Assembly (NCBI GenBank): GCA_002783405.1
Contig: PFGG01000007.1
Location: 62,001 to 126,000, forward strand
Source: a bacterium (Candidatus Blackallbacteria) CG13_big_fil_rev_8_21_14_2_50_49_14
GTDB lineage: Bacteria; Cyanobacteriota; Sericytochromatia; UBA7694
DNA length: 64,000 bases
Reading direction: 5' to 3'
Shown: positions 1 through 64,000 of the stretch, one piece after another
Numbering within the stretch: the first letter of the stretch is position 1
Layout: each line of letters starts with the position of its first letter
The notes under the pieces: model-generated
What the model was told of the DNA's origin: nothing
Database searches by the model: none
What the model saw: only the letters and a program-made list of their open reading frames with translations
Made by a program: the position numbers and the translations under genes

Positions 1-194
1 TATTGCAAGATCTCACCTTGGAACGGATCATGATCGACGGCCCCGCAGCCTTTGTCAGCTATGAAGCCAGCACCTCTGAGGGTATCAAATTTCGCAATAC
101 CGAATTTTTCAGCTTTGAAGGTGATCAAATCAGCAGCATTGAAGTGTATTTTGGAGCTGCTTACCAGAATGGAATTTTCAGCCGCATGCGCTGA
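1..194 (+). CDS. C-terminal end of an NTF2/SnoaL-like protein (cut by window edge)
   Basis: The reading frame is open from the first bases to a TGA at 192-194, so only the last ~63 residues are visible and the true start lies outside the window. The segment reads as alternating beta strands ending in FEGDQISSIEVYFGAAY. This matches the last two strands of the SnoaL/NTF2-like cone fold, where a D/GxIxxIxVYFG strand closes the barrel. Members include small enzymes, ketosteroid-isomerase relatives and proteins of unknown role, so no substrate can be named. A small hairpin lies 32 bases downstream. The family call is inference from a short fragment. Confidence 0.6.
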   Translation, partial: LQDLTLERIMIDGPAAFVSYEASTSEGIKFRNTEFFSFEGDQISSIEVYFGAAYQNGIFSRMR

Positions 195-226
195 ACGCCG
201 ATTATCTGGCTAAAATATTTTGCCAT

Positions 227-241
227 AAACGCTTCGCGTTT
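227..241. other. Small perfect hairpin AAACGC-TTC-GCGTTT
   Basis: Six-base-pair stem with a three-base loop, 32 bases after the stop of the truncated first gene. It has no U-tract after it, so it is at best a weak terminator or mRNA-end structure. The rest of 195-464 shows nothing I can assign. Confidence 0.25.
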
Positions 242-464
242 CAGTTATAGGAACTCTTTTCTGATGGCGGGGTTCAGCAAAGTATTGCCTGAACAATCTA
301 AACCCGGCATGTTCGGTAAATCACAGGTTAATTTTCGATTCTCGGTGAAAGGTTTCTGTTTCAGTTCAGAATTTTGAGACGTTCTGTGAATAAAAGAGTG
401 GAGATCAGAAATTTTGCCCCCTGATTGGATTCAAACCCACGTGCTGGAATGGTATCGTGAATAA

Positions 465-3400
465 ATGAGCGACGCAGATATTCACCCTTCACTTGAAGCA
501 AATCAGCACAACGCAACAGAAGAGGCTGAACTGCTTGAGTTTCTGCTACGCGAACTCAATATTGATCAGGCAATTGTCGATCTCTTGCTTCAGGATCAAC
601 GCACACGCTTCGACAAAGCCCTCGAAAAGCTTCAGGGAATCGCCTATCTCTTCGAAGTGGAAAGCCGAACACTTTGTATACAGGACTATCTCAGCGGTGA
701 AATTATCAACCAGATTCCTCTGATCGCTGAAAACAGCAGTGTTTTTTCGATGAGTGGCCCCCCCAGCTTAGACACAGAACACTGGGAAGCCTGGGCTTCT
801 GCCTATTGTTATCTTGATCGCAGGAATGGAGATATTGAACATATCCACAAAGTCTCTCCCCATGCGCAATCACATCGTTATGGCCTGGTAAAAACAGAAA
901 GCGCTTGTTTTCAATACACTTCACATCCCTATCAAACAGAAAGGCTGGCCCAAACCCGGCAGAGCCTTTTCCATCAAGTACATAAATCAGGCCCTTCTCA
1001 GACTGCCTACGATCTTTATTTATCAGAAGACGGTTTGTTCTTATGCCTCAGTGATCGCGAAGCCGGAATTTTGCATATTATTTCAACCGAGAGTAATCAA
1101 TGGCTGGGTCAGGTCGCGATTCGCAATCCAGGCAGTACCAAGGCGCTTAATCTGGCCTTTGATTATTACGAACCCAAGGTCTATATTACGGATAACCAGT
1201 CGCCTGTTCTGTATTGCCTCAATCTTCAAAGCCTGGAAATCGAAGAAGTGATGCGCGGTTTTACCGGGCAAATATTTGGCAATATCGTGCGCTCACCCGA
1301 TATTCGTTTTTTGTTTATGCTTCAGTATCATCCCGGTGTCACGCTCCAATATGTCAATATTGAAACAGGAGAATATGAAGAGGAGATTGCTTTAAAGGGC
1401 AACTTATTCAGTACCCAGCAAATCGATCCCTGTGATTTAATCACCCTGAGCCCGGATCTCAATTTGCTCTTTGTCGTCACCAGTCACAATGATCCCACCC
1501 CCTTTACGCCCCTGATCACCGTGATTGACCCCCACCAGTTCCAAGTCATGCACGCCCAAAGCATTCCCAATGCGCTCAAAGAACAGACCAAACCTTTGGG
1601 CTTGGTTTTTTCAATCCACAACCAGATCGTTCAAGAGCAAAAATCCGCACTCGAACTGCTGCAGAGAAGTGGCTGGATTCCCGCTGAGACCCTGCCAGAA
1701 TTAAAAGACAAACACCAACTGCAGTCAGCACAAGATTTGGCAGAGACAGAACGTATTGCCTCTGAAAAAGGAGATTTGGGACAAGGCAATGTTCCTGCTC
1801 TGGCACCCGTTGAGGCCGAGTATATGGCGCTCAACGCCAAATTGGCAATTCCTGCGATTCTTTACGCTTTGAGTCAAAAGCTCTATCAACAGACAGAAAT
1901 CGAACTCTCGTTTCACGATGAAGAAAATACCCGCTTTAAACAACTCAGTGAAGCATACCGTCAGACTTTAGAAACCCATGATCTGGTCGAAGTCCTGATT
2001 CCCGATATCCTCGGCGAACACTGTTTAGAGACGGTCTTGACCCGCCAGGACATTCTCAGCTTGATGGCCAATGTTTCGGCTGATACGCAACGTATCGCGC
2101 GTCCGCCCCATGCCTGTCCTGCCTGTAATACAGCCTTAAAAGGCAATTGGGACTGTCCGCAATGTTTTTTAGAATTGGAAAGCCCCCATCGCGCTGAGCG
2201 GAAAAAACGCTCCTCGCTCAATAGTTTGGGAGCCTTGCCCCGCTTTCACCTTTTGCTGGCCGATCCCAAACGCCGCCGCCTGCTGATCCTGGATGATCAC
2301 AAAACCATTGATTGGGAACTCAGAGCCCAAGAAATGGAACAGGAGGGAGATGAGCGTAAAATCAATTTTTGGAATGCCCTGTGGCTGAATAAACAGAATA
2401 TTCTCGTAGTTGATAAACTTGCCAACCAGGTGTTTGAATGCAGCCCCATGGGCACCATCAGTTGGTCAGTGCATCAGGAACTTTCTGAAGATCATGTGCT
2501 CAACCAGCCCGTTAAGGCCAGTTTTTACAGCGAAGAATACCAAGAAAGCAAAGGGCTGATCGAAGAGTTCCTGATCGTCGACCAGGGAAATCACCGCGTG
2601 CTGATCATCAACCGCAAACAAGAAATTCTCTGGCAATACGGCGTAAGAGGCGAAGCAGGGGCTGAAGCAGGTTATTTAAATACACCCTCCGATCTGCAAA
2701 AAACCTATGATGGAACCTATTTAATCGCAGATACAGGCAATCACCGGGTGATTGAGGTCAGAGATCAGGAGATTATCCGCAGTTATGGTTTTAAACAGGG
2801 TTTGAATTCTCCCATTTACGCGCAGCGCCTCTTGGATCAAGACACCTTGATTGTCGATGCAGGGCATTTTCGCTTGCTGGAAGTTGAGCTGGATGGCGAA
2901 ATTGTGCGTGAAACCTATTACTATACCCACGAAATGCCCGCTGAAATGCGCATGGAAACGCCCAGCCGGGTCTACCGCAGAGAAAAACAGAGCATTGTTT
3001 TGATGGACGAAGACAAAGTAATTGAAATTCAGCCCCATCAACAGAAATTGATCTGGTCTTCTTTGCTGAAACACCTTTCTCGCCGGATCGAAATCAAACG
3101 CGATGCTTTCGATAAACGGGATTCGTATATTCAATCCTTTGATCATTACCGCCTGCCCACGCTTGAAGAACTATTTGAAAGGCTGCGAGAGACCAATCGG
3201 CTGCAAGACTCAAGCGGGATCGCAGAAAAAATCATGGAGCGCTTTCAAACCCTGCTCGAAATTCACCGCGAAAATGATCAACAACGTGAACGCAAAACCC
3301 AGGTTAAACATATCAATGACGAACCCCTCCAGGATGTCTCCATTTACGTCATCGATCGGGTCAACCACCAAATTATCCGAATCGACCACGCAGGACAGGA

Positions 3401-4127
3401 TCATTGGCATTTTGGAACCGATCCAGCCCATCGCCTACAACGGCCAGGGCATATCTATGAAACCCCCAAGAGCTTGCTGATAGCGGATACTCTGCACAAT
3501 CTGGTTTTAGAAGTTGCACTTGAGGGGCAGGAAGTGCTACAAATTTTCGGTGAAGAGGGAGAACTTTTAAGACCCCGAAGTGCCTTTCGTACCCTGATGG
3601 GCACCACGCTGGTGGCCGATCAGGGCAACCGTCGCCTGGTTGAATTCAATGCCAAGGGCGAAATCATCTGGGAATATAAAAAGCACAGGGAAATTGCCTC
3701 GCCTTACTATGCTGAAGCCCTTGGCCAAGGCACGATTTTATTTGTAGATCAGGGGCTGCATATGGTCAAGGAAATTACCCGTGAAGGGGAATTGATTTGG
3801 TCCTATGGCCAACCCAGCCGGATTGGCACCGAAGAAAATCAACTCACCAGCCCAGAATTTGCAACCCGCCTGCATTCAGGCGCGATTCTGATTGCCGATA
3901 CGGGCAATAACCGCATCATCGAAGTTTCGCCCAAACGCAAATTGCTCTGGGAGTTTTCAGGGAATAAAAAACACCAGATCCAAAGGCCGATAGCCTGCCA
4001 ACGCATGAACAATGGCAATACCCTGATTGTGTATAATTCTTCGCGCAATATGCTAGAGGTCAACCAGCTCGGAGAATCCTGCTGGTTTTTTGAATTGGGC
4101 CTTGAACCCATGATCCGTCTGGTATAG
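465..4127 (+). CDS. 1220-residue beta-propeller / NHL-repeat protein with central zinc ribbon
   Basis: No catalytic motif is visible. The N-terminal ~100 residues are helical and acidic. Residues ~130-380 read as YVTN/WD-like propeller blades (LYLSEDGLFLCLSD, YITDNQSPVLYCLN). A CPAC...CPQC zinc ribbon sits at Cys551/554/564/567. From ~600 to the end run NHL-type blades with the repeated D-x-GNHRV-x-x-I/V signature, clearest near residues 707, 756, 1007, 1051, 1094 and 1144 (IADTGNNRIIEV). A coiled-coil-like stretch near 930-970 separates two propeller groups. There is no signal peptide or membrane helix, so it is probably cytoplasmic. NHL propellers usually bind protein or RNA, so a scaffold role is inference. 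The start at 465 has only a weak Shine-Dalgarno. Confidence 0.85.
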   Translation: MSDADIHPSLEANQHNATEEAELLEFLLRELNIDQAIVDLLLQDQRTRFDKALEKLQGIAYLFEVESRTLCIQDYLSGEIINQIPLIAENSSVFSMSGPPSLDTEHWEAWASAYCYLDRRNGDIEHIHKVSPHAQSHRYGLVKTESACFQYTSHPYQTERLAQTRQSLFHQVHKSGPSQTAYDLYLSEDGLFLCLSDREAGILHIISTESNQWLGQVAIRNPGSTKALNLAFDYYEPKVYITDNQSPVLYCLNLQSLEIEEVMRGFTGQIFGNIVRSPDIRFLFMLQYHPGVTLQYVNIETGEYEEEIALKGNLFSTQQIDPCDLITLSPDLNLLFVVTSHNDPTPFTPLITVIDPHQFQVMHAQSIPNALKEQTKPLGLVFSIHNQIVQEQKSALELLQRSGWIPAETLPELKDKHQLQSAQDLAETERIASEKGDLGQGNVPALAPVEAEYMALNAKLAIPAILYALSQKLYQQTEIELSFHDEENTRFKQLSEAYRQTLETHDLVEVLIPDILGEHCLETVLTRQDILSLMANVSADTQRIARPPHACPACNTALKGNWDCPQCFLELESPHRAERKKRSSLNSLGALPRFHLLLADPKRRRLLILDDHKTIDWELRAQEMEQEGDERKINFWNALWLNKQNILVVDKLANQVFECSPMGTISWSVHQELSEDHVLNQPVKASFYSEEYQESKGLIEEFLIVDQGNHRVLIINRKQEILWQYGVRGEAGAEAGYLNTPSDLQKTYDGTYLIADTGNHRVIEVRDQEIIRSYGFKQGLNSPIYAQRLLDQDTLIVDAGHFRLLEVELDGEIVRETYYYTHEMPAEMRMETPSRVYRREKQSIVLMDEDKVIEIQPHQQKLIWSSLLKHLSRRIEIKRDAFDKRDSYIQSFDHYRLPTLEELFERLRETNRLQDSSGIAEKIMERFQTLLEIHRENDQQRERKTQVKHINDEPLQDVSIYVIDRVNHQIIRIDHAGQDHWHFGTDPAHRLQRPGHIYETPKSLLIADTLHNLVLEVALEGQEVLQIFGEEGELLRPRSAFRTLMGTTLVADQGNRRLVEFNAKGEIIWEYKKHREIASPYYAEALGQGTILFVDQGLHMVKEITREGELIWSYGQPSRIGTEENQLTSPEFATRLHSGAILIADTGNNRIIEVSPKRKLLWEFSGNKKHQIQRPIACQRMNNGNTLIVYNSSRNMLEVNQLGESCWFFELGLEPMIRLV

Positions 4128-4165
4128 AGTTCAAAGCTTCTCGAATTCCCCCCCCTTTCACTGAA

Positions 4166-4198
4166 GGTCGATCTTCTGCTTGAATAAAAGAATCGACC
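4166..4198 (+). other. Inverted repeat between NHL protein and glpE
   Basis: GGTCGAT (4166-4172) pairs with ATCGACC (4192-4198) around a 19-base A/T-rich loop. It could be a weak terminator or a leader hairpin in front of the rhodanese gene; no U-tract follows it. Confidence 0.25.
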
Positions 4199-4237
4199 CA
4201 TGACCAGCAAGCAAGCCTGAATCAGATTGGAAAAACA

Positions 4238-4588
4238 ATGAGCCCTGAAGAAATTCAAACCCTCTCAGTGGATGAAGCCAAGCCCCTCTTTGAAGATAAT
4301 TTGGCGATTTTTATTGACGTAAGAGATCCACATAGTTTTAGGGCTGGGCATATTCCCGGCGCAAAACATGTCAACGACCACAATCTTGACGCATTCTTAG
4401 AAAATGCCGACAAATCAAAAGCCTATATTGTTTACTGTTACCACGGCTATTCCAGCCAGGGGGGAACCGCTTATTTTCTTGAAAACGGCTTTCAAGATGT
4501 GAAAAGCCTGGACGGCGGTTTTAGCGCCTGGCAACAAAAATTTCCGATGCTTACGCAGGCAAAAATTGAATCAGCAGACTCTCAGTGA
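4238..4588 (+). CDS. glpE: Rhodanese-domain sulfurtransferase, GlpE type
   Basis: A single-domain rhodanese of 116 residues, the usual length for GlpE (about 108). The active-site loop reads CYHGYSS with the sulfur-carrying Cys at residue 67, nearly the CYHGNSS loop of E. coli GlpE. DVRDPHSFRAGHIPGA at ~27-42 is the typical CH2A region. The enzyme moves sulfane sulfur from thiosulfate to thiol acceptors in the cytoplasm. The start at 4238 has GGA about eight bases upstream. The gene ends 12 bases before the GT41 gene, so the two are probably co-transcribed. The family is certain; the physiological sulfur donor is not known. Confidence 0.9.
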   Translation: MSPEEIQTLSVDEAKPLFEDNLAIFIDVRDPHSFRAGHIPGAKHVNDHNLDAFLENADKSKAYIVYCYHGYSSQGGTAYFLENGFQDVKSLDGGFSAWQQKFPMLTQAKIESADSQ

Positions 4589-4600
4589 GCGCACAGCTTT

Positions 4601-6268
4601 ATGTCAAATACCGCACAATTAGAAGAGAAGTTGAAAATCTGTTTCACTCAAGGCCAGTGGGCCGAGGCTGAATCGCTGTGTTTGAAGTTGATCAGCCTGA
4701 ATCCAGGGAGATCAGACTTTACGCTCAAGCTTGTTAAAATTCGCGCCAAACAGGAACGTTTTGAAGAATCTCTACAAACCCTTGAACCCCTGTTCAACGT
4801 GGAACCGAAAGCGGATCTCTATGCCCTAAAAGGACAGATTTTGGCCTTGATGGGGCGGAATGACGAAGCACTTAAAGCCTTAGAAACAGCACTGTCTCAA
4901 GGCTCCCATAACGCTGAGGTGCATTATCTCTATGGTCTTTTAACACTTGATCTGGGCAAACTCAACTTGGCCTGGCCACACTTGATTCAGGCCTGGAAAT
5001 TACAGCCTGAAAACGCCTATTTTGGTTCAGTCGCCTTGTTTCACAGCCTTGCCTATCCAAAGATTGATGATACACAACGTGCTGAACTCTATAAAAATTG
5101 GGCAAATCAATATTTAAATCCCCTCACTCCTGCACAAAGCCACTTTAAAAACGCTCCCGATCCCAAACGCAGACTTCGGATCGGCTTCGTATCAGGAGAT
5201 TTTTGCTCTCATGCGGTCAATACCCTGCTTCTGCCACTGTTTGAAAAACTCGACCGAGACCCTTTTGAAATTTTTGCCTATGCACAAATTTTTAGAAAAC
5301 GAGATGAAAAAACCGCGCTCTTTCAAAAGCTGTCTGATCACTGGCTTGAAATCCAGAATTTAAGCTCTGATCAGGTCTTTCAAATCATCCAGTCCGATCA
5401 AATTGATATTCTGATCGATTGTTCAGGACACACAGAAGGTGAACGACTGGAGGTTTTTGCAAAAAAGCCTGCGCCTGTACAAATCACTGGATTTGGTTTT
5501 GTATTTACAACAGGTTTAAAGGCGATTGATTATCTCTTCTCAGATCCCATTGCGATTCCTCCTGAGCGAGAATCCTTGTTTGCTGAACGCATCCTGCCTT
5601 TGCCGAGTCAATTGCTTTGGTATCCCAGTTCAAGCCCTATCCAGCAACTTGAACTCACTCCTCTCCCCTGCGAAAGCAATGGCTTTATCACCTTTGGTTC
5701 AGGCAACCGACTTTTCAAATTAAATGAAACCGTGATCAAGCTCTGGTCTAAACTGCTCAAGAAGATCCCTCAATCGCGTTTGGTGCTTAAATCGAAAGAA
5801 TTCGATCAAGCGTGGATTCGCCAGGTCTTTCAAGAAAACTTTGCCAGCCAGGGCATCTCACCCGATCGCCTGAGATTCTATGGAAAAACCGCTTTGACAG
5901 AGCACCTCAAGTTTTACAACGAAATCGATATCGCCTTGGATCCTTTTCCTTATAATGGCGGAATTACAAGCTGTGAGGCCCTGTATATGGGAGTTCCCGT
6001 GATCGTGCTGAATGATGGAGCACTGCGTACTGGCCCTTCGCTTCTCACGCTGACAGGCATACCTGAACTATTGGCCAAAAGCCCAGAAGATTATCTGAAG
6101 ATCGCCACTGAACTGGCAAACAACCGCGATCTTCTGCGCGGTTATCGTCAAAATCTACGCACCCAATTGCTCAATTCACCTGTGGCAGACACCCAAGGCT
6201 TCGTCAGCCACGTGTCTTCAGCCTTACGTACTGCTTGGCAAACATGGTGTCATGAACAAAGAAGTTAA
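4601..6268 (+). CDS. TPR protein with GT41 (OGT/SPINDLY-like) glycosyltransferase domain
   Basis: Residues ~1-170 form TPR-like helical repeats (AEAESLCLKLISLNPG, DLYALKGQILALMGRNDEAL). From ~195 to the end is the glycosyltransferase family 41 catalytic region. It begins RLRIGFVSGDFCSHAV, has the FGFVFTTGLKAIDYLFSD segment and the donor-site signature DPFPYNGG near residue 447, followed by SCEALYMGVPVI. This layout is that of O-GlcNAc transferase and bacterial homologues such as HMW1C-like and SPY-like enzymes, which move a sugar from UDP- or GDP-donors to protein side chains. No signal peptide is present, so it acts in the cytoplasm. At 555 residues it is a compact bacterial form. The acceptor protein and the sugar are unknown. 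Confidence 0.9.
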   Translation: MSNTAQLEEKLKICFTQGQWAEAESLCLKLISLNPGRSDFTLKLVKIRAKQERFEESLQTLEPLFNVEPKADLYALKGQILALMGRNDEALKALETALSQGSHNAEVHYLYGLLTLDLGKLNLAWPHLIQAWKLQPENAYFGSVALFHSLAYPKIDDTQRAELYKNWANQYLNPLTPAQSHFKNAPDPKRRLRIGFVSGDFCSHAVNTLLLPLFEKLDRDPFEIFAYAQIFRKRDEKTALFQKLSDHWLEIQNLSSDQVFQIIQSDQIDILIDCSGHTEGERLEVFAKKPAPVQITGFGFVFTTGLKAIDYLFSDPIAIPPERESLFAERILPLPSQLLWYPSSSPIQQLELTPLPCESNGFITFGSGNRLFKLNETVIKLWSKLLKKIPQSRLVLKSKEFDQAWIRQVFQENFASQGISPDRLRFYGKTALTEHLKFYNEIDIALDPFPYNGGITSCEALYMGVPVIVLNDGALRTGPSLLTLTGIPELLAKSPEDYLKIATELANNRDLLRGYRQNLRTQLLNSPVADTQGFVSHVSSALRTAWQTWCHEQRS

Positions 6269-6288
6269 AATCAAGAAGTGCTGACGAT

Positions 6289-7794
6289 TCATGCCTCTGC
6301 TTGGAGAGAAGCTGTATCCGCAGTTCTTTGGCCTAACATCAGCCCCGCATAAACCGCAAACGAAATGCCAAAGCTGATAAACCAGGCGTAATTGTACATC
6401 TGAATCCAGATCGGGGCGACCTGAAGCGTACCAATCGTGCCTAAAAAGCCAGGGATACAGGGCAGGATTCCCAAAACCAGAGCAATCACGGCCTTGGGAT
6501 TAAAACCTCCGCCATACCAATAGGGGCCATTTTTGCGATAGAGCCCCGGCAAGTCCAGTTCAGTTTTGCGAATCACAAAATAATCGGCAATCAAAATGCC
6601 TCCGACTGAACCCAGAAGCGAAGAATAGGCCACCAACCACTTAAATATATAGCCAGTGGGGTCCGAGACCAGTTTCCAGGGCTGAATTAAGATCCCGATC
6701 ACTCCAGTGATATAGCCCCCTGTACGAAAGGAAATCTTTTCAGGCCAGATATGGGCGAAATCATTGGCAGGGCTGACCACATTGGCTGCGATATTGGTCG
6801 CCAGGGTGGCAATACCCAAGGAAAGCATGGCAATCACAATCACAACGGGGTTGGTAAAGCGCGCAAGCAGTTCAACAGGATCCCAAATCGCTTTGCCGTA
6901 GATCACCACGGTAGCTGAAGTAACGGCCACGCCAATAAATGAATACAAACCCATGGTCGGAGGCAAACCAATCGCCTGCCCAATGATCTGATCTTTTTGA
7001 GAATAGGCGTAGCGGGTGAAGTCGGGAATATTGAGTGAAAGCGTGGCCCAAAAGCCCACCATGGCCGTCAAAGCAGGAAAGAAAAAGAGCCAAAATTGAC
7101 CGGCCTTGGGCTGCCCCGCCGCAAAGGCTGAAGGCTTCGCAAACATCGGGCCAAAGCCCCCCGCAGCCACATAGGCCCAGGCCAAAAGCGCCAAGCCCAA
7201 AAGAATCAGGAGCGGCGCTTTGATATTCAAAAGTACGCGGATTGAGTCAATGCCCTTATAGATCACGAACATATTGATGGCCCAGAAAAACAGAAAACAG
7301 GCCAACTGTGGCAAACTGATTCCCAAAATAAATTTGGGCAGGGAGGCCCAACTGGGGTTATAGACTTCGAGCATTTTGTAGATCGCCCAGCCCCCAATCC
7401 AGGCCTGAATACCAAACCAGCCACAAGCCACCAAAGCCCTCAAAAGCGCAGGGATATTGGCACCCAGCACGCCAAAAGAGGCACGGCAATAGACAGGAAA
7501 AGGAATGCCGTATTTGGTACCGGCATGGGCATTGAGCACCATGGGCAGCAGCACAATAATATTGCCAAGAAAAATGGTAATAACTGCCTGCCACCAGCTC
7601 ATGCCCTGCTCAATCAAGGAAGAAGCCAGCATATAGGTGGGCACACAAGCCGACATCGAAATCCAGAGCGCAGCGATATCTCGGGTGCCCCATTTGCGTT
7701 CACTGCGTCCTGTTGGCGCCATATCTGCACTGTAATAGGGAGAAGCACTGACGTCTTCTTTTAACTCTCGAATTTCATCTTGCGCTTGGGCCAT
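6289..7794 (-). CDS. NCS1-family nucleobase/allantoin cation symporter
   Basis: About 12 hydrophobic helices, with family hallmarks RKWGTRDIAALWISMS near the N-terminus, GIPFPVYCRASFGVLGAN around helix 3 and WFGIQAWIGGWAIY. NCS1 proteins (PucI, CodB, Mhp1) import nucleobases, allantoin or hydantoins with Na+ or H+ across the inner membrane. The length (501 residues) is normal, and the sequence style is closest to the PucI/allantoin-uracil side; that substrate guess is inference. I place the start at the ATG at 7794, which follows TGAGGTGATC, rather than the in-frame GTG at 7800 that lies inside that ribosome-binding site. It stands alone, convergent with the GT41 gene 20 bases away. No purine-catabolism genes are nearby. 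Confidence 0.9.
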   Translation of the reverse strand: MAQAQDEIRELKEDVSASPYYSADMAPTGRSERKWGTRDIAALWISMSACVPTYMLASSLIEQGMSWWQAVITIFLGNIIVLLPMVLNAHAGTKYGIPFPVYCRASFGVLGANIPALLRALVACGWFGIQAWIGGWAIYKMLEVYNPSWASLPKFILGISLPQLACFLFFWAINMFVIYKGIDSIRVLLNIKAPLLILLGLALLAWAYVAAGGFGPMFAKPSAFAAGQPKAGQFWLFFFPALTAMVGFWATLSLNIPDFTRYAYSQKDQIIGQAIGLPPTMGLYSFIGVAVTSATVVIYGKAIWDPVELLARFTNPVVIVIAMLSLGIATLATNIAANVVSPANDFAHIWPEKISFRTGGYITGVIGILIQPWKLVSDPTGYIFKWLVAYSSLLGSVGGILIADYFVIRKTELDLPGLYRKNGPYWYGGGFNPKAVIALVLGILPCIPGFLGTIGTLQVAPIWIQMYNYAWFISFGISFAVYAGLMLGQRTADTASLQAEA

Positions 7795-7853
7795 GATCAC
7801 CTCAGATTGCGGTAAATTTTTTACAGCATAGCATTTTTTTCAAAAAAAGCCAC

Positions 7854-8375
7854 TCAGCCGAGCCAAAGATAACCTGTTTCTGCAATTTGGAACCCCGCAA
7901 TCTGTAACTCACGTTCACGCAGAGCTTGCCCTCCCTGAAGGGCATAGAAGCGGGAAGCATGTAGATTCTCACGGGCGACCCAGACCAAGATTCCCTGATA
8001 GCCTGCCTTGTGCAATTCTTCAAACCCCTTGTAAAGCAGAGCTTTCCCAATTCCCAACCCCTGAGCTTCAGCCAGAAGATAGAGAGCATAGATTTCTCCC
8101 TGGGCCTCTGGCTCTTGCGAACGCTCAGGCCCGCCGCTGACAAAGCCCCAGATTTTGCCCGCCTTCTCAGCAACCCAAACCCAGGCCATGGCTTGAGATT
8201 CCAGCCAGTCCTGCCAGTTTTGCGTTCGTTTTTCAAGGGATTGCATCTGGAGCAGGGCGTCGGGCAAAATGCCCCGGTAGGTCGTTTCCCAGGAAGCGAC
8301 ATGTACAGCCGCAATCTGAGCGGCATCCTGAACTTGGGCAGGACGCAGCTTCACATTCAGAGCCGATTCAAACAT
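7854..8375 (-). CDS. GNAT-family N-acetyltransferase
   Basis: A single GNAT domain: VKLRPAQVQDAAQIAAVHVASWETTYRG at the N-terminus, then YALYLLAEAQGLGIGKALL, which holds the acetyl-CoA-binding Q/RxxGxG/A loop. The ending, LWVARENLHASRFYALQGG, is the usual alpha-4 region. The N-terminal HVASWETTYRGILPD block is shared by many bacterial small-molecule and peptide acetyltransferases. I prefer the ATG at 8375, whose bases overlap the stop of the desaturase gene (ATGTTTGA), with AAGAG upstream; a second ATG seven codons earlier is possible. Coupling to the CarF-like gene suggests co-expression. The acetyl acceptor is unknown. Confidence 0.88.
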   Translation of the reverse strand: MFESALNVKLRPAQVQDAAQIAAVHVASWETTYRGILPDALLQMQSLEKRTQNWQDWLESQAMAWVWVAEKAGKIWGFVSGGPERSQEPEAQGEIYALYLLAEAQGLGIGKALLYKGFEELHKAGYQGILVWVARENLHASRFYALQGGQALRERELQIAGFQIAETGYLWLG

Positions 8376-9087
8376 CGGCACTCTTGGCGATGCCAAGCCG
8401 GGCTAAGAACTGCTCAAGGCGGTGAAAAAACTGAATTTTGTGCAAAAATGGATTCATCCAACCCGTGGTAATACAATAATATTTTGCGAAAGGAGGAGTA
8501 TGGTGCACCTGGTGATGTTGGGTTTCCAGAATCAGTCGTTTCTGCTGTAAAAAGAGCATCCAAATGGGTTTTTGAGGACGATGGGCCCATTGGTGAAAGA
8601 GATTGGTCAGCACCAAAAAAAGTGCAGCGGTTGCGGCAAAGATCAGCCCAAGATCCGTAAACAAAGATTTGGGTAAAACGGCCCAAAGCCCGCCCATGCC
8701 AAGGCCCATGGGCAAGATCCAAATACAGACATGTCCGACGGTAAAAACCAAATTGCTGTGGCAGATGTCTTCAGGCAGATCATGGTGAACCCGAAACAAT
8801 TCAATCGTGGGGCCAAAAACCGGCGTTTGGGGAGAGCCATAATTGTCAAAGAACCAATGGAAAAGCCCCGAAGTAAAATCACTGAGCAAGATACCCAGCA
8901 GCAGAAGCAAAGGTAGAGCCCAGGCCCACCCCCGCGCAAACAAATCCACTGCAGGAAAAAACAGACAAGCCGCCATCACAGGCCAGGTCAGCCAAACAGA
9001 CAGATGCAATAGCAAGGTATAAACAGGATGGTTTTCTTCGACACGGGCAGGTGCCTGGAGATTTTCAGATTCACGGATGATAGACAT
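8368..9087 (-). CDS. CarF/TMEM189 (Kua-domain) plasmanylethanolamine-desaturase-like membrane protein
   Basis: An integral membrane protein of 239 residues with about four hydrophobic helices and the histidine pattern of the lipid-desaturase Kua/TMEM189/CarF family: H77 in GLFHWFFD, FRVHHDLPEDICH (H101, H102, H110), NLFHQWAH (H165, H169) and ETQHHQVHH (H191, H192, H195, H196), followed by YYCITTGWMNP. Characterised members (CarF, human PEDS1) use O2 and a di-iron centre to make the vinyl-ether bond of plasmalogens; plant FAD4 is a relative. The ATG at 9087 is chosen over an upstream in-frame ATG because the extra 31 residues do not belong to the family. Confident for family, moderate for reaction. 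Confidence 0.85.
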   Translation of the reverse strand: MSIIRESENLQAPARVEENHPVYTLLLHLSVWLTWPVMAACLFFPAVDLFARGWAWALPLLLLLGILLSDFTSGLFHWFFDNYGSPQTPVFGPTIELFRVHHDLPEDICHSNLVFTVGHVCIWILPMGLGMGGLWAVLPKSLFTDLGLIFAATAALFLVLTNLFHQWAHRPQKPIWMLFLQQKRLILETQHHQVHHTPPFAKYYCITTGWMNPFLHKIQFFHRLEQFLARLGIAKSADV

Positions 9088-9207
9088 GGCAAAACTCTTG
9101 CAAAAGGATTTAAAAATTATAACATAGGACTTTCCATGCAATTGAGACACCCAGGTTCCAGACGGCTTTAACAAACGCAATCAAACCAGCCCTGCCTCAG
9201 TAAGTTT

Positions 9208-10338
9208 TTATAAAAATCTGCCGGGTCGATTGCGAAACAAATTCAACTCAGCAGCAGGCTGCCCAGAAATCACCCAGTCTGCCACGGTTTCGCCAAGCGC
9301 ACTTGCAAATTTAAAGCCATGACCGGAACAAGGGCTGACATACCAAAGCTTTGAAAATTCAGGGTGGGTATCGATCAAGAAATGGCCATCTGGGGTATTG
9401 GTATACATGCACACCGCTGATTTAACCAAGCGCGGCTTGAGTGCAGGAAAAAAGGGGTGTGCCAGCGCCAGCATATCAGCGACCTCAGTCTCAGTGACCT
9501 GGCTTTCAGCCAGGCGATCGGGCTGAATCGGCTGACCGGGCACATGAACTGCCAGTTTAAAACCCTCTCCCTCATCGGGAAAGCCATAGAGGTAGTGATC
9601 GGGCTGATACTCCAGCAGAAAAATTGGAAATTTTCCCAAAGCAAAGGGATTGGGCTGGGGGGTTTCAAACCAGAAAAGCGTCTGTCGGGTCACCTGCAAA
9701 GGCAAATTCAGTTCGGCCAGCCATTCTGAAAGCCAGGCACCTGTGCTCAGAATTAATTTTTCGCATTGGTAATCCCCCTGAGCTGTTTTCAAGAGAAAGC
9801 CGTCAGATTGGGCTTTCCAACTGAGCAGGGGTTCGTTCGTGCGAAGCTCTGCCCCCTGGGCTTGCGCCAAACGCAGGCAGGTCGCAATCGCTTTTTCAGG
9901 GTAGAGATAGCCTGCCCGTTGCTCTTCAATTCCACCAAAATGAGGGGGCAATTGAAAAGCCGGATAAGTTTGGGCCAGCAGATCTGCATTTAAGACCCGA
10001 TACGGAATATTCCATGTTTCTGCGCTCGTTTGCGAGCCCTTCAGCAGAGTAGAATCTTGGGGGCCTAACATCAGACCCCCTGTCTTCTGCAAAAGCGTTT
10101 GGCCTCCCCGCAGCTCAAGGTCTTCCCAATTGCGGTAGGCCCTGCGCAATAGGGGAACATAATCCGGGTGTTCAAAATACGCTTCACGAATCACACGGGT
10201 CTGGCCATGCGAAGAGCCCCGATCATGGGGAGGGTCGAAACGATCCAGCCCCAAAACTGAAACACCCCGTTGGGCAAGATAGGCGAGTATCGCACTGCCT
10301 ACAGCCCCTAAACCGACTACGGCAACCTCAGCCTTCAT
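9208..10338 (-). CDS. FAD-dependent monomeric sarcosine oxidase / N-methyltryptophan oxidase-like enzyme
   Basis: A 376-residue flavoenzyme of the DAO/MSOX family. The Rossmann start VAVVGLGAVGSA binds ADP of FAD. DRGSSHGQTRVIREAYFEHPDYVPL is the MSOX-specific block after it. AVCMYTNTPDGHFLID near residue 310 contains the Cys that carries covalent 8-alpha-S-cysteinyl FAD in MSOX and MTOX, and PCSGHGFKFAS is the conserved C-terminal flavin loop. These enzymes oxidise N-methyl amino acids to the amino acid, formaldehyde and H2O2. The start is the ATG at 10338, five bases after GGAGGTG, which overlaps the TGA of the CPBP gene as ATGA. No tetrahydrofolate or glycine-cleavage genes are nearby, so the substrate remains open. 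Confidence 0.88.
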   Translation of the reverse strand: MKAEVAVVGLGAVGSAILAYLAQRGVSVLGLDRFDPPHDRGSSHGQTRVIREAYFEHPDYVPLLRRAYRNWEDLELRGGQTLLQKTGGLMLGPQDSTLLKGSQTSAETWNIPYRVLNADLLAQTYPAFQLPPHFGGIEEQRAGYLYPEKAIATCLRLAQAQGAELRTNEPLLSWKAQSDGFLLKTAQGDYQCEKLILSTGAWLSEWLAELNLPLQVTRQTLFWFETPQPNPFALGKFPIFLLEYQPDHYLYGFPDEGEGFKLAVHVPGQPIQPDRLAESQVTETEVADMLALAHPFFPALKPRLVKSAVCMYTNTPDGHFLIDTHPEFSKLWYVSPCSGHGFKFASALGETVADWVISGQPAAELNLFRNRPGRFL

Positions 10339-11192
10339 CCAAACACCTCCTGCTCTCGCGAATCCAACCACCACAGTATGGCATATCCCACACCTGCCAT
10401 CAGCGCAAATTGAGCAAAATTCCAGGCAGGGTCAAAATGCCGGGTATGAAATAGTGCAGGGGTGCGAATCGGGGAGGGCTCATAACTGAGAATCAGAAAA
10501 GCAAAGAGATTGGTGGCCAAATGCCAGCCCATTGCCCGCTCTAGCCCCTTGTCTGTCAAAACCAGGAACCCCGCTAAAAGCGCGAAGAGAAAATAATAGC
10601 CCATAACCAACCAAGCTGTTGCAGAACCCATTTCTGGATTTTGCAGATGCACCCCAGTAAAGCACAGAGCAGCAAAAATCACTGCAAAAACAGGCTGAGG
10701 CCAGAGACGATAGACAAAACGGGGAACCAGGGTTCTAAAAAAAATCTCCTCTGCCAGTACCTGAATCGGAGTCAACAGGCAAACAGCCACGATATACGCG
10801 AATTGTTCGCCCTGCATCGCCTGGAATGAAATACTTTGGGGAAAGATCAGGGTTTCAATCAAGGTGCCCAAAATCAGCAAGCCACTCCAAAGGCAAAAGG
10901 CCTGAGTGAAACGTTCCCAGCGAAAGGGCTGCATGCCCAAGAGCAGAGAGAGCTTCTGTTTGAGAATAAAAATCTGCACCCACCCGGTGGAGATGAAGAA
11001 AAGAACAAAACCCGCATGCACAGCCAGAAAAAAATAGAGCGAAGAACCCGTAAAAAAGGTAACCTGCCAAAACTCCATCAACCCCAGGCTGGCTACACTG
11101 CCCAAACCCCACCAGGAAAATAGCACGAACAGGATTGATAATATCCACCGGCCCAAGCCGATACGCGGGTTCTGCTCTAAAAATTCAGCCAT
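10335..11192 (-). CDS. CPBP-family intramembrane metalloprotease (CAAX protease / bacteriocin-processing type)
   Basis: Roughly seven hydrophobic segments. The family motifs are present in order: LAEEIFFRTLVPRF (the EExxxR motif), then FTGVHLQNPE (FxxxH-type motif). A third metal-ligand His/Asn-containing segment follows in GWHLATNLFAF. In Rce1 and CPBP proteins these residues form the glutamate-histidine metal site inside the membrane. Bacterial members process lipoproteins, peptides or unknown substrates. The ATG at 11192 gives a 285-residue protein starting just before the first hydrophobic stretch; the longer frame back to 11282 overlaps the HIT gene. It follows HIT by seven bases and overlaps the flavoenzyme by four, so an operon is likely. 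Confidence 0.85.
   Translation of the reverse strand: MAEFLEQNPRIGLGRWILSILFVLFSWWGLGSVASLGLMEFWQVTFFTGSSLYFFLAVHAGFVLFFISTGWVQIFILKQKLSLLLGMQPFRWERFTQAFCLWSGLLILGTLIETLIFPQSISFQAMQGEQFAYIVAVCLLTPIQVLAEEIFFRTLVPRFVYRLWPQPVFAVIFAALCFTGVHLQNPEMGSATAWLVMGYYFLFALLAGFLVLTDKGLERAMGWHLATNLFAFLILSYEPSPIRTPALFHTRHFDPAWNFAQFALMAGVGYAILWWLDSREQEVFG
10344..10350 (-). promoter_or_regulatory. Strong Shine-Dalgarno for the sarcosine-oxidase-like gene
   Basis: GGAGGTG on the minus strand, five bases before the ATG at 10338 and inside the end of the CPBP gene. It decides the start against an in-frame codon at 10374 and shows independent ribosome entry despite the ATGA overlap. Confidence 0.75.
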
Positions 11193-11199
11193 AAACGCT

Positions 11200-11550
11200 T
11201 TAGCCAGGAGGCCACTGCATTTGACGGCCCGCCAAGAGATGGGCATGAATATATTCCACGGTTTGCTGGCCGTCCCGGCCATGGTTAATCACCACACGGT
11301 AGCCATTTTCAGCCAGCCCCAATTCTCGGGCAACGCGAGCGACCCCCGTAAACAGCTGGCCACAGAGTTCAGGTGAAATATCTGCAAGCTGATCAAAGGA
11401 TTGCTGTTTGATTTTGGGAATCACCAGGACATGCACAGGGGCCTGCGGATGAATATCGCGAAACGCGAGAATATGTTCGTCTTCATAGACAATATCAGCG
11501 GGAATTTCTTGGGCCAAGAGGCGATCAAAAAGCGTGATCGAATCAGACAT
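11200..11550 (-). CDS. HIT-family nucleotide hydrolase, HinT-like with altered first triad histidine
   Basis: A 116-residue histidine-triad protein. The N-terminus IVYEDEHILAFRDIHPQAPVHVLVIPK and the C-terminus RQMQWPPG match the HinT/HINT1 branch almost residue for residue. HinT enzymes hydrolyse adenosine phosphoramidates and lysyl-AMP. The triad, normally HxHxH, here reads YIHAHLL: Tyr100, His102, His104, so the first histidine is tyrosine while the nucleophilic middle one is kept. The TAT codon is unambiguous in the sequence. Start ATG at 11550 with AAGGAG eight bases upstream. It leads the group HIT - CPBP - flavoenzyme. Confidence 0.93.
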   Translation of the reverse strand: MSDSITLFDRLLAQEIPADIVYEDEHILAFRDIHPQAPVHVLVIPKIKQQSFDQLADISPELCGQLFTGVARVARELGLAENGYRVVINHGRDGQQTVEYIHAHLLAGRQMQWPPG

Positions 11551-11603
11551 AAACCACTCCTTCAGACAGATAGACTTCAGCCTATTGTACCTGAATTACG
11601 GGT

Positions 11604-12995
11604 TCAGTTTGCCTGGGGTTTTTCGCCTGACTCCAGAACAATATAGCCGTTCTGGTGCACAAGCTGTTTGACATAGCCCAGGTCAATGCCACTCATGCCA
11701 TCAATCGCGACCCCGTTCCCATAGGGAGTGCCCGTTTTGACAAGCTTTTGAACCTTGCTGCCGACAAATCCGCTGGGAAGAGGAATAAACCCAAAGGCCT
11801 TGGGGCTGACAGGGGTAAACATGATTTTACCTGTATCGGTGCGATCAAATTGCAGATTCATGGAAACCGGAATTGCACCCAAGAGTTTTCCTTGAAGATG
11901 GGCACCATCTTTTTTAAGATTGGTATCAATCTCTGTGAAATCTTCTGTTTCACCAATCTCATCTTTAATCAATTCTTCAAAGCGCCAATCGGTAATGCCG
12001 ACGAAACCGCTTTTGACCTGAATGCTTTTTTCCTCGCCCTGATAATTCAGATTGAGCGGGCTGCCGGGGGTCAGGTCATAGATATTGATTGCCCCATTTT
12101 TAACAAAGAAACCATCGATATAGGCATGTCCCGCAGTGGCTTTGACGAAGGCAGGCTCTTTGGCCTGTTTTTCACGCAAGGCACGGGCTGCGTCTTCAGG
12201 CGTATCGCCCACCACCAGATTGAGCCGACCCAAATGGGTGCTGATATCTCGCACGGTTAAATCCATGCCGGGAGCGCCATCCAATTGGCTGATGGTTTGT
12301 CCCAGATTCAGAACCAGGGAATTACCACTGGTATAGTAACCTTCGCTGGGGTTCCGCAGTTTCAGCAATTTATCAAGGTTCAGGCCCATCACAGACATCA
12401 GGCCATTTACAGGCATGCCTGCGACTTTGGCTTTGCCCAAGTCATAGCGAATTTCACCCGCATTGCCAGCTGAAACTGAACCCTTGACGGCGAAGGGCAG
12501 GTTCATTCCCAAGGCCTTTACCTTGCCTTCGACCCGAATCTGATTGTTGGCGTCAAAGGCGACGCGCAGATCTTTGACCGGTGAGGCTTTGCCCTTGCTT
12601 GCCGCACTGCGGTTCAAGAGTTTTTCAACGGTCAGGGTCGCATCTACATCTGAAACAGAAACAGCCCCAGAGCGCACATGCAGATTAAAATCTACTTCTT
12701 CAATATCAATCGGGTTTTCAGGGGTTTTATCGGTGAAACTGGCTTCAATATAGTCGGCCTTTAATCCGAGTGTTTTATCCAATAGGCGCAAACCGACGTT
12801 TTTGCCTTGGGCTTGAATGGTATTGTTTTGCGTGGTTTTCCAACTGTCAGAGGTATAAGGTGAATAGGCCAGATTGGAGGCAGGCCGAGGAATGGCCGCA
12901 GCTACAGCACGCTGTGGAGCCTGTTGAACAGGTACAGGTCTGAACTGAATTTGTGACAGAGTTGAAACGCTATTGACGTACACTGCGGGTTCCAT
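11604..12995 (-). CDS. LmeA-like (DUF2993-type) beta-rich protein, function unknown
   Basis: A 463-residue protein with alternating hydrophobic beta strands. Residues ~85-270 (ADYIEASFTD, VKDLRVAFDANNQIRVEGKVK, FAVKGSVSAG, LNLDKLLKL, GNSLVLNLG) resemble the DUF2993/LmeA lipid-binding tube fold, which relates to bridge-like lipid-transfer proteins. A similar set of strands follows in the second half, so two copies are possible. There is no signal peptide, lipobox or membrane helix, which is odd for this fold. The N-terminal ~45 residues are low-complexity and Pro/Ala/Gln-rich. The start codon at 12995 has a weak ribosome site. The family call is tentative. Confidence 0.7.
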   Translation of the reverse strand: MEPAVYVNSVSTLSQIQFRPVPVQQAPQRAVAAAIPRPASNLAYSPYTSDSWKTTQNNTIQAQGKNVGLRLLDKTLGLKADYIEASFTDKTPENPIDIEEVDFNLHVRSGAVSVSDVDATLTVEKLLNRSAASKGKASPVKDLRVAFDANNQIRVEGKVKALGMNLPFAVKGSVSAGNAGEIRYDLGKAKVAGMPVNGLMSVMGLNLDKLLKLRNPSEGYYTSGNSLVLNLGQTISQLDGAPGMDLTVRDISTHLGRLNLVVGDTPEDAARALREKQAKEPAFVKATAGHAYIDGFFVKNGAINIYDLTPGSPLNLNYQGEEKSIQVKSGFVGITDWRFEELIKDEIGETEDFTEIDTNLKKDGAHLQGKLLGAIPVSMNLQFDRTDTGKIMFTPVSPKAFGFIPLPSGFVGSKVQKLVKTGTPYGNGVAIDGMSGIDLGYVKQLVHQNGYIVLESGEKPQAN

Positions 12996-13015
12996 TCTAA
13001 GGATGTTACGTCTTT

Positions 13016-13021
13016 ATTATA
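13016..13021 (-). promoter_or_regulatory. Possible -10 element TATAAT before the LmeA-like gene
   Basis: A perfect TATAAT on the minus strand, about 21 bases before the start codon at 12995. No convincing -35 is found 16-18 bases upstream, so this is only a candidate. Confidence 0.3.
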
Positions 13022-13050
13022 GGTTAGGAATTGATTAAACTTACGTTAAT

Positions 13051-13920
13051 TCAATTATTTTTTTTGGAAAGACAATTTTTACCCCCGCCCGTAAAAACAG
13101 TCTGGTAATTCCCAGTGTTTTGACGTTGGAGCACTTCATACCAACGCGCGGTGCGTGAGGTTCCCTGCAAAAGCAGTTTGTCAACCACGGGCCCCGTTGC
13201 AAACGAGCTGATAAAATCAAAGGCAAAACATTTCCCCTGATTCAGATCCGCTCGGTATTTTTCAACCCGCGTCAGATAACGTCTTCCCATTTTTTCAATT
13301 ACCAAAAGCAAAGAATGGCTGGGGCATGCATTCGTGCCGCCCCCGATCACACTGCTGACGGCAAACTGTGTACTGGCCCCATTCTCCATTAAAAAGGGGG
13401 TGATTCTGCGAATGCGAATCTGATTGAGCAAAGCCCCTTTCACGCCATGACGGCGGTAGGCTTCGAGTGTCATTTTGCGGGCTTGCTGATCAAAATGATG
13501 GGATGGATAGGCCCCCGGAAATTTGCGCGGCCCAGGAAAACCCGCAGAGAAGGCCAGCAAGGGGGTCAGATTTTTATCTGCATGTTTAAACTTACCCTGA
13601 AAACTGCCAAAACTGCGACAATTTGGCGCAGGCTCCTGGTAAGGGCCCGTATAGAACATATTTTTGACTTCGCCATTCAGAAAAAGTTCAAGATCTGAGC
13701 CCAAGGGTAAATTCTTTTGAAAATAATCCAAGCTCTCGCGCAAATTTTCAGGGGGATTTTTAAGTTTCTGCGATTGCAGCTCCAAAAGTGCGACGGGTTC
13801 AAGACCTTCAAAGGGAATGGCTACATAGAGACTTGCTGCAGGCAAGGGTTCAGCAGCCAGGCCTTGTGTCAAAATGCCAGTCAGGCCTGCACACAGAACC
13901 GCCAGAAGCATACGCTTCAT
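13051..13920 (-). CDS. Secreted protein of unknown function
   Basis: Residues 1-23 (MKRMLLAVLCAGLTGILTQG) form a Sec signal peptide, probably cut after LAA, so the product is periplasmic or secreted. The mature part has four scattered cysteines (CRSFGSFQG, NACPSHSLL, GKCFAF and one nearer the C-terminus), enough for disulfides. A glycine-rich VIGGGTNACPSHSLLLVIE stretch looks like a strand-turn-strand core. I recognise no family. The ATG at 13920 has AGGAAG seven bases upstream. It follows the alpha/beta hydrolase gene by two bases and is surely co-transcribed with it. Confidence 0.75.
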   Translation of the reverse strand: MKRMLLAVLCAGLTGILTQGLAAEPLPAASLYVAIPFEGLEPVALLELQSQKLKNPPENLRESLDYFQKNLPLGSDLELFLNGEVKNMFYTGPYQEPAPNCRSFGSFQGKFKHADKNLTPLLAFSAGFPGPRKFPGAYPSHHFDQQARKMTLEAYRRHGVKGALLNQIRIRRITPFLMENGASTQFAVSSVIGGGTNACPSHSLLLVIEKMGRRYLTRVEKYRADLNQGKCFAFDFISSFATGPVVDKLLLQGTSRTARWYEVLQRQNTGNYQTVFTGGGKNCLSKKNN

Positions 13921-13922
13921 GT

Positions 13923-14816
13923 TTAGACTTCCTGAGACTGTTGCACGGCCTCGGGCTTTTGTAGACGCTCCTGCAGCCAGTTTGTCAATAATTGGGTGGT
14001 CTCTTTGGCTTGGCGATCCCCCAGGAGCGAATGACCCGACCCCTTGATAATATGAAATTCTTTATCCGAGCTGGCCAGAGCGTCAAAAACGGTTTTACTG
14101 AGTGCATTGGGGATCAGGCTGTCTTTTTCGGCCACAATCATCAAAGCAGGCGTATCTACCTTTTGGGCATATAGGACATTGTCCTGAATTTCCATCAGAT
14201 AGGTGTAATTGTGCACAGAAATTTGAGTCATTAAGAGTTTCTGAGTTTTGGCACGGGCAATCGCTTCAGTACTTGTGTAAATATCTTTTGCTGTGACTTT
14301 ATAGGGAATATAGCTGTGACGCCCTGTCAATTTGAGCCAGGGTTTGGCTGCATTTGAAAGAAATGCATAGGCCTGTTTCTCAATCGGTTGAACACTCTGG
14401 CGAATCTGATAGGGCGGCGCCAATAAAACAGTGGCCTGAACATGGCGGGAAACTCGGGTCGACAAAAAGCGCAATACCGCAGCAGTTCCCAGACTGTGCC
14501 CAATCAAAGCAGTTCGGTTTACGTCTACTTCGGGGCGATCGATCAGGGTTTGATAGGCTCTCAGGGTATCATCGAGATGGCTGTGTTCACTGACATAGCC
14601 ACGGGGGCCTGTGCTTTCACCATGACCACTGAAGTCAAAACTAAGCACTGCAAACCCTTTCTGACAAAGGGCATGGGGCAAAGACATATATTCTTCTTTG
14701 CAGGAAGCAAAACCGTGACAGAGCAAAACCCCAGGAAAAACCCCCTCTTCCTGGGGAAGATAGAGTTTTGCCGCCAGGGTGGTCGGGCCAGGGATTCGAA
14801 TATCTTCTACATGCAT
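13923..14816 (-). CDS. Alpha/beta hydrolase, serine aminopeptidase S33 / lysophospholipase-like
   Basis: A complete single-domain alpha/beta hydrolase of 297 residues. LLCHGFASCKEEY is the HG oxyanion turn, DFSGHGESTGPRG the strand-4 loop, and GHSLGTAAVL the nucleophile elbow with the catalytic Ser. AEKDSLIP carries the acid, and GSGHSLLGD the catalytic His. This pattern fits the hydrolase_4/S33 group, which covers monoacylglycerol lipases, esterases and peptidases. No signal peptide, so cytoplasmic. The start is set at the ATG at 14816, preceded by TGAGGTG, not the GTG three codons upstream. Substrate unknown. Confidence 0.9.
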   Translation of the reverse strand: MHVEDIRIPGPTTLAAKLYLPQEEGVFPGVLLCHGFASCKEEYMSLPHALCQKGFAVLSFDFSGHGESTGPRGYVSEHSHLDDTLRAYQTLIDRPEVDVNRTALIGHSLGTAAVLRFLSTRVSRHVQATVLLAPPYQIRQSVQPIEKQAYAFLSNAAKPWLKLTGRHSYIPYKVTAKDIYTSTEAIARAKTQKLLMTQISVHNYTYLMEIQDNVLYAQKVDTPALMIVAEKDSLIPNALSKTVFDALASSDKEFHIIKGSGHSLLGDRQAKETTQLLTNWLQERLQKPEAVQQSQEV

Positions 14817-14881
14817 AAACAGCACCTCACTTCAGACTGAAAGCCGTTTCCCCAGTTTAAACGAATTCAGAACAAAGCGCA

Positions 14882-14916
14882 AAGCACCTTCAGACCCGTT
14901 TGGCCTGAAGGTGCTT
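14882..14916. terminator. Hairpin between the alpha/beta hydrolase and a Pro-rich protein gene
   Basis: A perfect 12-base stem: AAGCACCTTCAG (14882-14893) with CTGAAGGTGCTT (14905-14916) and an 11-base loop. On the minus strand it is followed by a T-rich but interrupted tract. It fits a rho-independent terminator for the gene ending at 14937. Confidence 0.6.
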
Positions 14917-14936
14917 GAAAGTGTGAGTAGGAAAAC

Positions 14937-15635
14937 TCAGCTGACCTGTTGGGTATCCTGGGGTTGAGGAGGCCGATTCGCCAGACGATCTTGAATTTGC
15001 AAGGCCGGGTCATTGATCCGCGCCAGAATTGGATTTTCCAAACGCTCCAGCATTTTTTCCTGGGGGTCACGCAGGGTTTCTTGAGATGCCGTACGGGGCT
15101 GAATCACCAATTCAGCATGTGCAAAAGAAGAAACTGAGTCGGCATGAATTTCACGGCGATGGGCGTCTACCAAAAAGATATTATTGGGGTCGACCAAAGC
15201 AAAGGTTTCAAGAGCATCGCCCCGCTCAACGGCACGGGAAAAACTTTCGATATCCTGAACGCCTAAATTCTTGGCAAGATCAGCAAAGGCTTCGGGTTGT
15301 TCACGCAGAGACTGCAGTTTTTCCTGAAGTGCCACAGCGGCTCCTCGGCCATCAACAGGAAAAGCCACTTCCCCATCCAGGGGGGGCAAGGGTAGCCCTG
15401 CTTCCGGGGGCTTCACCGGATGCGCAGGTTTGGCTTGGGAATCCCGCCCCGTAAGCTCAACCTTATCTGCTGTCAGCTTGTCAGCAGCAAGATCCTGTTC
15501 GGGGGGAGCTTGTACAGGTGCAGCGGGACCCGCCAGAATAAGTTGATCCAAACGTTGACGCTCATTTTCACGTGTCTTGCTGGTTTGATCGTAGGCACCA
15601 GAAGAATTCACGCCACTGACACGATGCTGCTCCAT
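14937..15635 (-). CDS. Hypothetical Pro/Ala/Gln-rich protein
   Basis: A 232-residue soluble protein without signal peptide or membrane segment. The first ~105 residues are charged and proline-rich (AGPAAPVQAPPEQDLAADK, KPPEAGLPLPPLDG) and are probably disordered. Residues ~108-200 look folded (VALQEKLQSLREQPEAFADLAKNLGVQDIESFSRAVERGDALETF...), with helices and a few strands. The end is again Pro/Gln-rich. No family recognised. The ATG at 15635 follows GGGAGGC by six bases, a convincing ribosome site, and a hairpin follows the stop, so it may be its own transcription unit. Confidence 0.7.
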   Translation of the reverse strand: MEQHRVSGVNSSGAYDQTSKTRENERQRLDQLILAGPAAPVQAPPEQDLAADKLTADKVELTGRDSQAKPAHPVKPPEAGLPLPPLDGEVAFPVDGRGAAVALQEKLQSLREQPEAFADLAKNLGVQDIESFSRAVERGDALETFALVDPNNIFLVDAHRREIHADSVSSFAHAELVIQPRTASQETLRDPQEKMLERLENPILARINDPALQIQDRLANRPPQPQDTQQVS

Positions 15636-15710
15636 TTTAAGCCTCCCTAATTATCTGAGAAAATTCACTTCTGTTCTTAGTATACCCAGTCTCTTCAGAA
15701 AAAAATCAGC

Positions 15711-17159
15711 TTAAGGGGGATAGGCCAAACAAATATTCTTGGCTTCGCTGAAAAAACGCAGGGCTTCCCATCCGCCTTCGCGTCCCAAGCCAGAATTTTT
15801 AACCCCACCAAAAGGGGTACGCAAATCACGCTCCATCCAGCAATTCACCCAGACCAATCCTGCCTGAAGCTTTTCTGAAAGGCGCAGGGCACGGGCCTGA
15901 TCAGTCGTCCAAACAGAAGAGGCCAGTCCATAGTCCGTGCCATTGGCAAGTGCCAAAGCTTCAGATTCATTATCAAAGGCCTGCAAAGTCACCACTGGCC
16001 CAAAGATTTCTTCCTGATTGGTGCGACAACTGGCTGAAAGCCCTTCAAAAACAGTGGGTTGAACAAACCAGCCCTGGGCACAGCGCCCAGAAAGCTGAAC
16101 ACTTTGGCCCCCACAGAGCAAGCTTCCGCCCTCTTGCTGGGCCAAGTCAATATGCCTTAAAATTTTCTCCTGATGGGCCTGTGAAACAAGGGCACCAATA
16201 CGGGTATCGGGTTCCTGAGGGTCTCCCACTTTCAGGGCTTTTACCCGAGCGACAAAATCGTCTCGAAAGCGGGAATAGAGCGAACGTTCAACCAAAATCC
16301 GGGACATACAGAGACAGATTTGGCCTTGATTTGTAAAGGCTGAACGCACGCTCGTTTCAAGCATATTTTCATAATCGCAATCCGCAAAAACCAAAGCTGC
16401 ATTTTTACCCCCCATTTCCAGGGAGAGCTTTTTAAAGCGGGGAGCCGCAATCCTGGCGATCTCCGCACCTGTGCGTGTTGAACCTGTAAAGGAAATGGCT
16501 TTGATTTTGGGGTGGTGAATCAAAGCGGCACCGGCTTCGCTGCCCAAGCCATGTACCAGATTGAGTACTCCTTTTGGAAAGCCTGATTCAAGCAGAACCT
16601 CAGAAAGCAAGACGGCGGTCAAAGGGGTCACCTCTGAGGGTTTGGCGACCACGGTATTGCCCATGGCCAAAGCCGGAGCTATTTTCCAACTCAGCAAATA
16701 CAAGGGAAGGTTCCAGGGAGAAATACAAGCCACCACGCCAAGAGATTGACGCAGCGTATAGTTTAAAAAGCCTGGCAAAGCATGGCTTTCACTTGAAAAA
16801 TGAAGTAAGCCAGCTGCAAAAAAACGAAAATTGCGTACCGCACGCGGAATATCTACCTGGCGGGCGAGCCAGAGGGGTTTGCCCGTATCCAAGCTCTCAG
16901 CCTGGGCAAAGTCTTCAAGACGCGCTTCAATCTGATCAGCCACTTGAAAAAGGTATTTGGCCCTGTCATCGGGAGCCAACCCCGACCAATCAGCAAAAGC
17001 AGTCTCTGCCGCAAGCACAGCAGTTTCGATATCGTCAGCATCAGAACGGGGCAACAGGGCATAAACCCTGCCCTGGGCAGGATCCCAAACATCAAGTGTC
17101 TTACCGCTCTCAGCTGGCTGAAAGTGATTTCCGATCAAATTCAGCAGTTGACGTGCCAT
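15711..17159 (-). CDS. Aldehyde dehydrogenase (NAD(P)+-dependent, ALDH superfamily)
   Basis: A full-length ALDH of 482 residues. The substrate/cofactor elements are in order: ISPWNLPLYLLSWKIAPALA, AKPSEVTPLTA, ISFTGSTRTGAEIA, the general base in SLEMGGKNAALVF (EMGGK in place of the usual ELGGK), the nucleophile in NQGQICLCMSRI and EEIFGPVVTLQAF. The C-terminus PFGGVKNSGLGREGGWEAL is typical. It is most like the betaine-aldehyde / hydroxymuconic-semialdehyde side of the superfamily, but substrate cannot be fixed from the motifs. It lies three bases after the HTH-TM protein gene and has only a weak ribosome site, so translation may depend on that gene. Confidence 0.92.
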   Translation of the reverse strand: MARQLLNLIGNHFQPAESGKTLDVWDPAQGRVYALLPRSDADDIETAVLAAETAFADWSGLAPDDRAKYLFQVADQIEARLEDFAQAESLDTGKPLWLARQVDIPRAVRNFRFFAAGLLHFSSESHALPGFLNYTLRQSLGVVACISPWNLPLYLLSWKIAPALAMGNTVVAKPSEVTPLTAVLLSEVLLESGFPKGVLNLVHGLGSEAGAALIHHPKIKAISFTGSTRTGAEIARIAAPRFKKLSLEMGGKNAALVFADCDYENMLETSVRSAFTNQGQICLCMSRILVERSLYSRFRDDFVARVKALKVGDPQEPDTRIGALVSQAHQEKILRHIDLAQQEGGSLLCGGQSVQLSGRCAQGWFVQPTVFEGLSASCRTNQEEIFGPVVTLQAFDNESEALALANGTDYGLASSVWTTDQARALRLSEKLQAGLVWVNCWMERDLRTPFGGVKNSGLGREGGWEALRFFSEAKNICLAYPP

Positions 17160-17162
17160 GTT

Positions 17163-17822
17163 TTAAGGGCTCGGCGTAGCAGAGGGAGACGCAGAATTCA
17201 AATCATCAGACTCTTGAAGTTCAGTGGGACTGGCAACAGGGGCCACAGGCACAGGTTTAGGGGCCGGAGGAGAAAAAACACGGCCCAGAACCAAAACCAA
17301 CATGACGGTAATCAAAACCGTTAAGGCCTGATAGAGCCAAAATCTTGAAAGAAATTGGTTCACATTCTCAGTACTGGACTGAGCCCCAGAAAGACTGCGT
17401 TGAATGACATCAACCGTACGATTCATTTCTTCAACCTGGGTTTGAACTTTGGCAAGATTTTTCTGCTCTTTGACCATTTCGCCCTGGGTATTTTTCAAAT
17501 GAAATTGCAAACTGACAATTCGCATTTCCATCTGACGCAAGGTTTCCTGCAAAGCCTGTTTGCTGTTTAAATTGCCTGCATCAGGTGCGGCTTTAGCGGG
17601 TGCAGCAGCACTTTCAGGTTTGGGAACAGCTCTTGCAATTTCATCGGCTTTCCGGCCAGCCGCATAGAGCGTTTTCACCTGTTTAAAATAGGGAACCCAG
17701 CTTTCTGTAAAGAGAGGTTGCCCCGCTTCATCTTTGGGCAAATCCAGGGCAAGTTCTTTTACCCATTGCTGGAGTTGCTCCTGAGACACCTCGAGTGTTT
17801 TTGCCAGATCCTGTATTTTCAT
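17163..17822 (-). CDS. Membrane protein with N-terminal HTH-like domain, coiled coil and one TM helix
   Basis: Unrecognised 219-residue protein with a clear modular layout. Residues ~1-65 (KIQDLAKTLEVSQEQLQQWV ... ADEIARAVP) resemble a MerR/helix-turn-helix DNA- or protein-binding domain. A Pro/Ala linker is followed by a long coiled coil (~85-140, heptad-like LRQMEMRIVSLQFHLKNTQG and onwards). One transmembrane helix lies at ~165-185 (ALTVLITVMLVLVLG), and the tail is Pro/Val/Ser-rich. The likely topology is N-terminus in the cytoplasm, tail in the periplasm. GAGGTC precedes the ATG at 17822. Upstream of an aldehyde dehydrogenase and divergent from a DUF2511 protein. Function unknown; a tethered regulator is one idea only. 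Confidence 0.75.
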   Translation of the reverse strand: MKIQDLAKTLEVSQEQLQQWVKELALDLPKDEAGQPLFTESWVPYFKQVKTLYAAGRKADEIARAVPKPESAAAPAKAAPDAGNLNSKQALQETLRQMEMRIVSLQFHLKNTQGEMVKEQKNLAKVQTQVEEMNRTVDVIQRSLSGAQSSTENVNQFLSRFWLYQALTVLITVMLVLVLGRVFSPPAPKPVPVAPVASPTELQESDDLNSASPSATPSP

Positions 17823-17861
17823 GCGACCTCAACCACCATTTCATCCAGTTAGATCAAGTAA

Positions 17862-18434
<573 letters not shown>

Positions 18435-18503
18435 GTGCTGTAAAAGTGTTACACTGTGCCTTTAATGGCCCATTGATCTAAGCAAAAGACAGGAACTTTT
18501 TCC

Positions 18504-19010
18504 ATGAGTGAGAATCAGTCTTTACCCCCCATTGTCAATCTCAAGGATATTGAATTCACCTTGCAACAGCAAGGAGACCATTACCATGCTCAATTTGCAC
18601 AGCTCGGACAAAAATTGGGATCCCAAAAATTGGGTTCACAGCTGGTTATTCTACCCCCCGGCAAAAAAGCCTGGCCCCTGCATGCCCATTATGTAAATGA
18701 AGAGTTATTTTTCATTTTGGCAGGAGAAGGCCTGCTGCGTCTGGGAGAAAAAGAGTATTTGCTTACAAGTGGCGATTTAATTTCGATTCCTCCAGGCCCA
18801 GAGTATGCCCATCAAATCATCAATACGGGTTCTGAAGATATGACCTATCTGGCTGTCAGCACCATGGAAGCCCCAGATATTATCGTTTATCCCGATTCGC
18901 AGAAAATCAATGTCGTTGCAGGTTCACCTCCTGGAGGCGATCCACACAAGCGCAATTTAAATTATATCGGCCATCTTGAACAGCAAGTGGAGTATTGGGA
19001 CGGAGAATAA
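18504..19010 (+). CDS. Cupin-domain protein
   Basis: A single conserved cupin barrel in 168 residues. Motif 1 is complete (PLHAHYVNEELFFILAGEG, with the two His and Glu metal ligands) and motif 2 follows as PPGPEYAHQIINTG. Such proteins bind Fe, Mn or Zn and range from sugar isomerases to dioxygenases and regulators, so the role is open. A direct duplication of KLGSQ appears before motif 1, probably strand slippage or a short insertion. ATG at 18504, with the purine-rich AGACAGGA upstream. It follows the DUF2511 gene by 69 bases. Confidence 0.88.
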   Translation: MSENQSLPPIVNLKDIEFTLQQQGDHYHAQFAQLGQKLGSQKLGSQLVILPPGKKAWPLHAHYVNEELFFILAGEGLLRLGEKEYLLTSGDLISIPPGPEYAHQIINTGSEDMTYLAVSTMEAPDIIVYPDSQKINVVAGSPPGGDPHKRNLNYIGHLEQQVEYWDGE

Positions 19011-19033
19011 GCCATTTTCAAACAGATTTTCGT

Positions 19034-19062
19034 TTGACAGGATGTTTTTCGAGAGTTAAAAT
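19034..19062 (+). promoter_or_regulatory. Consensus sigma-70-type promoter for the lipoprotein gene
   Basis: TTGACA at 19034-19039, a 17-base spacer and TAAAAT at 19057-19062; a start near 19069 would leave a leader of ~47 bases before the ATG at 19116. This is the best promoter match in the window. Confidence 0.7.
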
Positions 19063-19115
19063 AAAGTTAAGAGATTGTATTTTTATCTTTAAACTCTTTT
19101 TCAGGGGAATCCTCT

Positions 19116-19682
19116 ATGCCTAAATTTTCATTCAAACTTCTTTTACCCATTCTGGCAACCGCTCTTTTGCTGCCTTCCTGCCAACAGGCTCCACTTCTCA
19201 ACTCCAGCATGCAAATGACGCAACTGCAAAGATTCTCTTTGCCCAGAAGCCCACGAGCAGCCAGTGATTTGGTTGAAGCCCCTGGTTTCAAGGCTGGCGA
19301 CAATCTCAATGTCAAAGGCCCCCTGTGGTATAGCGGTTCAGGTAAAGTTCATACCCTGACCCCCGATGCTTTTAAAATTGAATTTTCAATTGCCAGCTAC
19401 CATTTGATTGTTTCTGCTGAACGGATCAACGCCACCCAAGCCAAATTTGTAACCGTAGATGTCAAACAAAACCGCACAGTTGAAGCGATTGGAACCTATT
19501 CTCGTGTGGGCTCTACCACGATTTTTGATATGGGCAAGGGCTCAGAAGTTGAAAAACTCACGGTTAAAAATCAACGCAATGGTTATTTTGAAACCGATGT
19601 CGTTCAACCCGGTAAATTGAGCCTATTGTCTGAAAATGGCGATCCCAAGGGCAATGTCAATTTGAAATTTACCCGTAAATAA
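19116..19682 (+). CDS. Lipoprotein of unknown function
   Basis: 188 residues with a class II signal peptide: charged start, hydrophobic core LLLPILATALL and lipobox LPSC with the acylated Cys near residue 23. The mature part is a beta-rich domain (LWYSGSGKVHTLTPDAFKIEF, YHLIVSAERINATQAKFVTVD) rich in Lys/Thr/Asn. I recognise no family. It is anchored in the inner or outer membrane facing the periplasm; the residue after Cys is Gln, so outer-membrane sorting is plausible. Transcribed from its own strong promoter and closed by a bidirectional terminator, so it is a single-gene unit. Confidence 0.8.
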   Translation: MPKFSFKLLLPILATALLLPSCQQAPLLNSSMQMTQLQRFSLPRSPRAASDLVEAPGFKAGDNLNVKGPLWYSGSGKVHTLTPDAFKIEFSIASYHLIVSAERINATQAKFVTVDVKQNRTVEAIGTYSRVGSTTIFDMGKGSEVEKLTVKNQRNGYFETDVVQPGKLSLLSENGDPKGNVNLKFTRK

Positions 19683-19694
19683 TTTAGGCAATGT

Positions 19695-19726
19695 AAAAGC
19701 CCCTGGTTGAATCACCAGGGGCTTTT
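19695..19726. terminator. Bidirectional rho-independent terminator
   Basis: A perfect 13-base stem, AAAAGCCCCTGGT with ACCAGGGGCTTTT, around the six-base loop TGAATC. The A-run on one side and T-run on the other serve both the lipoprotein gene ending at 19682 and the convergent gene ending at 19740. Confidence 0.9.
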
Positions 19727-19739
19727 GCTTTTTAAAGCC

Positions 19740-20681
19740 TTAATAGCGAGTTGAGACCACCTGATAGACAAAGCGATGAAAATGCTGACCCTGCTTGCCC
19801 TGTAAATAAGCATTGATATCATCTTCAATCGCTCGGCGCAGGGTATCTTCGCCAGAATACTGCCAGGCCATGGCCTTATAGACAGGTTTCATGCCTGCAA
19901 AACGAGAACGGGCCATTTCCATCGGATAAATCCCCGGATCGACCCGTTTGAGTTCCTCAAAACGAATCCGGAAACGGTGTTGCCAATGCCCTTTTTTCAA
20001 CTGCATCACGGCTTCATAGAGCGGCAAGTTGCAAAGCCCCCCACTGATCACCTGGTGTTCATACAGTTTCATTTGATCAAAATAACGCAATAAATCGGGA
20101 TCATCCAAAATTTCCAAGGGCAGTTCCAATTCAGAAATGGAAGTGGTACGGTTCACGACTGGGCCATCATACTTGGGTTTGGCTTCAGGCATGACCGGTT
20201 GAATCATGTCGACAGCACGTGAAGCGCTCTGCAAGGTAGAGAGGGTGGTGACCTTGGGTTTTTCGATTTTGGGCTTCTGCGGCTTCGCAGGTGCTTTGGC
20301 GGGTGTTGCCTGTTTGGCAACGGGGGCCTGAATCGGAGCTACAGGCGCGACAATATTGGGCACAGGCGCCTTGGGCGCCAAAGGAGGAACCCCAGAAGAC
20401 GTGCGTGGAGGAGCCACGAGATCCTGATCGATCAGGCCACCGCCTTTTTTCTTGCTACCAAAAAGATAATCAGCAGCATCGTTGACCAGATTGTCAAGCT
20501 TGCCAAAAACATTGTCGACAACTTTTCCCACCTGTTCAGGTACATAGTCGTCAGCTTTGGGATCTTTGGCGGCCGGTGCGGCAGGCTTCGCAGGAGCCAC
20601 TGGTTTTTTGGCTTGGTCACCTGCCTTGGCTCGTACAAAAGAGTCCTTGTGATATTCTGTGAACTCTTCTTCTATGGACAT
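19740..20681 (-). CDS. Unknown protein with disordered Pro/Ala/Lys-rich half and folded C-terminal half
   Basis: 313 residues in two parts. Residues ~20-190 are dominated by Ala-Pro-Lys runs (KPVAPAKPAAPAAK, PAKAPAKPQKPKIEKPK), broken only by a helix at ~50-75 (VGKVVDNVFGKLDNLVNDAADYLFG). Residues ~195-313 look folded: DDPDLLRYFDQMKLYEHQVIS, ...LKKGHWQHRFRIRFEELKRV, and GEDTLRRAIEDDINAYLQGK. No signal peptide or membrane helix. The start overlaps the stop of the HEXXH gene by one base (TGATG), which strongly implies translational coupling and perhaps a complex. No family recognised. Confidence 0.75.
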   Translation of the reverse strand: MSIEEEFTEYHKDSFVRAKAGDQAKKPVAPAKPAAPAAKDPKADDYVPEQVGKVVDNVFGKLDNLVNDAADYLFGSKKKGGGLIDQDLVAPPRTSSGVPPLAPKAPVPNIVAPVAPIQAPVAKQATPAKAPAKPQKPKIEKPKVTTLSTLQSASRAVDMIQPVMPEAKPKYDGPVVNRTTSISELELPLEILDDPDLLRYFDQMKLYEHQVISGGLCNLPLYEAVMQLKKGHWQHRFRIRFEELKRVDPGIYPMEMARSRFAGMKPVYKAMAWQYSGEDTLRRAIEDDINAYLQGKQGQHFHRFVYQVVSTRY

Positions 20682-22054
20682 CAGCGCCCACCTCTTTCTT
20701 TCAGAAACTCGGAGAGATCCTCCATGCGGTGCTCTAAAGTCAGTTCATCGTCTCCTATATTATGTCGTTGTAGGTGCTTATTCTGCAAGGGTTCTAGATG
20801 TACAGGCACAGCATCGGGGGTCAATTCTTCCTGCGATAAGGTTTTCGTTTCAAGAACTGCATTGGGCAAACTCAAGCCAGCCAAGCGTTTCAAGGGATTA
20901 TCAGTTTCAGGCTTGGGTTCGGGTGGCAGCAGTGTCTTGACCTGAGGAAAGAGCGTCCCATTGAGCAAATGGCCCGCCCCCTTTTCAAGTCGGCTCTGCA
21001 CTTCAGCAAAGGCAGGGGTATCTCTCTCAATCGCCACCAAGGCCTTTTCTTTCAAATGCTGGTAAGATTCATCATAGGCCTGCCAATCTGTAAGCTTGTT
21101 CCGTGTGGTGAGAACTTCTCGCCGGTAATCTACGGTCAAAGCCAAAAGATCATCTTTGCTCAAATTTTTTGCAGAGCTTTCAGCTGGGGTCAATTTTTCA
21201 TCTTCAAACATCAGGCTTTCTAACAAATCGGGTTCGGCAATCTGAATTTCGGCTTCTTCGTCGGTCAACGAGAGCAAACGCAGTGAAAGTGAATCATTGA
21301 CCAAATCAAGGGCATAGCGGTTATTGGCTGAAAGTGAAATCCGGTCACGCATCAATTCTTTGGTTAAGGAGCGAATCACCAAAGGAGAAAAGAAAATGCC
21401 CCGTGAAGCAGAAGAGAGCATAAAACGGGTATCCTCATTGAGTAAATCATAATAATCTCGTTTGTTTGAATCTGAAATGGTTGAGGTGAGAAAGGTAATA
21501 ATAAACCAATAGGATAAATCCTGCACTGCATTGGCATAAAGCTTGGGATGCGCCTCTTGAATCGCACTGAGACCTTCACAGATACTGATGCGCGCACGCA
21601 ACTCCCGCTCAGATAGGGTCATTTGCAAACCTGCATAATTGCTAAAATCTATCGCGTGCTGCATTTCATGCAAAAGGATCAACTGCAGCAGATAAACATC
21701 CTGAAGACTGATTTCAGAAATTCCCACATGCGGCCTGCGTGTTTCAGTGGTATAGGCCTGGGTGCCCAAACCAAAGCGGCTGGCAATATCCGAATAAAAA
21801 TTAAACCAGATTTTGCCCTTGCTCAGAAACGAGACATTGAGATGCAGACGCTCCGTCATCCAATCCAAAAGAAGCTGGTAGCGGTGCGCAGCATTGGCCA
21901 CCAATTCGTCCCGTTCTTCAGGATAGGTACCTGCGGCTGCACCAAACTCGTCAGCTTCTTTGAGAAACTCATAGTATTCACGGTAATAGTGATCAGGATA
22001 AATAATACAGGGGTGGTGAAACCCCACCATTTGAGCCCTTAAATTGCGTTTCAC
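20681..22054 (-). CDS. Predicted zinc-dependent HEXXH protein of unknown family
   Basis: 457 residues, soluble. The clearest feature is LQLILLHEMQHAIDF near residues 115-130: HEMQH is a zincin HEXXH motif in a hydrophobic helix context. A nearby helix contains ERELRARISICEGLSAIQEAH, so a downstream Glu ligand is possible. The rest is helical and charged; a C-terminal tail near ~440 is rich in Glu/Arg. I do not recognise the family, so peptidase activity is inference from one motif. The frame begins with GTG at 22054, with GGAGTGAG upstream; an ATG eight codons in, with AAGGGC upstream, is an equal alternative. Coupled by a one-base overlap to the Pro/Ala-rich protein downstream. Confidence 0.78.
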   Translation of the reverse strand: MKRNLRAQMVGFHHPCIIYPDHYYREYYEFLKEADEFGAAAGTYPEERDELVANAAHRYQLLLDWMTERLHLNVSFLSKGKIWFNFYSDIASRFGLGTQAYTTETRRPHVGISEISLQDVYLLQLILLHEMQHAIDFSNYAGLQMTLSERELRARISICEGLSAIQEAHPKLYANAVQDLSYWFIITFLTSTISDSNKRDYYDLLNEDTRFMLSSASRGIFFSPLVIRSLTKELMRDRISLSANNRYALDLVNDSLSLRLLSLTDEEAEIQIAEPDLLESLMFEDEKLTPAESSAKNLSKDDLLALTVDYRREVLTTRNKLTDWQAYDESYQHLKEKALVAIERDTPAFAEVQSRLEKGAGHLLNGTLFPQVKTLLPPEPKPETDNPLKRLAGLSLPNAVLETKTLSQEELTPDAVPVHLEPLQNKHLQRHNIGDDELTLEHRMEDLSEFLKERGGR

Positions 22055-22145
22055 GCAGCAAGCTCACTCCTTTAAACTCATTGGCTGATTTTCAGTAAGT
22101 TGCCTCTATTTTAGCAGAAAGCAGACAAGATGCCGGAGTTCAAAA

Positions 22146-22175
22146 CAAAGACCCCTGCCGAAGCAGAGGTCTTTG
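22146..22175 (-). terminator. Rho-independent terminator of the repeat-protein gene
   Basis: CAAAGACC and GGTCTTTG form the outer stem, with an inner CTGC/GCAG pairing around CGAA. On the minus strand a T-rich tract follows. It lies just after the stop at 22195. Confidence 0.8.
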
Positions 22176-22194
22176 GGTTAGAACAGGGATAAAC

Positions 22195-23697
22195 TTACTC
22201 TTTGGCGATCGGTTTATCAGCTGCAGCAGGGGGCGCAGCAGCTTCCTTGGCATCATTGTTTTTATAATAGGCATAGGCTCCGGCTCCGCCAGCAACCGCC
22301 ACAGCACCCAAGGTCAGGAAGGGATTCTTGACAGCGAATTCAAATACCGGTTTGGCAAAATTCTCGCCTACAAATCGCAGCGATTTTTCACCCATGGTAT
22401 TCAAAATAGGAATATCAAAGGCATTGCCCAAAACAGCCGCGCTACTGGCGCCGGTTACAAATGACAGGCCAGCCTGACCTGCGGCATTGACCATATTGCC
22501 ATCTTTGGCTTCAGCCAAAGCACTCGCGCCCATCTTATAGGAAGTCACTGCCAGACCGGCACCCAGAACGGGTTTCCAGCCTTTGGTAAAGGCATGATCC
22601 AGGGCAGAAACACCGAGTTTATCTGCAAGCAGCTCGACGCCACCCAAACCAGCCAGGGCTGCACCGGCACCCGTTGCGGTATTCATATAGGTCAAGCCAT
22701 TTTTGTCGACACTGTCAACGGTATATTTGCCCAGGGCTGCGGCGGTACTTAAGGCTGCTGCTGCGCCAATAAATTCAGCGCTCTCTGGCAGCGCGCTCTT
22801 CAGCTTTTCTGAGCCTGTCGCCATGCCCACCAAAGAAACGCCTCCGGTTGCAGCTGTTACACCCGCGGTGACTTCAGCAACGCCAATCGCATCATTCAAA
22901 GCACCTTTTCCAGTGGTCAAACGGCGAACACCATCGGCAGTCGCACCGACACCTGTTAAGGAGACAGCGCCACCCGCCACAGCCAAGCCTTTACCTGAGG
23001 TAAACACCCGGCGGGGAATGCCTGTTAAGGCTTCTTTGGCGACTGGAATATTGAACTGACGGCCAATCAACTCTGTGCCACCGAGTAAAGCAACAGAACC
23101 ACTGGCAGCATAAGCTGCCCCTTTGACGGTATGGCCCTCAGAGATTTCATCGATGCCCTTTTTAATCGCAAAGGCACCCCCGGCCAGCGTACCGGCGCCG
23201 ACCACAGCTTTTGAATTATCGCCCAGAAAATCGACGGTTTTGGTCAAGGCACGATTCACGCCAGGAATATCAAACTGACGGCCCACCAATTCAACCCCGC
23301 CGAGACCAGCGACGGCTGCACCGGCTGTTTCAGCAATGGCTTTGACCGAACTGCCTTCTTTAAAACTTTGGGCAGCATCTTCACCCAGGACATAGGCCGC
23401 ACCCAGCGTAACACTCCCGGCCAATAACTTGCCGTTATCCACAAAGGCAAATTTTAAAGCTTTTTCTACCACGGGGACTTTATCTGCAATCTTGGCAACA
23501 CCCGCAAGGGCGGCTGTTCCACCGACCAGCGCACCCGCGCCAGCAGCAATATAGTGGTCACCCACCAGGGTTCCCTTTTTGGTATTGTCTTTGACCCAAT
23601 CTACGCCTTTATCCAGCGTAGTTTGAACAGGAGCCTCCGCTTTAGGGGCTGGGGCTGCAGCTCCTGTAAGGGGCGTAGGGTTTTTTCCGATCTGCAT
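22195..23697 (-). CDS. Gly/Ala-rich protein built of about six ~70-residue repeats
   Basis: 500 residues, no recognised family. After a short Pro/Ala-rich N-terminus, about six repeats follow, marked by a GG-T/V-x-L core at residues ~59, 133, 206, 285, 352 and ~418. Three of them continue as GRQFDIP, GRQFNIP and NAFDIP. Each repeat has two or three hydrophobic, glycine-rich helices separated by a short charged loop. The last repeat leads into a strongly hydrophobic stretch (FLTLGAVAVAGGAGAYAYY) and a Pro/Ala/Lys tail. No signal peptide. The glycine-spaced helices suggest tight membrane or helix packing, but that is inference. The ATG at 23697 has AAAGGA about 13 bases upstream. Confidence 0.82.
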   Translation of the reverse strand: MQIGKNPTPLTGAAAPAPKAEAPVQTTLDKGVDWVKDNTKKGTLVGDHYIAAGAGALVGGTAALAGVAKIADKVPVVEKALKFAFVDNGKLLAGSVTLGAAYVLGEDAAQSFKEGSSVKAIAETAGAAVAGLGGVELVGRQFDIPGVNRALTKTVDFLGDNSKAVVGAGTLAGGAFAIKKGIDEISEGHTVKGAAYAASGSVALLGGTELIGRQFNIPVAKEALTGIPRRVFTSGKGLAVAGGAVSLTGVGATADGVRRLTTGKGALNDAIGVAEVTAGVTAATGGVSLVGMATGSEKLKSALPESAEFIGAAAALSTAAALGKYTVDSVDKNGLTYMNTATGAGAALAGLGGVELLADKLGVSALDHAFTKGWKPVLGAGLAVTSYKMGASALAEAKDGNMVNAAGQAGLSFVTGASSAAVLGNAFDIPILNTMGEKSLRFVGENFAKPVFEFAVKNPFLTLGAVAVAGGAGAYAYYKNNDAKEAAAPPAAADKPIAKE

Positions 23698-24016
23698 ATC
23701 TGTTTTCGGTTCCTTTCGTTGTTCTGGGTGCTCAAGACTGTTTTGAAGACAGAATTCCAGGCATCCATGATTCTTATCGACAGCAAGCCTTAAAGCTTAC
23801 TTAAAATTTACATAAATTAAACATAATATTGCCAAATCAACAAGAAATTCTCTCTGAGAATATCATCTCACAGTCGCAGAACGGTTTCAACTTCAGATTG
23901 AATTCAGGACCACGATTCATGGCCTTCATGCATCAAGCATTTGAAAGAAACCCAGCTTTAACGCTATGATAGTGTAAACGCAGCACAGAAATTGCAAAGG
24001 CTGAAAAGGAAAGCTC
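23698..24016. other. 319-base divergent intergenic region
   Basis: It separates the repeat-protein gene (leftward) from prkA (rightward). It holds the ribosome site of the former and a good promoter for the latter at 23941-23970. The middle (about 23800-23870) is very A/T-rich, with TTAAAATTTACATAAATTAA-like sequence. No RNA gene, repeat or convincing leftward promoter is seen. Confidence 0.6.
23941..23970 (+). promoter_or_regulatory. Sigma-70-type promoter for prkA
   Basis: TTGAAA at 23941-23946, an 18-base spacer and TATGAT at 23965-23970, each matching five of six consensus bases. Transcription would begin near 23977, some 40 bases before the ATG at 24017. Confidence 0.5.
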
Positions 24017-26242
24017 ATGGAAGAAAATCCCCGCGCCAAAGAACTTCTGGACAAAGCCATCCTCTCACTCAGTGAGTGGAAAGAATTGGTAGGCCTATGC
24101 CCCCACCTGATCCGCAGTGCGCCACAATATGTCATGGACGCGCTTGAACACTTCGGAATCAGCCATGAAGTACGCTATGGCAGACGTTATACCACCCTCA
24201 AGGCATTGCAACTCTCCGATAAACCCGATGAACGCCTAATTGGGCATGGCTTTATCCAAACCCGAATCTATGAAATCTTAACCACGCTCTGCCGTGACAA
24301 TACCAAAATGATCCTGCTTCTGGGGCCCAATGGCTCTGCCAAAAGTACACTTTGGAACGCGCTTTCCTATGCGCTTGAAGCCTATTCAAAAACACCCCAT
24401 GGGGCCCGTTTTACGATCGAATGGGTCTTTCCCCATGACGATGATCAGGGCAAAAGAGTGGGGTTTGCCAAGGCCTTGGATGCGATCTTTGATGAACGCC
24501 CAACCTTCGCCTTTATGGACGATGAAAAGCTCGATAAAATCGTCGATGACGCTGCCTGTTCACCAGCCTGGCTTTACGAACCCGAAGCGCGAAAAAAATA
24601 TTTCGTCGACAGCCCCAGCAAATATGTTCTGGATAACAAGCTATCCCCCCAGGCCTACCGTATTCTGCAAGAAATTATCAATGTCTATAAAACCAAGACC
24701 AAGCTGGTCACAGAATATTCCCCGGATGAAGTTCTGCGCTTGGCTGAGCGCCATATTCGCATTCGCCGAACCTATATTTCCAAAACCTATCAGGAAGGCT
24801 TGGCGGTGATCGACCCAGGTACCAACCCGATCTTTTTAACACAAAAATCGCGCCAGCCCTTTATGTTCCAACGAAAAAAATTCCCCTATATGTTGAAAAA
24901 CCTGGAATTGCCTGAACTCACGGGCCCACTCTCCAAGGCCTCAAATGGCCTGATGGTCATGGAAGATTCGCTTGAGGGCATTTTGCAGTTTGTCAGCCAG
25001 TTTTTCAATGACAAACGCAAAATCAATATTGAAGGCGAACGCTATACCCTCGATATCATGGTCGTGGGCAGTATCAACCCTGAAAAATTCAATCTTTTGC
25101 GTCAGGATCCAGAATACAACCGCTTTCGCACGCGTCTGGAAATTATCAATGTGCCGTATTTGCTTGACTATAAACTCGAAGAAGAAATTTATCGCACCAA
25201 GCTCGATGATTTGCGTGCCTGGTACCACGTCGCCCCGCATACGGACGAACTCTTCGCACTTTTCTCAGTCATGAACCGGCTGGAGCCCATCATGCAAAAC
25301 CGGCAATACAATGGCTATGAGCAAAATCCTGAATTGATGCAGATGAAAGACAAACTGAAAAAATTCAGCATGTTGGACAAGGCCAAAATCTATCAAACCC
25401 AACGCGTGCCCGAAGAGGTGGCCAACCGACACCAATTGCAATCAGAAGAGATCAGTCTGATCAACCGCTCTTTGGATTTAATTTACGATGAAAATCCTGA
25501 TGAGGGCCGCAGCTATAACTTCTCATACCGCGAAGTAGATGCAATCATTGACCGGGCCATGATTGACGCCCCCCATGGATTTTTATCGCCGATTACCCTG
25601 ATGAAAAAACTGCGCGATGTGATTCGCCATGAGCGCGAAGACTATCCTTTTCTCAAGGACTCCAAAAAAGATTATGAGGAACTGATGGTCATGCTCGAAG
25701 ACGAGTATTTCAGAATCATCAATACTGAAATGCGGGATGTTTTCCGTTTTGATTATGAAGATCAAATTATTACCCAAACTGAAGTCTATCTGGTTCAGGG
25801 CCTCAAAACGCTCTATCTGGAAAAAGTAAAAATCAGGGACCAAGCGGGCAATGATGTCACAGAACGCTTTCTACGCGACAAAGAAAATCTGATCTTTGGT
25901 AAATCGCTGAATAATGAAGAACGTGAAAAATTCTGGTATGAATTTACAGCCCGCGTTCAACCGGGATTAAATACCAAGCAGAATATCAAACAAATTTTTG
26001 AATCTCAGATTTACCAAGCCAAAAATCGCATGTACCAGGAAAAACAATCCGAGATTGAAAAGAAACTTGAATACATGCTGCTCTACTTGGAAGGCAGCAA
26101 ACTGGCTGCACTGACCTCAGAAGAGCTGGATGAAATCAAAACCAATGTCGATAAATTGATGCAAAAAGGCTATAACAAAGATTCAGCACATGAATTGGTA
26201 GGCTATCTGAAGAGCAATCTTGAGAGGTTGGTCAAACCATGA
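24017..26242 (+). CDS. prkA: PrkA-family AAA+ serine protein kinase, long form
   Basis: A 741-residue cytoplasmic protein of the PrkA family. The AAA Walker A reads GPNGSAKST at residues 103-111, preceded by a conserved start (IGHGFIQTRIYEILTTLC) and followed by LEAYSKTPHGARFTIEWVFP. Later come the family's ESLLQ-type region and its helical C-terminal part from ~470 (YREVDAIIDRAMIDAPHG ... HEREDYPFL). The classical PrkA of Bacillus is ~630 residues; the extra length is mainly at the C-terminus and is charged and helical. PrkA was described as a serine kinase, but the AAA domain and the report of Lon-like protease activity in Bacillus leave the true activity open. Start ATG at 24017, ribosome site AAAGGAAAGC. 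Overlaps the MEMO gene. Confidence 0.85.
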   Translation: MEENPRAKELLDKAILSLSEWKELVGLCPHLIRSAPQYVMDALEHFGISHEVRYGRRYTTLKALQLSDKPDERLIGHGFIQTRIYEILTTLCRDNTKMILLLGPNGSAKSTLWNALSYALEAYSKTPHGARFTIEWVFPHDDDQGKRVGFAKALDAIFDERPTFAFMDDEKLDKIVDDAACSPAWLYEPEARKKYFVDSPSKYVLDNKLSPQAYRILQEIINVYKTKTKLVTEYSPDEVLRLAERHIRIRRTYISKTYQEGLAVIDPGTNPIFLTQKSRQPFMFQRKKFPYMLKNLELPELTGPLSKASNGLMVMEDSLEGILQFVSQFFNDKRKINIEGERYTLDIMVVGSINPEKFNLLRQDPEYNRFRTRLEIINVPYLLDYKLEEEIYRTKLDDLRAWYHVAPHTDELFALFSVMNRLEPIMQNRQYNGYEQNPELMQMKDKLKKFSMLDKAKIYQTQRVPEEVANRHQLQSEEISLINRSLDLIYDENPDEGRSYNFSYREVDAIIDRAMIDAPHGFLSPITLMKKLRDVIRHEREDYPFLKDSKKDYEELMVMLEDEYFRIINTEMRDVFRFDYEDQIITQTEVYLVQGLKTLYLEKVKIRDQAGNDVTERFLRDKENLIFGKSLNNEEREKFWYEFTARVQPGLNTKQNIKQIFESQIYQAKNRMYQEKQSEIEKKLEYMLLYLEGSKLAALTSEELDEIKTNVDKLMQKGYNKDSAHELVGYLKSNLERLVKP

Positions 26243-27042
26243 GTTATACACGCTACCCTGCCGTCGCAGGACGATTTTATCCCGATAACCCACAGGTTTT
26301 GACGGAAATGGTGGATGGCTATCTTGCAAAAGCCGCTTCCCCCGATAAGGCGCAAAACCTGCGCGTGGTTGTCGCCCCCCATGCCGGTTATATTTACTCT
26401 GGCCCCGTGGCTGGGTACAGTTACCGCCAGTTGGAAAGCCTTGACCCCAAAACCCATTGGAAAATCTTTATCCTGGGCCCCTCTCACCGCTATCCCCTGC
26501 GGGGCGTTTCAGTCTGTGCTTTTGATCAATATCAAACCCCGCTGGGCATGATTCCCGTCTCTCCGCTGGCAAAAGAATTGGCTGAAAAATTGGGCTTTAT
26601 ACCAGAGGCGGATTTGATGGAGCATTCGCTTGAAGTTCAGCTGCCTTTTTTACAAAGAGCCCTGAAATCCTTTGAAATTATCCCGATTGTGATCGGAGCC
26701 GCCCCCCCCAAACAACTTGCACAGATTCTGCTGCCCTATTCCCAGCAAGCCGATGTGCTGTTCGTCATTTCAACCGACCTGAGTCATTATCACAGCTATG
26801 AAGAAGCACGGCGGATTGATGCCATTGCAAACCATGCGATTCCTGCCCTTGATTTTCAGGAAATGGCAGATAAAGGCGATGCCTGCGGCATGATTGGCGT
26901 ATTAACTGCCATCGAAATCGCACGGATTGAAGGGTGGCAGGGGCATTTTCTCGATTATCGCAACTCAGGCGATACAGCGGGCCCCCGCGATCAGGTCGTG
27001 GGCTATGGGGCCTACAGTTTTACGGCCCCGGTTCAGAATTAG
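26239..27042 (+). CDS. amrB: MEMO-family protein (AmmeMemoRadiSam system protein B)
   Basis: A 267-residue MEMO1-type protein. The metal-site residues are visible: VVAPHAGYIYSGP near residue 50, GPSHRY near 80, HSLEVQLPFLQ, STDLSHYHSY and GDACGMIGVLTA, a His/His/Cys set like that of human MEMO1. The family binds iron or copper; in many prokaryotes it stands beside AMMECR1-domain and radical SAM proteins as protein B. Here neither partner is next to it; instead it overlaps prkA by four bases (ATGA), so the two are translated together. Convergent overlap of 23 bases with the FliB-like gene. Confidence 0.92.
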   Translation: MSYTRYPAVAGRFYPDNPQVLTEMVDGYLAKAASPDKAQNLRVVVAPHAGYIYSGPVAGYSYRQLESLDPKTHWKIFILGPSHRYPLRGVSVCAFDQYQTPLGMIPVSPLAKELAEKLGFIPEADLMEHSLEVQLPFLQRALKSFEIIPIVIGAAPPKQLAQILLPYSQQADVLFVISTDLSHYHSYEEARRIDAIANHAIPALDFQEMADKGDACGMIGVLTAIEIARIEGWQGHFLDYRNSGDTAGPRDQVVGYGAYSFTAPVQN

Positions 27043-28240
27043 GCCACTGCCAACGCGCCAAAAGCGAGAGCTGAATCAAACAGGCCTCTTTGCGGGTCGT
27101 CTGCAAGCGTATCACGCCTTTGGGGGAATAATCCTGAACCAGAAAAGCATAAATCTGATTCAGCCCCGCTTCGAGATCCGTTCGTAAGAGCCGTGAACCG
27201 TGCTGAGATCGAAGATAAAGCGCATACAGTTGAATCAAGAGCGCGCAAACACCCCAAAACATCGTCTCTTGAAGCAGATTCAAACTGCCCTGGCTTAAAA
27301 ACCCATGCAAAAGCAATTGGGTTTGCAGCCAGGCATGGCTAAAGGCTTGTAACTCCTGCGCTTCAGAGGCATTCATTTTCCAGGCCGACATGCTTTCGGG
27401 CTGCATCAGCCAATGGAGGAAATCTTTCAATTCAGGACGGGGCTGCAGCAGAAAAAGCACCAAACCCTTGAGAAAATGCTGAATTTCATGGGGCTTCAAA
27501 GCAGTCTGGTCTTCAAGCGGCTGAAGATTTTCGAAAATCCCCTCAACGGCGATAAGGTCTGAAACTTGGGGGCCCTGTAGCAATGCCGTCAGGGCCTGAA
27601 TTTGAAACTGGATCCATTCTGAAAGGTTTTTCGACTGTTCAAGGGTGTCTAACTGCAAGCCGATCCAGGCGATAAAGCCCCCCAGGTTCAAACTTTGGTC
27701 GCCAAAAACCTGCAAAACGGGTGGCCCCCCCTGAGACGCCAGGTCTTTCCACTGATAGCGCAAAACCCGTTTGGAAGTCAGTTTTTGCGCAACATCGGTA
27801 CAACTTCCCGCCAGCCCATAGGCCTGAAAATGTTCTGAAGCAAGTGCACTGGCAGTATGGGGAAAGCGTTGGCAAATTTCAGGTTTGGCCTCTGCCCCCC
27901 ATTGGGAATGAATTTTGCAGAGTTTATTTTTATCAAGGAAAATACAGTCAAAACTGCCCCTTTGTTTACGCAGTGAAGCATAGCGAAAAGGAGTGGGGGC
28001 CTTTTCAGGCTGAACAATCTCTTGCAGGGGCAAACAGAGTAAGTCAGACAGCTTTTCGCCCCAAGTTTCGAGCCAGGCCTGGCTGATATGAACTGCCCAG
28101 GGCCGATCACAGGCATGCCCACATCTCAGGCAGTGATAAGCATCAAGATCATCCCACCAGAGCTGAATCCCCTGCTGGGGTCGTTTTTGAATTTCCTGCG
28201 CCAAAGCTCGAAACAATCGAAAATGGGCACTGGCCTTCAT
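27020..28240 (-). CDS. FliB/YkgJ-type cysteine-cluster protein, putative lysine N-methylase-like
   Basis: A 406-residue cytoplasmic protein. The N-terminal half has the cysteine pattern of the YkgJ/FliB family: HCLRCGHACDRPW (~40-50), DCIFLDKNKLCKIH (~100-115), AKPEICQRFPH (~120-130) and GSC near 145. In FliB of Salmonella this cluster belongs to the enzyme that methylates flagellin lysines. In YkgJ relatives it is called zinc- or iron-chelating. The C-terminal half is helical and weakly conserved, rich in Leu and Gln. No flagellar genes are in the window, so a flagellin target is not supported. Last gene of the dapA operon; its start overlaps the lnt stop by four bases (ATGA). Confidence 0.75.
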   Translation of the reverse strand: MKASAHFRLFRALAQEIQKRPQQGIQLWWDDLDAYHCLRCGHACDRPWAVHISQAWLETWGEKLSDLLCLPLQEIVQPEKAPTPFRYASLRKQRGSFDCIFLDKNKLCKIHSQWGAEAKPEICQRFPHTASALASEHFQAYGLAGSCTDVAQKLTSKRVLRYQWKDLASQGGPPVLQVFGDQSLNLGGFIAWIGLQLDTLEQSKNLSEWIQFQIQALTALLQGPQVSDLIAVEGIFENLQPLEDQTALKPHEIQHFLKGLVLFLLQPRPELKDFLHWLMQPESMSAWKMNASEAQELQAFSHAWLQTQLLLHGFLSQGSLNLLQETMFWGVCALLIQLYALYLRSQHGSRLLRTDLEAGLNQIYAFLVQDYSPKGVIRLQTTRKEACLIQLSLLARWQWPNSEPGP

Positions 28241-29889
28241 ACTTCAGAAAGATCTGTCTGGGCTGAGATTTTGTTTTTCGCCACAAAAGCCAGAATCAGC
28301 AGTAAGAGCATGCATAAATAGGTAAACCACTCTCCCCAACGGGTATACAGGGTTTGTTCAGAGCGAATGGCCTGCGCGGGATCCAAAGCATAATACAAAT
28401 AGGTTCGTTCCATAGGGGCAGATTGAATCCGAATTCGCCCCCAGGGGTCAATCACACCGCTGATACCTGTATTGCCTGCACGCAGCACATAGCGACTGTT
28501 TTCAAGCGCACGCAGCACTGCGTGGGCATTGTGTTGGTAGAGCGCAATCGCATCGCGGTACCAACCATCATTGGTGATAATTGCCAGAATCTGAGCGCCT
28601 TCTGAAACCGATTGACGGGCGACATGGGGGTAAACCGATTCAAAACAAATCAAAGTTCCCAATTTGCCCAAAGGGGTCTCCATCAAGGAGGCGCTGGTGC
28701 CAGGGGCGACATCGTCTTTCATGGGATTGAGGGCAGAAACCAAACTGCCAATCACAGGCAATTTGCCCAAAAAGTCGCGGAAGGGAAAGAATTCTCCAAA
28801 AGGAACCAATTGACGCTTATAATACCAGGATTTCATCTGACCTTGGGGGTCAAAGAGCACCGCCCCATTAAAAGAAGGGCTATCCCAGATTTTGCGGTCA
28901 AACATGCCCGTCAGGAAAAAGATTTGATGGGTTTGGGCAAATTTTTCAAACTGCTTTTGATGCTCCGAAAAAAAACGAACGGGTACCGGCACGGCAGACT
29001 CAGGCCAAATCACAATTTTCTGCTTGGCAGGGGGGGCTTTTTTGAGCAAATCCTGAGAAAGATCAAAATAAATCTTTTCAATCTCACCCACATTTTGCCA
29101 GAATTCTTGAGGGGTATTTCCCCATTTTTGCCCTTGCGGAATACTGCCTTGAACCAAGCCCACCAATACGCCTTCGCCGGGTTCGGCAGGCTCTGTCGAA
29201 GGCGCACTTGCCAAACGATTCCAGCCATAGCCATGCAGAGCCAAAACAAGCATGACGAGCAAGGCCAAGGGTTTAAACGCAGGATAGTGCCAGTATTTCC
29301 GGGGCTGGGGATCTGGAGCGAACTGGTCGATAAATTGAGCCAAAGCCACATTAAAAGCCACAATAATACCTGCAATCAGAATCGAACCAGTGATCGGTAC
29401 AATTTGTAAAAGCGGCAAATCTTGAAACTGCGTGATCGCCAGACGGGCCCAAGGCAAAGAAACATCCCCCAGTTCCTGTGCCCATTCAAGGCAAACCCAA
29501 AGCAAAGCAGGAAGCGCAACGCGTAACCATCCCTGGGGATTAAGCCAGCCCAGAATCGCGCCAAAAAGGGCAGGCCAAAAAGACATGACCAGGCTGATGC
29601 CCAAAATTCCCCCGTAGACGATCAAAAGACTGAGTTCATTTGTTACCCCTGACAACCAAGTCAGGGGGTGTAATTCCTTGAGCCAATGGATAATGCCGAT
29701 ATAAAAGCCCATGCCAAAAACCCAGCCCAAAAATGCCCCTCGGCGCAGGGTCAGCGGCTCACGGTAGAGCACATGAAAAAAAGGGATCAAGGCAAACCAT
29801 ATCAACCAACCCGTCGAAAGGGTTGAAAAAGAAAGCGCTGCCAAAAGCCCAGAGACAATACAAAGGGGAATTTGAAAACCTTGTTTCAT
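28237..29889 (-). CDS. lnt: Apolipoprotein N-acyltransferase
   Basis: 550 residues: six or so transmembrane helices in the first ~220, then a periplasmic nitrilase-like domain, then a final helix. The catalytic triad of Lnt is visible: Glu297 in WPESAVP, Lys358 in YYKRQLVPFGEFFPF and Cys415 in LICFESVYPH, followed by ITNDGWYRD. Lnt transfers an acyl chain to the N-terminal Cys of lipoproteins, completing the triacyl anchor. This fits the many lipobox proteins of the window and implies a double membrane. It overlaps the gene on each side by four bases (ATGA), giving a tightly coupled operon. Confidence 0.95.
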   Translation of the reverse strand: MKQGFQIPLCIVSGLLAALSFSTLSTGWLIWFALIPFFHVLYREPLTLRRGAFLGWVFGMGFYIGIIHWLKELHPLTWLSGVTNELSLLIVYGGILGISLVMSFWPALFGAILGWLNPQGWLRVALPALLWVCLEWAQELGDVSLPWARLAITQFQDLPLLQIVPITGSILIAGIIVAFNVALAQFIDQFAPDPQPRKYWHYPAFKPLALLVMLVLALHGYGWNRLASAPSTEPAEPGEGVLVGLVQGSIPQGQKWGNTPQEFWQNVGEIEKIYFDLSQDLLKKAPPAKQKIVIWPESAVPVPVRFFSEHQKQFEKFAQTHQIFFLTGMFDRKIWDSPSFNGAVLFDPQGQMKSWYYKRQLVPFGEFFPFRDFLGKLPVIGSLVSALNPMKDDVAPGTSASLMETPLGKLGTLICFESVYPHVARQSVSEGAQILAIITNDGWYRDAIALYQHNAHAVLRALENSRYVLRAGNTGISGVIDPWGRIRIQSAPMERTYLYYALDPAQAIRSEQTLYTRWGEWFTYLCMLLLLILAFVAKNKISAQTDLSEV

Positions 29890-30929
29890 ACAAAGTCTGC
29901 AAATTTGGCTTCTAAGAGCGGCCTGACCGTTTCAACATCTTCCTGACGTTTAACAGGTAAAAAACGTTCTGAACGCTCTACCAGAACACAGAGCGGTCTC
30001 AATTCACAGCTCAAATCGCCAGCGAGGTGTTCAAACTGAACCACATGCTGACCCTCCACGGTTTTTTCAACCGCATACCAAGGCAAGTGAAAATGATGCG
30101 TCAGTACGGCAGCCGTAAAAATATACGAAGCCGTATTGAAGACCTGAATCTGATCTTGATCGAAGTTCTTGGGAAAGAGAAACTCTTCAACCAATTGAAG
30201 GCGATGGTTGACCCGCGCAGGGGCTCCTCCCTTATCACCACTGGCCTTGGCAGCCACTTCAATCGTCATTTCACTTTCTTTTTCAATATGCAGTCCCAGC
30301 AAAAGGGAATCTGGGGTAGCTCCCAGATTGTCAATATTTGAAAAAAGCAGGTAACGTCCCCCATTTTTCAGAAAATGATCCATCAAACCCGATTTTTTAA
30401 AAGCCTCAACAAAATCCCCATGGCCACTGGTAGCACATTCTATCTGGTCGTGCAGATAGCGCACAGAACCATCACGGTAAATCCGGGGCAGATGAAACTG
30501 TTGAAACAGCTTGATTTGCTCGCGGTAACCAAACCAATCATGCGCCTCTAAAAAGTTTTCAATCAGCGCATGGGTGTGAAAACTGGTCATCAAAAACAGG
30601 GGAATATTCAGCGCTTTTAAGCTCAGGATTTTCAGCTCCAGAAAGGTTTTTTCTGCCAAGACAGGAAAAAGCGCCTTGGGCAATTCATAGGCGAAACGTG
30701 TAGCCATACCTCCAGCCAGAACAATCGCGCCGACCTGGCTGTTTTGCAAAGCTTTCTCCCCCAGAGAGATATAGCTATGGCGTTGGCTCTCGCTCAAGCT
30801 GTGAGGGTCGAGAATATCTCCGGCCTGGGGCGGCCCCACAGGCACTTTCAAGCGCAAATTATCGGGTTGTAATTCTCCCGATTTAAACTGCTCCATCAAT
30901 TTTAGAAAAAGTTCAGACGTATCTGGCAT
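29886..30929 (-). CDS. UTP-dependent sugar-1-phosphate uridylyltransferase-like nucleotidyltransferase
   Basis: A 347-residue enzyme of the UDPGP (UGP2/UAP1-like) type. The nucleotide loop is LAGGMATRFAYELPKALFPV, with the arginine of the LAGGxGTR motif and a lysine in KALF. A UDPGP-like GHGDF follows, then FSNIDNLGATPD, which supplies the metal-binding Asp. These enzymes make a UDP-sugar from UTP and a sugar-1-phosphate. The exact sugar (Glc-1-P or GlcNAc-1-P) cannot be told. Start ATG at 30929, with GGAG nine bases upstream inside the end of rnj. It lies in an operon with lnt and dapA, which could supply precursors for the envelope. Confidence 0.85.
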   Translation of the reverse strand: MPDTSELFLKLMEQFKSGELQPDNLRLKVPVGPPQAGDILDPHSLSESQRHSYISLGEKALQNSQVGAIVLAGGMATRFAYELPKALFPVLAEKTFLELKILSLKALNIPLFLMTSFHTHALIENFLEAHDWFGYREQIKLFQQFHLPRIYRDGSVRYLHDQIECATSGHGDFVEAFKKSGLMDHFLKNGGRYLLFSNIDNLGATPDSLLLGLHIEKESEMTIEVAAKASGDKGGAPARVNHRLQLVEEFLFPKNFDQDQIQVFNTASYIFTAAVLTHHFHLPWYAVEKTVEGQHVVQFEHLAGDLSCELRPLCVLVERSERFLPVKRQEDVETVRPLLEAKFADFV

Positions 30930-30933
30930 GGGT

Positions 30934-32622
30934 TTATTCTCCTAAATGATGCACCAGGGGCACAATCACGGGCCGCCGACGCGTGAGACTGTAAATAATC
31001 CGTCCTAACATGTCTTGAATCAAGATTTCTCCTTTTTCAGAAGTTAGGGTTACGTTTTCATGCTTTTGCATATAATTGCGCAAAAGACTGGCCAATTGTT
31101 CACCCGCATTCTGGTAGAGCGTTACGGGATCGTCTTCGATAATAAAACCTTTGCTCATCAAGCGCGGAACAGATGCCAATTGCCCCTTTTCATCCAGGGT
31201 GCAAGAAGCGAAAAGGACACCGTCTTTGACCATTTTATGCCGCTCGCGCAATTCTTTGGCATCGAGGTAACCATGGCCCCGCCCGGCCACCATGATCTCA
31301 CCTGCCGTCACACGTTCACTGACCTGGGCTTCAGATTCTGAAACCAAGAGATGATCGCCAAGATCCAAGAGAAAAATATTTTCTGAAGCAATGCCCACAG
31401 ATTCGGCCAATTCTTTGTGGCGGGTCATTTGCCTGAATTCACCATGGGTGGGAACAAAATAACGGGGTTTAGTCAAATTCAGCATCAGCTTGAGTTCTTC
31501 CTGACTGGCATGGCCAGAAGCATGCAACCCCTTGCGGGAATCATAGAGCACCTGCGCCCCGCGTTCGATCAGCTTGTTGATATTCTGATAAATCGATCGT
31601 TCATTGCCCGGAATCGGCGTTGCCGAAATGATCACGGTATCACCCTGGCGAATCTGCACCTGATTGTATTTGCCGCTGGCCATGCGACTAAGGGCAGCCA
31701 TGGGTTCGCCTTGGCTGCCGGTGGTGATAATCGCGACCTTGTCGGCAGGCAGGCTGTCGAGCACTTCCAAACTGACCACCAAGCCCTCAGGATAGGTCAA
31801 ATACCCCAACTCATAGGCCTTGGCGGTAATCCGCTCCATACTGCGACCGACAAAGGCCACCTTGCGATCAAACTCAGCACAGCGATTGACCACCTGTTGA
31901 ATGCGGTGAAGGCTGGAAGCAAAGGTCGCCACAATAATCCGGCCTTTGGCCCGATAAAAGGCATTGACGAAACTTTCTGCCACTTCTTTTTCAGAAATGG
32001 TATAGCCCGGCTGGGTGGCATTGGTACTGTCGGCAATCAAGAGCAAAACGCCCTGCTCGCCCAATTCTGCAAATTTGAAATAATCAGTGGGTTTTTGATC
32101 AATCGGCGTGGGGTCAAGCTTAAAATCCCCTGTAAAGACGATCGCCCCATCCGGAGTATGCACAGCCAACCCCACGGCTCCAGAAATACTGTGGCAGACA
32201 TGCATAAACTCAACTTTGAAACTGCCAATCTCGGTGATCTCGCGCCCTGTAATCGGGTGAAAGAGTGATTTGTAACCTTCTTCAATATCCGTCACCCGCT
32301 CTTCGAGCAAGCCCAAAGAAAGCTCTGTGGCATAAAGGGGGGGCGGAGAATCCAGTTTTTCCATCAGAGGCACCAAACCGCCGACATGGTCTTCATGGGC
32401 ATGGGTTAAGATAATGCCCGCCAGTTTTTCCTGGTTCTCAATCACATAGCTGAAATCTGGGAGCAAATAATCTACGCCATAGAGGTCTTCCCCTGGAAAC
32501 TTCAAGCCACAGTCAATGATCAACATCTGCTTCTCATTGCTGACCAGCCACATATTTTTTCCGATTTCACGAATTCCCCCCAGGGGAATCACGCTGTACT
32601 GTTCTTTGATTTCTTCACTCAT
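30934..32622 (-). CDS. rnj: Ribonuclease J
   Basis: A 562-residue beta-CASP metallo-beta-lactamase nuclease. It begins YSVIPLGGIREIGKNMWLV, has the zinc motif LTHAHEDHVGG, then GDFKLDPTPID, the beta-CASP motif region ADSTNATQPGYT, TTGSQGEPMAAL and the C-terminal HASGHASQEELK and VPTHGEFRQM. RNase J is an endo- and 5'-exoribonuclease for mRNA turnover and rRNA maturation. The start is the ATG at 32622, overlapping the dapA stop as ATGA, not the longer frame from 32658. The dapA-rnj order is found in cyanobacteria and Firmicutes. Confidence 0.95.
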   Translation of the reverse strand: MSEEIKEQYSVIPLGGIREIGKNMWLVSNEKQMLIIDCGLKFPGEDLYGVDYLLPDFSYVIENQEKLAGIILTHAHEDHVGGLVPLMEKLDSPPPLYATELSLGLLEERVTDIEEGYKSLFHPITGREITEIGSFKVEFMHVCHSISGAVGLAVHTPDGAIVFTGDFKLDPTPIDQKPTDYFKFAELGEQGVLLLIADSTNATQPGYTISEKEVAESFVNAFYRAKGRIIVATFASSLHRIQQVVNRCAEFDRKVAFVGRSMERITAKAYELGYLTYPEGLVVSLEVLDSLPADKVAIITTGSQGEPMAALSRMASGKYNQVQIRQGDTVIISATPIPGNERSIYQNINKLIERGAQVLYDSRKGLHASGHASQEELKLMLNLTKPRYFVPTHGEFRQMTRHKELAESVGIASENIFLLDLGDHLLVSESEAQVSERVTAGEIMVAGRGHGYLDAKELRERHKMVKDGVLFASCTLDEKGQLASVPRLMSKGFIIEDDPVTLYQNAGEQLASLLRNYMQKHENVTLTSEKGEILIQDMLGRIIYSLTRRRPVIVPLVHHLGE

Positions 32623-33518
32623 GCGGAAATACGTCCTTCCTGGCAGAAGGATTTCCAAATACCTTCAAGCACTTGCTTTTCTGAATCATTTAAATCAATT
32701 AAAGGCAGGCGAACTCCGCCTACGGGTTGCTCACACCAGGCCAAGGCAGCCTTGACGGGTGCCGGACTGGGAGCGCTGAAGAGGGCACGGGTTAAAGGCA
32801 AGAGCTGAAAATTTAAACGCTGAGCCGTTGCCATATCGCCTTCGGCAAAGGCCTCAATCAAGGCTTTGACTTCACGCCCTGCAAGATGACTGACCACACT
32901 GATCACCCCTTGGCCCCCCAAGGCCAGAATCGGCAGGGTCAGCGGATCGTCGCCACTGAAAACACTAAACTCAGGCAAACGGCGCAGCAATTCAGTAATA
33001 AATACCAAATCACCTGAACTGTCTTTGATCGCCACAATATTTTCATGCTCTGCCAAACGACAGACCGTTTCAACGCTCAGCGAAACCCCTGTGCGCCCCG
33101 GATGGTTATACAGAATCAGGGGGATAGAGACAGCCTGCGCAACCGCACTGAAATGGCGATAAAGCCCCTCTTGAGAGGGCTTATTATAATAGGGATTTAC
33201 GACCAGCAAGGCATTTGCGCCAGCGGCTTCAGCCTCCTGTGAAAGCTGAACAGCTTCTGCTGTCGAATAGGAGCCCGTCCCTGCAATCAAGGGAACACGG
33301 CCCTTCAAGTGCTGGGAGAGGGTTTCAAAGACTTTCAGCTTTTCAGCATGGCTCAGGGTCGGGGATTCTCCCGTTGTGCCCACAGCGACCAGGGCATCAG
33401 ATCCCTGGGCTATCAAATAGTCTGCGAGCTGGCACAGGCGTTCTGTATCCAATCTCAGCGCTGGGTCAAAAGGAGTAACCATGGCAGTACAAAGCTGCAT
33501 ATTGAGTTTCAGGCTCAT
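32619..33518 (-). CDS. dapA: 4-hydroxy-tetrahydrodipicolinate synthase
   Basis: A 299-residue Schiff-base aldolase of the DapA/NAL family. Signature features: AMVTPFDPALRLD at the N-terminus, GTTGESPTLSHAEK (pyruvate site), LILYNHPGRTGVSLS with the catalytic Tyr, and IVAIKDSSGDL with the Schiff-base Lys. The enzyme joins pyruvate and aspartate semialdehyde in lysine and diaminopimelate synthesis, the latter a precursor for peptidoglycan. Length and motif order are normal. ATG at 33518 with AAGAGG upstream. Overlaps rnj by four bases. Confidence 0.95.
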   Translation of the reverse strand: MSLKLNMQLCTAMVTPFDPALRLDTERLCQLADYLIAQGSDALVAVGTTGESPTLSHAEKLKVFETLSQHLKGRVPLIAGTGSYSTAEAVQLSQEAEAAGANALLVVNPYYNKPSQEGLYRHFSAVAQAVSIPLILYNHPGRTGVSLSVETVCRLAEHENIVAIKDSSGDLVFITELLRRLPEFSVFSGDDPLTLPILALGGQGVISVVSHLAGREVKALIEAFAEGDMATAQRLNFQLLPLTRALFSAPSPAPVKAALAWCEQPVGGVRLPLIDLNDSEKQVLEGIWKSFCQEGRISA

Positions 33519-33561
33519 GGTTTTATCGTGCCTCTTAAATTTTCGTTTTCGATCTTAATAA

Positions 33562-34779
33562 TCAGCTTTCTGCCTCAGCCTCCAGCAAACTGGTTACTTT
33601 CAGGTCCCGATGGGTCTGAAGCAGGGTATAGTTAAATTCCATCATTTCAATCAAGGTGCTTTCCCGCTCTTGAGGCGGGCAATTTTTTAGTTTTTCGGTT
33701 AGGTTTTCAATCTGGGTAAAGAGGTGATTTTCCATATAACTCACATACTCCAGATCAGAGTCATGCTCAGAAATGCGGGGGCGAAAAAAATCACTGAGGT
33801 CCACTTCATCTTCATTGCGAACCAGATGGACGCCTCTTTGTTCAAGAATACTGCGTTGCCCCCAAAATTCGTTCAGCAAAAAACGCAGGGTCATGAGCGA
33901 GCCATGGGGCAAAAGATAGGGAGAACGCATGACCAGATACAGGGCTTCGCGAAAACTGATCGTATCGGGAACCTCAGTCAAAACCAGACTGCTTAAAGCA
34001 AAGCTGGAATCCATGGGCAGATCTTTCAGCAAATCGCGACACAGCCCTTCGACAAAGGCAAAAAATCCGGCATTCATGACGCTGTGCTGCCATTCTTCAA
34101 TCTCATCTGAAAGCTCAGAGGTCATGCCCCATTCCAGCAGGGGCAAAAAATGGATAAAGAAATCAATCACCGCCCCCTGAAGGGCTTCTGAGAGTTGAAG
34201 CTCTGGGGGATGATACAACTGATGAAAGACCTGAAAGCGCTCTTCAAAGAGCTTGCGCGCATCGGGCATCAGAAAGCGTGCCAATGCGAGAAACAAATGA
34301 CCTGCACTGAGCAGTTTCTGAATATCCTCAACTTGGGCACGTTCGAGGGTCAGAGATTCTTTCTGCTTGCCCATCGTTTTTCTAACAGACTCTTGATCCC
34401 GGGCCTGCTGTTTAATAATTTCATCCAGGGCCTGCTTGGAGATCGCACCCATATCAACCAGCAATTGCCCCAAGGGCTTCCCCGCCGGGCCAGTTTGCAT
34501 CTGAATCGAGAGAGCTTGATTCAATTGTTCACGTTGAATCAGATTTTTTTGAATTAACAATTCACCCAAAGGTTGTTGAATGCCAATGCGGGCCTGCATA
34601 AAGGTTTCAAATTCAGCTTGGGTGAGAAAACCAGATTCAACCAGAATTTGGCCTAAAAGTCGCTCAGGATTTTGTTTTTGCATCGAAAGCGCTTGTTCAA
34701 GCTGATTCTGGGTCAGCAGGCCACTTTCTAACAATTGCTCGCCAAGGGGCTTGAGCGTATAGACGGAGAGGTTGTGCAT
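33562..34779 (-). CDS. Protein with four MshEN-like repeats
   Basis: A 405-residue soluble protein. The first ~130 residues hold four copies of a ~30-residue element of the MshEN / type II secretion E N-terminal kind: LGEQLLESGLLTQNQLEQAL, LGQILVESGFLTQAEFETFM, LGELLIQKNLIQREQLNQAL and LGQLLVDMGAISKQALDEII. Such domains in the MshE ATPase bind c-di-GMP, but the arginine that does so is not obvious here. The remainder is helical, without an ATPase or other known domain. The start is set at the ATG at 34779 because residues before it (from 34926) look like leader. First gene of the dapA-rnj-lnt operon by spacing (43 bases). Confidence 0.8.
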   Translation of the reverse strand: MHNLSVYTLKPLGEQLLESGLLTQNQLEQALSMQKQNPERLLGQILVESGFLTQAEFETFMQARIGIQQPLGELLIQKNLIQREQLNQALSIQMQTGPAGKPLGQLLVDMGAISKQALDEIIKQQARDQESVRKTMGKQKESLTLERAQVEDIQKLLSAGHLFLALARFLMPDARKLFEERFQVFHQLYHPPELQLSEALQGAVIDFFIHFLPLLEWGMTSELSDEIEEWQHSVMNAGFFAFVEGLCRDLLKDLPMDSSFALSSLVLTEVPDTISFREALYLVMRSPYLLPHGSLMTLRFLLNEFWGQRSILEQRGVHLVRNEDEVDLSDFFRPRISEHDSDLEYVSYMENHLFTQIENLTEKLKNCPPQERESTLIEMMEFNYTLLQTHRDLKVTSLLEAEAES

Positions 34780-34839
34780 GGCGAAAAACAAATCCTTCAC
34801 GGCAAAGATGACACGGTAAACGCATCGGAGAACTGAATC

Positions 34840-34867
34840 AGTATACCCTGAGTCGGGGCTGCACCAA
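34840..34867 (-). promoter_or_regulatory. Possible promoter of the MshEN-dapA-rnj operon
   Basis: On the minus strand, TTGGTG at 34867-34862, a 16-base spacer and TATACT at 34845-34840, ~60 bases before the chosen ATG. The -10 is good, the -35 weak. Confidence 0.35.
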
Positions 34868-35014
34868 AGAGGGTCAGGGGTTGCAGGACTTCTGGCCCCT
34901 GTAGGCAGGTGTAAATAAAGCATCATTCTTGGTTGTTATGCTTCAATTCCCCATGATTTTTCAAAATACAAAGCCAGCCCTGTTACAATTAGAAAAAATG
35001 GGAAATGACAAAGT

Positions 35015-35635
35015 ATGCATAGCCACCGTACTTCACTGAAAAGTCTTCTATTGTGTATAAGCCTGCTTTTCACTGCCTGCCAGGTCAATCATTCTCAGCA
35101 AACGCAACCCTCCCCCAGCACTGGTGAACTGAAATGGTATACCACTTGTGGCGCACCCGTCTGCGGTGCGCCCAACAGCACTCCTGGAGCCAATACCTGT
35201 GGCGATAAACAGGAAGGAATGGCCTGTAGCCAAGCAGGAGCGAGCTGTGATCTTGGCAATGATTGTCAGCAGAAACTGGTCTGTGCCAGCTCAGATCCCA
35301 AACTTCAACCCGGTGGTTGCCCGATTTCAAAGGCTGAATTCAAACACAAAATTGAAACAGTAACCCCTGCTGCACGGGCCCGTCTGGCCCAAAAACTGCA
35401 AAATTTACCCCTGGTCACCTGGCAATACCGTTTTGAACCCCAAGGCCCCCAAAGACTGGGTTTTATGATCAACAAGCACACGCCGCAGGAACTGGTCAAG
35501 CCCGATGGCAACAGTGTCGACCTCTATGGCTATCTGTCTTTGGCGGTGGCGGCGCTCCAAGAGCAGCAAAGTCAAATTCAAACTTTAGAAAACCGCATTC
35601 AGACCCTCGAAAAGCAGCTCAACCCGCCTAAATGA
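35015..35635 (+). CDS. Lipoprotein with Cys-rich region and S74-like C-terminal chaperone motif
   Basis: 206 residues. The signal peptide ends in lipobox FTAC (Cys ~22). Residues ~45-110 hold about nine cysteines in a compact pattern (TTCGAPVCGAPN, CGDKQEGMACSQAGASCDLG, DCQQKLVCAS), probably disulfide-linked. Residues ~135-200 (WQYRFEPQGPQRLGFMINKH, then DGNSVDLYGYLSLAVAALQE and a coiled coil LENRIQTLEKQL) closely resemble the peptidase S74 / intramolecular chaperone domain of phage tail spikes and bacterial adhesins. Here it follows no beta-helix, so the passenger is the Cys-rich part. Whether it self-cleaves is unknown. Possible -10 TACAAT at 34984-34989. Confidence 0.75.
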   Translation: MHSHRTSLKSLLLCISLLFTACQVNHSQQTQPSPSTGELKWYTTCGAPVCGAPNSTPGANTCGDKQEGMACSQAGASCDLGNDCQQKLVCASSDPKLQPGGCPISKAEFKHKIETVTPAARARLAQKLQNLPLVTWQYRFEPQGPQRLGFMINKHTPQELVKPDGNSVDLYGYLSLAVAALQEQQSQIQTLENRIQTLEKQLNPPK

Positions 35636-35715
35636 ATATATCTGAAACGCATGGATTGAAGCAATCACACATTCCTAAAATTTTCATCCAATGACACAAC
35701 TAAAGGCAAAAACTG

Positions 35716-37032
35716 ATGCGGATTGATGCTCAGACACTAAGAGAATTAGAACTTTTCGAAGGACCAGAAGGGGGAACATCTATCTTTGATGGTTTTATAC
35801 GTACTTTAACGAAAGGGGGGGAGCGTCGTCTTCGCAAGAGGTTTGAAAACCCATTGAAAACCCTTGATGAAATTCTCACGGTTCAACAAACACTACGCTT
35901 TCTCCGCCATGAACCTGAGGCCTGGCTGCCCTCTCTCTCAGGACGCCAGGAGCGTCTGATCGAAGAGTATCTATTTTCTGGCATAGAGACAGTGTCAAGC
36001 GGATGGCGTGCTCTGGCCGCTATTCAGGGATTGAAACAAACCTTTATTTATCGCCATTTTGACCAGATTGAAGTGGGTTGCCAAGAAACTTGGCGGTGCC
36101 TGAGAGATTTTCATCAACTTTGGCAACGGCATCGCCCACGTGAAAAAACGCCCTTACTAGAGAAGATTTGGGGGCAGGCAGAAATACTTTTTTCGGATCA
36201 GCAACTTCAGGCTGTTTGGAAGCCAAAGCCAAGCCTCAGTTTTGGCGATATTTTTGTTTTTGACCGCCTATTCCGGGCAAAATGTTTTAGCCAAGTCAAA
36301 CAATTGATTGGACTCATTTTTGAACTGGACGCATTGACCTCTATGTCCCAAATCTGTAAGGAACTGAGACTTAATTTCCCAGAGTTTGAAAACCATTCTG
36401 AACCTCAATTGGAAATTGAAGCATTGGTACACCCGCGTTTGATTCAGGCCATTCCAAACAGTATCAAGCTCGATTCAAAGACACATTTTTTGGTTTTAAC
36501 CGGCCCCAATATGGGAGGCAAAACGACCTTTCTAAAAGCTTGCGCTCTTGCTGTATATCTTGCCCACCTTGGAATGGGGGTTCCTGCTCAGAGGATGAAG
36601 CTCACATGCTTTAAGGGCCTGATGACAAGTTTGCAAAATCACGACAATCTTGAATTGGGATACAGTTATTTTTACAGCGAAGTCCGACGCGTCAAACAAG
36701 CTGCAGAACTCATTCGACAAGAAAAGCAAGTATTGGTAATCTTTGATGAACTTTTTCGCGGAACAAATTTGCAGGATGCCTTTGATGCTTCCCTCGAAAT
36801 TATTCGCCGATTGAGCCTATTTCCGCAGGTTTTGTGCATACTTTCAAGCCATCTTATTGAATTGGTACCACAGATACAGAATTTGCCTGGCATGCAATTT
36901 TTCTGCTTTAAAGTCACAGTTCACAAAAACAGTTTTGACTTTGATTATCAGCTGTATCCAGGTATTTCCGAACACAAAATAGGTTTGGCGATACTCAAAA
37001 GTGAAGGCGTTCTGGAATTGCTCGAACCCTAA
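35716..37032 (+). CDS. MutS-related ATPase lacking mismatch-recognition domains
   Basis: 438 residues. The N-terminal part is a MutS-type core lever/clamp (FDGFIRTLTKGGERRLRKRF, LRFLRHEPEAW). The C-terminal third is a MutS ABC ATPase: Walker A GPNMGGKTTFLKA, a signature-like DNLELGYSYFYSE, Walker B VLVIFDELFRGTN and SSHLIEL. It has no domain I mismatch-binding or Smr nuclease part, and is much shorter than MutS (~850) or MutS2 (~780). Such stand-alone MutS-like proteins occur in several phyla and their role is not settled. By eye the gene looks more A/T-rich than its neighbours, a possible sign of transfer. ATG at 35716; neighbours give no functional clue. Confidence 0.88.
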   Translation: MRIDAQTLRELELFEGPEGGTSIFDGFIRTLTKGGERRLRKRFENPLKTLDEILTVQQTLRFLRHEPEAWLPSLSGRQERLIEEYLFSGIETVSSGWRALAAIQGLKQTFIYRHFDQIEVGCQETWRCLRDFHQLWQRHRPREKTPLLEKIWGQAEILFSDQQLQAVWKPKPSLSFGDIFVFDRLFRAKCFSQVKQLIGLIFELDALTSMSQICKELRLNFPEFENHSEPQLEIEALVHPRLIQAIPNSIKLDSKTHFLVLTGPNMGGKTTFLKACALAVYLAHLGMGVPAQRMKLTCFKGLMTSLQNHDNLELGYSYFYSEVRRVKQAAELIRQEKQVLVIFDELFRGTNLQDAFDASLEIIRRLSLFPQVLCILSSHLIELVPQIQNLPGMQFFCFKVTVHKNSFDFDYQLYPGISEHKIGLAILKSEGVLELLEP

Positions 37033-37170
37033 CTAATTTTATTTGCTGTGTGATAATGCCAAAATGGTTTTCAGACCCACGTGAAAACGCACTCCGTCTT
37101 TAAATTTTGCAGACTCAGCCCGACACTCCAAGATAGCCCATCCTGCCAGGGCAAGGTAAAATAGAGAAAA

Positions 37171-38679
37171 ATGCCCAGGAAACCAGCCATGACTTCATCT
37201 TCTTTTCAATTGCCCAAATCAGGCCGCACAAAGGCCGATCTCTTTCAGGACATGCACAAAATCAAAGAAAAGGACGTGAACTGGAAAGAGGGCAAAGTCT
37301 TCAGTCTGGTTTTTTATGCCGGAGAAGATATTCTCGAAGTGCTGAAAGAAGCCCACCAGATGTTCATGTCTGAAAACGGCTTGAACCCCGGAGCCTTTCC
37401 CAGTTTGCGCAAATTTGAAGCGGAAGTGGTCGCCATGGTGGCAGGCCTCTTGAATGGGGATTCAGAAGTGGTAGGCAATATGACCACCGGCGGAACCGAG
37501 AGCATTTTGCTGGCAGTTAAAACAGCCCGTGATTATGCCCTCAGCCGCTTTCCCGATTTAAGAGAACCCGAAATCGTTCTGCCTCTCAGTGCGCATCCTG
37601 CCTTTGAAAAAGCCTGCCATTATTTCAACCTCAAGCCCGTGCATATTCCCCTGCGGGACGACTACCGTGTTGATATTTCGGCCTTTCAACGGGCCTTGAG
37701 CAGCAAGACGGTTCTGGGCGTGGGTTCGGCCCCAGCCTATCCCCACGGTGTAATGGATCCGATTGAAGAACTTTCAGAAATTTGCCGGTCACGGGAGATT
37801 CCCTTTCACGTCGATGCCTGTGTCGGCGGGCTGATGTTGCCCTTTGTACGCAAACTGGGATATCCGATTCGTGAGTTTGATTTCCGCCTGCCCGGTGTCA
37901 CCTCGATTTCAGCAGATTTACATAAATACGGCTATGCGGCCAAAGGGGCCTCGACCGTCCTTTACCGCTCAGCAGAACTCTGGCGGCATCAGTTCTATGT
38001 CTATACTGACTGGCCAGGCGGCATTTATCCCTCTCCCACCATGACCGGAACCCGTGCCGGCGGAACCATTGCCGCGGCCTGGGCTGTCATGAACTATCTG
38101 GGGGAAGAGGGCTATCTGCGCATCGCCAAAGAGGTCATGGAAGCCACCCGCTGGCTGATGCAGGAAGTGAATAAGATTGAGGGCTTACATGTGATCAGCA
38201 ATCCCGAAATGAGCATTTTCGCGATTGGCTCAGAGGAATTGGATATCTATGCCGTGGGAGACGAAATGACCGTTCGGGGCTGGCATTTGGATCGCCAGCA
38301 GAATCCAGCCTGTTTGCACATGACCGTCAACCATGGCCATGTCCAGAGCACACGACAGTTTATCGCCGATTTGGAAGCTTCGGTGGCCGCAGCGCGAAAG
38401 CTGAGCTGGAGCAATGTCTCTTCAAAAGTGCAAGTCTCTTTGGTAAGAGGCCTCTCTCGCCTGCTGCCAGAAAAAGTATTCAGCCAGGTACTCTCCAAAT
38501 CCAATTCGGCCGGCCCCAAAGGGGGACAGGTTCCCAAGCGAACAGCCGCCATGTATGGCATGATTGGCTCCTTGCCCAACCGGGGCGATGTGGAAGAAAT
38601 GGTTCTCGACTTTATGGAAACCACCTACCGGCCCGACCCCCCTGAAGGCAAAAAAACACGTAAAAAACCCACGAAATAA
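37171..38679 (+). CDS. Sphingosine-1-phosphate-lyase-like PLP-dependent enzyme
   Basis: A 502-residue group II PLP-dependent decarboxylase-fold enzyme. ADLHKYGYAAKGASTVLYRS holds the Schiff-base Lys, and the following YVYTDWPGGIYPSPTM block is characteristic of the sphingosine-1-phosphate lyase (Dpl1) group; NMTTGGTESILLAVKTARD binds the phosphate end of PLP. The lyase splits long-chain-base phosphates into ethanolamine phosphate and a fatty aldehyde. Bacterial members are known, but some act on other substrates, and the sphingolipid role is inference. No N-terminal membrane helix is seen, unlike the eukaryotic forms. Start ATG at 37171, or 37189, which has AGGA in front. Followed by arsC after 17 bases. 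Confidence 0.88.
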   Translation: MPRKPAMTSSSFQLPKSGRTKADLFQDMHKIKEKDVNWKEGKVFSLVFYAGEDILEVLKEAHQMFMSENGLNPGAFPSLRKFEAEVVAMVAGLLNGDSEVVGNMTTGGTESILLAVKTARDYALSRFPDLREPEIVLPLSAHPAFEKACHYFNLKPVHIPLRDDYRVDISAFQRALSSKTVLGVGSAPAYPHGVMDPIEELSEICRSREIPFHVDACVGGLMLPFVRKLGYPIREFDFRLPGVTSISADLHKYGYAAKGASTVLYRSAELWRHQFYVYTDWPGGIYPSPTMTGTRAGGTIAAAWAVMNYLGEEGYLRIAKEVMEATRWLMQEVNKIEGLHVISNPEMSIFAIGSEELDIYAVGDEMTVRGWHLDRQQNPACLHMTVNHGHVQSTRQFIADLEASVAAARKLSWSNVSSKVQVSLVRGLSRLLPEKVFSQVLSKSNSAGPKGGQVPKRTAAMYGMIGSLPNRGDVEEMVLDFMETTYRPDPPEGKKTRKKPTK

Positions 38680-38696
38680 ACAAGGAATTTTGTAAG

Positions 38697-39041
38697 ATGC
38701 AAATTTATCACAATCCCCGCTGCAGCAAAAGTCGTGAAACCCTAGCTCTTTTACAGGAAAAAGGTGCAAAGCCCGAAATTATTGAATACCTAAAAACACC
38801 CCCCAGCGCAAGAGAACTGGATCAGATCTGCCAAAAACTGGGAATAGAACCTCAAGCTTTGATTCGCAGCAAAGAAGCGCTTTTCAAAGAATTGGGGCTC
38901 AGTTTAAAAGATACACGCAGTCGCAACGAGTGGCTCAAAATCTTGGCGGAGCATCCCAGTTTGATCGAACGCCCAATCGTAGTGGCGGGTTCGAAAGCGG
39001 CACTGGGTCGCCCTCCTGAAAATGTACTGGACTTGATTTAA
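38697..39041 (+). CDS. arsC: ArsC/Spx-family arsenate-reductase-like protein
   Basis: A 114-residue thioredoxin-fold protein of the ArsC family. The redox Cys lies at residue 9 in NPRCSKSRETLALL. The arsenate-binding arginines appear to be kept (RPIVVAGSKAALGRPPENVLDLI). This places it with glutaredoxin-dependent E. coli-type ArsC; Spx differs by a CxxC. It reduces arsenate to arsenite, although many such proteins have other thiol-redox roles, and no other ars gene is present. ATG at 38697 with AAGGAA upstream. It lies 17 bases after the PLP enzyme, so an operon is likely, and converges with the radical SAM gene, 13 bases away. Confidence 0.9.
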   Translation: MQIYHNPRCSKSRETLALLQEKGAKPEIIEYLKTPPSARELDQICQKLGIEPQALIRSKEALFKELGLSLKDTRSRNEWLKILAEHPSLIERPIVVAGSKAALGRPPENVLDLI

Positions 39042-39054
39042 GCTTTTACTTCGG

Positions 39055-41079
39055 CTATCCGTTCGTTTCAGAGACGGGCACCGCCAGAAGAGTAAAACTA
39101 AAAAAATCTACTTCTTTCTGAAAATCCTGGCTTGAAAATTGTTCAGTGATAAACTCAATCAGCTCAGGTTTGGCAAACCCCTTAAAAATATGCATAAGAA
39201 TGGGATAACTGAGAAAGTCTGCCTCAGGTGGATAATAGCTTGTCTCAAAGGGCTCCGTTAAACTTCGCACAAAGGGAGAATCCTTCTCAGGGAGACGGTG
39301 TTTATGAACAGCCTGCACCTGATAGCCCTGGTTTCGTAAAGCACTGTCCAGGGTTTTCAGACTAAAACGAAACAGACTTTGGGTTTGTTCCAAACTGCCA
39401 CCATGGGTTTCCCAACCTTTAAGCAAAGCCACAAGCCGGGCCCAGGTCGCTATATTTTCAACAACCAGGAGAATGGGTTTTCGCCAGGAGCGAATTCTGG
39501 CCCAGGCCGCTGAAGCAAAACCCAGTTTTTCTAAGGTATGGGTAAGCAAAATGAAATCTGCAGAAGTTTGCTCTGGCAGTGGATCTGCCCAAAAGAGGCT
39601 TTCAAGACTATAATCCTGTTCCAATTGGTGTTGCAGAGGCATATCTCCCCTGTGAATCTCAGTGATACGCGAATTTACAGGAATCATTTGTCGTATCGCT
39701 GGAGCCACGCAATTTTGAAAATAATACATCTGAAGACATCGAAATACTGACTGAATCATAAGATGAAACGAAGAGCGGCGTTTAAGAGAAACAAAGGTCT
39801 CTTGGTGAAATTGAACCAACTCATCCAGACTATAATATTGATTAAGATGCAGATATTGACCTGTTTCAAGCGATTGATAGCTGAAGCTGTCCCAATTTTG
39901 ATACTCAGCATCAATCAGTCCGCGCTCCTGTGCTTCAGCCCAAACAGCCGTTCCAGGCGTAGCGATCAAGGGAAAAATACCTGTCACGGGCATGATTGGA
40001 CGGTTGCGATCAATAAACCAATAGGTTTTCGCCAAATCTTCACGGCTTTCAGGCGGCGCCCCAATAATAAAATACCCCCCGACATGAATTCCATATTTTC
40101 GACAAAGGTCTAGCGATTCCTGATTCCTGGCGACTGTCGATTTTTTATCTTTGAGATACCGTAAAACTGGGTCAGAACCCGCTTCAAAACCAAAAGACAT
40201 GACCGCAATATTCATGCTTTTAAGAATTTGGCAATATTCCTCATCGAAAAAACTTGCTTTGGACATACAACCGAAGGTAACGCGGGTATGAAGTTTTTCA
40301 GCGCGAATTTGATCGGCGATTTCTTTAAGACGGGATTTTTTCGTCACAAAAAGATCGTCTGTAATGCGTAAATGGGTAAGATTGGGAAAGCGTCTGAGAA
40401 TATCTTCAATATCCATCATGACCCTGTCTACTGAATGGTAGCGCACCAGATTGGCTGTTTTGCTGTACATGCAAAATCCACAGGTAAAAGGACATCCCCT
40501 CGAAGTTGAGAGTGCGGGCATCCAAGAAATAGTCTCATTTTCTTCGGGCCAAAAGGCTGACATCAGGGAGCGATCAGGCAAGGGCAAAGCGTCAAGGTCT
40601 GGGATGCGTTGCCCGCAAGAGGAACGCTCAAGTTGACCTGCTTCATTCCAAAAAATCAAACCCGGCAGGCTGCGAAAGGCAGTCGGATTCCATTCATTCT
40701 TCAGAAAAAGCTTGACCAGCTCTTCCATGACAAGCTCTCCCTCACCGATTACCCCCAAATCCATGCAAGAATCAAGGTTTTCAGGCAAAGAGGAGATATG
40801 GGGCCCACCCAATAAGATCGGAACTTCAGAGCCCAAGGCATTGCGAATACGTCGTGTCCCTTGCAAGGCCTGACCATAGGCATAAGTAAAGGCAGACACG
40901 CCCACCAGATCAGGTTGGCGTTGGATCAGCAAATCAGCATCGAGTTCCATAAAAATTTCTTCAATTTCAGGAAACTTCAGCTTAAGATATGCTGCAATAT
41001 ATCCCAAACCCAAACTGGGACCACTGTATTTGATGGTCGGATCACTGTAGCTCCCAGGCGCATAAAAGCCAATTTTCAC
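39055..41079 (-). CDS. B12-binding-domain radical SAM protein with C-terminal extension
   Basis: 674 residues. Residues ~1-140 are a cobalamin-binding Rossmann domain (YIAAYLKLKFPE, DLVGVSAFTYAYGQAL, ILLGGPHIS). Residues ~170-400 are the radical SAM barrel, with the 4Fe-4S cluster motif CPFTCGFC (C-x3-C-x2-C) in STSRGCPFTCGFCMYS. The usual GGE-type motif and FGFEAGSD follow. After ~430 comes a region of some 240 residues; ADFILLTHTLEKLGFASAAW and PILLVVENIATWARLVALL resemble a degenerate class I methyltransferase. Cobalamin radical SAM enzymes methylate unactivated carbons in varied pathways; no substrate can be inferred from the neighbours. The start is the ATG at 41079. Confidence 0.85.
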   Translation of the reverse strand: MKIGFYAPGSYSDPTIKYSGPSLGLGYIAAYLKLKFPEIEEIFMELDADLLIQRQPDLVGVSAFTYAYGQALQGTRRIRNALGSEVPILLGGPHISSLPENLDSCMDLGVIGEGELVMEELVKLFLKNEWNPTAFRSLPGLIFWNEAGQLERSSCGQRIPDLDALPLPDRSLMSAFWPEENETISWMPALSTSRGCPFTCGFCMYSKTANLVRYHSVDRVMMDIEDILRRFPNLTHLRITDDLFVTKKSRLKEIADQIRAEKLHTRVTFGCMSKASFFDEEYCQILKSMNIAVMSFGFEAGSDPVLRYLKDKKSTVARNQESLDLCRKYGIHVGGYFIIGAPPESREDLAKTYWFIDRNRPIMPVTGIFPLIATPGTAVWAEAQERGLIDAEYQNWDSFSYQSLETGQYLHLNQYYSLDELVQFHQETFVSLKRRSSFHLMIQSVFRCLQMYYFQNCVAPAIRQMIPVNSRITEIHRGDMPLQHQLEQDYSLESLFWADPLPEQTSADFILLTHTLEKLGFASAAWARIRSWRKPILLVVENIATWARLVALLKGWETHGGSLEQTQSLFRFSLKTLDSALRNQGYQVQAVHKHRLPEKDSPFVRSLTEPFETSYYPPEADFLSYPILMHIFKGFAKPELIEFITEQFSSQDFQKEVDFFSFTLLAVPVSETNG

Positions 41080-41184
41080 GTTAAACTCATTACAGAACAG
41101 AATGCCTTAACTCTAGAGCAAGCAAGAGCCAGAAGACAAGCAAAGTCTGAATTTTTCAGCTGTTCAAGCGTGAATCAAAACCAA

Positions 41185-43254
41185 CTAGCCCTTGCGTACC
41201 AAATAATGCTGAGACTCCAGTGCAGCAATCACCCCATTTTGCAGAGCTTCAATCTCTTCAGGCCCCAGGGTATGATCGGCAGCCGCAAACGTCGTCGTAA
41301 ACGCCAAGCTTTTTTGATCTGCGCCCAGGTTATCCCCTCGGTAGATATCAAAGAGTTTGACCTGTTTAACCCGTTCAGGGGAAGAAGCCTTGATACAGGC
41401 CTCGACATCGGCAATCAAGGTTTTTTCAGGGCAAATCAAAGATATATCAAAGGGAACCGTAGGGTATCTCTGAACCCCAGCAAAATGGTAACCGGCCTGG
41501 GGCAGGGTCAACAGAACGGAAACATCCAGTTCCAAGAGTCCCACACCCGCTTTGATGCCAAAATTTTCTGCAATTTGGGGGTGAAGCTGAGTTAATTGGC
41601 CTATTTGGGTCTGCCCCAGAAAAATTTCAGCCGTGCGGCCAGGGTGGCTCCAAGGAGAAAGAGCATCGGCTTTTGCGGGAGGATAAACTTTCAGTTCTCC
41701 CGCCAGATTGAGTTGGGCAAGCAAATGCTCAGCCTGGCCCTTGATGGCATAGAAGGCTTGATCTGAGCCCCCTTTCCAAGCGGCATCACAGAGCAGGGCG
41801 CAAAGCGCAAAACTTTCATGTTCAAAATGCGTATTGGCCTTGGCTTCAAGCTGAAAAATACGATCCACTTCATAAATCGCAAACGCTTTCTTGAAGCGTA
41901 AATTTTCAGCTGTAATTTTGAGCATATTCGGAACCAAAGAGGTACGCATCAGGTTCTGATCAGAGGCCAGCGGATTGGCCAAAGCCAAATGCCCTTCTGA
42001 CGTCAGCCCACATTGCTGCAAGAGCTTTTCACCCACAAATGCGTAATTATACACTTCACTGAAGCGCAAAGACCCAGAAAGAATCTGGCGCAAGCGCAGA
42101 ATCAGCGTGTGCAGGGCACTGGGCTGAACGGGTTCAACTGGCGTGAGCGGGGCCAGCGGCGTAATATTGTCATAGCCAAAAACCCGACCGACTTCTTCGA
42201 CCAAATCTTCAGGAATCGCGATATCACCCGTGGCCCGCCAGGAGGGAACACGCACCTGCAGTTGATCTTCCTGAGTTTCAACGCCAAAACCCAAACGGGT
42301 GAGAATGCCTTCAATCTGAGCTGAGGGCAGCTCTGTTCCCAGTTTGCGGTTGATCCAGCTGTAGCGGGTTTCAATCAAAGGTGTTTCATGGCTGGAACGA
42401 TCGTGATCCGCCAAAGCACTCACCACCTTGGCCTGGGGACAGATCTTTTTCAGCAATTCTACAAAACGACGCACACCTGTTTCGGTCTGAACAGGATCCA
42501 AACCCTTTTCAAAGCGCATTGAGGATTCTGTGCGAATCGCCAGCTTAGCAGCCGTACGCCGCACACTGGTGGGGTGAAAATTGGCAGATTCAAGCACCAT
42601 GGCTGTGGTGGAGCTATCCACTTCACTGTTGGCTCCGCCCATCACACCCGCCAAGGCCACCACCTTTTCCTGGTCGGCAATTACCAGCATATCCGAACTC
42701 AGGCTGTGTTTGCCTCCATCCAGGGCTTCAAAGGCTTCAGCTTCGGTGGCCATTCGCACCCCAATCGCGCCTTGAAGTTTGCTGCGATCAAAAGCGTGAA
42801 GGGGTTGCCCCACTTCATAGAGCACGTAATTGGTAAGGTCGACAATATTGTTGACCGATCGTGCCCCCACCGCTTCAAGACGCTCCACGAGCCAATCAGG
42901 TGAAGGGCCTACCTCAATGCCGTCTATCACCAGGGCGTTATAGCGCGGACAGAGATCGGCTGGGGCCAAAACTTCAACCGGATAAACAGGCCCGGAAGCT
43001 GGGTCTAGCACAGCCAAAGCCATGGGTTTGAGCGGTTTTTCATAGATCGCAGCGACCTCACGGGCAAAGCCATAATGCCCCCAGAGATCGGGTCGGTGGG
43101 TCAGCGATTTATTGTCGATATCAAAGACAGTATCGTTGCCATGGGCCTCACTGCCTTCGATTTCAGCAGTGGCCATGGTCAATTTCAACCCCAAAGGTTT
43201 GGGGGCATCAGGAATTTCAACGTATTCAGCAAGCCAGTGATATGAAAGTTTCAT
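41185..43254 (-). CDS. pheT: Phenylalanine--tRNA ligase beta subunit, short form without the B2 OB fold
   Basis: A 689-residue PheT. B1 is present ([15 protein letters not shown] ... [10 protein letters not shown]) and runs at residue ~44 directly into [27 protein letters not shown], the B1/B5-linked stretch that in E. coli comes after the ~110-residue EMAP-like tRNA-binding domain. That OB fold is therefore missing, which accounts for the short length (normally ~795). B3/B4 editing, B5, catalytic-like B6/B7 and the C-terminal anticodon-binding FDX-ACB domain ([25 protein letters not shown]) are all recognisable. It forms the alpha2beta2 enzyme with PheS, whose stop overlaps this start by one base (TAATG). 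Confidence 0.93.
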
Positions 43255-44273
43255 TAGAATTGCTCCAGGAACTGCAGATTTCCGCTTTGAAAATAGCGGA
43301 TGTCATTGATGCCATAACGCATCATTACCAGGCGATTGAGGCCCAGACCAAAGGCAAAACCTGTATAGACTGAAGGGTCAATATCACAGGCTTTGAGAAC
43401 ATTGGGGTGAATCGCGCCACAGGGCAAAAGCTCCACCCAACCTTCATATTTACAGACCGGACAGCCTTCCCCGCCACAAATCAAGCAGTTAATATCCAAT
43501 TCAAAACCAGGCTCCACAAAGGGAAAAAAGCCTGGCCGCAGACGCACCTTGACTTCACGCTGAAAGATTTCTTTGAGCAGTACTTTCATAACATAGATCA
43601 GGTGAGCCACGGAAATATCCTTATCCACCATCAAGCCTTCCACCTGGTAAAAGGTATTTTCGTGAGAAGCATCGGTCGCTTCATAACGAAAAACACGTCC
43701 CGGTGAAATACCGCGCAAAGGCGGAGTTTGCCCCTGCATGGCACGGATCTGGATCGATGAGGTATGCGTACGCAAGAGACGGCCATTGGTCAGCCAGAAA
43801 GTATCCTGCATATCTCGGGCCGGGTGATCGGCAGGAATATTCAGGGCTTCAAAATTGTGATAGTCATCTTCGAGTTGGGGGCCATCAAAAACCTGAAAGC
43901 CCATGGAACGGAAAATCGTTTCAATTTCGTATTGGATTTGCGTAATTGGATGCAGGTGTCCTTGCGGAGGTTGTATCCCCGGTGCGGTGACATCGATCCA
44001 TTCTTTTTGATCTAGATCTGTAAACTTATTGGCTTTGAGTTGATGTTTGCGGGACTCGAGGGCCTCCTCCACGGCCTGTTTGAGGGCATTCACCAACTGT
44101 CCAGCCACAGATTTTTCTTCGGCACTGAGCTTGGCCATTTCCTGAAAAAAGGCCCGCACAGCTCCTTTTTTGCCCAGGTAATGAATACGCAAGGCTTCAA
44201 GGGTGGCTTCATCGGAAGCCGATGTAATTTCGGCAAGGGCTTGGGTTTGAAGGGTGTTGATCTGTTCTTTCAT
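43254..44273 (-). CDS. pheS: Phenylalanine--tRNA ligase alpha subunit
   Basis: A 339-residue class II synthetase catalytic subunit. The N-terminus is the usual helical coiled coil ([20 protein letters not shown]). Then come motif 2 ([23 protein letters not shown]), which binds ATP, and motif 3 ([20 protein letters not shown]). Between them, [15 protein letters not shown] holds four cysteines of a zinc finger seen in many bacterial PheS. It activates Phe with ATP and charges tRNA-Phe. The start at 44273 fits the family; an ATG at 44291, with AGGCGA upstream, would add six residues and has the better ribosome site. Followed by pheT with a one-base overlap. Confidence 0.95.
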
Positions 44274-44517
44274 AGGGGGGTATTTTACCATGAGTCGCCT
44301 AAGATACGTGAAAATGAAACCCACTCAAGCGTGAAGACCTGAAGATGCCTGAAATAAAATATCCAGTTCATCGTTTGTTTCACGGTCGGGTAGAGCCTGT
44401 AAAACCCAAAATACTTAAGCCCAGGTTATTTTTTTTCTAACTTTAGCTTTAAACAGGCAATATTCAAACCTGTTTTTGCGATGAAATGATTATTCCAATA
44501 GCGTAGGAGATTTTCAC

Positions 44518-45453
44518 ATGAAAGTATTTGCCCGTTTACTTCCCCTGGCCCTCTTAACTGCCTGTGCAGGTCAAACCCTTCCTCCGGCCATGACCCAAGC
44601 AGCCCTCAACCCCAGTTTAAATCGCTTTTCTACCCCAGCCTTGCGCAGTTTCAGTGCGGGCACCAGCCAACGCAAATTTCCCCACGGCCTGGGATTGAAC
44701 CTGCAAGGCAGTCAGCCCATGCGTGAAGATGGTCAAACCTTCTCTATTATGGCCAATCGCCCCCAAGTGGTCGATTTGCGCCCAGGATTTTCTCCCATTT
44801 ATAACCAAGGGGCCACCAATGCCTGCGTCGGATTTTCTTCAATCGGAGGCTTCGGTGAATACTTCGCCCGCAAACGCGGTTGGAATATGCGTTTTTCTCC
44901 CCGTTTTCTCTGGAATATGGGTCGCAAAATGGAAGGCACCCTGGCCGAAAACACCGGCATGATGATTTCTGATGCCCAACGCATTCTGGATGCCTATGGC
45001 ATGATGCCTGATCAATCCTTCCCCTTCCCTGTGCTCGATCCTGAACAGAATCCTGCCCTTTTCAACCAGTTGCTGACAGAGCAACCCAATAGTGCTCAAA
45101 TTGCAGAAGCCAAGAAATTCAGATTTTCTCAAGGTTGGAAGCAAATCAATACGGTTTCAGCCATGCGTACGGCACTGGCCGATGGCAAACCCGTCGTCTT
45201 TGGGATTGCTGTTTTCAGAAGCATTGGCATGACAGGCCCCGACGGTCTGATTCCCAATCCGGGTCCCAACGATGAGTTCTTGGGCGGACACGCAGTGGTG
45301 GCAGTGGGTTATGACAATACCCGCAAGGTCTTTATTATTCGCAATTCCTGGGGCCAGGAGTGGGGAGACAAAGGCTACGGCTATCTCTCCTACGATTTCT
45401 TCCGTTCTGTTTTGAAAGTTGCTCCGGCCTACGCTGGCTTTACTGTCAAATAA
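44518..45453 (+). CDS. Papain-family (C1) cysteine peptidase lipoprotein
   Basis: 311 residues. Lipobox LTAC with the lipid-carrying Cys16. The mature N-terminus is low-complexity. From ~84 begins a C1-type domain: VVDLRPGFSPIYNQGATNAC with oxyanion Gln97 and catalytic Cys103, His258 in GGHAVVAVGYD and Asn276 in RNSWGQEWGDKGYGYL. All residues for activity are present. It resembles bacterial C1 peptidases of bleomycin-hydrolase/papain type. It would be a membrane-bound periplasmic or surface protease. The ATG at 44518 follows AGGAG in the leader. It stands as a single unit with a hairpin after the stop. Substrate unknown. Confidence 0.9.
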   Translation: MKVFARLLPLALLTACAGQTLPPAMTQAALNPSLNRFSTPALRSFSAGTSQRKFPHGLGLNLQGSQPMREDGQTFSIMANRPQVVDLRPGFSPIYNQGATNACVGFSSIGGFGEYFARKRGWNMRFSPRFLWNMGRKMEGTLAENTGMMISDAQRILDAYGMMPDQSFPFPVLDPEQNPALFNQLLTEQPNSAQIAEAKKFRFSQGWKQINTVSAMRTALADGKPVVFGIAVFRSIGMTGPDGLIPNPGPNDEFLGGHAVVAVGYDNTRKVFIIRNSWGQEWGDKGYGYLSYDFFRSVLKVAPAYAGFTVK

Positions 45454-45479
45454 ATTACAGCTACTGAAAAATTCAATAC

Positions 45480-45505
45480 CAAGAGGCTCTTTCGGGGGCC
45501 TCTTG
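45480..45505 (+). terminator. Hairpin after the C1 peptidase gene
   Basis: CAAGAGGC (45480-45487) pairs with GCCTCTTG (45498-45505) around a ten-base loop. No U-tract follows, so termination is plausible but not certain. Confidence 0.5.
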
Positions 45506-45679
45506 ATGTATGCATCTAAATCTAAACTATTCTCCTGATTTCAGAAACAGAAACTGCTCCACGCAAAACAAATCAGCAGGTTGCTCAACCGATTATGAAT
45601 ACTAATTTAGTGGGTTCTTTATGCTTGAACCTGCTCAATCAAAGCTGAGCTTTAAAAAGCGAAAAAGTTGAGCGATGAT

Positions 45680-47923
45680 TTACAATTCAAGTTCAGCAAG
45701 GGCCTTCAAGCTATTTAAACGCTCTCCCAAACGGGTGTTTCGGCGGCGCAGCCGATCATTTCTGACCGCAAGCTCCACCGCCTGCGGATCCCCCAAAAGG
45801 ATCAACAGGCGTTTGGCGCGGGTCATGCCTGTATAGAGCAGGTTGCGCTGCAACATGACATGGTGCTGACGGGTCAAGACCATGACCACCACAGAGAATT
45901 CAGCCCCCTGGGCCTTGTGAATGGTCAAAGCATAGGCCAAATCCAGTTCCTGCAAATGCTCGTCTTCTAAGATTAAAGTCTTGTCGGCAAAGGCCACTTC
46001 CAGTTGCCTGTTCTCAGCATCCAGGCTAAGAATCTTGCCCAAATCCCCATTAAAAATTTCCTGATCATAGTTATTTTTAAGTTGAATCACCCGGTCACCC
46101 GGTCGAAAGACATGGTTGCCCAGTTTTAATTCGGGTTTTTCAGCAGCGGGGGGATTCAAAGCCTCCTGGAGCACAAGATTGAGAGCTTGGGTACCGATTG
46201 GCCCCCTGCGCATGGGGCACAGCACCTGCAGATCATCGAGGGCATGACCAGCTGCGGGCAAACGGCGCGAAACCAAATCCTGCAATTGGGCGAGTGTCTC
46301 CTCAGGAAACTGGGTAGGAATAAAAAATGCATCTTCCTCACGGTGACGTCCTGCTGGTGGCAGGAGCACAGGCGCTTCGCCATGGTTGACCCTGTGGGCA
46401 TTGCTGACAATTCGACTGGCCTGGGCCTGGCGATAAATTTCTGTCAAATGCACTGAAGGCACTCCCCCAGAGCCAATCAATTCAGCCAATACAGCCCCAG
46501 GCCCCACAGAGGGCAATTGATCGGCATCGCCAATCAGAATCAGACGGGTTTGATCCGTGAGGGCCTGAAGCAAATCCGCAAAGAGTTCCATATCCACCAT
46601 CGAAACTTCATCCAAGAGAATCAAATCGGTACTGAGTGGATTGCTGGCGTCGCGCTGAAAACTGCGACTGTGGGGGTCAAACTCAAGCAATCGGTGAAGC
46701 GTTAAGGCCTCTTCTCCCGTCACCTCACTGAGACGTCGGGCCGCTCTTCCGGTGGGAGAAGCCAATTTAAACCTGCGCTTGTGGTCCTGAAACCAGGCGA
46801 GGATCGCCTTACTCACAGTGGTTTTTCCGGTTCCAGGCCCCCCTGTTAAAATAAAGACCTTGTTTTGAATCGCCTCACGAATGGCTAATTTCTGGCCTTC
46901 AGCAAACTGCATCTGATGGGTTTGTTCGTAGGTCTGCACCCAAGTTTCAAAGGCCTCTGGCTCGAGGGGTTCTGGATGGGCCAAAAGCGCCATGAGTCGC
47001 TCAGCACTTTCCTGTTCGGCCTCACCATATTTCATTAGGTAAATATCATACAGTGGTTTTTGACCCGCTTCTGTTTTGCGGGGCTCAGGCCAAAGTTCGC
47101 GTTTTTCCATCAGCAAATCAAGCGCTGGCACCAAAGCGACCGGTTTGACACGCAACAAACGTTCACCACTTGCGATCAGGTTTTCAAGTGGAAGATAGAG
47201 ATGCCCCTCTCGACTGGCCTGGTGTAGTAAATGCTTCAGCCCGGCCTGAACCCGTTCGGGCTGCTCGGGTTGCCAGGGAAGCCCCTGTCTTTCAGCCAGA
47301 TTCTTGGCGAAGGCATCCGCCTTTTCAAAGCCAAGGCCCCAAAAACGACTCAAATCATAGGGGCGGGTCTGTAAAAAATTGAGCGTTCCGGCTCCGTACT
47401 CTTTAAACAGACGGGGGCCCAAGCTCGCAGAGAGACCATGGGCCTGTAGAAACTGCACGATCGGATGCAGACCCCGGTGCGCTTGCCAGCTCTGCATAAT
47501 CTGTTCGCGTTTGCGCGTACCAATCGAAGGCACTTCTTCCAGTCGCTCGGGTTGAAGATCCAAAATCATCAAGGTCTCTTCGCCAAAATGGCGCACGATT
47601 TTATGGGCCGTTGCGGGCCCAATGCCTTTGATCAAGCCCGTTGCCAAGAAATCCTCAATGCCCTCAGAGCTGGTGGGCATGACGGTCTCATAAAACTGAA
47701 CCTTGAATTGTTTGCCAAAACGGGGGTGGCGAATCCATTGTCCTTGAAAGCGCAGCAGATCTTTTTCTTTGACCAGGGGCATTTCACCCACCACGGTGAC
47801 CACCACCTGGGTCTCCAAATCTTTGCATTGCAGCACGGTATACCCCGATTCTGGAGATTGAAAACTGATCTCCCGAACCCGGCCCTCAAAAGTATGGAGA
47901 GTAGCAGATGAGACTGGGGACAT
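45680..47923 (-). CDS. recD2: RecD2-type 5'-3' DNA helicase
   Basis: 747 residues, of the RecD2/YrrC type (not the shorter RecD of RecBCD). The N-terminal ~110 residues are an OB-fold-like domain (LHTFEGRVREISFQSPESGY). Helix-hairpin-helix repeats follow (GLIKGIGPATAHKIV, EVPSIGTRKREQIM), then the helicase core with Walker A LTGGPGTGKTT near residue 360, DEVSMVD, GDADQLPSVGPG and the C-terminal YALTIHKAQGAEF and YTGMTRAK. It unwinds DNA 5'-3', with roles in repair and mutation avoidance. The start is placed at the ATG at 47923; there is no clear Shine-Dalgarno. A putative promoter lies directly upstream, which would give a leaderless mRNA. Confidence 0.93.
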   Translation of the reverse strand: MSPVSSATLHTFEGRVREISFQSPESGYTVLQCKDLETQVVVTVVGEMPLVKEKDLLRFQGQWIRHPRFGKQFKVQFYETVMPTSSEGIEDFLATGLIKGIGPATAHKIVRHFGEETLMILDLQPERLEEVPSIGTRKREQIMQSWQAHRGLHPIVQFLQAHGLSASLGPRLFKEYGAGTLNFLQTRPYDLSRFWGLGFEKADAFAKNLAERQGLPWQPEQPERVQAGLKHLLHQASREGHLYLPLENLIASGERLLRVKPVALVPALDLLMEKRELWPEPRKTEAGQKPLYDIYLMKYGEAEQESAERLMALLAHPEPLEPEAFETWVQTYEQTHQMQFAEGQKLAIREAIQNKVFILTGGPGTGKTTVSKAILAWFQDHKRRFKLASPTGRAARRLSEVTGEEALTLHRLLEFDPHSRSFQRDASNPLSTDLILLDEVSMVDMELFADLLQALTDQTRLILIGDADQLPSVGPGAVLAELIGSGGVPSVHLTEIYRQAQASRIVSNAHRVNHGEAPVLLPPAGRHREEDAFFIPTQFPEETLAQLQDLVSRRLPAAGHALDDLQVLCPMRRGPIGTQALNLVLQEALNPPAAEKPELKLGNHVFRPGDRVIQLKNNYDQEIFNGDLGKILSLDAENRQLEVAFADKTLILEDEHLQELDLAYALTIHKAQGAEFSVVVMVLTRQHHVMLQRNLLYTGMTRAKRLLILLGDPQAVELAVRNDRLRRRNTRLGERLNSLKALAELEL

Positions 47924-47930
47924 GGTATTC

Positions 47931-47959
47931 ACTATAGCGAAAAACAGCAGGCTGTACAA
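47931..47959 (-). promoter_or_regulatory. Possible promoter of recD2, close to the start codon
   Basis: On the minus strand TTGTAC (47959-47954), a 17-base spacer and TATAGT (47936-47931). The bases after the -10 are GAATACC then ATG, so initiation seven to eight bases downstream would fall on the start codon. Confidence 0.4.
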
Positions 47960-48059
47960 CGCTGTATGCAGAGAAAGACGGGCAGAATTTTCTCAGGTAT
48001 ACTGATGCAACAAATAGCAAGCTCAAGAAGCGAAATTTTTCAATGAGGAAACGTCCCCA

Positions 48060-49025
48060 ATGGCCGGAAGCAGTCTATTAGCTCTGATTGATGATATTGC
48101 CACGATTCTGGATGACGTGGCCGCCATGACCAAGGTCGCAGCCCAAAAAACAGCAGGCGTTTTGGGAGATGATCTGGCTCTGAACGCAGAACAAGTGGCA
48201 GGTGTACGTGCAGAACGCGAACTGCCTGTGGTCTGGGCTGTTGGGGTCGGCTCACTCAAAAACAAAATTGTCCTGATCCCCCTTGCGCTTTTGATCAGCG
48301 CCTTCGCTCCCTGGGCCGTCACCCCCCTGCTGATGTTGGGAGGTGCCTATCTTTGCTACGAAGGTGTTGAAAAACTTGCACATAAATTTTTACACAGCGC
48401 AGAAGAAGACGCCGCGCATGAAGCTGAATTGGCCGAAGCACTTGAAGATCCCCAAGTGGATCTGGCTGCACTCGAAAAAGAAAAAATCAAAGGGGCCATT
48501 CGCACCGATTTTATTCTTTCAGCTGAAATCATTACGATTGCACTGGGAACCGTTGCCACAGCCCCATTTATGAGCCGTCTGCTCGTCTTGTCAGGGGTCG
48601 GCTTCTTGATGACGATTGGCGTCTACGGGATTGTCGCTGGCATCGTTAAACTCGATGATATCGGGCTCTATCTCTGCAAAGACACCCCCAAGGGGCCTGC
48701 CCCGGCGTTTAACCGCATGATCGGCAAAGGCTTGGTTCTGGCAGCCCCCCGCCTGATGAAACTTCTTGCGATTTTGGGAACCATTGCCATGTTTACGGTC
48801 GGGGGCGGAATCCTGACCCATGGGATTCACAGTGTACATGACTGGATTCATGCCTTTGCGCATGGAACTCATGAGATTCCCCAAATTGGACATTTCCTTG
48901 AAGGGCTGTTGCCAACGGTTCTGGATGCCCTTTTTGGTATTGTGGCTGGCATTGTGGTTCTGCTTGCGGTTACTGGCCTGAGCAAAATCAAAGCAGCAGG
49001 CAAAGCAAAACCGTCCCAGAGCTAA
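48060..49025 (+). CDS. yedI: DUF808 (YedI-like) inner-membrane protein
   Basis: 321 residues, DUF808 family. The conserved start MAGSSLLALIDDIATILDDVAAMTKVAAQKTAGVLGDDLALNA... and VGSLKNKIVLIPLALLISAFAPW are hallmarks of the YedI group. Six or so hydrophobic helices occupy the rest, with a charged loop near 125-150 (EEDAAHEAELAEALEDPQ). The family is found in many Gram-negative bacteria, but its role is unknown. The ATG at 48060 follows GAGGAAACG. It is the first gene of the rightward 48-55 kb group; no promoter has been firmly located, though TATACT lies at 47998-48003. Confidence 0.9.
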   Translation: MAGSSLLALIDDIATILDDVAAMTKVAAQKTAGVLGDDLALNAEQVAGVRAERELPVVWAVGVGSLKNKIVLIPLALLISAFAPWAVTPLLMLGGAYLCYEGVEKLAHKFLHSAEEDAAHEAELAEALEDPQVDLAALEKEKIKGAIRTDFILSAEIITIALGTVATAPFMSRLLVLSGVGFLMTIGVYGIVAGIVKLDDIGLYLCKDTPKGPAPAFNRMIGKGLVLAAPRLMKLLAILGTIAMFTVGGGILTHGIHSVHDWIHAFAHGTHEIPQIGHFLEGLLPTVLDALFGIVAGIVVLLAVTGLSKIKAAGKAKPSQS

Positions 49026-49070
49026 GCCAAGCCAGTTCACAGCCTGAAGCCCCGTTTCAAAGCTCTCGGG

Positions 49071-49076
49071 TATAAT
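49071..49076 (+). promoter_or_regulatory. Possible -10 element before the nitrobindin-like gene
   Basis: Perfect TATAAT, 33 bases before the ATG at 49109. The -35 region has no good match, so an internal promoter here is only a candidate. Confidence 0.35.
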
Positions 49077-49108
49077 AGGGATATTGAAAGTGAATTGAGG
49101 AGTTGCCC

Positions 49109-49675
49109 ATGACAGAAGATTTGCGTGCAAAACTTGGCCCTTTAGCTGCTCTTGCCGGCGTATGGGAAGGCAGCAAGGGAGACGATATTGCCCCCAGTGA
49201 TGACCGTGGCATCGAAAACAATAAATACCGTGAGCATCTTGTACTTGAACCCTTTGGCCCCGTCGACAACCATGAACAGCAACTCTATGGCCTGCGCTAT
49301 ACCACCATGGCCTGGCGTCTTGAAGCACAGGATTCTTTCCACGATGAAGTGGGCTATTGGCTTTGGGATCCTGCCGAGAAACAGGTCATGCGCTGTTTTA
49401 TCGTTCCCCGTGGCGTGACCGTTCTGGCTGGGGGCACAGTGGAGCCCGATGCCAAAGCTTTTAAACTCAGTGCCGAGCTGGGTTCCGAAACCTATGGTAT
49501 CTGTTCCAATCGCTTTCTCGATCGCGAATTTAAAACCCTTCGCTATGATTTAAGCGTGACCGTTCATGAAGATGGCAGTTTCAGCTACCTTGAAGACACC
49601 CAAATGAAAATGAAAGGCCGTGATGAAATTTTTCATCATACCGATCAAAACACCCTGAAAAAAATCAGTGACTGA
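49109..49675 (+). CDS. Nitrobindin/THAP4-like heme-binding beta-barrel protein
   Basis: 188 residues of a single lipocalin-like barrel of the FABP/nitrobindin (DUF1794) type: LGPLAALAGVWEGSKGDDI holds the conserved Gly-x-Trp-x-Gly start, followed by YREHLVLEPFGP, FHDEVGYWLWDP, VMRCFIVPRG and a C-terminal strand. Nitrobindins bind heme and react with NO or peroxynitrite. The proximal His is not obvious in the usual place (candidates are the histidines in DEIFHHT), so heme binding needs testing. Start ATG at 49109 with GAGGAG upstream. The UvrD-like gene starts with GTG eight bases before this gene's end. Confidence 0.8.
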   Translation: MTEDLRAKLGPLAALAGVWEGSKGDDIAPSDDRGIENNKYREHLVLEPFGPVDNHEQQLYGLRYTTMAWRLEAQDSFHDEVGYWLWDPAEKQVMRCFIVPRGVTVLAGGTVEPDAKAFKLSAELGSETYGICSNRFLDREFKTLRYDLSVTVHEDGSFSYLEDTQMKMKGRDEIFHHTDQNTLKKISD

Positions 49676-51692
49676 ATCCTTCTCTTTTCGCCTGATGGAA
49701 GATCAGGCGAAAATTCTCAAGCATTACCAGGGGGGCCACTGTGCTGTTCTGGCAGCTCCAGGGGCGGGTAAAACCACCTTGATTTCCCATTTGGTGGCCG
49801 ATTGGGTACAAAACAAAAAAATTCCTGCCCGCCGAATTCTGGTCTTGACCTTTACCGAAAGTGCGGCAAGCGAATTTGAAACCCGCACCCAAAATCTCTT
49901 GCAGGGGCAAATTGCCCAGCCTGTATTTTCAACGATTCACGCCTTTTGCAATAAAATCTTAAGGCAGCTGCATTCTGCCTATAGCCAGAGGGAAGTCTTA
50001 ACCGAAGAGCGCAAATATGCGCTGGTTGAAGAAATTCTGGCCCAACTGCATTTGGGGCACTCTCAACTGGACTATGTGCGCATGACCGCAGATATTCTCT
50101 TGCCCCGCTATCGCCACAAACCTTTCAGAAAACCCATTCATGCCCTTGAAGAAGTCGGGGATCTGACAGGGGTTCCCAGTGAACACCAGGAATTGCTTTT
50201 TTATCTGCCACAAATTTTAGAAAAATATCAAATTTTACTCGCCGAAGCACAGTTCATTGATTACGATATGATGATCACAGAAACCCACAGACTGCTGCTC
50301 GAACATCCCTTTGCGCTTCAACATTTGCAGGTGCGTTATCCCTGGATTATTGAAGACGAAGCTCAGGATTCAAATCCTACGCAAAGTGCAGTGCTTGAAC
50401 TTTTAGCTGGAGAAAAGGGCAATCTTTTGCGCGTGGGTGACCCCAATCAAAGCATTTATGGTTTCAATGGCGCAGACTATCGCCGTCTGACTCAATTTGC
50501 CGAGCGCTCAACAAGTTTTCCCATGGGGCAGAGCAACCGCTCCTCAGCCCCTTTGATGGCCCTCGCCAATGCCTATTTGAAGCACTATGCTCAAGCCTTT
50601 CCTTCGCAGGTTGAAATTCGGGCTGGCCTTAAGAATCCTGAGCCAGGCTGGATATGGATCAAAGAGTATCCCAGCCTCAACAAAGAAATTACGGCCCTTG
50701 CACAGGCTTGCCAAACCCTTCTGGAGCAAAACCAAACCCTGGCCATTCTCTGCCGCACCAATCTGAGCTGTGTCTGGCTTCAGCAGGAACTCAGTCAGGC
50801 CCAATTGCCCCTTCAACTACACAATGAAAGTCTGGGACATTTTTTTCGCTCTCCGCTGATTCATGTCTTGCGGGATCTGTTCAAATACCTCTTAAAACCT
50901 GATGATTTTCCCAACCTGCAACAATTTCTCTGTGGCTGGGGTTATCCCCGAGCAGCCTTGAATGCACTTTTTGCAAATCACAGTGTACGGGAAGGACTTG
51001 AGGCCTTGGCCCAGGGCAGCCTCTATACCCCTGAGTTGGAGCGCGAAAGTTGGCAAAGCTTGCAGCGCTTGGCACAGGATCTTTTATACCTGATTCACCA
51101 TCTGCATTATCCTGTCTCCTATCTCTTGGAATGGATCGCTGGCCATCTGCTTTCAGAGAACCGGGACCAATTTCAAATAAGACTCTTGCATCAACTCTGG
51201 CTCAAAACCCGTTGGAACAGCTCGGCACAATCACTTGAAGCATTTTTACATTGGTTAGAAAAAACGGGCCTGCGTAAAATTCGACAGATCATGGCCCCTC
51301 AAGAAGAAGAGGCGCAACTGACAGCCCCTGGCAAGGTTCATTTATTAACCGTCCACCGCGCCAAGGGCCTCGAATGGGATGCTGTCCTCATGCCCCTTTT
51401 CCAATTTGGTCAGCCCTTCAGCTCGCAGGATCAGGAATTGCGAACCCTGCTGGCGGCACTTCAGGAGGGCCTTCCCTACCAAGCGATGTTGGATACGCTC
51501 GCCCTCGAAGAAGAAACAGAAAGTATCCGCTTGGTCTATGTCGCACTCACCCGCGCGAGGCGTTTTCTGATGCTAAGTTGCAGCCGCGAACGTAAGCCAG
51601 AAGCCGGGCTGTGGCAAGCTCCAGCCTCGCCCCTGTTTCAAAGCCTGCGTAACTGGTATACAATGCACAAAGCGGATTCAGACCAATCTTAA
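49668..51692 (+). CDS. UvrD/PcrA-like superfamily 1A helicase, compact form
   Basis: 674 residues, similar to UvrD but without a long C-terminal tail. Helicase motifs in order: Walker A AAPGAGKTT (residues ~33-41), TFTESAASEFETR (motif Ia), DEAQDSNPTQ (II), GDPNQSIYGFNGAD (III), SNRSS (IV), VHLLTVHRAKGLEWDAV (V) and YVALTRARRFLML (VI). It unwinds DNA 3'-5', most likely in repair or replication restart. The reading frame begins at a GTG at 49668 that overlaps the preceding gene by eight bases; an ATG nine codons later (49695) is an alternative. No partner nuclease (AddA/RecB type) is joined to it. Confidence 0.9.
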   Translation: MTESFSFRLMEDQAKILKHYQGGHCAVLAAPGAGKTTLISHLVADWVQNKKIPARRILVLTFTESAASEFETRTQNLLQGQIAQPVFSTIHAFCNKILRQLHSAYSQREVLTEERKYALVEEILAQLHLGHSQLDYVRMTADILLPRYRHKPFRKPIHALEEVGDLTGVPSEHQELLFYLPQILEKYQILLAEAQFIDYDMMITETHRLLLEHPFALQHLQVRYPWIIEDEAQDSNPTQSAVLELLAGEKGNLLRVGDPNQSIYGFNGADYRRLTQFAERSTSFPMGQSNRSSAPLMALANAYLKHYAQAFPSQVEIRAGLKNPEPGWIWIKEYPSLNKEITALAQACQTLLEQNQTLAILCRTNLSCVWLQQELSQAQLPLQLHNESLGHFFRSPLIHVLRDLFKYLLKPDDFPNLQQFLCGWGYPRAALNALFANHSVREGLEALAQGSLYTPELERESWQSLQRLAQDLLYLIHHLHYPVSYLLEWIAGHLLSENRDQFQIRLLHQLWLKTRWNSSAQSLEAFLHWLEKTGLRKIRQIMAPQEEEAQLTAPGKVHLLTVHRAKGLEWDAVLMPLFQFGQPFSSQDQELRTLLAALQEGLPYQAMLDTLALEEETESIRLVYVALTRARRFLMLSCSRERKPEAGLWQAPASPLFQSLRNWYTMHKADSDQS

Positions 51693-51709
51693 TTCGTACC
51701 CAACCTTGC

Positions 51710-51718
51710 GGAGGTGAT
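51710..51718 (+). promoter_or_regulatory. Near-perfect Shine-Dalgarno of the M48 protease gene
   Basis: GGAGGTGAT complements the 16S 3' end over nine bases, with the ATG at 51723 four bases later. It selects 51723 rather than an ATT-type start at 51714. Confidence 0.8.
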
Positions 51719-51722
51719 CTTC

Positions 51723-52739
51723 ATGAGTCAGACAGAAGCAGATATTCCTGCAGATGCAGAGCGAAAACGCCTTCGTTGCCGGTATTGCCACAAGAATAAT
51801 GCCTATTGGGATAATCATGATAAGGCCCCCAACTGCCGGCGTTGTAAACTTCCCCTTTCTGAAGAACCGCATTTAAAATGGCAGTTTGTGGATCCCGATG
51901 CCTATGCCCATCCACTCGATCGCCAGGCCCTTCAAGCCCTGCGTCAGATCCCCGGCATCGATATGATCTTGAAAAAACTTTTGGCCCTGACCGTTGAGCG
52001 CATGATACGTGTAGCGTGCAATGCCAACAGTCTTCAAGTGGGGCCCGATCAATTCCCTGATTTGGATGCAAAACTTGAGGTTGTCTGTCAAACCCTCAAT
52101 GTGAGAAAACCAAAACTCTATGTTTCTGTCACCGATAATTTTGGTGGCATCGCCATGAATGCCGAGACTTCTGGCACTGAAGATCCCTTTATCATCATTT
52201 ATGCCGGACTTTTGGAGCGCTTAAGTGATGAAGAATTACTGGCCGTTTTGGCCCATGAAGTCGGCCATATCCACTGCCAACACCTGCTCTACCGCGCTGC
52301 GGCGATTACCTTGCTGCTGATCACCCAAGGTGTTTTAAATGCGGCTGGAATTGGCGCTATTTTAGGCACAATTGGCATGCCGATCCAAATGGCACTTCTC
52401 ATGTGGAGCCAAAAAGCAGAACTAAGCTGTGATCGGGCTGCCTTACTGGTAACCCAAAACCCCCGTGTGGTCATGAGCGCACTCATGAAATTGGCAGGGG
52501 GAAGCCTCAAGGGAGAAGCCAATCTGGATGCCTTTATCAAACAAGCCAAAGAATTTGAACGCGCCTATGAAGAGGATTTTCTGGATAAGTTTTGGACTCT
52601 GATGCTTGCCAGCCGTTCCACCCATCCCTTTCCCGTCTGGAGAATATCTGAAATTATCAAATGGACCGAAGATCTTTCGCCCAAAAGCTACCAGGCCTTG
52701 CTGCGGTCTGAAAAACAAATTCTTCCCCCTGAGCCCTGA
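51723..52739 (+). CDS. M48-family zinc metallopeptidase with N-terminal zinc ribbon
   Basis: 338 residues. The N-terminal zinc ribbon carries CRYC and CRRC (residues ~16-41). The catalytic motif LAVLAHEVGHIHCQH has HEVGH; the third ligand lies in the helix AELSCDRAALLVTQN, which is the typical ExxxD site. Two hydrophobic segments lie right after the HEXXH (ITLLLITQGVLNAAGIGAILG, PIQMALLM), as in HtpX/Ste24-type M48 membrane proteases. Without a signal peptide, the ribbon and active site are likely cytoplasmic. It may act in membrane-protein quality control. The next gene starts 17 bases downstream. Confidence 0.9.
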   Translation: MSQTEADIPADAERKRLRCRYCHKNNAYWDNHDKAPNCRRCKLPLSEEPHLKWQFVDPDAYAHPLDRQALQALRQIPGIDMILKKLLALTVERMIRVACNANSLQVGPDQFPDLDAKLEVVCQTLNVRKPKLYVSVTDNFGGIAMNAETSGTEDPFIIIYAGLLERLSDEELLAVLAHEVGHIHCQHLLYRAAAITLLLITQGVLNAAGIGAILGTIGMPIQMALLMWSQKAELSCDRAALLVTQNPRVVMSALMKLAGGSLKGEANLDAFIKQAKEFERAYEEDFLDKFWTLMLASRSTHPFPVWRISEIIKWTEDLSPKSYQALLRSEKQILPPEP

Positions 52740-52756
52740 ACCCAGTAAACTGGCGT

Positions 52757-53845
52757 ATGCTTAAACATTCGATCGAAAATCCTGAGCGCATTCAAAGCGC
52801 ATTGACGGGCTGTCTTTTGGGCACTGCTTTAGGCGATGCACTGGGCTTGCCAAGCGAAGGCCTCTCCTATCGGCGCCAACATGCCATGTTTCCTGACCTG
52901 GAGCACTATCATTTTATTTTTCGCCGTGGCATGTTCTCAGATGATACGGAACATCTGACCTTGGTGGCCCAGGCCTTGATTGGTGCCCAAGGCAACCCAG
53001 CCGTATTTGCACGCAAGCTTTCCTGGAAACTGCGCTTTTGGCTCTTGGGCTTGCCAGCTGGCATTGGGCTCTCCACCCTGCAGGGAATCATCAGACTCTG
53101 GTTGGGAATCAGCCCGCTTGAATCCGGTGTTTTTTCAGCGGGAAACGGCCCCGCCATGCGCGCCTCGCTTTTGGGAATCTTATTTTTAGAAGAACCCGAT
53201 GTTTTAAAACACTATAATCGGATCTCAACCCGCATGACCCATACCGATCCCCGTGCCGAATTTGGCGCCTTGGTATTGGCAGTGGCAGCAGGCATGGCCG
53301 CGCGTTCAGATCATGTGGAGCCCAGAGAATTTTATCAGCAAATCCGCCAGATTTTGCCTGAAGAAGCCCATGATTTACTCTTGCTGATGGAGCAAGCGGT
53401 TCGCAATTTCGAAGCACGCAAAACCCTGTCTGAATTTTTAGCCGGACTCAAATGTGAAAATGGAATTTCTGGCTATATCTATCACACAGTCCCCGCCGTA
53501 ATTTATACTTGGTTTAAAAACCAGGGCAATTTTCGCCGGGGGGTCAGCGATATCATCCGATGTGGCGGTGATACAGATACCACAGGCGCACTCTTGGGGG
53601 GAATCATTGGCGCACAGATCGGCCATGAAAAGCTGCCCTCAGAACTTTTGAAACGACTTTGGGAATGGCCCCGCAATGTTGAATGGATTCAAGCGCTGGG
53701 TGAACGTCTGGGGCAAACCTGTCTGCTGGGAGAACCCCAACCTGAACTGCCACTCAATTGGCCAGGAGTCTTGTTGCGCAATTTCGTTTTTCTCTTGATC
53801 GTGATTATTCACGGTTTTAGAAGGTTTTTACCCCCCTATAAATAG
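52757..53845 (+). CDS. ADP-ribosylglycohydrolase (DraG-like) with C-terminal membrane segment
   Basis: 362 residues of the ADP-ribosylglycohydrolase fold. The Mg-binding motifs are GTALGDALGLPSEG, FSDDTEHL (~60-66) and CGGDTDTTGALLGG (~275-290), with SAGNGPAMRASLLG between. It removes ADP-ribose from proteins (arginine-linked in DraG/ARH) or from small molecules. The last ~25 residues, LLRNFVFLLIVIIHGFRRFLPP, form a hydrophobic helix with basic flank, so it may be tail-anchored in the inner membrane. I know this as unusual for the family, which is soluble. Start ATG at 52757, AGTAAACTGG upstream. No ADP-ribosyltransferase is seen in the window. Confidence 0.88.
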   Translation: MLKHSIENPERIQSALTGCLLGTALGDALGLPSEGLSYRRQHAMFPDLEHYHFIFRRGMFSDDTEHLTLVAQALIGAQGNPAVFARKLSWKLRFWLLGLPAGIGLSTLQGIIRLWLGISPLESGVFSAGNGPAMRASLLGILFLEEPDVLKHYNRISTRMTHTDPRAEFGALVLAVAAGMAARSDHVEPREFYQQIRQILPEEAHDLLLLMEQAVRNFEARKTLSEFLAGLKCENGISGYIYHTVPAVIYTWFKNQGNFRRGVSDIIRCGGDTDTTGALLGGIIGAQIGHEKLPSELLKRLWEWPRNVEWIQALGERLGQTCLLGEPQPELPLNWPGVLLRNFVFLLIVIIHGFRRFLPPYK

Positions 53846-53854
53846 CTTTCTGAC

Positions 53855-53884
53855 TTTACGTCTAAATTGTAAGAAAGCTACAAT
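53855..53884 (+). promoter_or_regulatory. Possible promoter of the 53922 lipoprotein gene
   Basis: TTTACG (53855-53860), an 18-base spacer and TACAAT (53879-53884), 38 bases before the ATG. Both hexamers are partial matches. Confidence 0.4.
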
Positions 53885-53921
53885 AGAAGAATCTGGATCA
53901 AGCAAAATCGAGGAATCATCT

Positions 53922-55298
53922 ATGCGTTATGCTCATCTGCCCCTGAAGACCGCCCTCAGTCTCCTGCTCATCAGCAGCATGGCGGCTTGCCAAATTCCAG
54001 TAAATGGCCCCATAGCCACTGGCCAGATGGTGTTTAAATTTCAACTGCCTGAGCAGGCCCAACACAATTTCGCCATTCAGGCCATCCCCCCTGAAACGCT
54101 CAGCTTTGAAATTCAGATTTCTGGAGCCGGGCTCTCTGAAGCCAAAATAGTCAAAGTAGCTTTCACAGCCAAAGAATCACAAGTTTCCCACACTGTCACA
54201 GATCTCCCCACGGGGGCCAAGACCGTCAAGATTCTGGCTTATGATCAAAACAAAACCTTGGCTACTGCCACTCAAGACGTAGAAATAACCGCCTCACAAA
54301 CCACACAGGCGATCTTTGAACTCAAATCAAATCTTCACGATCTTGATTTGAAATTGCCCCAAAATCCCCCCATCGAAATTCAAACCGAAATGAAAATTTC
54401 AGGGGATGGCTATTTAAGTAGCGCAACGCTGAAGGGTAAGTTTTTACCAGGCAACAATACTCTCAATTTCAAAGATATCCCCGCAGGCAACCAAAAACTC
54501 AGTTTGACATTCAGTCTTCAATTAACGGGTCGCACCCTCACCTCCTCGCCTTTGGAACGTGATCTGAAGGGCAATTCAGGCGAAACCAGCACCCTTTCGC
54601 TCAGTTTGAATCAGATTGCCAATGCCTTTATTCCTAGCCTGCTGGCCATCAACCCTGCTGAATTGAAAAGTCTGATCAATGAAATTCCTGAAGAATTAAT
54701 GGCCGTTCTGCGCGCCAACGCGGCTTTGGCAGCCCTGCTCAATACCCAGCCCAGTGCCAGCCCCACGCCTCAATCCAGTGCAACACCCAGTGCCCAACCC
54801 AGCCCTGAGCCCACTCCGACCCCCACGCCTCAACCCCGCGCCTTGAATCTTGAAGTGATAGACGGCCGTGTGATTTTCCGATCGATTCAAATCTTGAAGG
54901 AAAATGTAGAAACTCTGGTCGGTGCAACCGCAGACAGAGATGTGGTTCTGCTTCGCCCGGATGTTTCTATTCAGGTTGCAGAAGGTCAGGTCATGCATGC
55001 TGCCGCCATTCGCTTGAGCTATAATGGCCCCGACAAGCCAGAAGTCAGTTTGCAGATCAGAAGCTTGGATATTCCCGACCTGCCTGTGAACTCGAAGGTT
55101 TTCCCCAGCCAGCTCACCACCAAAGGGATTTTGCCGAACCGCTACAATGCCTTGCTCTTCCTGCTACAGGAAGATGGCACGCCACCCACACTCACCCCAG
55201 CGGGTCGCTACCGCCTGACCATTACGGTCAAAGCCAATGGGGGCAAAATTGAAAAGCAGGCCAGCTTCGAAGTCAATGTCACCCCCACAGCACCTTAA
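53922..55298 (+). CDS. Lipoprotein with beta-rich domains and a Ser/Thr/Pro linker
   Basis: 458 residues. Signal peptide with lipobox MAAC (Cys ~23). Residues ~35-220 read as two Ig-like beta domains (MVFKFQLPEQAQ, VSHTVTDLPTGAKTVKILAYD, TFSLQLTGRTLTS). A linker at ~280-305, rich in Pro-Thr-Ser-Ala (SPTPQSSATPSAQPSPEPTP), separates them from a last beta domain. No catalytic residue is apparent. Such linkers are common in surface adhesins and carbohydrate-binding proteins. I recognise no family. It has its own candidate promoter. It converges with the CsgG-TPR gene and overlaps it by four bases. Confidence 0.8.
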   Translation: MRYAHLPLKTALSLLLISSMAACQIPVNGPIATGQMVFKFQLPEQAQHNFAIQAIPPETLSFEIQISGAGLSEAKIVKVAFTAKESQVSHTVTDLPTGAKTVKILAYDQNKTLATATQDVEITASQTTQAIFELKSNLHDLDLKLPQNPPIEIQTEMKISGDGYLSSATLKGKFLPGNNTLNFKDIPAGNQKLSLTFSLQLTGRTLTSSPLERDLKGNSGETSTLSLSLNQIANAFIPSLLAINPAELKSLINEIPEELMAVLRANAALAALLNTQPSASPTPQSSATPSAQPSPEPTPTPTPQPRALNLEVIDGRVIFRSIQILKENVETLVGATADRDVVLLRPDVSIQVAEGQVMHAAAIRLSYNGPDKPEVSLQIRSLDIPDLPVNSKVFPSQLTTKGILPNRYNALLFLLQEDGTPPTLTPAGRYRLTITVKANGGKIEKQASFEVNVTPTAP

Positions 55299-57412
55299 GG
55301 TTTTAAATCCTTTAAAGCCTCTTGTGCTTTGGCATAATCAGGCTTGAGCGCCAAAGCCCGACTGAATTCAGATCGGGCTTTGTCTATTTGATTGCTCTTT
55401 TGATAATAGACGCCCAGATTATAATGCACCACTGCATTCTGGGGCTCTAAAGCCAAGGCTTTCTGAAGATAACTCAGGGCTTTTTCTCGATTGCCAAGAA
55501 TCAGAAAATTCTGGCCGATATCATTATAAACAGCGGCAGAGCCCTGCCCTTTCTGCTCTTGGGCCAGGAGATAGAGCAGGCGATAGTTTGCCAGGATTTC
55601 ATTGTCTTTGGCATAGCCTGGAGCCCCTTGCATAAAGGCTGTGAAATGAACCAAGGCCCCACTGAAATCATTTTTCTGATAGAGAATATCCGCCATTTCA
55701 CGCTGGGCAAAGGCGCGGGTCAGATCCATGATCGCCTGATTGGCAATCACTGCCTGATAGGTTTGATAAGCCAAATCCAATTGATTCGCACGCTTATAGG
55801 TATCGGCCTTGAGTTTTAAAACAATTCCATAGCTGATCTTGGCTTCTGAAGTGTCGGTCAAAAGATGGTATTTTTCAGCCAACTCAAATTCTTGAATGGC
55901 TTCATCATAGCGTTTCAAGCGCAAATACACGGTGCCTGCGGTTTGGTAAACATGCCCATTTAAAGGAGCCTCCTCACGGGCCAGCTTAAACGTCGCTTCA
56001 AAAGCTGGAATATCTTTAAACTGCTGCTGGTAAATTTCCATCAGCAAAATCCGGGCATAAATTAAATTGGGCTGAAGTTTCAAGGCTTTTAAGCATTGCG
56101 CCAGGGCCTTGTCTTTGTCAATAAAGCGCAGAGAATTAGCACTGAGATAGAGCAAAATCGGATTGTCTGGGTCTATTGCCTCAATCCGTTCAAGATATTT
56201 CTTCGCGGCAGGCAGATCTCCTTTTATCAAGTTGAAAGAAGAAAGCAACATCAACACAGGCACATTGTCAGGACGCTTTTCAAGCGCCTGCTCTAAAAGC
56301 CGGAAAGCGGGTGAGAGGTCGGTTGAAGGCTCGGCAATAAATTTATACACGTATTGAGAAGCCAGGGTCATTTTGATCAGGGGGTCATCAAAATCTGCTC
56401 CCAACTCTTTCATTTCGGCCTGCATCGACTCGAACATTGAAGGGCTGAATTTATTGAAATCAGGATGCCTTAAGCCCAAATACCAAATGATATTCTTACT
56501 TGAGTTCTCAATTTCAACCGATTTTTTCGCATCCGCCAGGGCCTCTTCATTCCGGTTCAAGGCATTTAAAGCCTTGGCACGCGCACGCCAAGCAACTGAA
56601 AGATCCGGTTGGAGTTTCAAGGCCTGATCCGCACAGCGCAGTGCCTCTGGCCCGTCCTCCTGATGATTTGTCTGGCTCCACTGCCCTTTCAATTGAGCCC
56701 GGCTTGCAAGCGATTCCGCCAAACCCGCCCAAGCCAAAGCATAATTGGGATCTTCCTGAATTGCAGCCCGATAATTCTGAATCGCTTCGCTCAGGGTTTG
56801 CTCTCCCACCAAAAAATCTTCTCGCTCTTTGGCCTTCAAATAATACTCCTGGGCCTTGGTTGAACGGGTCGCGGCGATAGAAGATTTCATCTTCTGAATT
56901 TCATCGGCTTTGCGCTCTACCTGAAGCTTATCCACCAATTGGTCAGCCAGGTTCTGCTGCAATTCAAAGAGTTGTTCAAAACTCCCTTGGACTTGGGTCA
57001 GCGTTGAAGCATCAATCTCGCCCGTCTGCACCCGAATCAATCTTGCATTGACTTGAATTCTGCTGCCCACTTTCTGAAAGGAGCCCGTGACCATATAGTC
57101 TGCGCCCACCAACTTGCCAATTTGCGGCGCTTTATCAGGATCTGCCATCAAGGTCTGCATAAAGGCCTGTTCTTTGATCACCTGGGCCAATTCCGCACGC
57201 TCAACCAATTGCAAGGACTTTACCCGGCCCAAGCCCATCAAAAGACTTTCTGAAAAACTATCCCGCAACCAATTATCTGCTGCCTGTTGGGTCAAATTGC
57301 GAAAGGGCAATATCATCACACGTCGCTCATGGTCTGCGGCCTGTACCCCAGGAGCAAAAAAAGCTGTCAAACTAAGTGAAAGCAAAAGACCTGTCAGTGA
57401 TTTCTTTTTCAT
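55295..57412 (-). CDS. CsgG/FlgO-like periplasmic protein with long TPR array
   Basis: 705 residues. A Sec signal peptide (KKKSLTGLLLSLSLTAFFAP, cut after VQA) directs export. Residues ~30-165 form a CsgG/FlgO-like domain (RRVMILPFRNLTQQAADNWL, LQLVERAELAQVIKEQAF, GADYMVTGSFQKVGSRIQ, the last shared with curli secretion proteins). From ~200 to the end follow at least ten TPRs (ALAWAGLAESLASRAQ, LIYARILLMEIYQQQ, VVHYNLGVYYQKSNQ). The CsgG pore strand itself is not obvious. It may assemble or sort envelope proteins. The ATG at 57412 precedes the signal peptide; the TTG four codons upstream is the alternative. No curli genes are nearby. Confidence 0.85.
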   Translation of the reverse strand: MKKKSLTGLLLSLSLTAFFAPGVQAADHERRVMILPFRNLTQQAADNWLRDSFSESLLMGLGRVKSLQLVERAELAQVIKEQAFMQTLMADPDKAPQIGKLVGADYMVTGSFQKVGSRIQVNARLIRVQTGEIDASTLTQVQGSFEQLFELQQNLADQLVDKLQVERKADEIQKMKSSIAATRSTKAQEYYLKAKEREDFLVGEQTLSEAIQNYRAAIQEDPNYALAWAGLAESLASRAQLKGQWSQTNHQEDGPEALRCADQALKLQPDLSVAWRARAKALNALNRNEEALADAKKSVEIENSSKNIIWYLGLRHPDFNKFSPSMFESMQAEMKELGADFDDPLIKMTLASQYVYKFIAEPSTDLSPAFRLLEQALEKRPDNVPVLMLLSSFNLIKGDLPAAKKYLERIEAIDPDNPILLYLSANSLRFIDKDKALAQCLKALKLQPNLIYARILLMEIYQQQFKDIPAFEATFKLAREEAPLNGHVYQTAGTVYLRLKRYDEAIQEFELAEKYHLLTDTSEAKISYGIVLKLKADTYKRANQLDLAYQTYQAVIANQAIMDLTRAFAQREMADILYQKNDFSGALVHFTAFMQGAPGYAKDNEILANYRLLYLLAQEQKGQGSAAVYNDIGQNFLILGNREKALSYLQKALALEPQNAVVHYNLGVYYQKSNQIDKARSEFSRALALKPDYAKAQEALKDLKP

Positions 57413-57539
57413 CGTTTTATCCAAGTTTTCAATCGACTTTTTTCAAGTATACTCCTTCTGGAAAGCCCCAAAAGATAAATACACTCAGGCTTAAAACTGA
57501 GAGGCAAAAAATGCAGCCCTTTCTTCAAAACAAAAAAAG

Positions 57540-57565
57540 AAACAGCCCCCTTTCGGAGGCTGTTT
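57540..57565 (-). terminator. Rho-independent terminator of the subtilase gene
   Basis: AAACAGCC and GGCTGTTT form an eight-base-pair stem; on the minus strand TCTTTTTTTG follows at once. Confidence 0.85.
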
Positions 57566-57581
57566 ATTCATAAAGCTTGAC

Positions 57582-58910
57582 TTATCTCAGTGCAGCAGCT
57601 GCGCTGACAATGCCATAACCCGATTCATTGTCTTTGCCAGGAGCACCGACATCAATCGCGGTTTTTTCAAGGTGCTGACGCACTTGTTTTGCAGTCCATT
57701 CGGGGTGGCGGCTCCAGACCAGAGCGGCAATCCCTGAAACCAGGGGGGTGGCCATGGAAGTGCCTTGCAGGAAGGCATAGTTCTGGGCATAACCATAATC
57801 ATTCAGAGGCACCTTGTAGGTCGGTGTGGTGGCCATGATCTGAACACCCGGTGCAGAAACACTCAGCTCTTTACCATAGCAGGAGAACTTGGCACGTTTG
57901 TTCTGTTGATCACTGGCGGCTACGGCCATATAGTAGTCATCAATACGGGCAGGAGTGCCAACAGCCGTATTGCTATTGCCTGCTGCGGCAATCAGCAGCG
58001 CACCTTTTTTAGTCGCCCAATAGCCAACAGCAGAGGAAATTAAATCTGTGACAGCAGGGCCACCCAGACTGAGGTTCACGATTTTAGCACCCATATCTAC
58101 TGAGTGTTTGATCCCACCCGCAATGGCAAACAGGCTGCCTCCGCCTTTGGCACTGAGTACTTTCACAGCCAAAACCTTCACATTGGGAGCCGCGCCAGAT
58201 ACGCCGATGCCATTATTGGCAACAGCAGCAATAATTCCAGCAACGTGGGTTCCATGGCCGAAACTGTCGATGGGATCGAGACCATCAGCAGATTCCTTTG
58301 TGAAATCTTTGCCTTTAATGGTATTGGCTTTCAAATCAGGGTGATTATAGTCAACACCTGTATCCACAACAGAAACAAGCAGATCAGAATTGCCCATGGA
58401 AGCGTTCCAGGCATCCAGTGCGCCTACATGGGGGAGATGCCACTGTTGTTCAAACAAGGGATCATTGGGAGCAGCTACCGCAGGGCGGCCATTGCCACGG
58501 GGAGCAGGAGGAATACTCTGAGCGATGCTGATAAAATAATTGGGCTGTGCAAATTCCACATTGGGATCCTGGCTAAACTGACGCACCAAATCTTCAGTAT
58601 TGCGATTGGTGCTTTCAACGAGATAAACGCGGGTGTCCAGATCAAAGGATTCTACCGCACGGGCAGATGAACGGGATAAAGTCTGAAGAAAACCTTGCGC
58701 ATTGCGTACTTTAACGATGGCCTGGTTGGGAATCACTTTGGCGCGGGAATCGGTATTAAAAATCTTGGAAGCGGGTGCAGAAGCACTCTGACGGTTCAAA
58801 AGCGCGGGATTGTTCTGCGCACTGAGAAGGGGGCCAGCGACAGGGCTACAAGCGGCGAGTAAACTTGTGGTGAGTGCTGCGCTGATCAATTGATTCATTT
58901 TAGACTTCAT
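57582..58910 (-). CDS. Subtilisin-family (S8) serine peptidase lipoprotein
   Basis: 442 residues. Lipobox LAAC with Cys21 on a signal peptide. A propeptide of I9-like fold lies at ~55-130 (AIVKVRNAQGFLQTLSRS, VYLVESTNRNTEDL, NVEFAQPNYF). The thermitase-like catalytic domain follows with Asp183 in VVDTGVDYNHPDL, His222 in FGHGTHVAG, oxyanion Asn312 in AAAGNSN and Ser385 in QGTSMATPLVSG. The triad is complete. It is probably an outer-membrane or surface protease with autoprocessing. The ATG at 58910 has AGGAG eight bases upstream. A strong terminator follows. Confidence 0.95.
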   Translation of the reverse strand: MKSKMNQLISAALTTSLLAACSPVAGPLLSAQNNPALLNRQSASAPASKIFNTDSRAKVIPNQAIVKVRNAQGFLQTLSRSSARAVESFDLDTRVYLVESTNRNTEDLVRQFSQDPNVEFAQPNYFISIAQSIPPAPRGNGRPAVAAPNDPLFEQQWHLPHVGALDAWNASMGNSDLLVSVVDTGVDYNHPDLKANTIKGKDFTKESADGLDPIDSFGHGTHVAGIIAAVANNGIGVSGAAPNVKVLAVKVLSAKGGGSLFAIAGGIKHSVDMGAKIVNLSLGGPAVTDLISSAVGYWATKKGALLIAAAGNSNTAVGTPARIDDYYMAVAASDQQNKRAKFSCYGKELSVSAPGVQIMATTPTYKVPLNDYGYAQNYAFLQGTSMATPLVSGIAALVWSRHPEWTAKQVRQHLEKTAIDVGAPGKDNESGYGIVSAAAALR

Positions 58911-59006
58911 GCGGGGGACTCCTGAACTGAAAATAATAATTTAGGGTAACATTTTTATGTAGATTTGGCAAAATTCACGGAACTTGCAGGGTGAATCCTG
59001 AAAAAA

Positions 59007-59031
59007 AAGCCCGGAAAACGCTTCCGGGCTT
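59007..59031 (-). terminator. Rho-independent terminator of the 59106 gene
   Basis: A ten-base stem AAGCCCGGAA/TTCCGGGCTT with a five-base loop; on the minus strand at least six T's follow without interruption. Confidence 0.85.
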
Positions 59032-59047
59032 CCGGTTCGAGATCTCA

Positions 59048-59073
59048 GAAAACGTAGCGTTTCAGACGTTTTC
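59048..59073. other. Second hairpin after the 59106 gene
   Basis: GAAAACGT (59048-59055) pairs with ACGTTTTC (59066-59073) around a ten-base loop, just upstream of the main terminator on the minus strand. It may stabilise the 3' end of the mRNA. Confidence 0.4.
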
Positions 59074-59105
59074 CGAAGGGCCTTATTTCAGGCTCAGGGT
59101 CAAAA

Positions 59106-59720
59106 TCAGTTATTGCTGACGCCTGCACTGTGCAGGAGTTCGGTGGTTTTATTAATAATCGCGGCCTGTGCGCCGGTTTTTTGCATAACTTTCTGGCTGG
59201 CATAGCTTGCGCCCCAGCCTACCAACATGCCACCCACCATCACGGGGAAGGAAGAGGCACCCGCTTTGGCCAAAGCAAAGACGGCTACGTTATTGGCAAC
59301 TGAGCTGACACCACTGCTGACAGCAGAGGTCGCCACATCGCCCACCACACGGCCACCGGCTTCTGCCAGGGTGGCTTTGCCACGGAAAGCTGACCAGCCA
59401 TTGCGCACGGTAGAGGTCACTGCGCGTTGAATCACTGCACGTTTTACAGAGGCACCTACATTGCCATAATCGGTGACCACTTGGCCGTTCATTTGGCGAT
59501 CCATGGCAGATTTGGTATCGACATAGGCGTTAAACATGCCCAAAACGGCACCTTCAAGACCATTGGACTGACGGATATAAATATCGGTGGTGCTGAAATC
59601 ATTTGATTTTGTAGCGGCAGCTTTGCCAATGATATGAGCATCGGAATGAACAGGGGTAATGGTACTGTTTTTGGTAAGAATCGGAGTGACAGGAGTAGAA
59701 GAAACGCTTTGAATTGGCAT
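59106..59720 (-). CDS. Small Gly/Ala-rich protein of unknown function
   Basis: 204 residues, no recognised family, no signal peptide. The first ~50 residues are Ser/Thr/Pro-rich and likely flexible. The C-terminal half holds glycine-spaced hydrophobic helices (VSSVANNVAVFALAKAG, FPVMVGGMLVGWGASYASQ) like the repeats of the protein at 22195-23697, although not clearly homologous. AAGGG is upstream of the ATG at 59720 and a perfect TATAAT lies at 59784-59779 on the minus strand, some 60 bases further. The pair of strong hairpins after the stop suggests a well-expressed, separately transcribed gene. Membrane insertion is possible but unproved. Confidence 0.75.
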   Translation of the reverse strand: MPIQSVSSTPVTPILTKNSTITPVHSDAHIIGKAAATKSNDFSTTDIYIRQSNGLEGAVLGMFNAYVDTKSAMDRQMNGQVVTDYGNVGASVKRAVIQRAVTSTVRNGWSAFRGKATLAEAGGRVVGDVATSAVSSGVSSVANNVAVFALAKAGASSFPVMVGGMLVGWGASYASQKVMQKTGAQAAIINKTTELLHSAGVSNN

Positions 59721-59957
59721 AAAAAAAGACCCTTTCTTAATTAAGCAAATATATCTCGAATAAACCTTTGATAGATCTATTATATTAAGTCGAGATTAAA
59801 ACTTGCTTAAATCATTAAGAAAAAATTAAACTTTCATCTCTTTTTTATCTTCAAATTTTAAAAGAATCTTATCACCACTGCATTTTAGCCCTCTTAATTA
59901 AAGGTTAATTTCTTTTTCAAAATGCAGTTAAGAATTCACGAAAAAGTTATAAACACC
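59721..59957. other. A/T-rich intergenic region
   Basis: A stretch of 237 bases, strikingly A/T-rich, between two leftward genes. It contains a perfect TATAAT (59784-59779, minus strand) for the small protein, but no terminator for the kinase fusion that I can see, and no RNA gene. Confidence 0.45.
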
Positions 59958-62075
59958 TCAATAATCAAATCCACTGTTGCCAATAAACTCTCTTAAGATC
60001 GAAGTCGGAGGAACATGATCGGGATAGAGGGCCACAAACAATCCAATCAGCTTTTGCAGGCGGTAAGCCGTTGCATAGGCCGGATGGTCATGGGGAACTT
60101 CCAATAAATACCGTTCAGCATAGACCTTTAAAACAGACAATTCGTAAATCAAAGACGTATCAAAAATCAAATCTGCCTGACTGACAAAGGGAAAAATATG
60201 TTTATGCTCCCCTTCACGAACGGAGGGCCAGCGCAGAATGCTATCGGCCGCATTGGTAGCCCGGCTGTGTCGATCTCTTACAATTCTGCGCAAGAGGCGA
60301 AGATCTGAAGGATTAACCCGGCTGTGTTCATCCAAGGAAAGCGAGGCCATGGGTTGAATAAAGATCCTGAACAGTTGGTCTTCGGGCACTTGGTTCTTGA
60401 GCAGTTTGGGATTCAGGCCGTGAATGCCTTCCAAAAGCAAGATATTATCTGATCCCAATTTCAAGCGCGGCCCCCCTTCAGGCATACTCAATCCTTTGGG
60501 AAAATCATAATGCGCAGTAGCCACCTCTTCCCCAGCCAAAAGCCTTGAGAGATGTTCTGAGAGCAAATCCGTATTGAGCGCTTCAAGACATTCATAGTCA
60601 TACTCTCCATTTTGATCCAGCGGCGTCTCTTCACGGTTGACATAATAATCATCCAGCGAAATATTCAGGGGACGCAGTCCATTGACCTGCAATTGCACAG
60701 AGAGACGTTTAATAAAGGTGGTTTTGCCTGATGAAGAAGGACCGGCAATACAGATAATCCGAATCTGTTCCCGCTCCTCACCAATACGATCCGCAATCTG
60801 GCTGATGCGTTTCTCATGAAAGCCCTCGGCCACGCGTATCAATTGAGAGACCTCCCCATTGATACAGGCACGGTTAAATTCTCCAATACTGGCGATCTTC
60901 ATCGACTCAAGCCAACGGATATTGTCCTGCATCAAATGGGCATAAGAAGCCAGATCATCGGCAGAGGGCCCTTCGCTCGAGGTCGTGAGGATCAGCCCGC
61001 CCTGACTGCCCGCTTGAACGTGGATTTTGCGCAAATAGCCTGCATGGGGCAAAAGCGGCCCACTGCTTACCGCGTAAAACTCACCGCAACTCACCAAAGA
61101 AATCCGGCTATTGCGATAGGTCTGTGCCAGAGCGGCCGCTTCACGCCGATCATTTTCGCTAAAAAAGGGAATGGCTTCTTCCAGCGCCCACCATTCATGG
61201 CGAAAACTTTTTTTCTGACGAATCATTTCTTCCATCATGCCCTGAATTGCTTGAGCCAATACAACCGTTGATTCAGTTGGGGAATTTTCAACGCGAATCC
61301 ATTGCGTGCTGCCAACCGACAAGGCCATGCTCAGTTTAATACCGGGATAGAGGCGGTGCGCTGCTTCAAGCAAAAGCAGGGCAGCACTGTGACGAAAAAT
61401 CCGCTCACCCTCCCAGTGTGCAACGGTCAATGGCTCCAAATAGGCATCCGACATCATGGGCGTATTCAGAGAAACGCATTTGTGGTTGACCAAGGCAGCC
61501 ACCACAGGACAGCCATCTACCTCTTTGGGCAAAAGGGTTTGGGCCTGCGTTCCCGTCGGCACTTCAAAGGGATGGGGTTGCCCTGCAATCTGAATCGTCA
61601 CGTTCAAACGCCGGGGCAAGGAACGCTCCTGGCTCAAGCGCCCAAAACTGTCGGTCATATCGGTCAGCTGCAAACCCAGTAAACTGATCAATATTTCAGT
61701 CAGCTTGAGTGCCAAGGCGGGTTTTTCAGATTTTAAACGGCTAAACGATTCACGGGTCAAACGGGCTGTAAACAGATCGGTCACAGCCTTGACCGAAGCG
61801 CGTCTGACGCGCCCGGTAATCAGCCCCAGTTCACCAACGTGATAACCGGCAGCGATCGACCCCAATTGCAGGCCTGCCCTGCAAATCTGAGCTTGGCCGC
61901 GCAGAATAAAATACATCTCATCGCCTTCTGTGCCCTCCTGAATCAGCACCTCATCGGGTTCCAAAGCGATCGGATCCAGATAGGGCAAAAGCTGATGGCG
62001 ATCCTCGGTATCTGCAAAAACAGTCAGAATATCCAGGTCTTCAGGTTGAAGTACGGGAGGGGTCTGCATTATCAT
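59958..62075 (-). CDS. Fusion of cyclic-nucleotide-binding domain, TGS-like region and uridine-kinase-like P-loop kinase
   Basis: 705 residues with three parts. Residues ~15-130 are a cyclic-nucleotide-binding domain (LLPYLDPIALEPDEVLIQEG, YFILRGQAQICR, GYHVGELGLITGRVRRASVK; the GELGLI cassette plus RRA resembles the phosphate-binding pocket). Residues ~165-235 resemble a TGS domain, followed by a ThrRS-second-domain-like stretch, as in the known nucleoside-kinase family of Thermotoga and others. Residues ~435-640 hold the kinase: Walker A GPSSSGKTTF (~443), LDDYYVNRE, LLLEGIHGLNP and a Lid-like RIVRDRHSRATNA. It probably phosphorylates a nucleoside or related compound, controlled by a cyclic nucleotide (inference). 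Weak ribosome site. Confidence 0.88.
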   Translation of the reverse strand: MIMQTPPVLQPEDLDILTVFADTEDRHQLLPYLDPIALEPDEVLIQEGTEGDEMYFILRGQAQICRAGLQLGSIAAGYHVGELGLITGRVRRASVKAVTDLFTARLTRESFSRLKSEKPALALKLTEILISLLGLQLTDMTDSFGRLSQERSLPRRLNVTIQIAGQPHPFEVPTGTQAQTLLPKEVDGCPVVAALVNHKCVSLNTPMMSDAYLEPLTVAHWEGERIFRHSAALLLLEAAHRLYPGIKLSMALSVGSTQWIRVENSPTESTVVLAQAIQGMMEEMIRQKKSFRHEWWALEEAIPFFSENDRREAAALAQTYRNSRISLVSCGEFYAVSSGPLLPHAGYLRKIHVQAGSQGGLILTTSSEGPSADDLASYAHLMQDNIRWLESMKIASIGEFNRACINGEVSQLIRVAEGFHEKRISQIADRIGEEREQIRIICIAGPSSSGKTTFIKRLSVQLQVNGLRPLNISLDDYYVNREETPLDQNGEYDYECLEALNTDLLSEHLSRLLAGEEVATAHYDFPKGLSMPEGGPRLKLGSDNILLLEGIHGLNPKLLKNQVPEDQLFRIFIQPMASLSLDEHSRVNPSDLRLLRRIVRDRHSRATNAADSILRWPSVREGEHKHIFPFVSQADLIFDTSLIYELSVLKVYAERYLLEVPHDHPAYATAYRLQKLIGLFVALYPDHVPPTSILREFIGNSGFDY

Positions 62076-62107
62076 TCAAGCCACGCTTTACATTAAATAG
62101 AAATTCC

Positions 62108-62698
62108 TCAGAATCTCCCTCCTATTTTACCCGCAAAAACAAACAAACCAAGTAAGCCGAGCATCAAAACCGTCAGCAGCATTCTGAGGATCTGGAAAAG
62201 AGCAAAAGCATCCCTCAACAGAAAACCACCTGATGGAGACTGGCACAAAGGCAGCGGAAAATCTTCTAGCAGAACACCCCCCTCCAGATCTTTCTGAATA
62301 TAGAGAAAAGTATATGCTTGGCCTTCTTTCCAAGGCCCTTTGGAATGCAGCAGGATCAAGCGTTTTTCAGCCTTGGGGGCATAAAAATAGCCCATCAGAA
62401 TGCCTTGACGCGTGGGGTGAGGCACTGACTTTTCAAGCCAAAGATTTTCGATCATGCCCTGGCTTAAAAGCCGATTCAAGCGCAAACCCTCACGTAGGAC
62501 GGCAGCCCCAAAAACCAGGCCCAAACAAAGTGCAACCAAGGCTAGAAAATTCAACCCAAAGCTATGCCTGCCAAAGCAAAATTGCCAAAGTGAAGCCAAA
62601 AGCAGCAGTGAACTGAGGCTTGCCAAAGGCAAGCCCATGATTTGAAAAAACTGCAGCCAAACAGGAATTTTTCGAACTGAAGAGAAAATGGGGTTCAC
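62108..62698 (-). CDS. Membrane protein of unknown function
   Basis: 196 residues with hydrophobic stretches at ~18-40 (LASLSSLLLLASLWQF), ~50-68 (FLALVALCLGLVFGAAVL) and the C-terminus (MLLTVLMLGLLGLFVFAG). The soluble loop ~80-160 contains HPTRQGILMGYFYAPKAEKRLILLH and could be a small beta domain. The overall shape reminds me of DUF3592-like proteins, but no firm match. It begins with GTG at 62698. It lies 32 bases upstream of the kinase fusion on the same strand, so they may be co-transcribed. Confidence 0.72.
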   Translation of the reverse strand: MNPIFSSVRKIPVWLQFFQIMGLPLASLSSLLLLASLWQFCFGRHSFGLNFLALVALCLGLVFGAAVLREGLRLNRLLSQGMIENLWLEKSVPHPTRQGILMGYFYAPKAEKRLILLHSKGPWKEGQAYTFLYIQKDLEGGVLLEDFPLPLCQSPSGGFLLRDAFALFQILRMLLTVLMLGLLGLFVFAGKIGGRF

Positions 62699-62802
62699 TC
62701 AACCTGAATTTGTAATTTCTGCTGATCATAACACGGGGCAAGATTGTTGGGTTGCGCCAGACCTGCTAAGCTAAAAAAATGATTTTTCCAAGGAGATCTC
62801 CC

Positions 62803-63237
62803 ATGAAGCGTTTGCTTGTGCTTGGCATTCTTTCACTCAGCTTGGGCGTTCAAGCCGCAGAAAACGAAAACAGGGCTGAACCCATCGCCCCCAGAGCGCA
62901 AACCCTGATCATCAACAAAACAGCCCAACTGGTCATTCAGGGCATCGACAAAACCTGTGTGCCCTTAAGAATAGAGCTTTTGCGTGCTGACGCCCTGGCA
63001 CCAGGCTATGGCCGCTGGAGCCGCATGCCCGTCAAAACAGAAACCGGCGATTACCGCGTAGAACTTGCGCTGGGCCCTGAATTTTGGCCCTATCTCTATC
63101 CAAGCGGCTCGTTCAGATTGAGTTGCCCTGAGTCTTCCCTCAAAACAAAAGTCAATCGCAAAGCCTGGGCCTTGACCCAGGCTGAAAATCTTCTGAATTG
63201 GGAAACAGATTTTCAAACGGAAGAGGAAAAACCTTGA
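62803..63237 (+). CDS. Secreted protein coupled to the amidase
   Basis: 144 residues: signal peptide MKRLLVLGILSLSLGVQAA, then a mature part of ~125 residues with two cysteines (KTCVPLRIEL, LSCPES), probably a disulfide. The beta-rich content (LIINKTAQLVIQGIDK, TGDYRVELALG, SGSFRLSC) suggests a small Ig-like domain. Not recognised. The start is the ATG at 62803, with AAGGAG just upstream, not the longer frame from 62779. It overlaps the amidase by four bases (TTGA), so both are made together and may act at the cell wall. Confidence 0.75.
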   Translation: MKRLLVLGILSLSLGVQAAENENRAEPIAPRAQTLIINKTAQLVIQGIDKTCVPLRIELLRADALAPGYGRWSRMPVKTETGDYRVELALGPEFWPYLYPSGSFRLSCPESSLKTKVNRKAWALTQAENLLNWETDFQTEEEKP

Positions 63238-63992
63238 AAAACCTTTTAAAAATCTGCCTGGCCAGCCTCTGGATCTTGGCCTCAGCGGCTCAGGCCGAAG
63301 CTCTGCCCGATTGGGCTGAAATAAAATTTAACGCCGCTGAGCAAGCACTGAAAAACCAGACAAGCACCTGTCATCAGGCTGCCCTGCAACGTTTTTTTGA
63401 AACCCAGGGAGCAGACTACACACTCAGTTTGAATGGAAATGCGCATGTTCAAATCATAGGCCGCAAGACTTGGGGGGCTGGCCCCGTTATTCCCGATGGG
63501 CGCTCTTTTAAACCCCATGCGGCACAAGCCTCGGTTTGCAGTTGGTTTCGCAGAATTACCGTCCACCATACCCATACGGCCCTGAGTATTCAGGCCTTGC
63601 AAACTTTTCATCAAAACCAGGAAGATCCCAAGGCAGATATTGCCTATCATTTTTATATCAATGCCGAAGGCCAGATCTACGAAGCGCGCCCCTTGGGGTA
63701 TATGGGTTCTCACGCTGAAGGAGACAATTCACAAAATCTGGGTATTGTTTTGAATGGAGATTTTAGCCAGGTCAAACCCGATCCCCGTCAATTGACAGCC
63801 TTGAAAAACCTTTTAAGTGCCTTGCGCTGCGCCTGTGGTTTTCAGGAAGGCCTCTTCAGCCATCAAGAGCGCAAAGCTTTGCGCTTCCCCCAGGATCCGC
63901 TGCACTATACCGATTGTCCAGGCCAGGAATTGGCTGTTGAGGTCTATGAATTTGCCCAGGAATTGGGGTTTGGCCCCGTCACCCGCCACTAA
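63234..63992 (+). CDS. N-acetylmuramoyl-L-alanine amidase (amidase_2 / PGRP-type), secreted
   Basis: 252 residues. The TTG at 63234 is the start: its TTGA overlaps the stop of the previous gene, GAGG lies seven bases upstream, and translation from it gives a clean signal peptide (MKNLLKICLASLWILASAAQAEA). The longer ATG frame at 63198 would have no signal peptide. The mature domain is of PGRP/amidase_2 type: SWFRRITVHHTHTALSIQ, ADIAYHFYINAEGQIYEARP, GDNSQNLGIVLNGDF and HYTDCPG. HH, the later His and Cys of DCPG fit the zinc set. It cuts the lactyl-amide of peptidoglycan in the periplasm. Confidence 0.92.
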   Translation: MKNLLKICLASLWILASAAQAEALPDWAEIKFNAAEQALKNQTSTCHQAALQRFFETQGADYTLSLNGNAHVQIIGRKTWGAGPVIPDGRSFKPHAAQASVCSWFRRITVHHTHTALSIQALQTFHQNQEDPKADIAYHFYINAEGQIYEARPLGYMGSHAEGDNSQNLGIVLNGDFSQVKPDPRQLTALKNLLSALRCACGFQEGLFSHQERKALRFPQDPLHYTDCPGQELAVEVYEFAQELGFGPVTRH

Positions 63993-64000
63993 TTATTCAT

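Follow-up and report, generated by a model that had tools for sequence, protein, structure and literature searches.

The minus strand of the 64,000-nucleotide stretch of DNA analysed here (the window) carries, at 59958..62075, a single unbroken open reading frame of 705 amino acids (P0001), with an ATG start and no internal stops, in which a cyclic-nucleotide-binding domain (CNBD) precedes a TGS/SAD 'uridine kinase'. On the residues that it retains, the gene probably encodes a version of this kinase that is gated by a cyclic nucleotide, likely cAMP. Both the kinase family and the sensor are known, but no account of the two being joined was found in the open literature searched.

Domain organization of P0001

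The modules of the gene, and the evidence for each, are as follows.

59958..62075, minus strand: CNBD-TGS-SAD-kinase open reading frame (P0001); ORF call, full-length homologues
61626..62018, minus strand: cyclic-nucleotide-binding domain, residues 20-150 (about); Pfam core 37-114, E 8.5e-13, and Foldseek
61785..61835, minus strand: phosphate-binding cassette GELGLITGRVRRASVKA, residues 81-97; aligned to the PKA RI cassette
61830-61832, minus strand: E82 codon, within the cassette
61803-61805, minus strand: R91 codon, within the cassette
61626..61721, minus strand: long C-terminal helix of the CNBD, residues 119-150, running into the linker; AlphaFold model
61611..61625, minus strand: linker motif RSLPR, residues 151-155; conservation in 44 fused sequences
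61425..61604, minus strand: TGS-like domain, residues 158-217; ThrRS 1nyq match, Foldseek ThrRS 1qf6 and 1nyq
60981..61415, minus strand: ThrRS-type second additional domain (SAD), residues 221-365; Foldseek 1tje, TM 0.70
59961..60767, minus strand: uridine-kinase-fold P-loop kinase domain, residues 437-705; PRK E 5.7e-16, and Foldseek
60717..60743, minus strand: P-loop GPSSSGKTT, residues 445-453; conservation in the 30-member alignment

Pfam, the PDB and the AlphaFold model agree for each module. The match to cNMP_binding (PF00027) covers residues 37-114 and profile positions 3-85 of 89 (48.5 bits, cut-off 27.5), that to PRK/uridine kinase covers residues 440-639 (59.3 bits, cut-off 22), and both families are matched in all 30 aligned fusion members. 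In the middle of the protein, sequence resemblance to ThrRS is weak (1nyq, E 2.4e-5, starting near residue 190), and a helical stretch lies between the SAD and the kinase domain. With target-normalised TM scores, Foldseek places the CNBD with 3gyd and PKA RIa 3pna (0.69-0.71), the TGS-SAD part with the ThrRS editing fragment 1tje (0.70), and the kinase with human UCK2 6n53 (0.74) and T. thermophilus UCK 3asy (0.75). The AlphaFold model (mean pLDDT 89, pTM 0.77) is confident for the CNBD, the ThrRS-like unit and the kinase; pLDDT is below 50 at residues 146-152, a hinge, which means that the placement of the CNBD against the rest of the predicted protein is not settled by the model.

The fusion of a CNBD to a TGS/SAD unit and P-loop kinase, as put forward in the original prediction, is therefore real, given the intact reading frame, the Pfam matches, the structure model and the full-length homologues. 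That it is an assembly artefact, a mis-joined reading frame or chance is ruled out by the 44 distinct fused sequences from many genomes, by their conservation along the whole length and by the purifying selection on the CNBD.

On the same strand, the fusion gene is preceded, at a distance of 32 bases, by a 196-amino-acid reading frame (62108..62698) that has hydrophobic stretches and matches no Pfam family above cut-off. The two genes may form an operon and be transcribed together; this frame is not kept beside the fusion gene in the Myxococcota. Downstream is a 204-amino-acid reading frame (59106..59720, minus strand) with no Pfam matches even at E 1.

Distribution and origin of the fusion

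The fusion is present at full length in four of the five genomes of its own family (Sericytochromatia, Cyanobacteriota), the fifth being 73% complete, and is absent from the rest of the 386 genomes sampled from the phylum. Among the Myxococcota genomes sampled, 25 of 195 carry it, as does one of 40 sampled Riflebacteria MAGs; this MAG has two copies as well as unfused forms, and its fused copies may be contamination or the result of transfer. None of the 297 sampled Acidobacteriota genomes has the fusion, 25 of them having the unfused form. Full-length identity among fused proteins is 55-74% within the family and 43-51% in the Myxococcota. Alignments to the unfused relatives in the Acidobacteriota, the Riflebacteria and some Myxococcota start no earlier than about residues 144-191, unfused homologues matching about residues 153-705 of P0001 at 37-44% identity. 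This agrees with the expectation that the kinase family normally starts at the TGS part, relatives in three phyla aligning only downstream of the CNBD, and the search for CNBD-kinase fusions in other genomes that had been recommended thus returned them from the Sericytochromatia, the Myxococcota and the one Riflebacteria MAG.

In a tree of 73 sequences made from the TGS-SAD-kinase part, with the CNBD left out, the 44 distinct fused sequences all fall, together with three unfused ones, in a single clade with 100% SH-aLRT, which amounts to one gain of the CNBD and about two losses; several independent fusion events are unnecessary given this single clade. L097 and L098, two of the unfused members of the clade, begin with the linker motif RSIPR, which fits loss of the CNBD. 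Within the linker, R151, P154 and R155 are each conserved in 41 of the 44 fused sequences. The four Sericytochromatia sequences group in one clade, and the presence of the fusion in one family of Cyanobacteriota as against its wide presence in the Myxococcota suggests that it reached the Sericytochromatia by transfer from a myxobacterium. The addition of a CNBD at the N-terminus is as first described, but it is not a one-off, being instead a single-origin subfamily found mostly in the Myxococcota.

Neighbouring genes show local synteny only within the Anaeromyxobacter group and within the genus of P0001, with nothing common between phyla. They were dropped as a clue to function, and this lack of conservation counts against assigning a pathway.

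Other arrangements of the kinase were seen. The Riflebacteria have a second paralogue of about 450-480 amino acids (e.g. G256:C7:25874-26851), in which the C-terminal kinase (from about residue 386) is the only part in common and the N-terminus is different. In three Acidobacteriota (G309, G322, G347) the unfused kinase lies inside open frames of 1165 amino acids, which may represent a different N-terminal fusion. A 348-amino-acid relative in a genome of the same class as P0001 (L008, in G010) has neither the CNBD nor most of the TGS-SAD part, and may be a truncated or kinase-only form.

The predicted cyclic-nucleotide pocket

Only G60, G77, G81 and R91 are invariant in the CNBD across the 44 distinct fused sequences. 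R91, the sole non-glycine among them, aligns with PKA Arg209, the phosphate ligand (PMC2246266), and S or T is present at position 94 in all 44. E82, equivalent to the ribose-binding Glu200 of PKA, is present in 33 of the 44, including P0001 and all four Sericytochromatia, and is replaced by S, A or V in the other 11, which belong to one Myxococcota clade and come mostly from cyclase-rich genomes. The complete CNBD, phosphate-binding Arg and GELGLI cassette that had been recognised in P0001 were upheld by this comparison, the Sericytochromatia all having the full cassette. Between P0001 and L005, from two species of the genus, identity is 76% in the CNBD, 65% in the TGS-SAD part and 82% in the kinase, with synonymous sites saturated, which shows that the CNBD is under purifying selection.

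The losses of E82, the alteration of the cassette to HRGET in the Anaeromyxobacter group, and the three fused genomes without class III cyclases (see below) would be in keeping with a CNBD that has degenerated or plays a structural role, in folding, dimerisation or docking, and does not bind a cyclic nucleotide. This is considered rather unlikely, given that R91 is kept in every fused sequence down to about 45% identity, that the cassette is entire throughout the Sericytochromatia, and that within the genus the CNBD is at least as well conserved as the TGS-SAD part.

It is unlikely, too, that the CNBD binds a different ligand, either a nucleotide or another compound carrying a phosphate, such as a product or precursor of the reaction that the kinase catalyses, which would then exert feedback rather than second-messenger control. 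CNB domains are known to switch ligand, to nucleosides in trypanosomatid PKA (PMC10959531) and to haem in CooA (PMC2246266), and the effector here is itself of nucleoside-kinase fold. Against this, the cassette is canonical and its Arg retained, and the genome is rich in cyclases. In the trypanosomatid PKA domains that bind nucleosides the Arg is lost and a Glu gained at the Ala202 position (PMC10959531). The corresponding residue in the 44 fused sequences, G84 in P0001, is A, G or S and never Glu, and a pocket of the nucleoside type is ruled out by this and by Arg91. Six members of the Myxococcota clade (L040, L046, L064, L079, L081, L087) have Ser or Ala in place of the ribose Glu and retain the phosphate Arg; in this clade the loss of the Glu may mark a changed ligand.

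With regard to which cyclic nucleotide would be bound, the residue following R91 is most often Ala (21 of 44), which resembles the PRAAT of the PKA cassette rather than the PRTAT of PKG (PMC2246266) and was counted in favour of a cAMP-type reading. In P0001 itself Arg follows R91, which does not discriminate cAMP from cGMP. The beta2-beta3 loop Gly that co-varies with Arg209 (PKA Gly169) is G51 in P0001, and is found in only 25 of the 44.

Class III cyclases in genomes with the fusion

It was correctly observed from the start that the window contains no cyclase. The genome as a whole encodes 33 CNBDs and 11 class III cyclase domains, the latter all on other contigs, so that the absence of a cyclase from the window is uninformative and the signal could be made from a distant locus. 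Cyclase matches number 3-15 in the three other fusion-bearing Sericytochromatia, and class III cyclases are present in nearly all fused genomes examined. None was detected in G077, G078 and G080, of the Anaeromyxobacter group, where the CNBD is kept, nor in G087 and G088, the two related Myxococcota in which L097 and L098 have lost the CNBD and kept the RSIPR linker. That CNBD loss tracks cyclase loss as a rule fails for L063, another CNBD loss, in a genome with 17 cyclase matches. With one lineage in which it holds (G087, G088) and this exception, the pattern is a hint rather than a correlation.

Identity of the kinase and the ThrRS-like part

The P-loop residues G445, P446, S447, S449, G450, K451 and T453 are invariant in the 30-member alignment, as is the catalytic Asp475, and the RRIxRD segment is invariant or nearly so; on this conservation, kinase catalysis by P0001 is predicted as likely. 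The description of the enzyme as a nucleoside kinase stands in part, in that homology is to PRK/uridine kinase and the fold is that of UCK. It is weaker as to substrate: P0001 scores below cut-off against both Udk models (68.9 vs 220.3 bits for TIGR00235 and 76.5 vs 180 for NF004018), a separate Udk protein in the same genome passes both, and Gly528 is invariant at the aligned base-selecting position of uridine-cytidine kinases, which is His117 in human UCK2 and Tyr93 in the Thermus enzyme. TmUK, the three-domain uridine kinase from Thermotoga maritima, moreover yielded no UMP in vitro in either full-length or truncated form; in the presence of uridine it acted as an ATP phosphatase, and it was suggested to function in the autoregulation of translation (PMC10248530). 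The substrate of P0001 is probably something other than uridine or cytidine. A plain uridine/cytidine salvage kinase under cyclic-nucleotide control, which the Pfam match, the UCK fold (TM about 0.74) and the invariant P-loop and Asp475 would allow, is very doubtful in view of the sub-threshold uridine-kinase score, the genome's own Udk, Gly528 and the inactivity of the T. maritima relative on uridine.

In the ThrRS-like part, the first aligned editing residue, His73, is present in P0001 and variable in the family, while His77, Cys182 and His186 are not kept in P0001 and align with Leu233, Ser and Leu. All four are editing/metal residues of ThrRS.

Comparison with known systems

P0001 has the architecture of the TGS/SAD 'uridine kinase' family, a ThrRS-like TGS and SAD followed by a P-loop kinase. 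TmUK and the three-domain uridine kinase of Treponema pallidum likewise combine a ThrRS-type part with a uridine-kinase-like P-loop domain, a fusion attributed to Wolf, Kondrashov and Koonin (2000), as cited in PMC10248530; TmUK, which is likened to residues 158-705 of P0001 by its described architecture, differs in that no CNBD is reported for it. The canonical Udk/UCK enzymes (TIGR00235) share with P0001 the P-loop fold, the catalytic Asp and the RRIxRD lid region but are without TGS, SAD and CNBD, and P0001 differs from them by its invariant Gly at the base-selecting position and by an insertion before the lid. The TGS and SAD have the fold of the N-terminal domains of ThrRS and of related mitoribosomal subunit chains; P0001, unlike ThrRS, does not keep the editing/metal residues His77, Cys182 and His186 and has no synthetase core.

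The fold of the CNBD and its cassette Arg and Glu are as in the CNB domains of PKA regulatory subunits, the MlotiK1 and SthK channels, and CRP, and the best single-sequence PDB matches are to PKA RI chains. The known domains act with a protein-kinase partner, a channel or a helix-turn-helix, whereas the effector in P0001 is TGS-SAD-kinase. The survey of Kannan et al. 2007, which divides CNB domains into 30 families, does not name this fusion, though it has a catch-all bacterial class mentioning kinases (PMC2246266). No description of a fusion of a CNBD to a TGS/uridine kinase was found in the open full-text literature, to which the search was confined.

A model for gating and its implications

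Against gating by a cyclic nucleotide count the replacement of E82 in 11 of 44 sequences, the three genomes in which no class III cyclase was detected (G077, G078 and G080), and the equivalent of Gly169 in only 25 of 44; for it count R91 in all 44, the lack of a Glu at G84, and the 11 cyclase domains and 33 CNBDs of the genome. Direct control by a cyclic nucleotide is the most economical reading of P0001. A cyclic nucleotide, most likely cAMP from the cell's own class III cyclases, would dock in the CNBD, the phosphate being held by R91 and the ribose by E82, and the cassette would close. The helix of residues 119-150 would then shift, much as happens in the regulatory subunits of PKA and in CNB channels, and the RSLPR linker would relay this shift, so that the TGS/SAD unit would pack differently against the kinase and ATP-dependent kinase activity would change. 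The architecture and its conservation, the single origin, the conserved pocket, the presence of cyclases, and the intact P-loop and catalytic Asp are observed; the binding of ligand, the allostery and its direction, and the substrate are what we infer in this gating model.

It is conceivable, at a low probability, that a second messenger here gates a ThrRS-derived kinase or ATPase that faces RNA or the ribosome. If this is true, binding of cAMP would link cyclic-nucleotide signals in the Myxococcota and Sericytochromatia to translation or to the metabolism of tRNA. Members of the TGS/SAD 'uridine kinase' family occur widely, and what they do has been a puzzle since the fusion was first recognised in 2000. 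A naturally occurring form bearing a CNBD would provide an in vitro switch for probing the function of the family and, if cAMP alters ATP turnover, substrates could be screened in the active state. The fusion also adds a type of effector to the known outputs of bacterial CNB domains.
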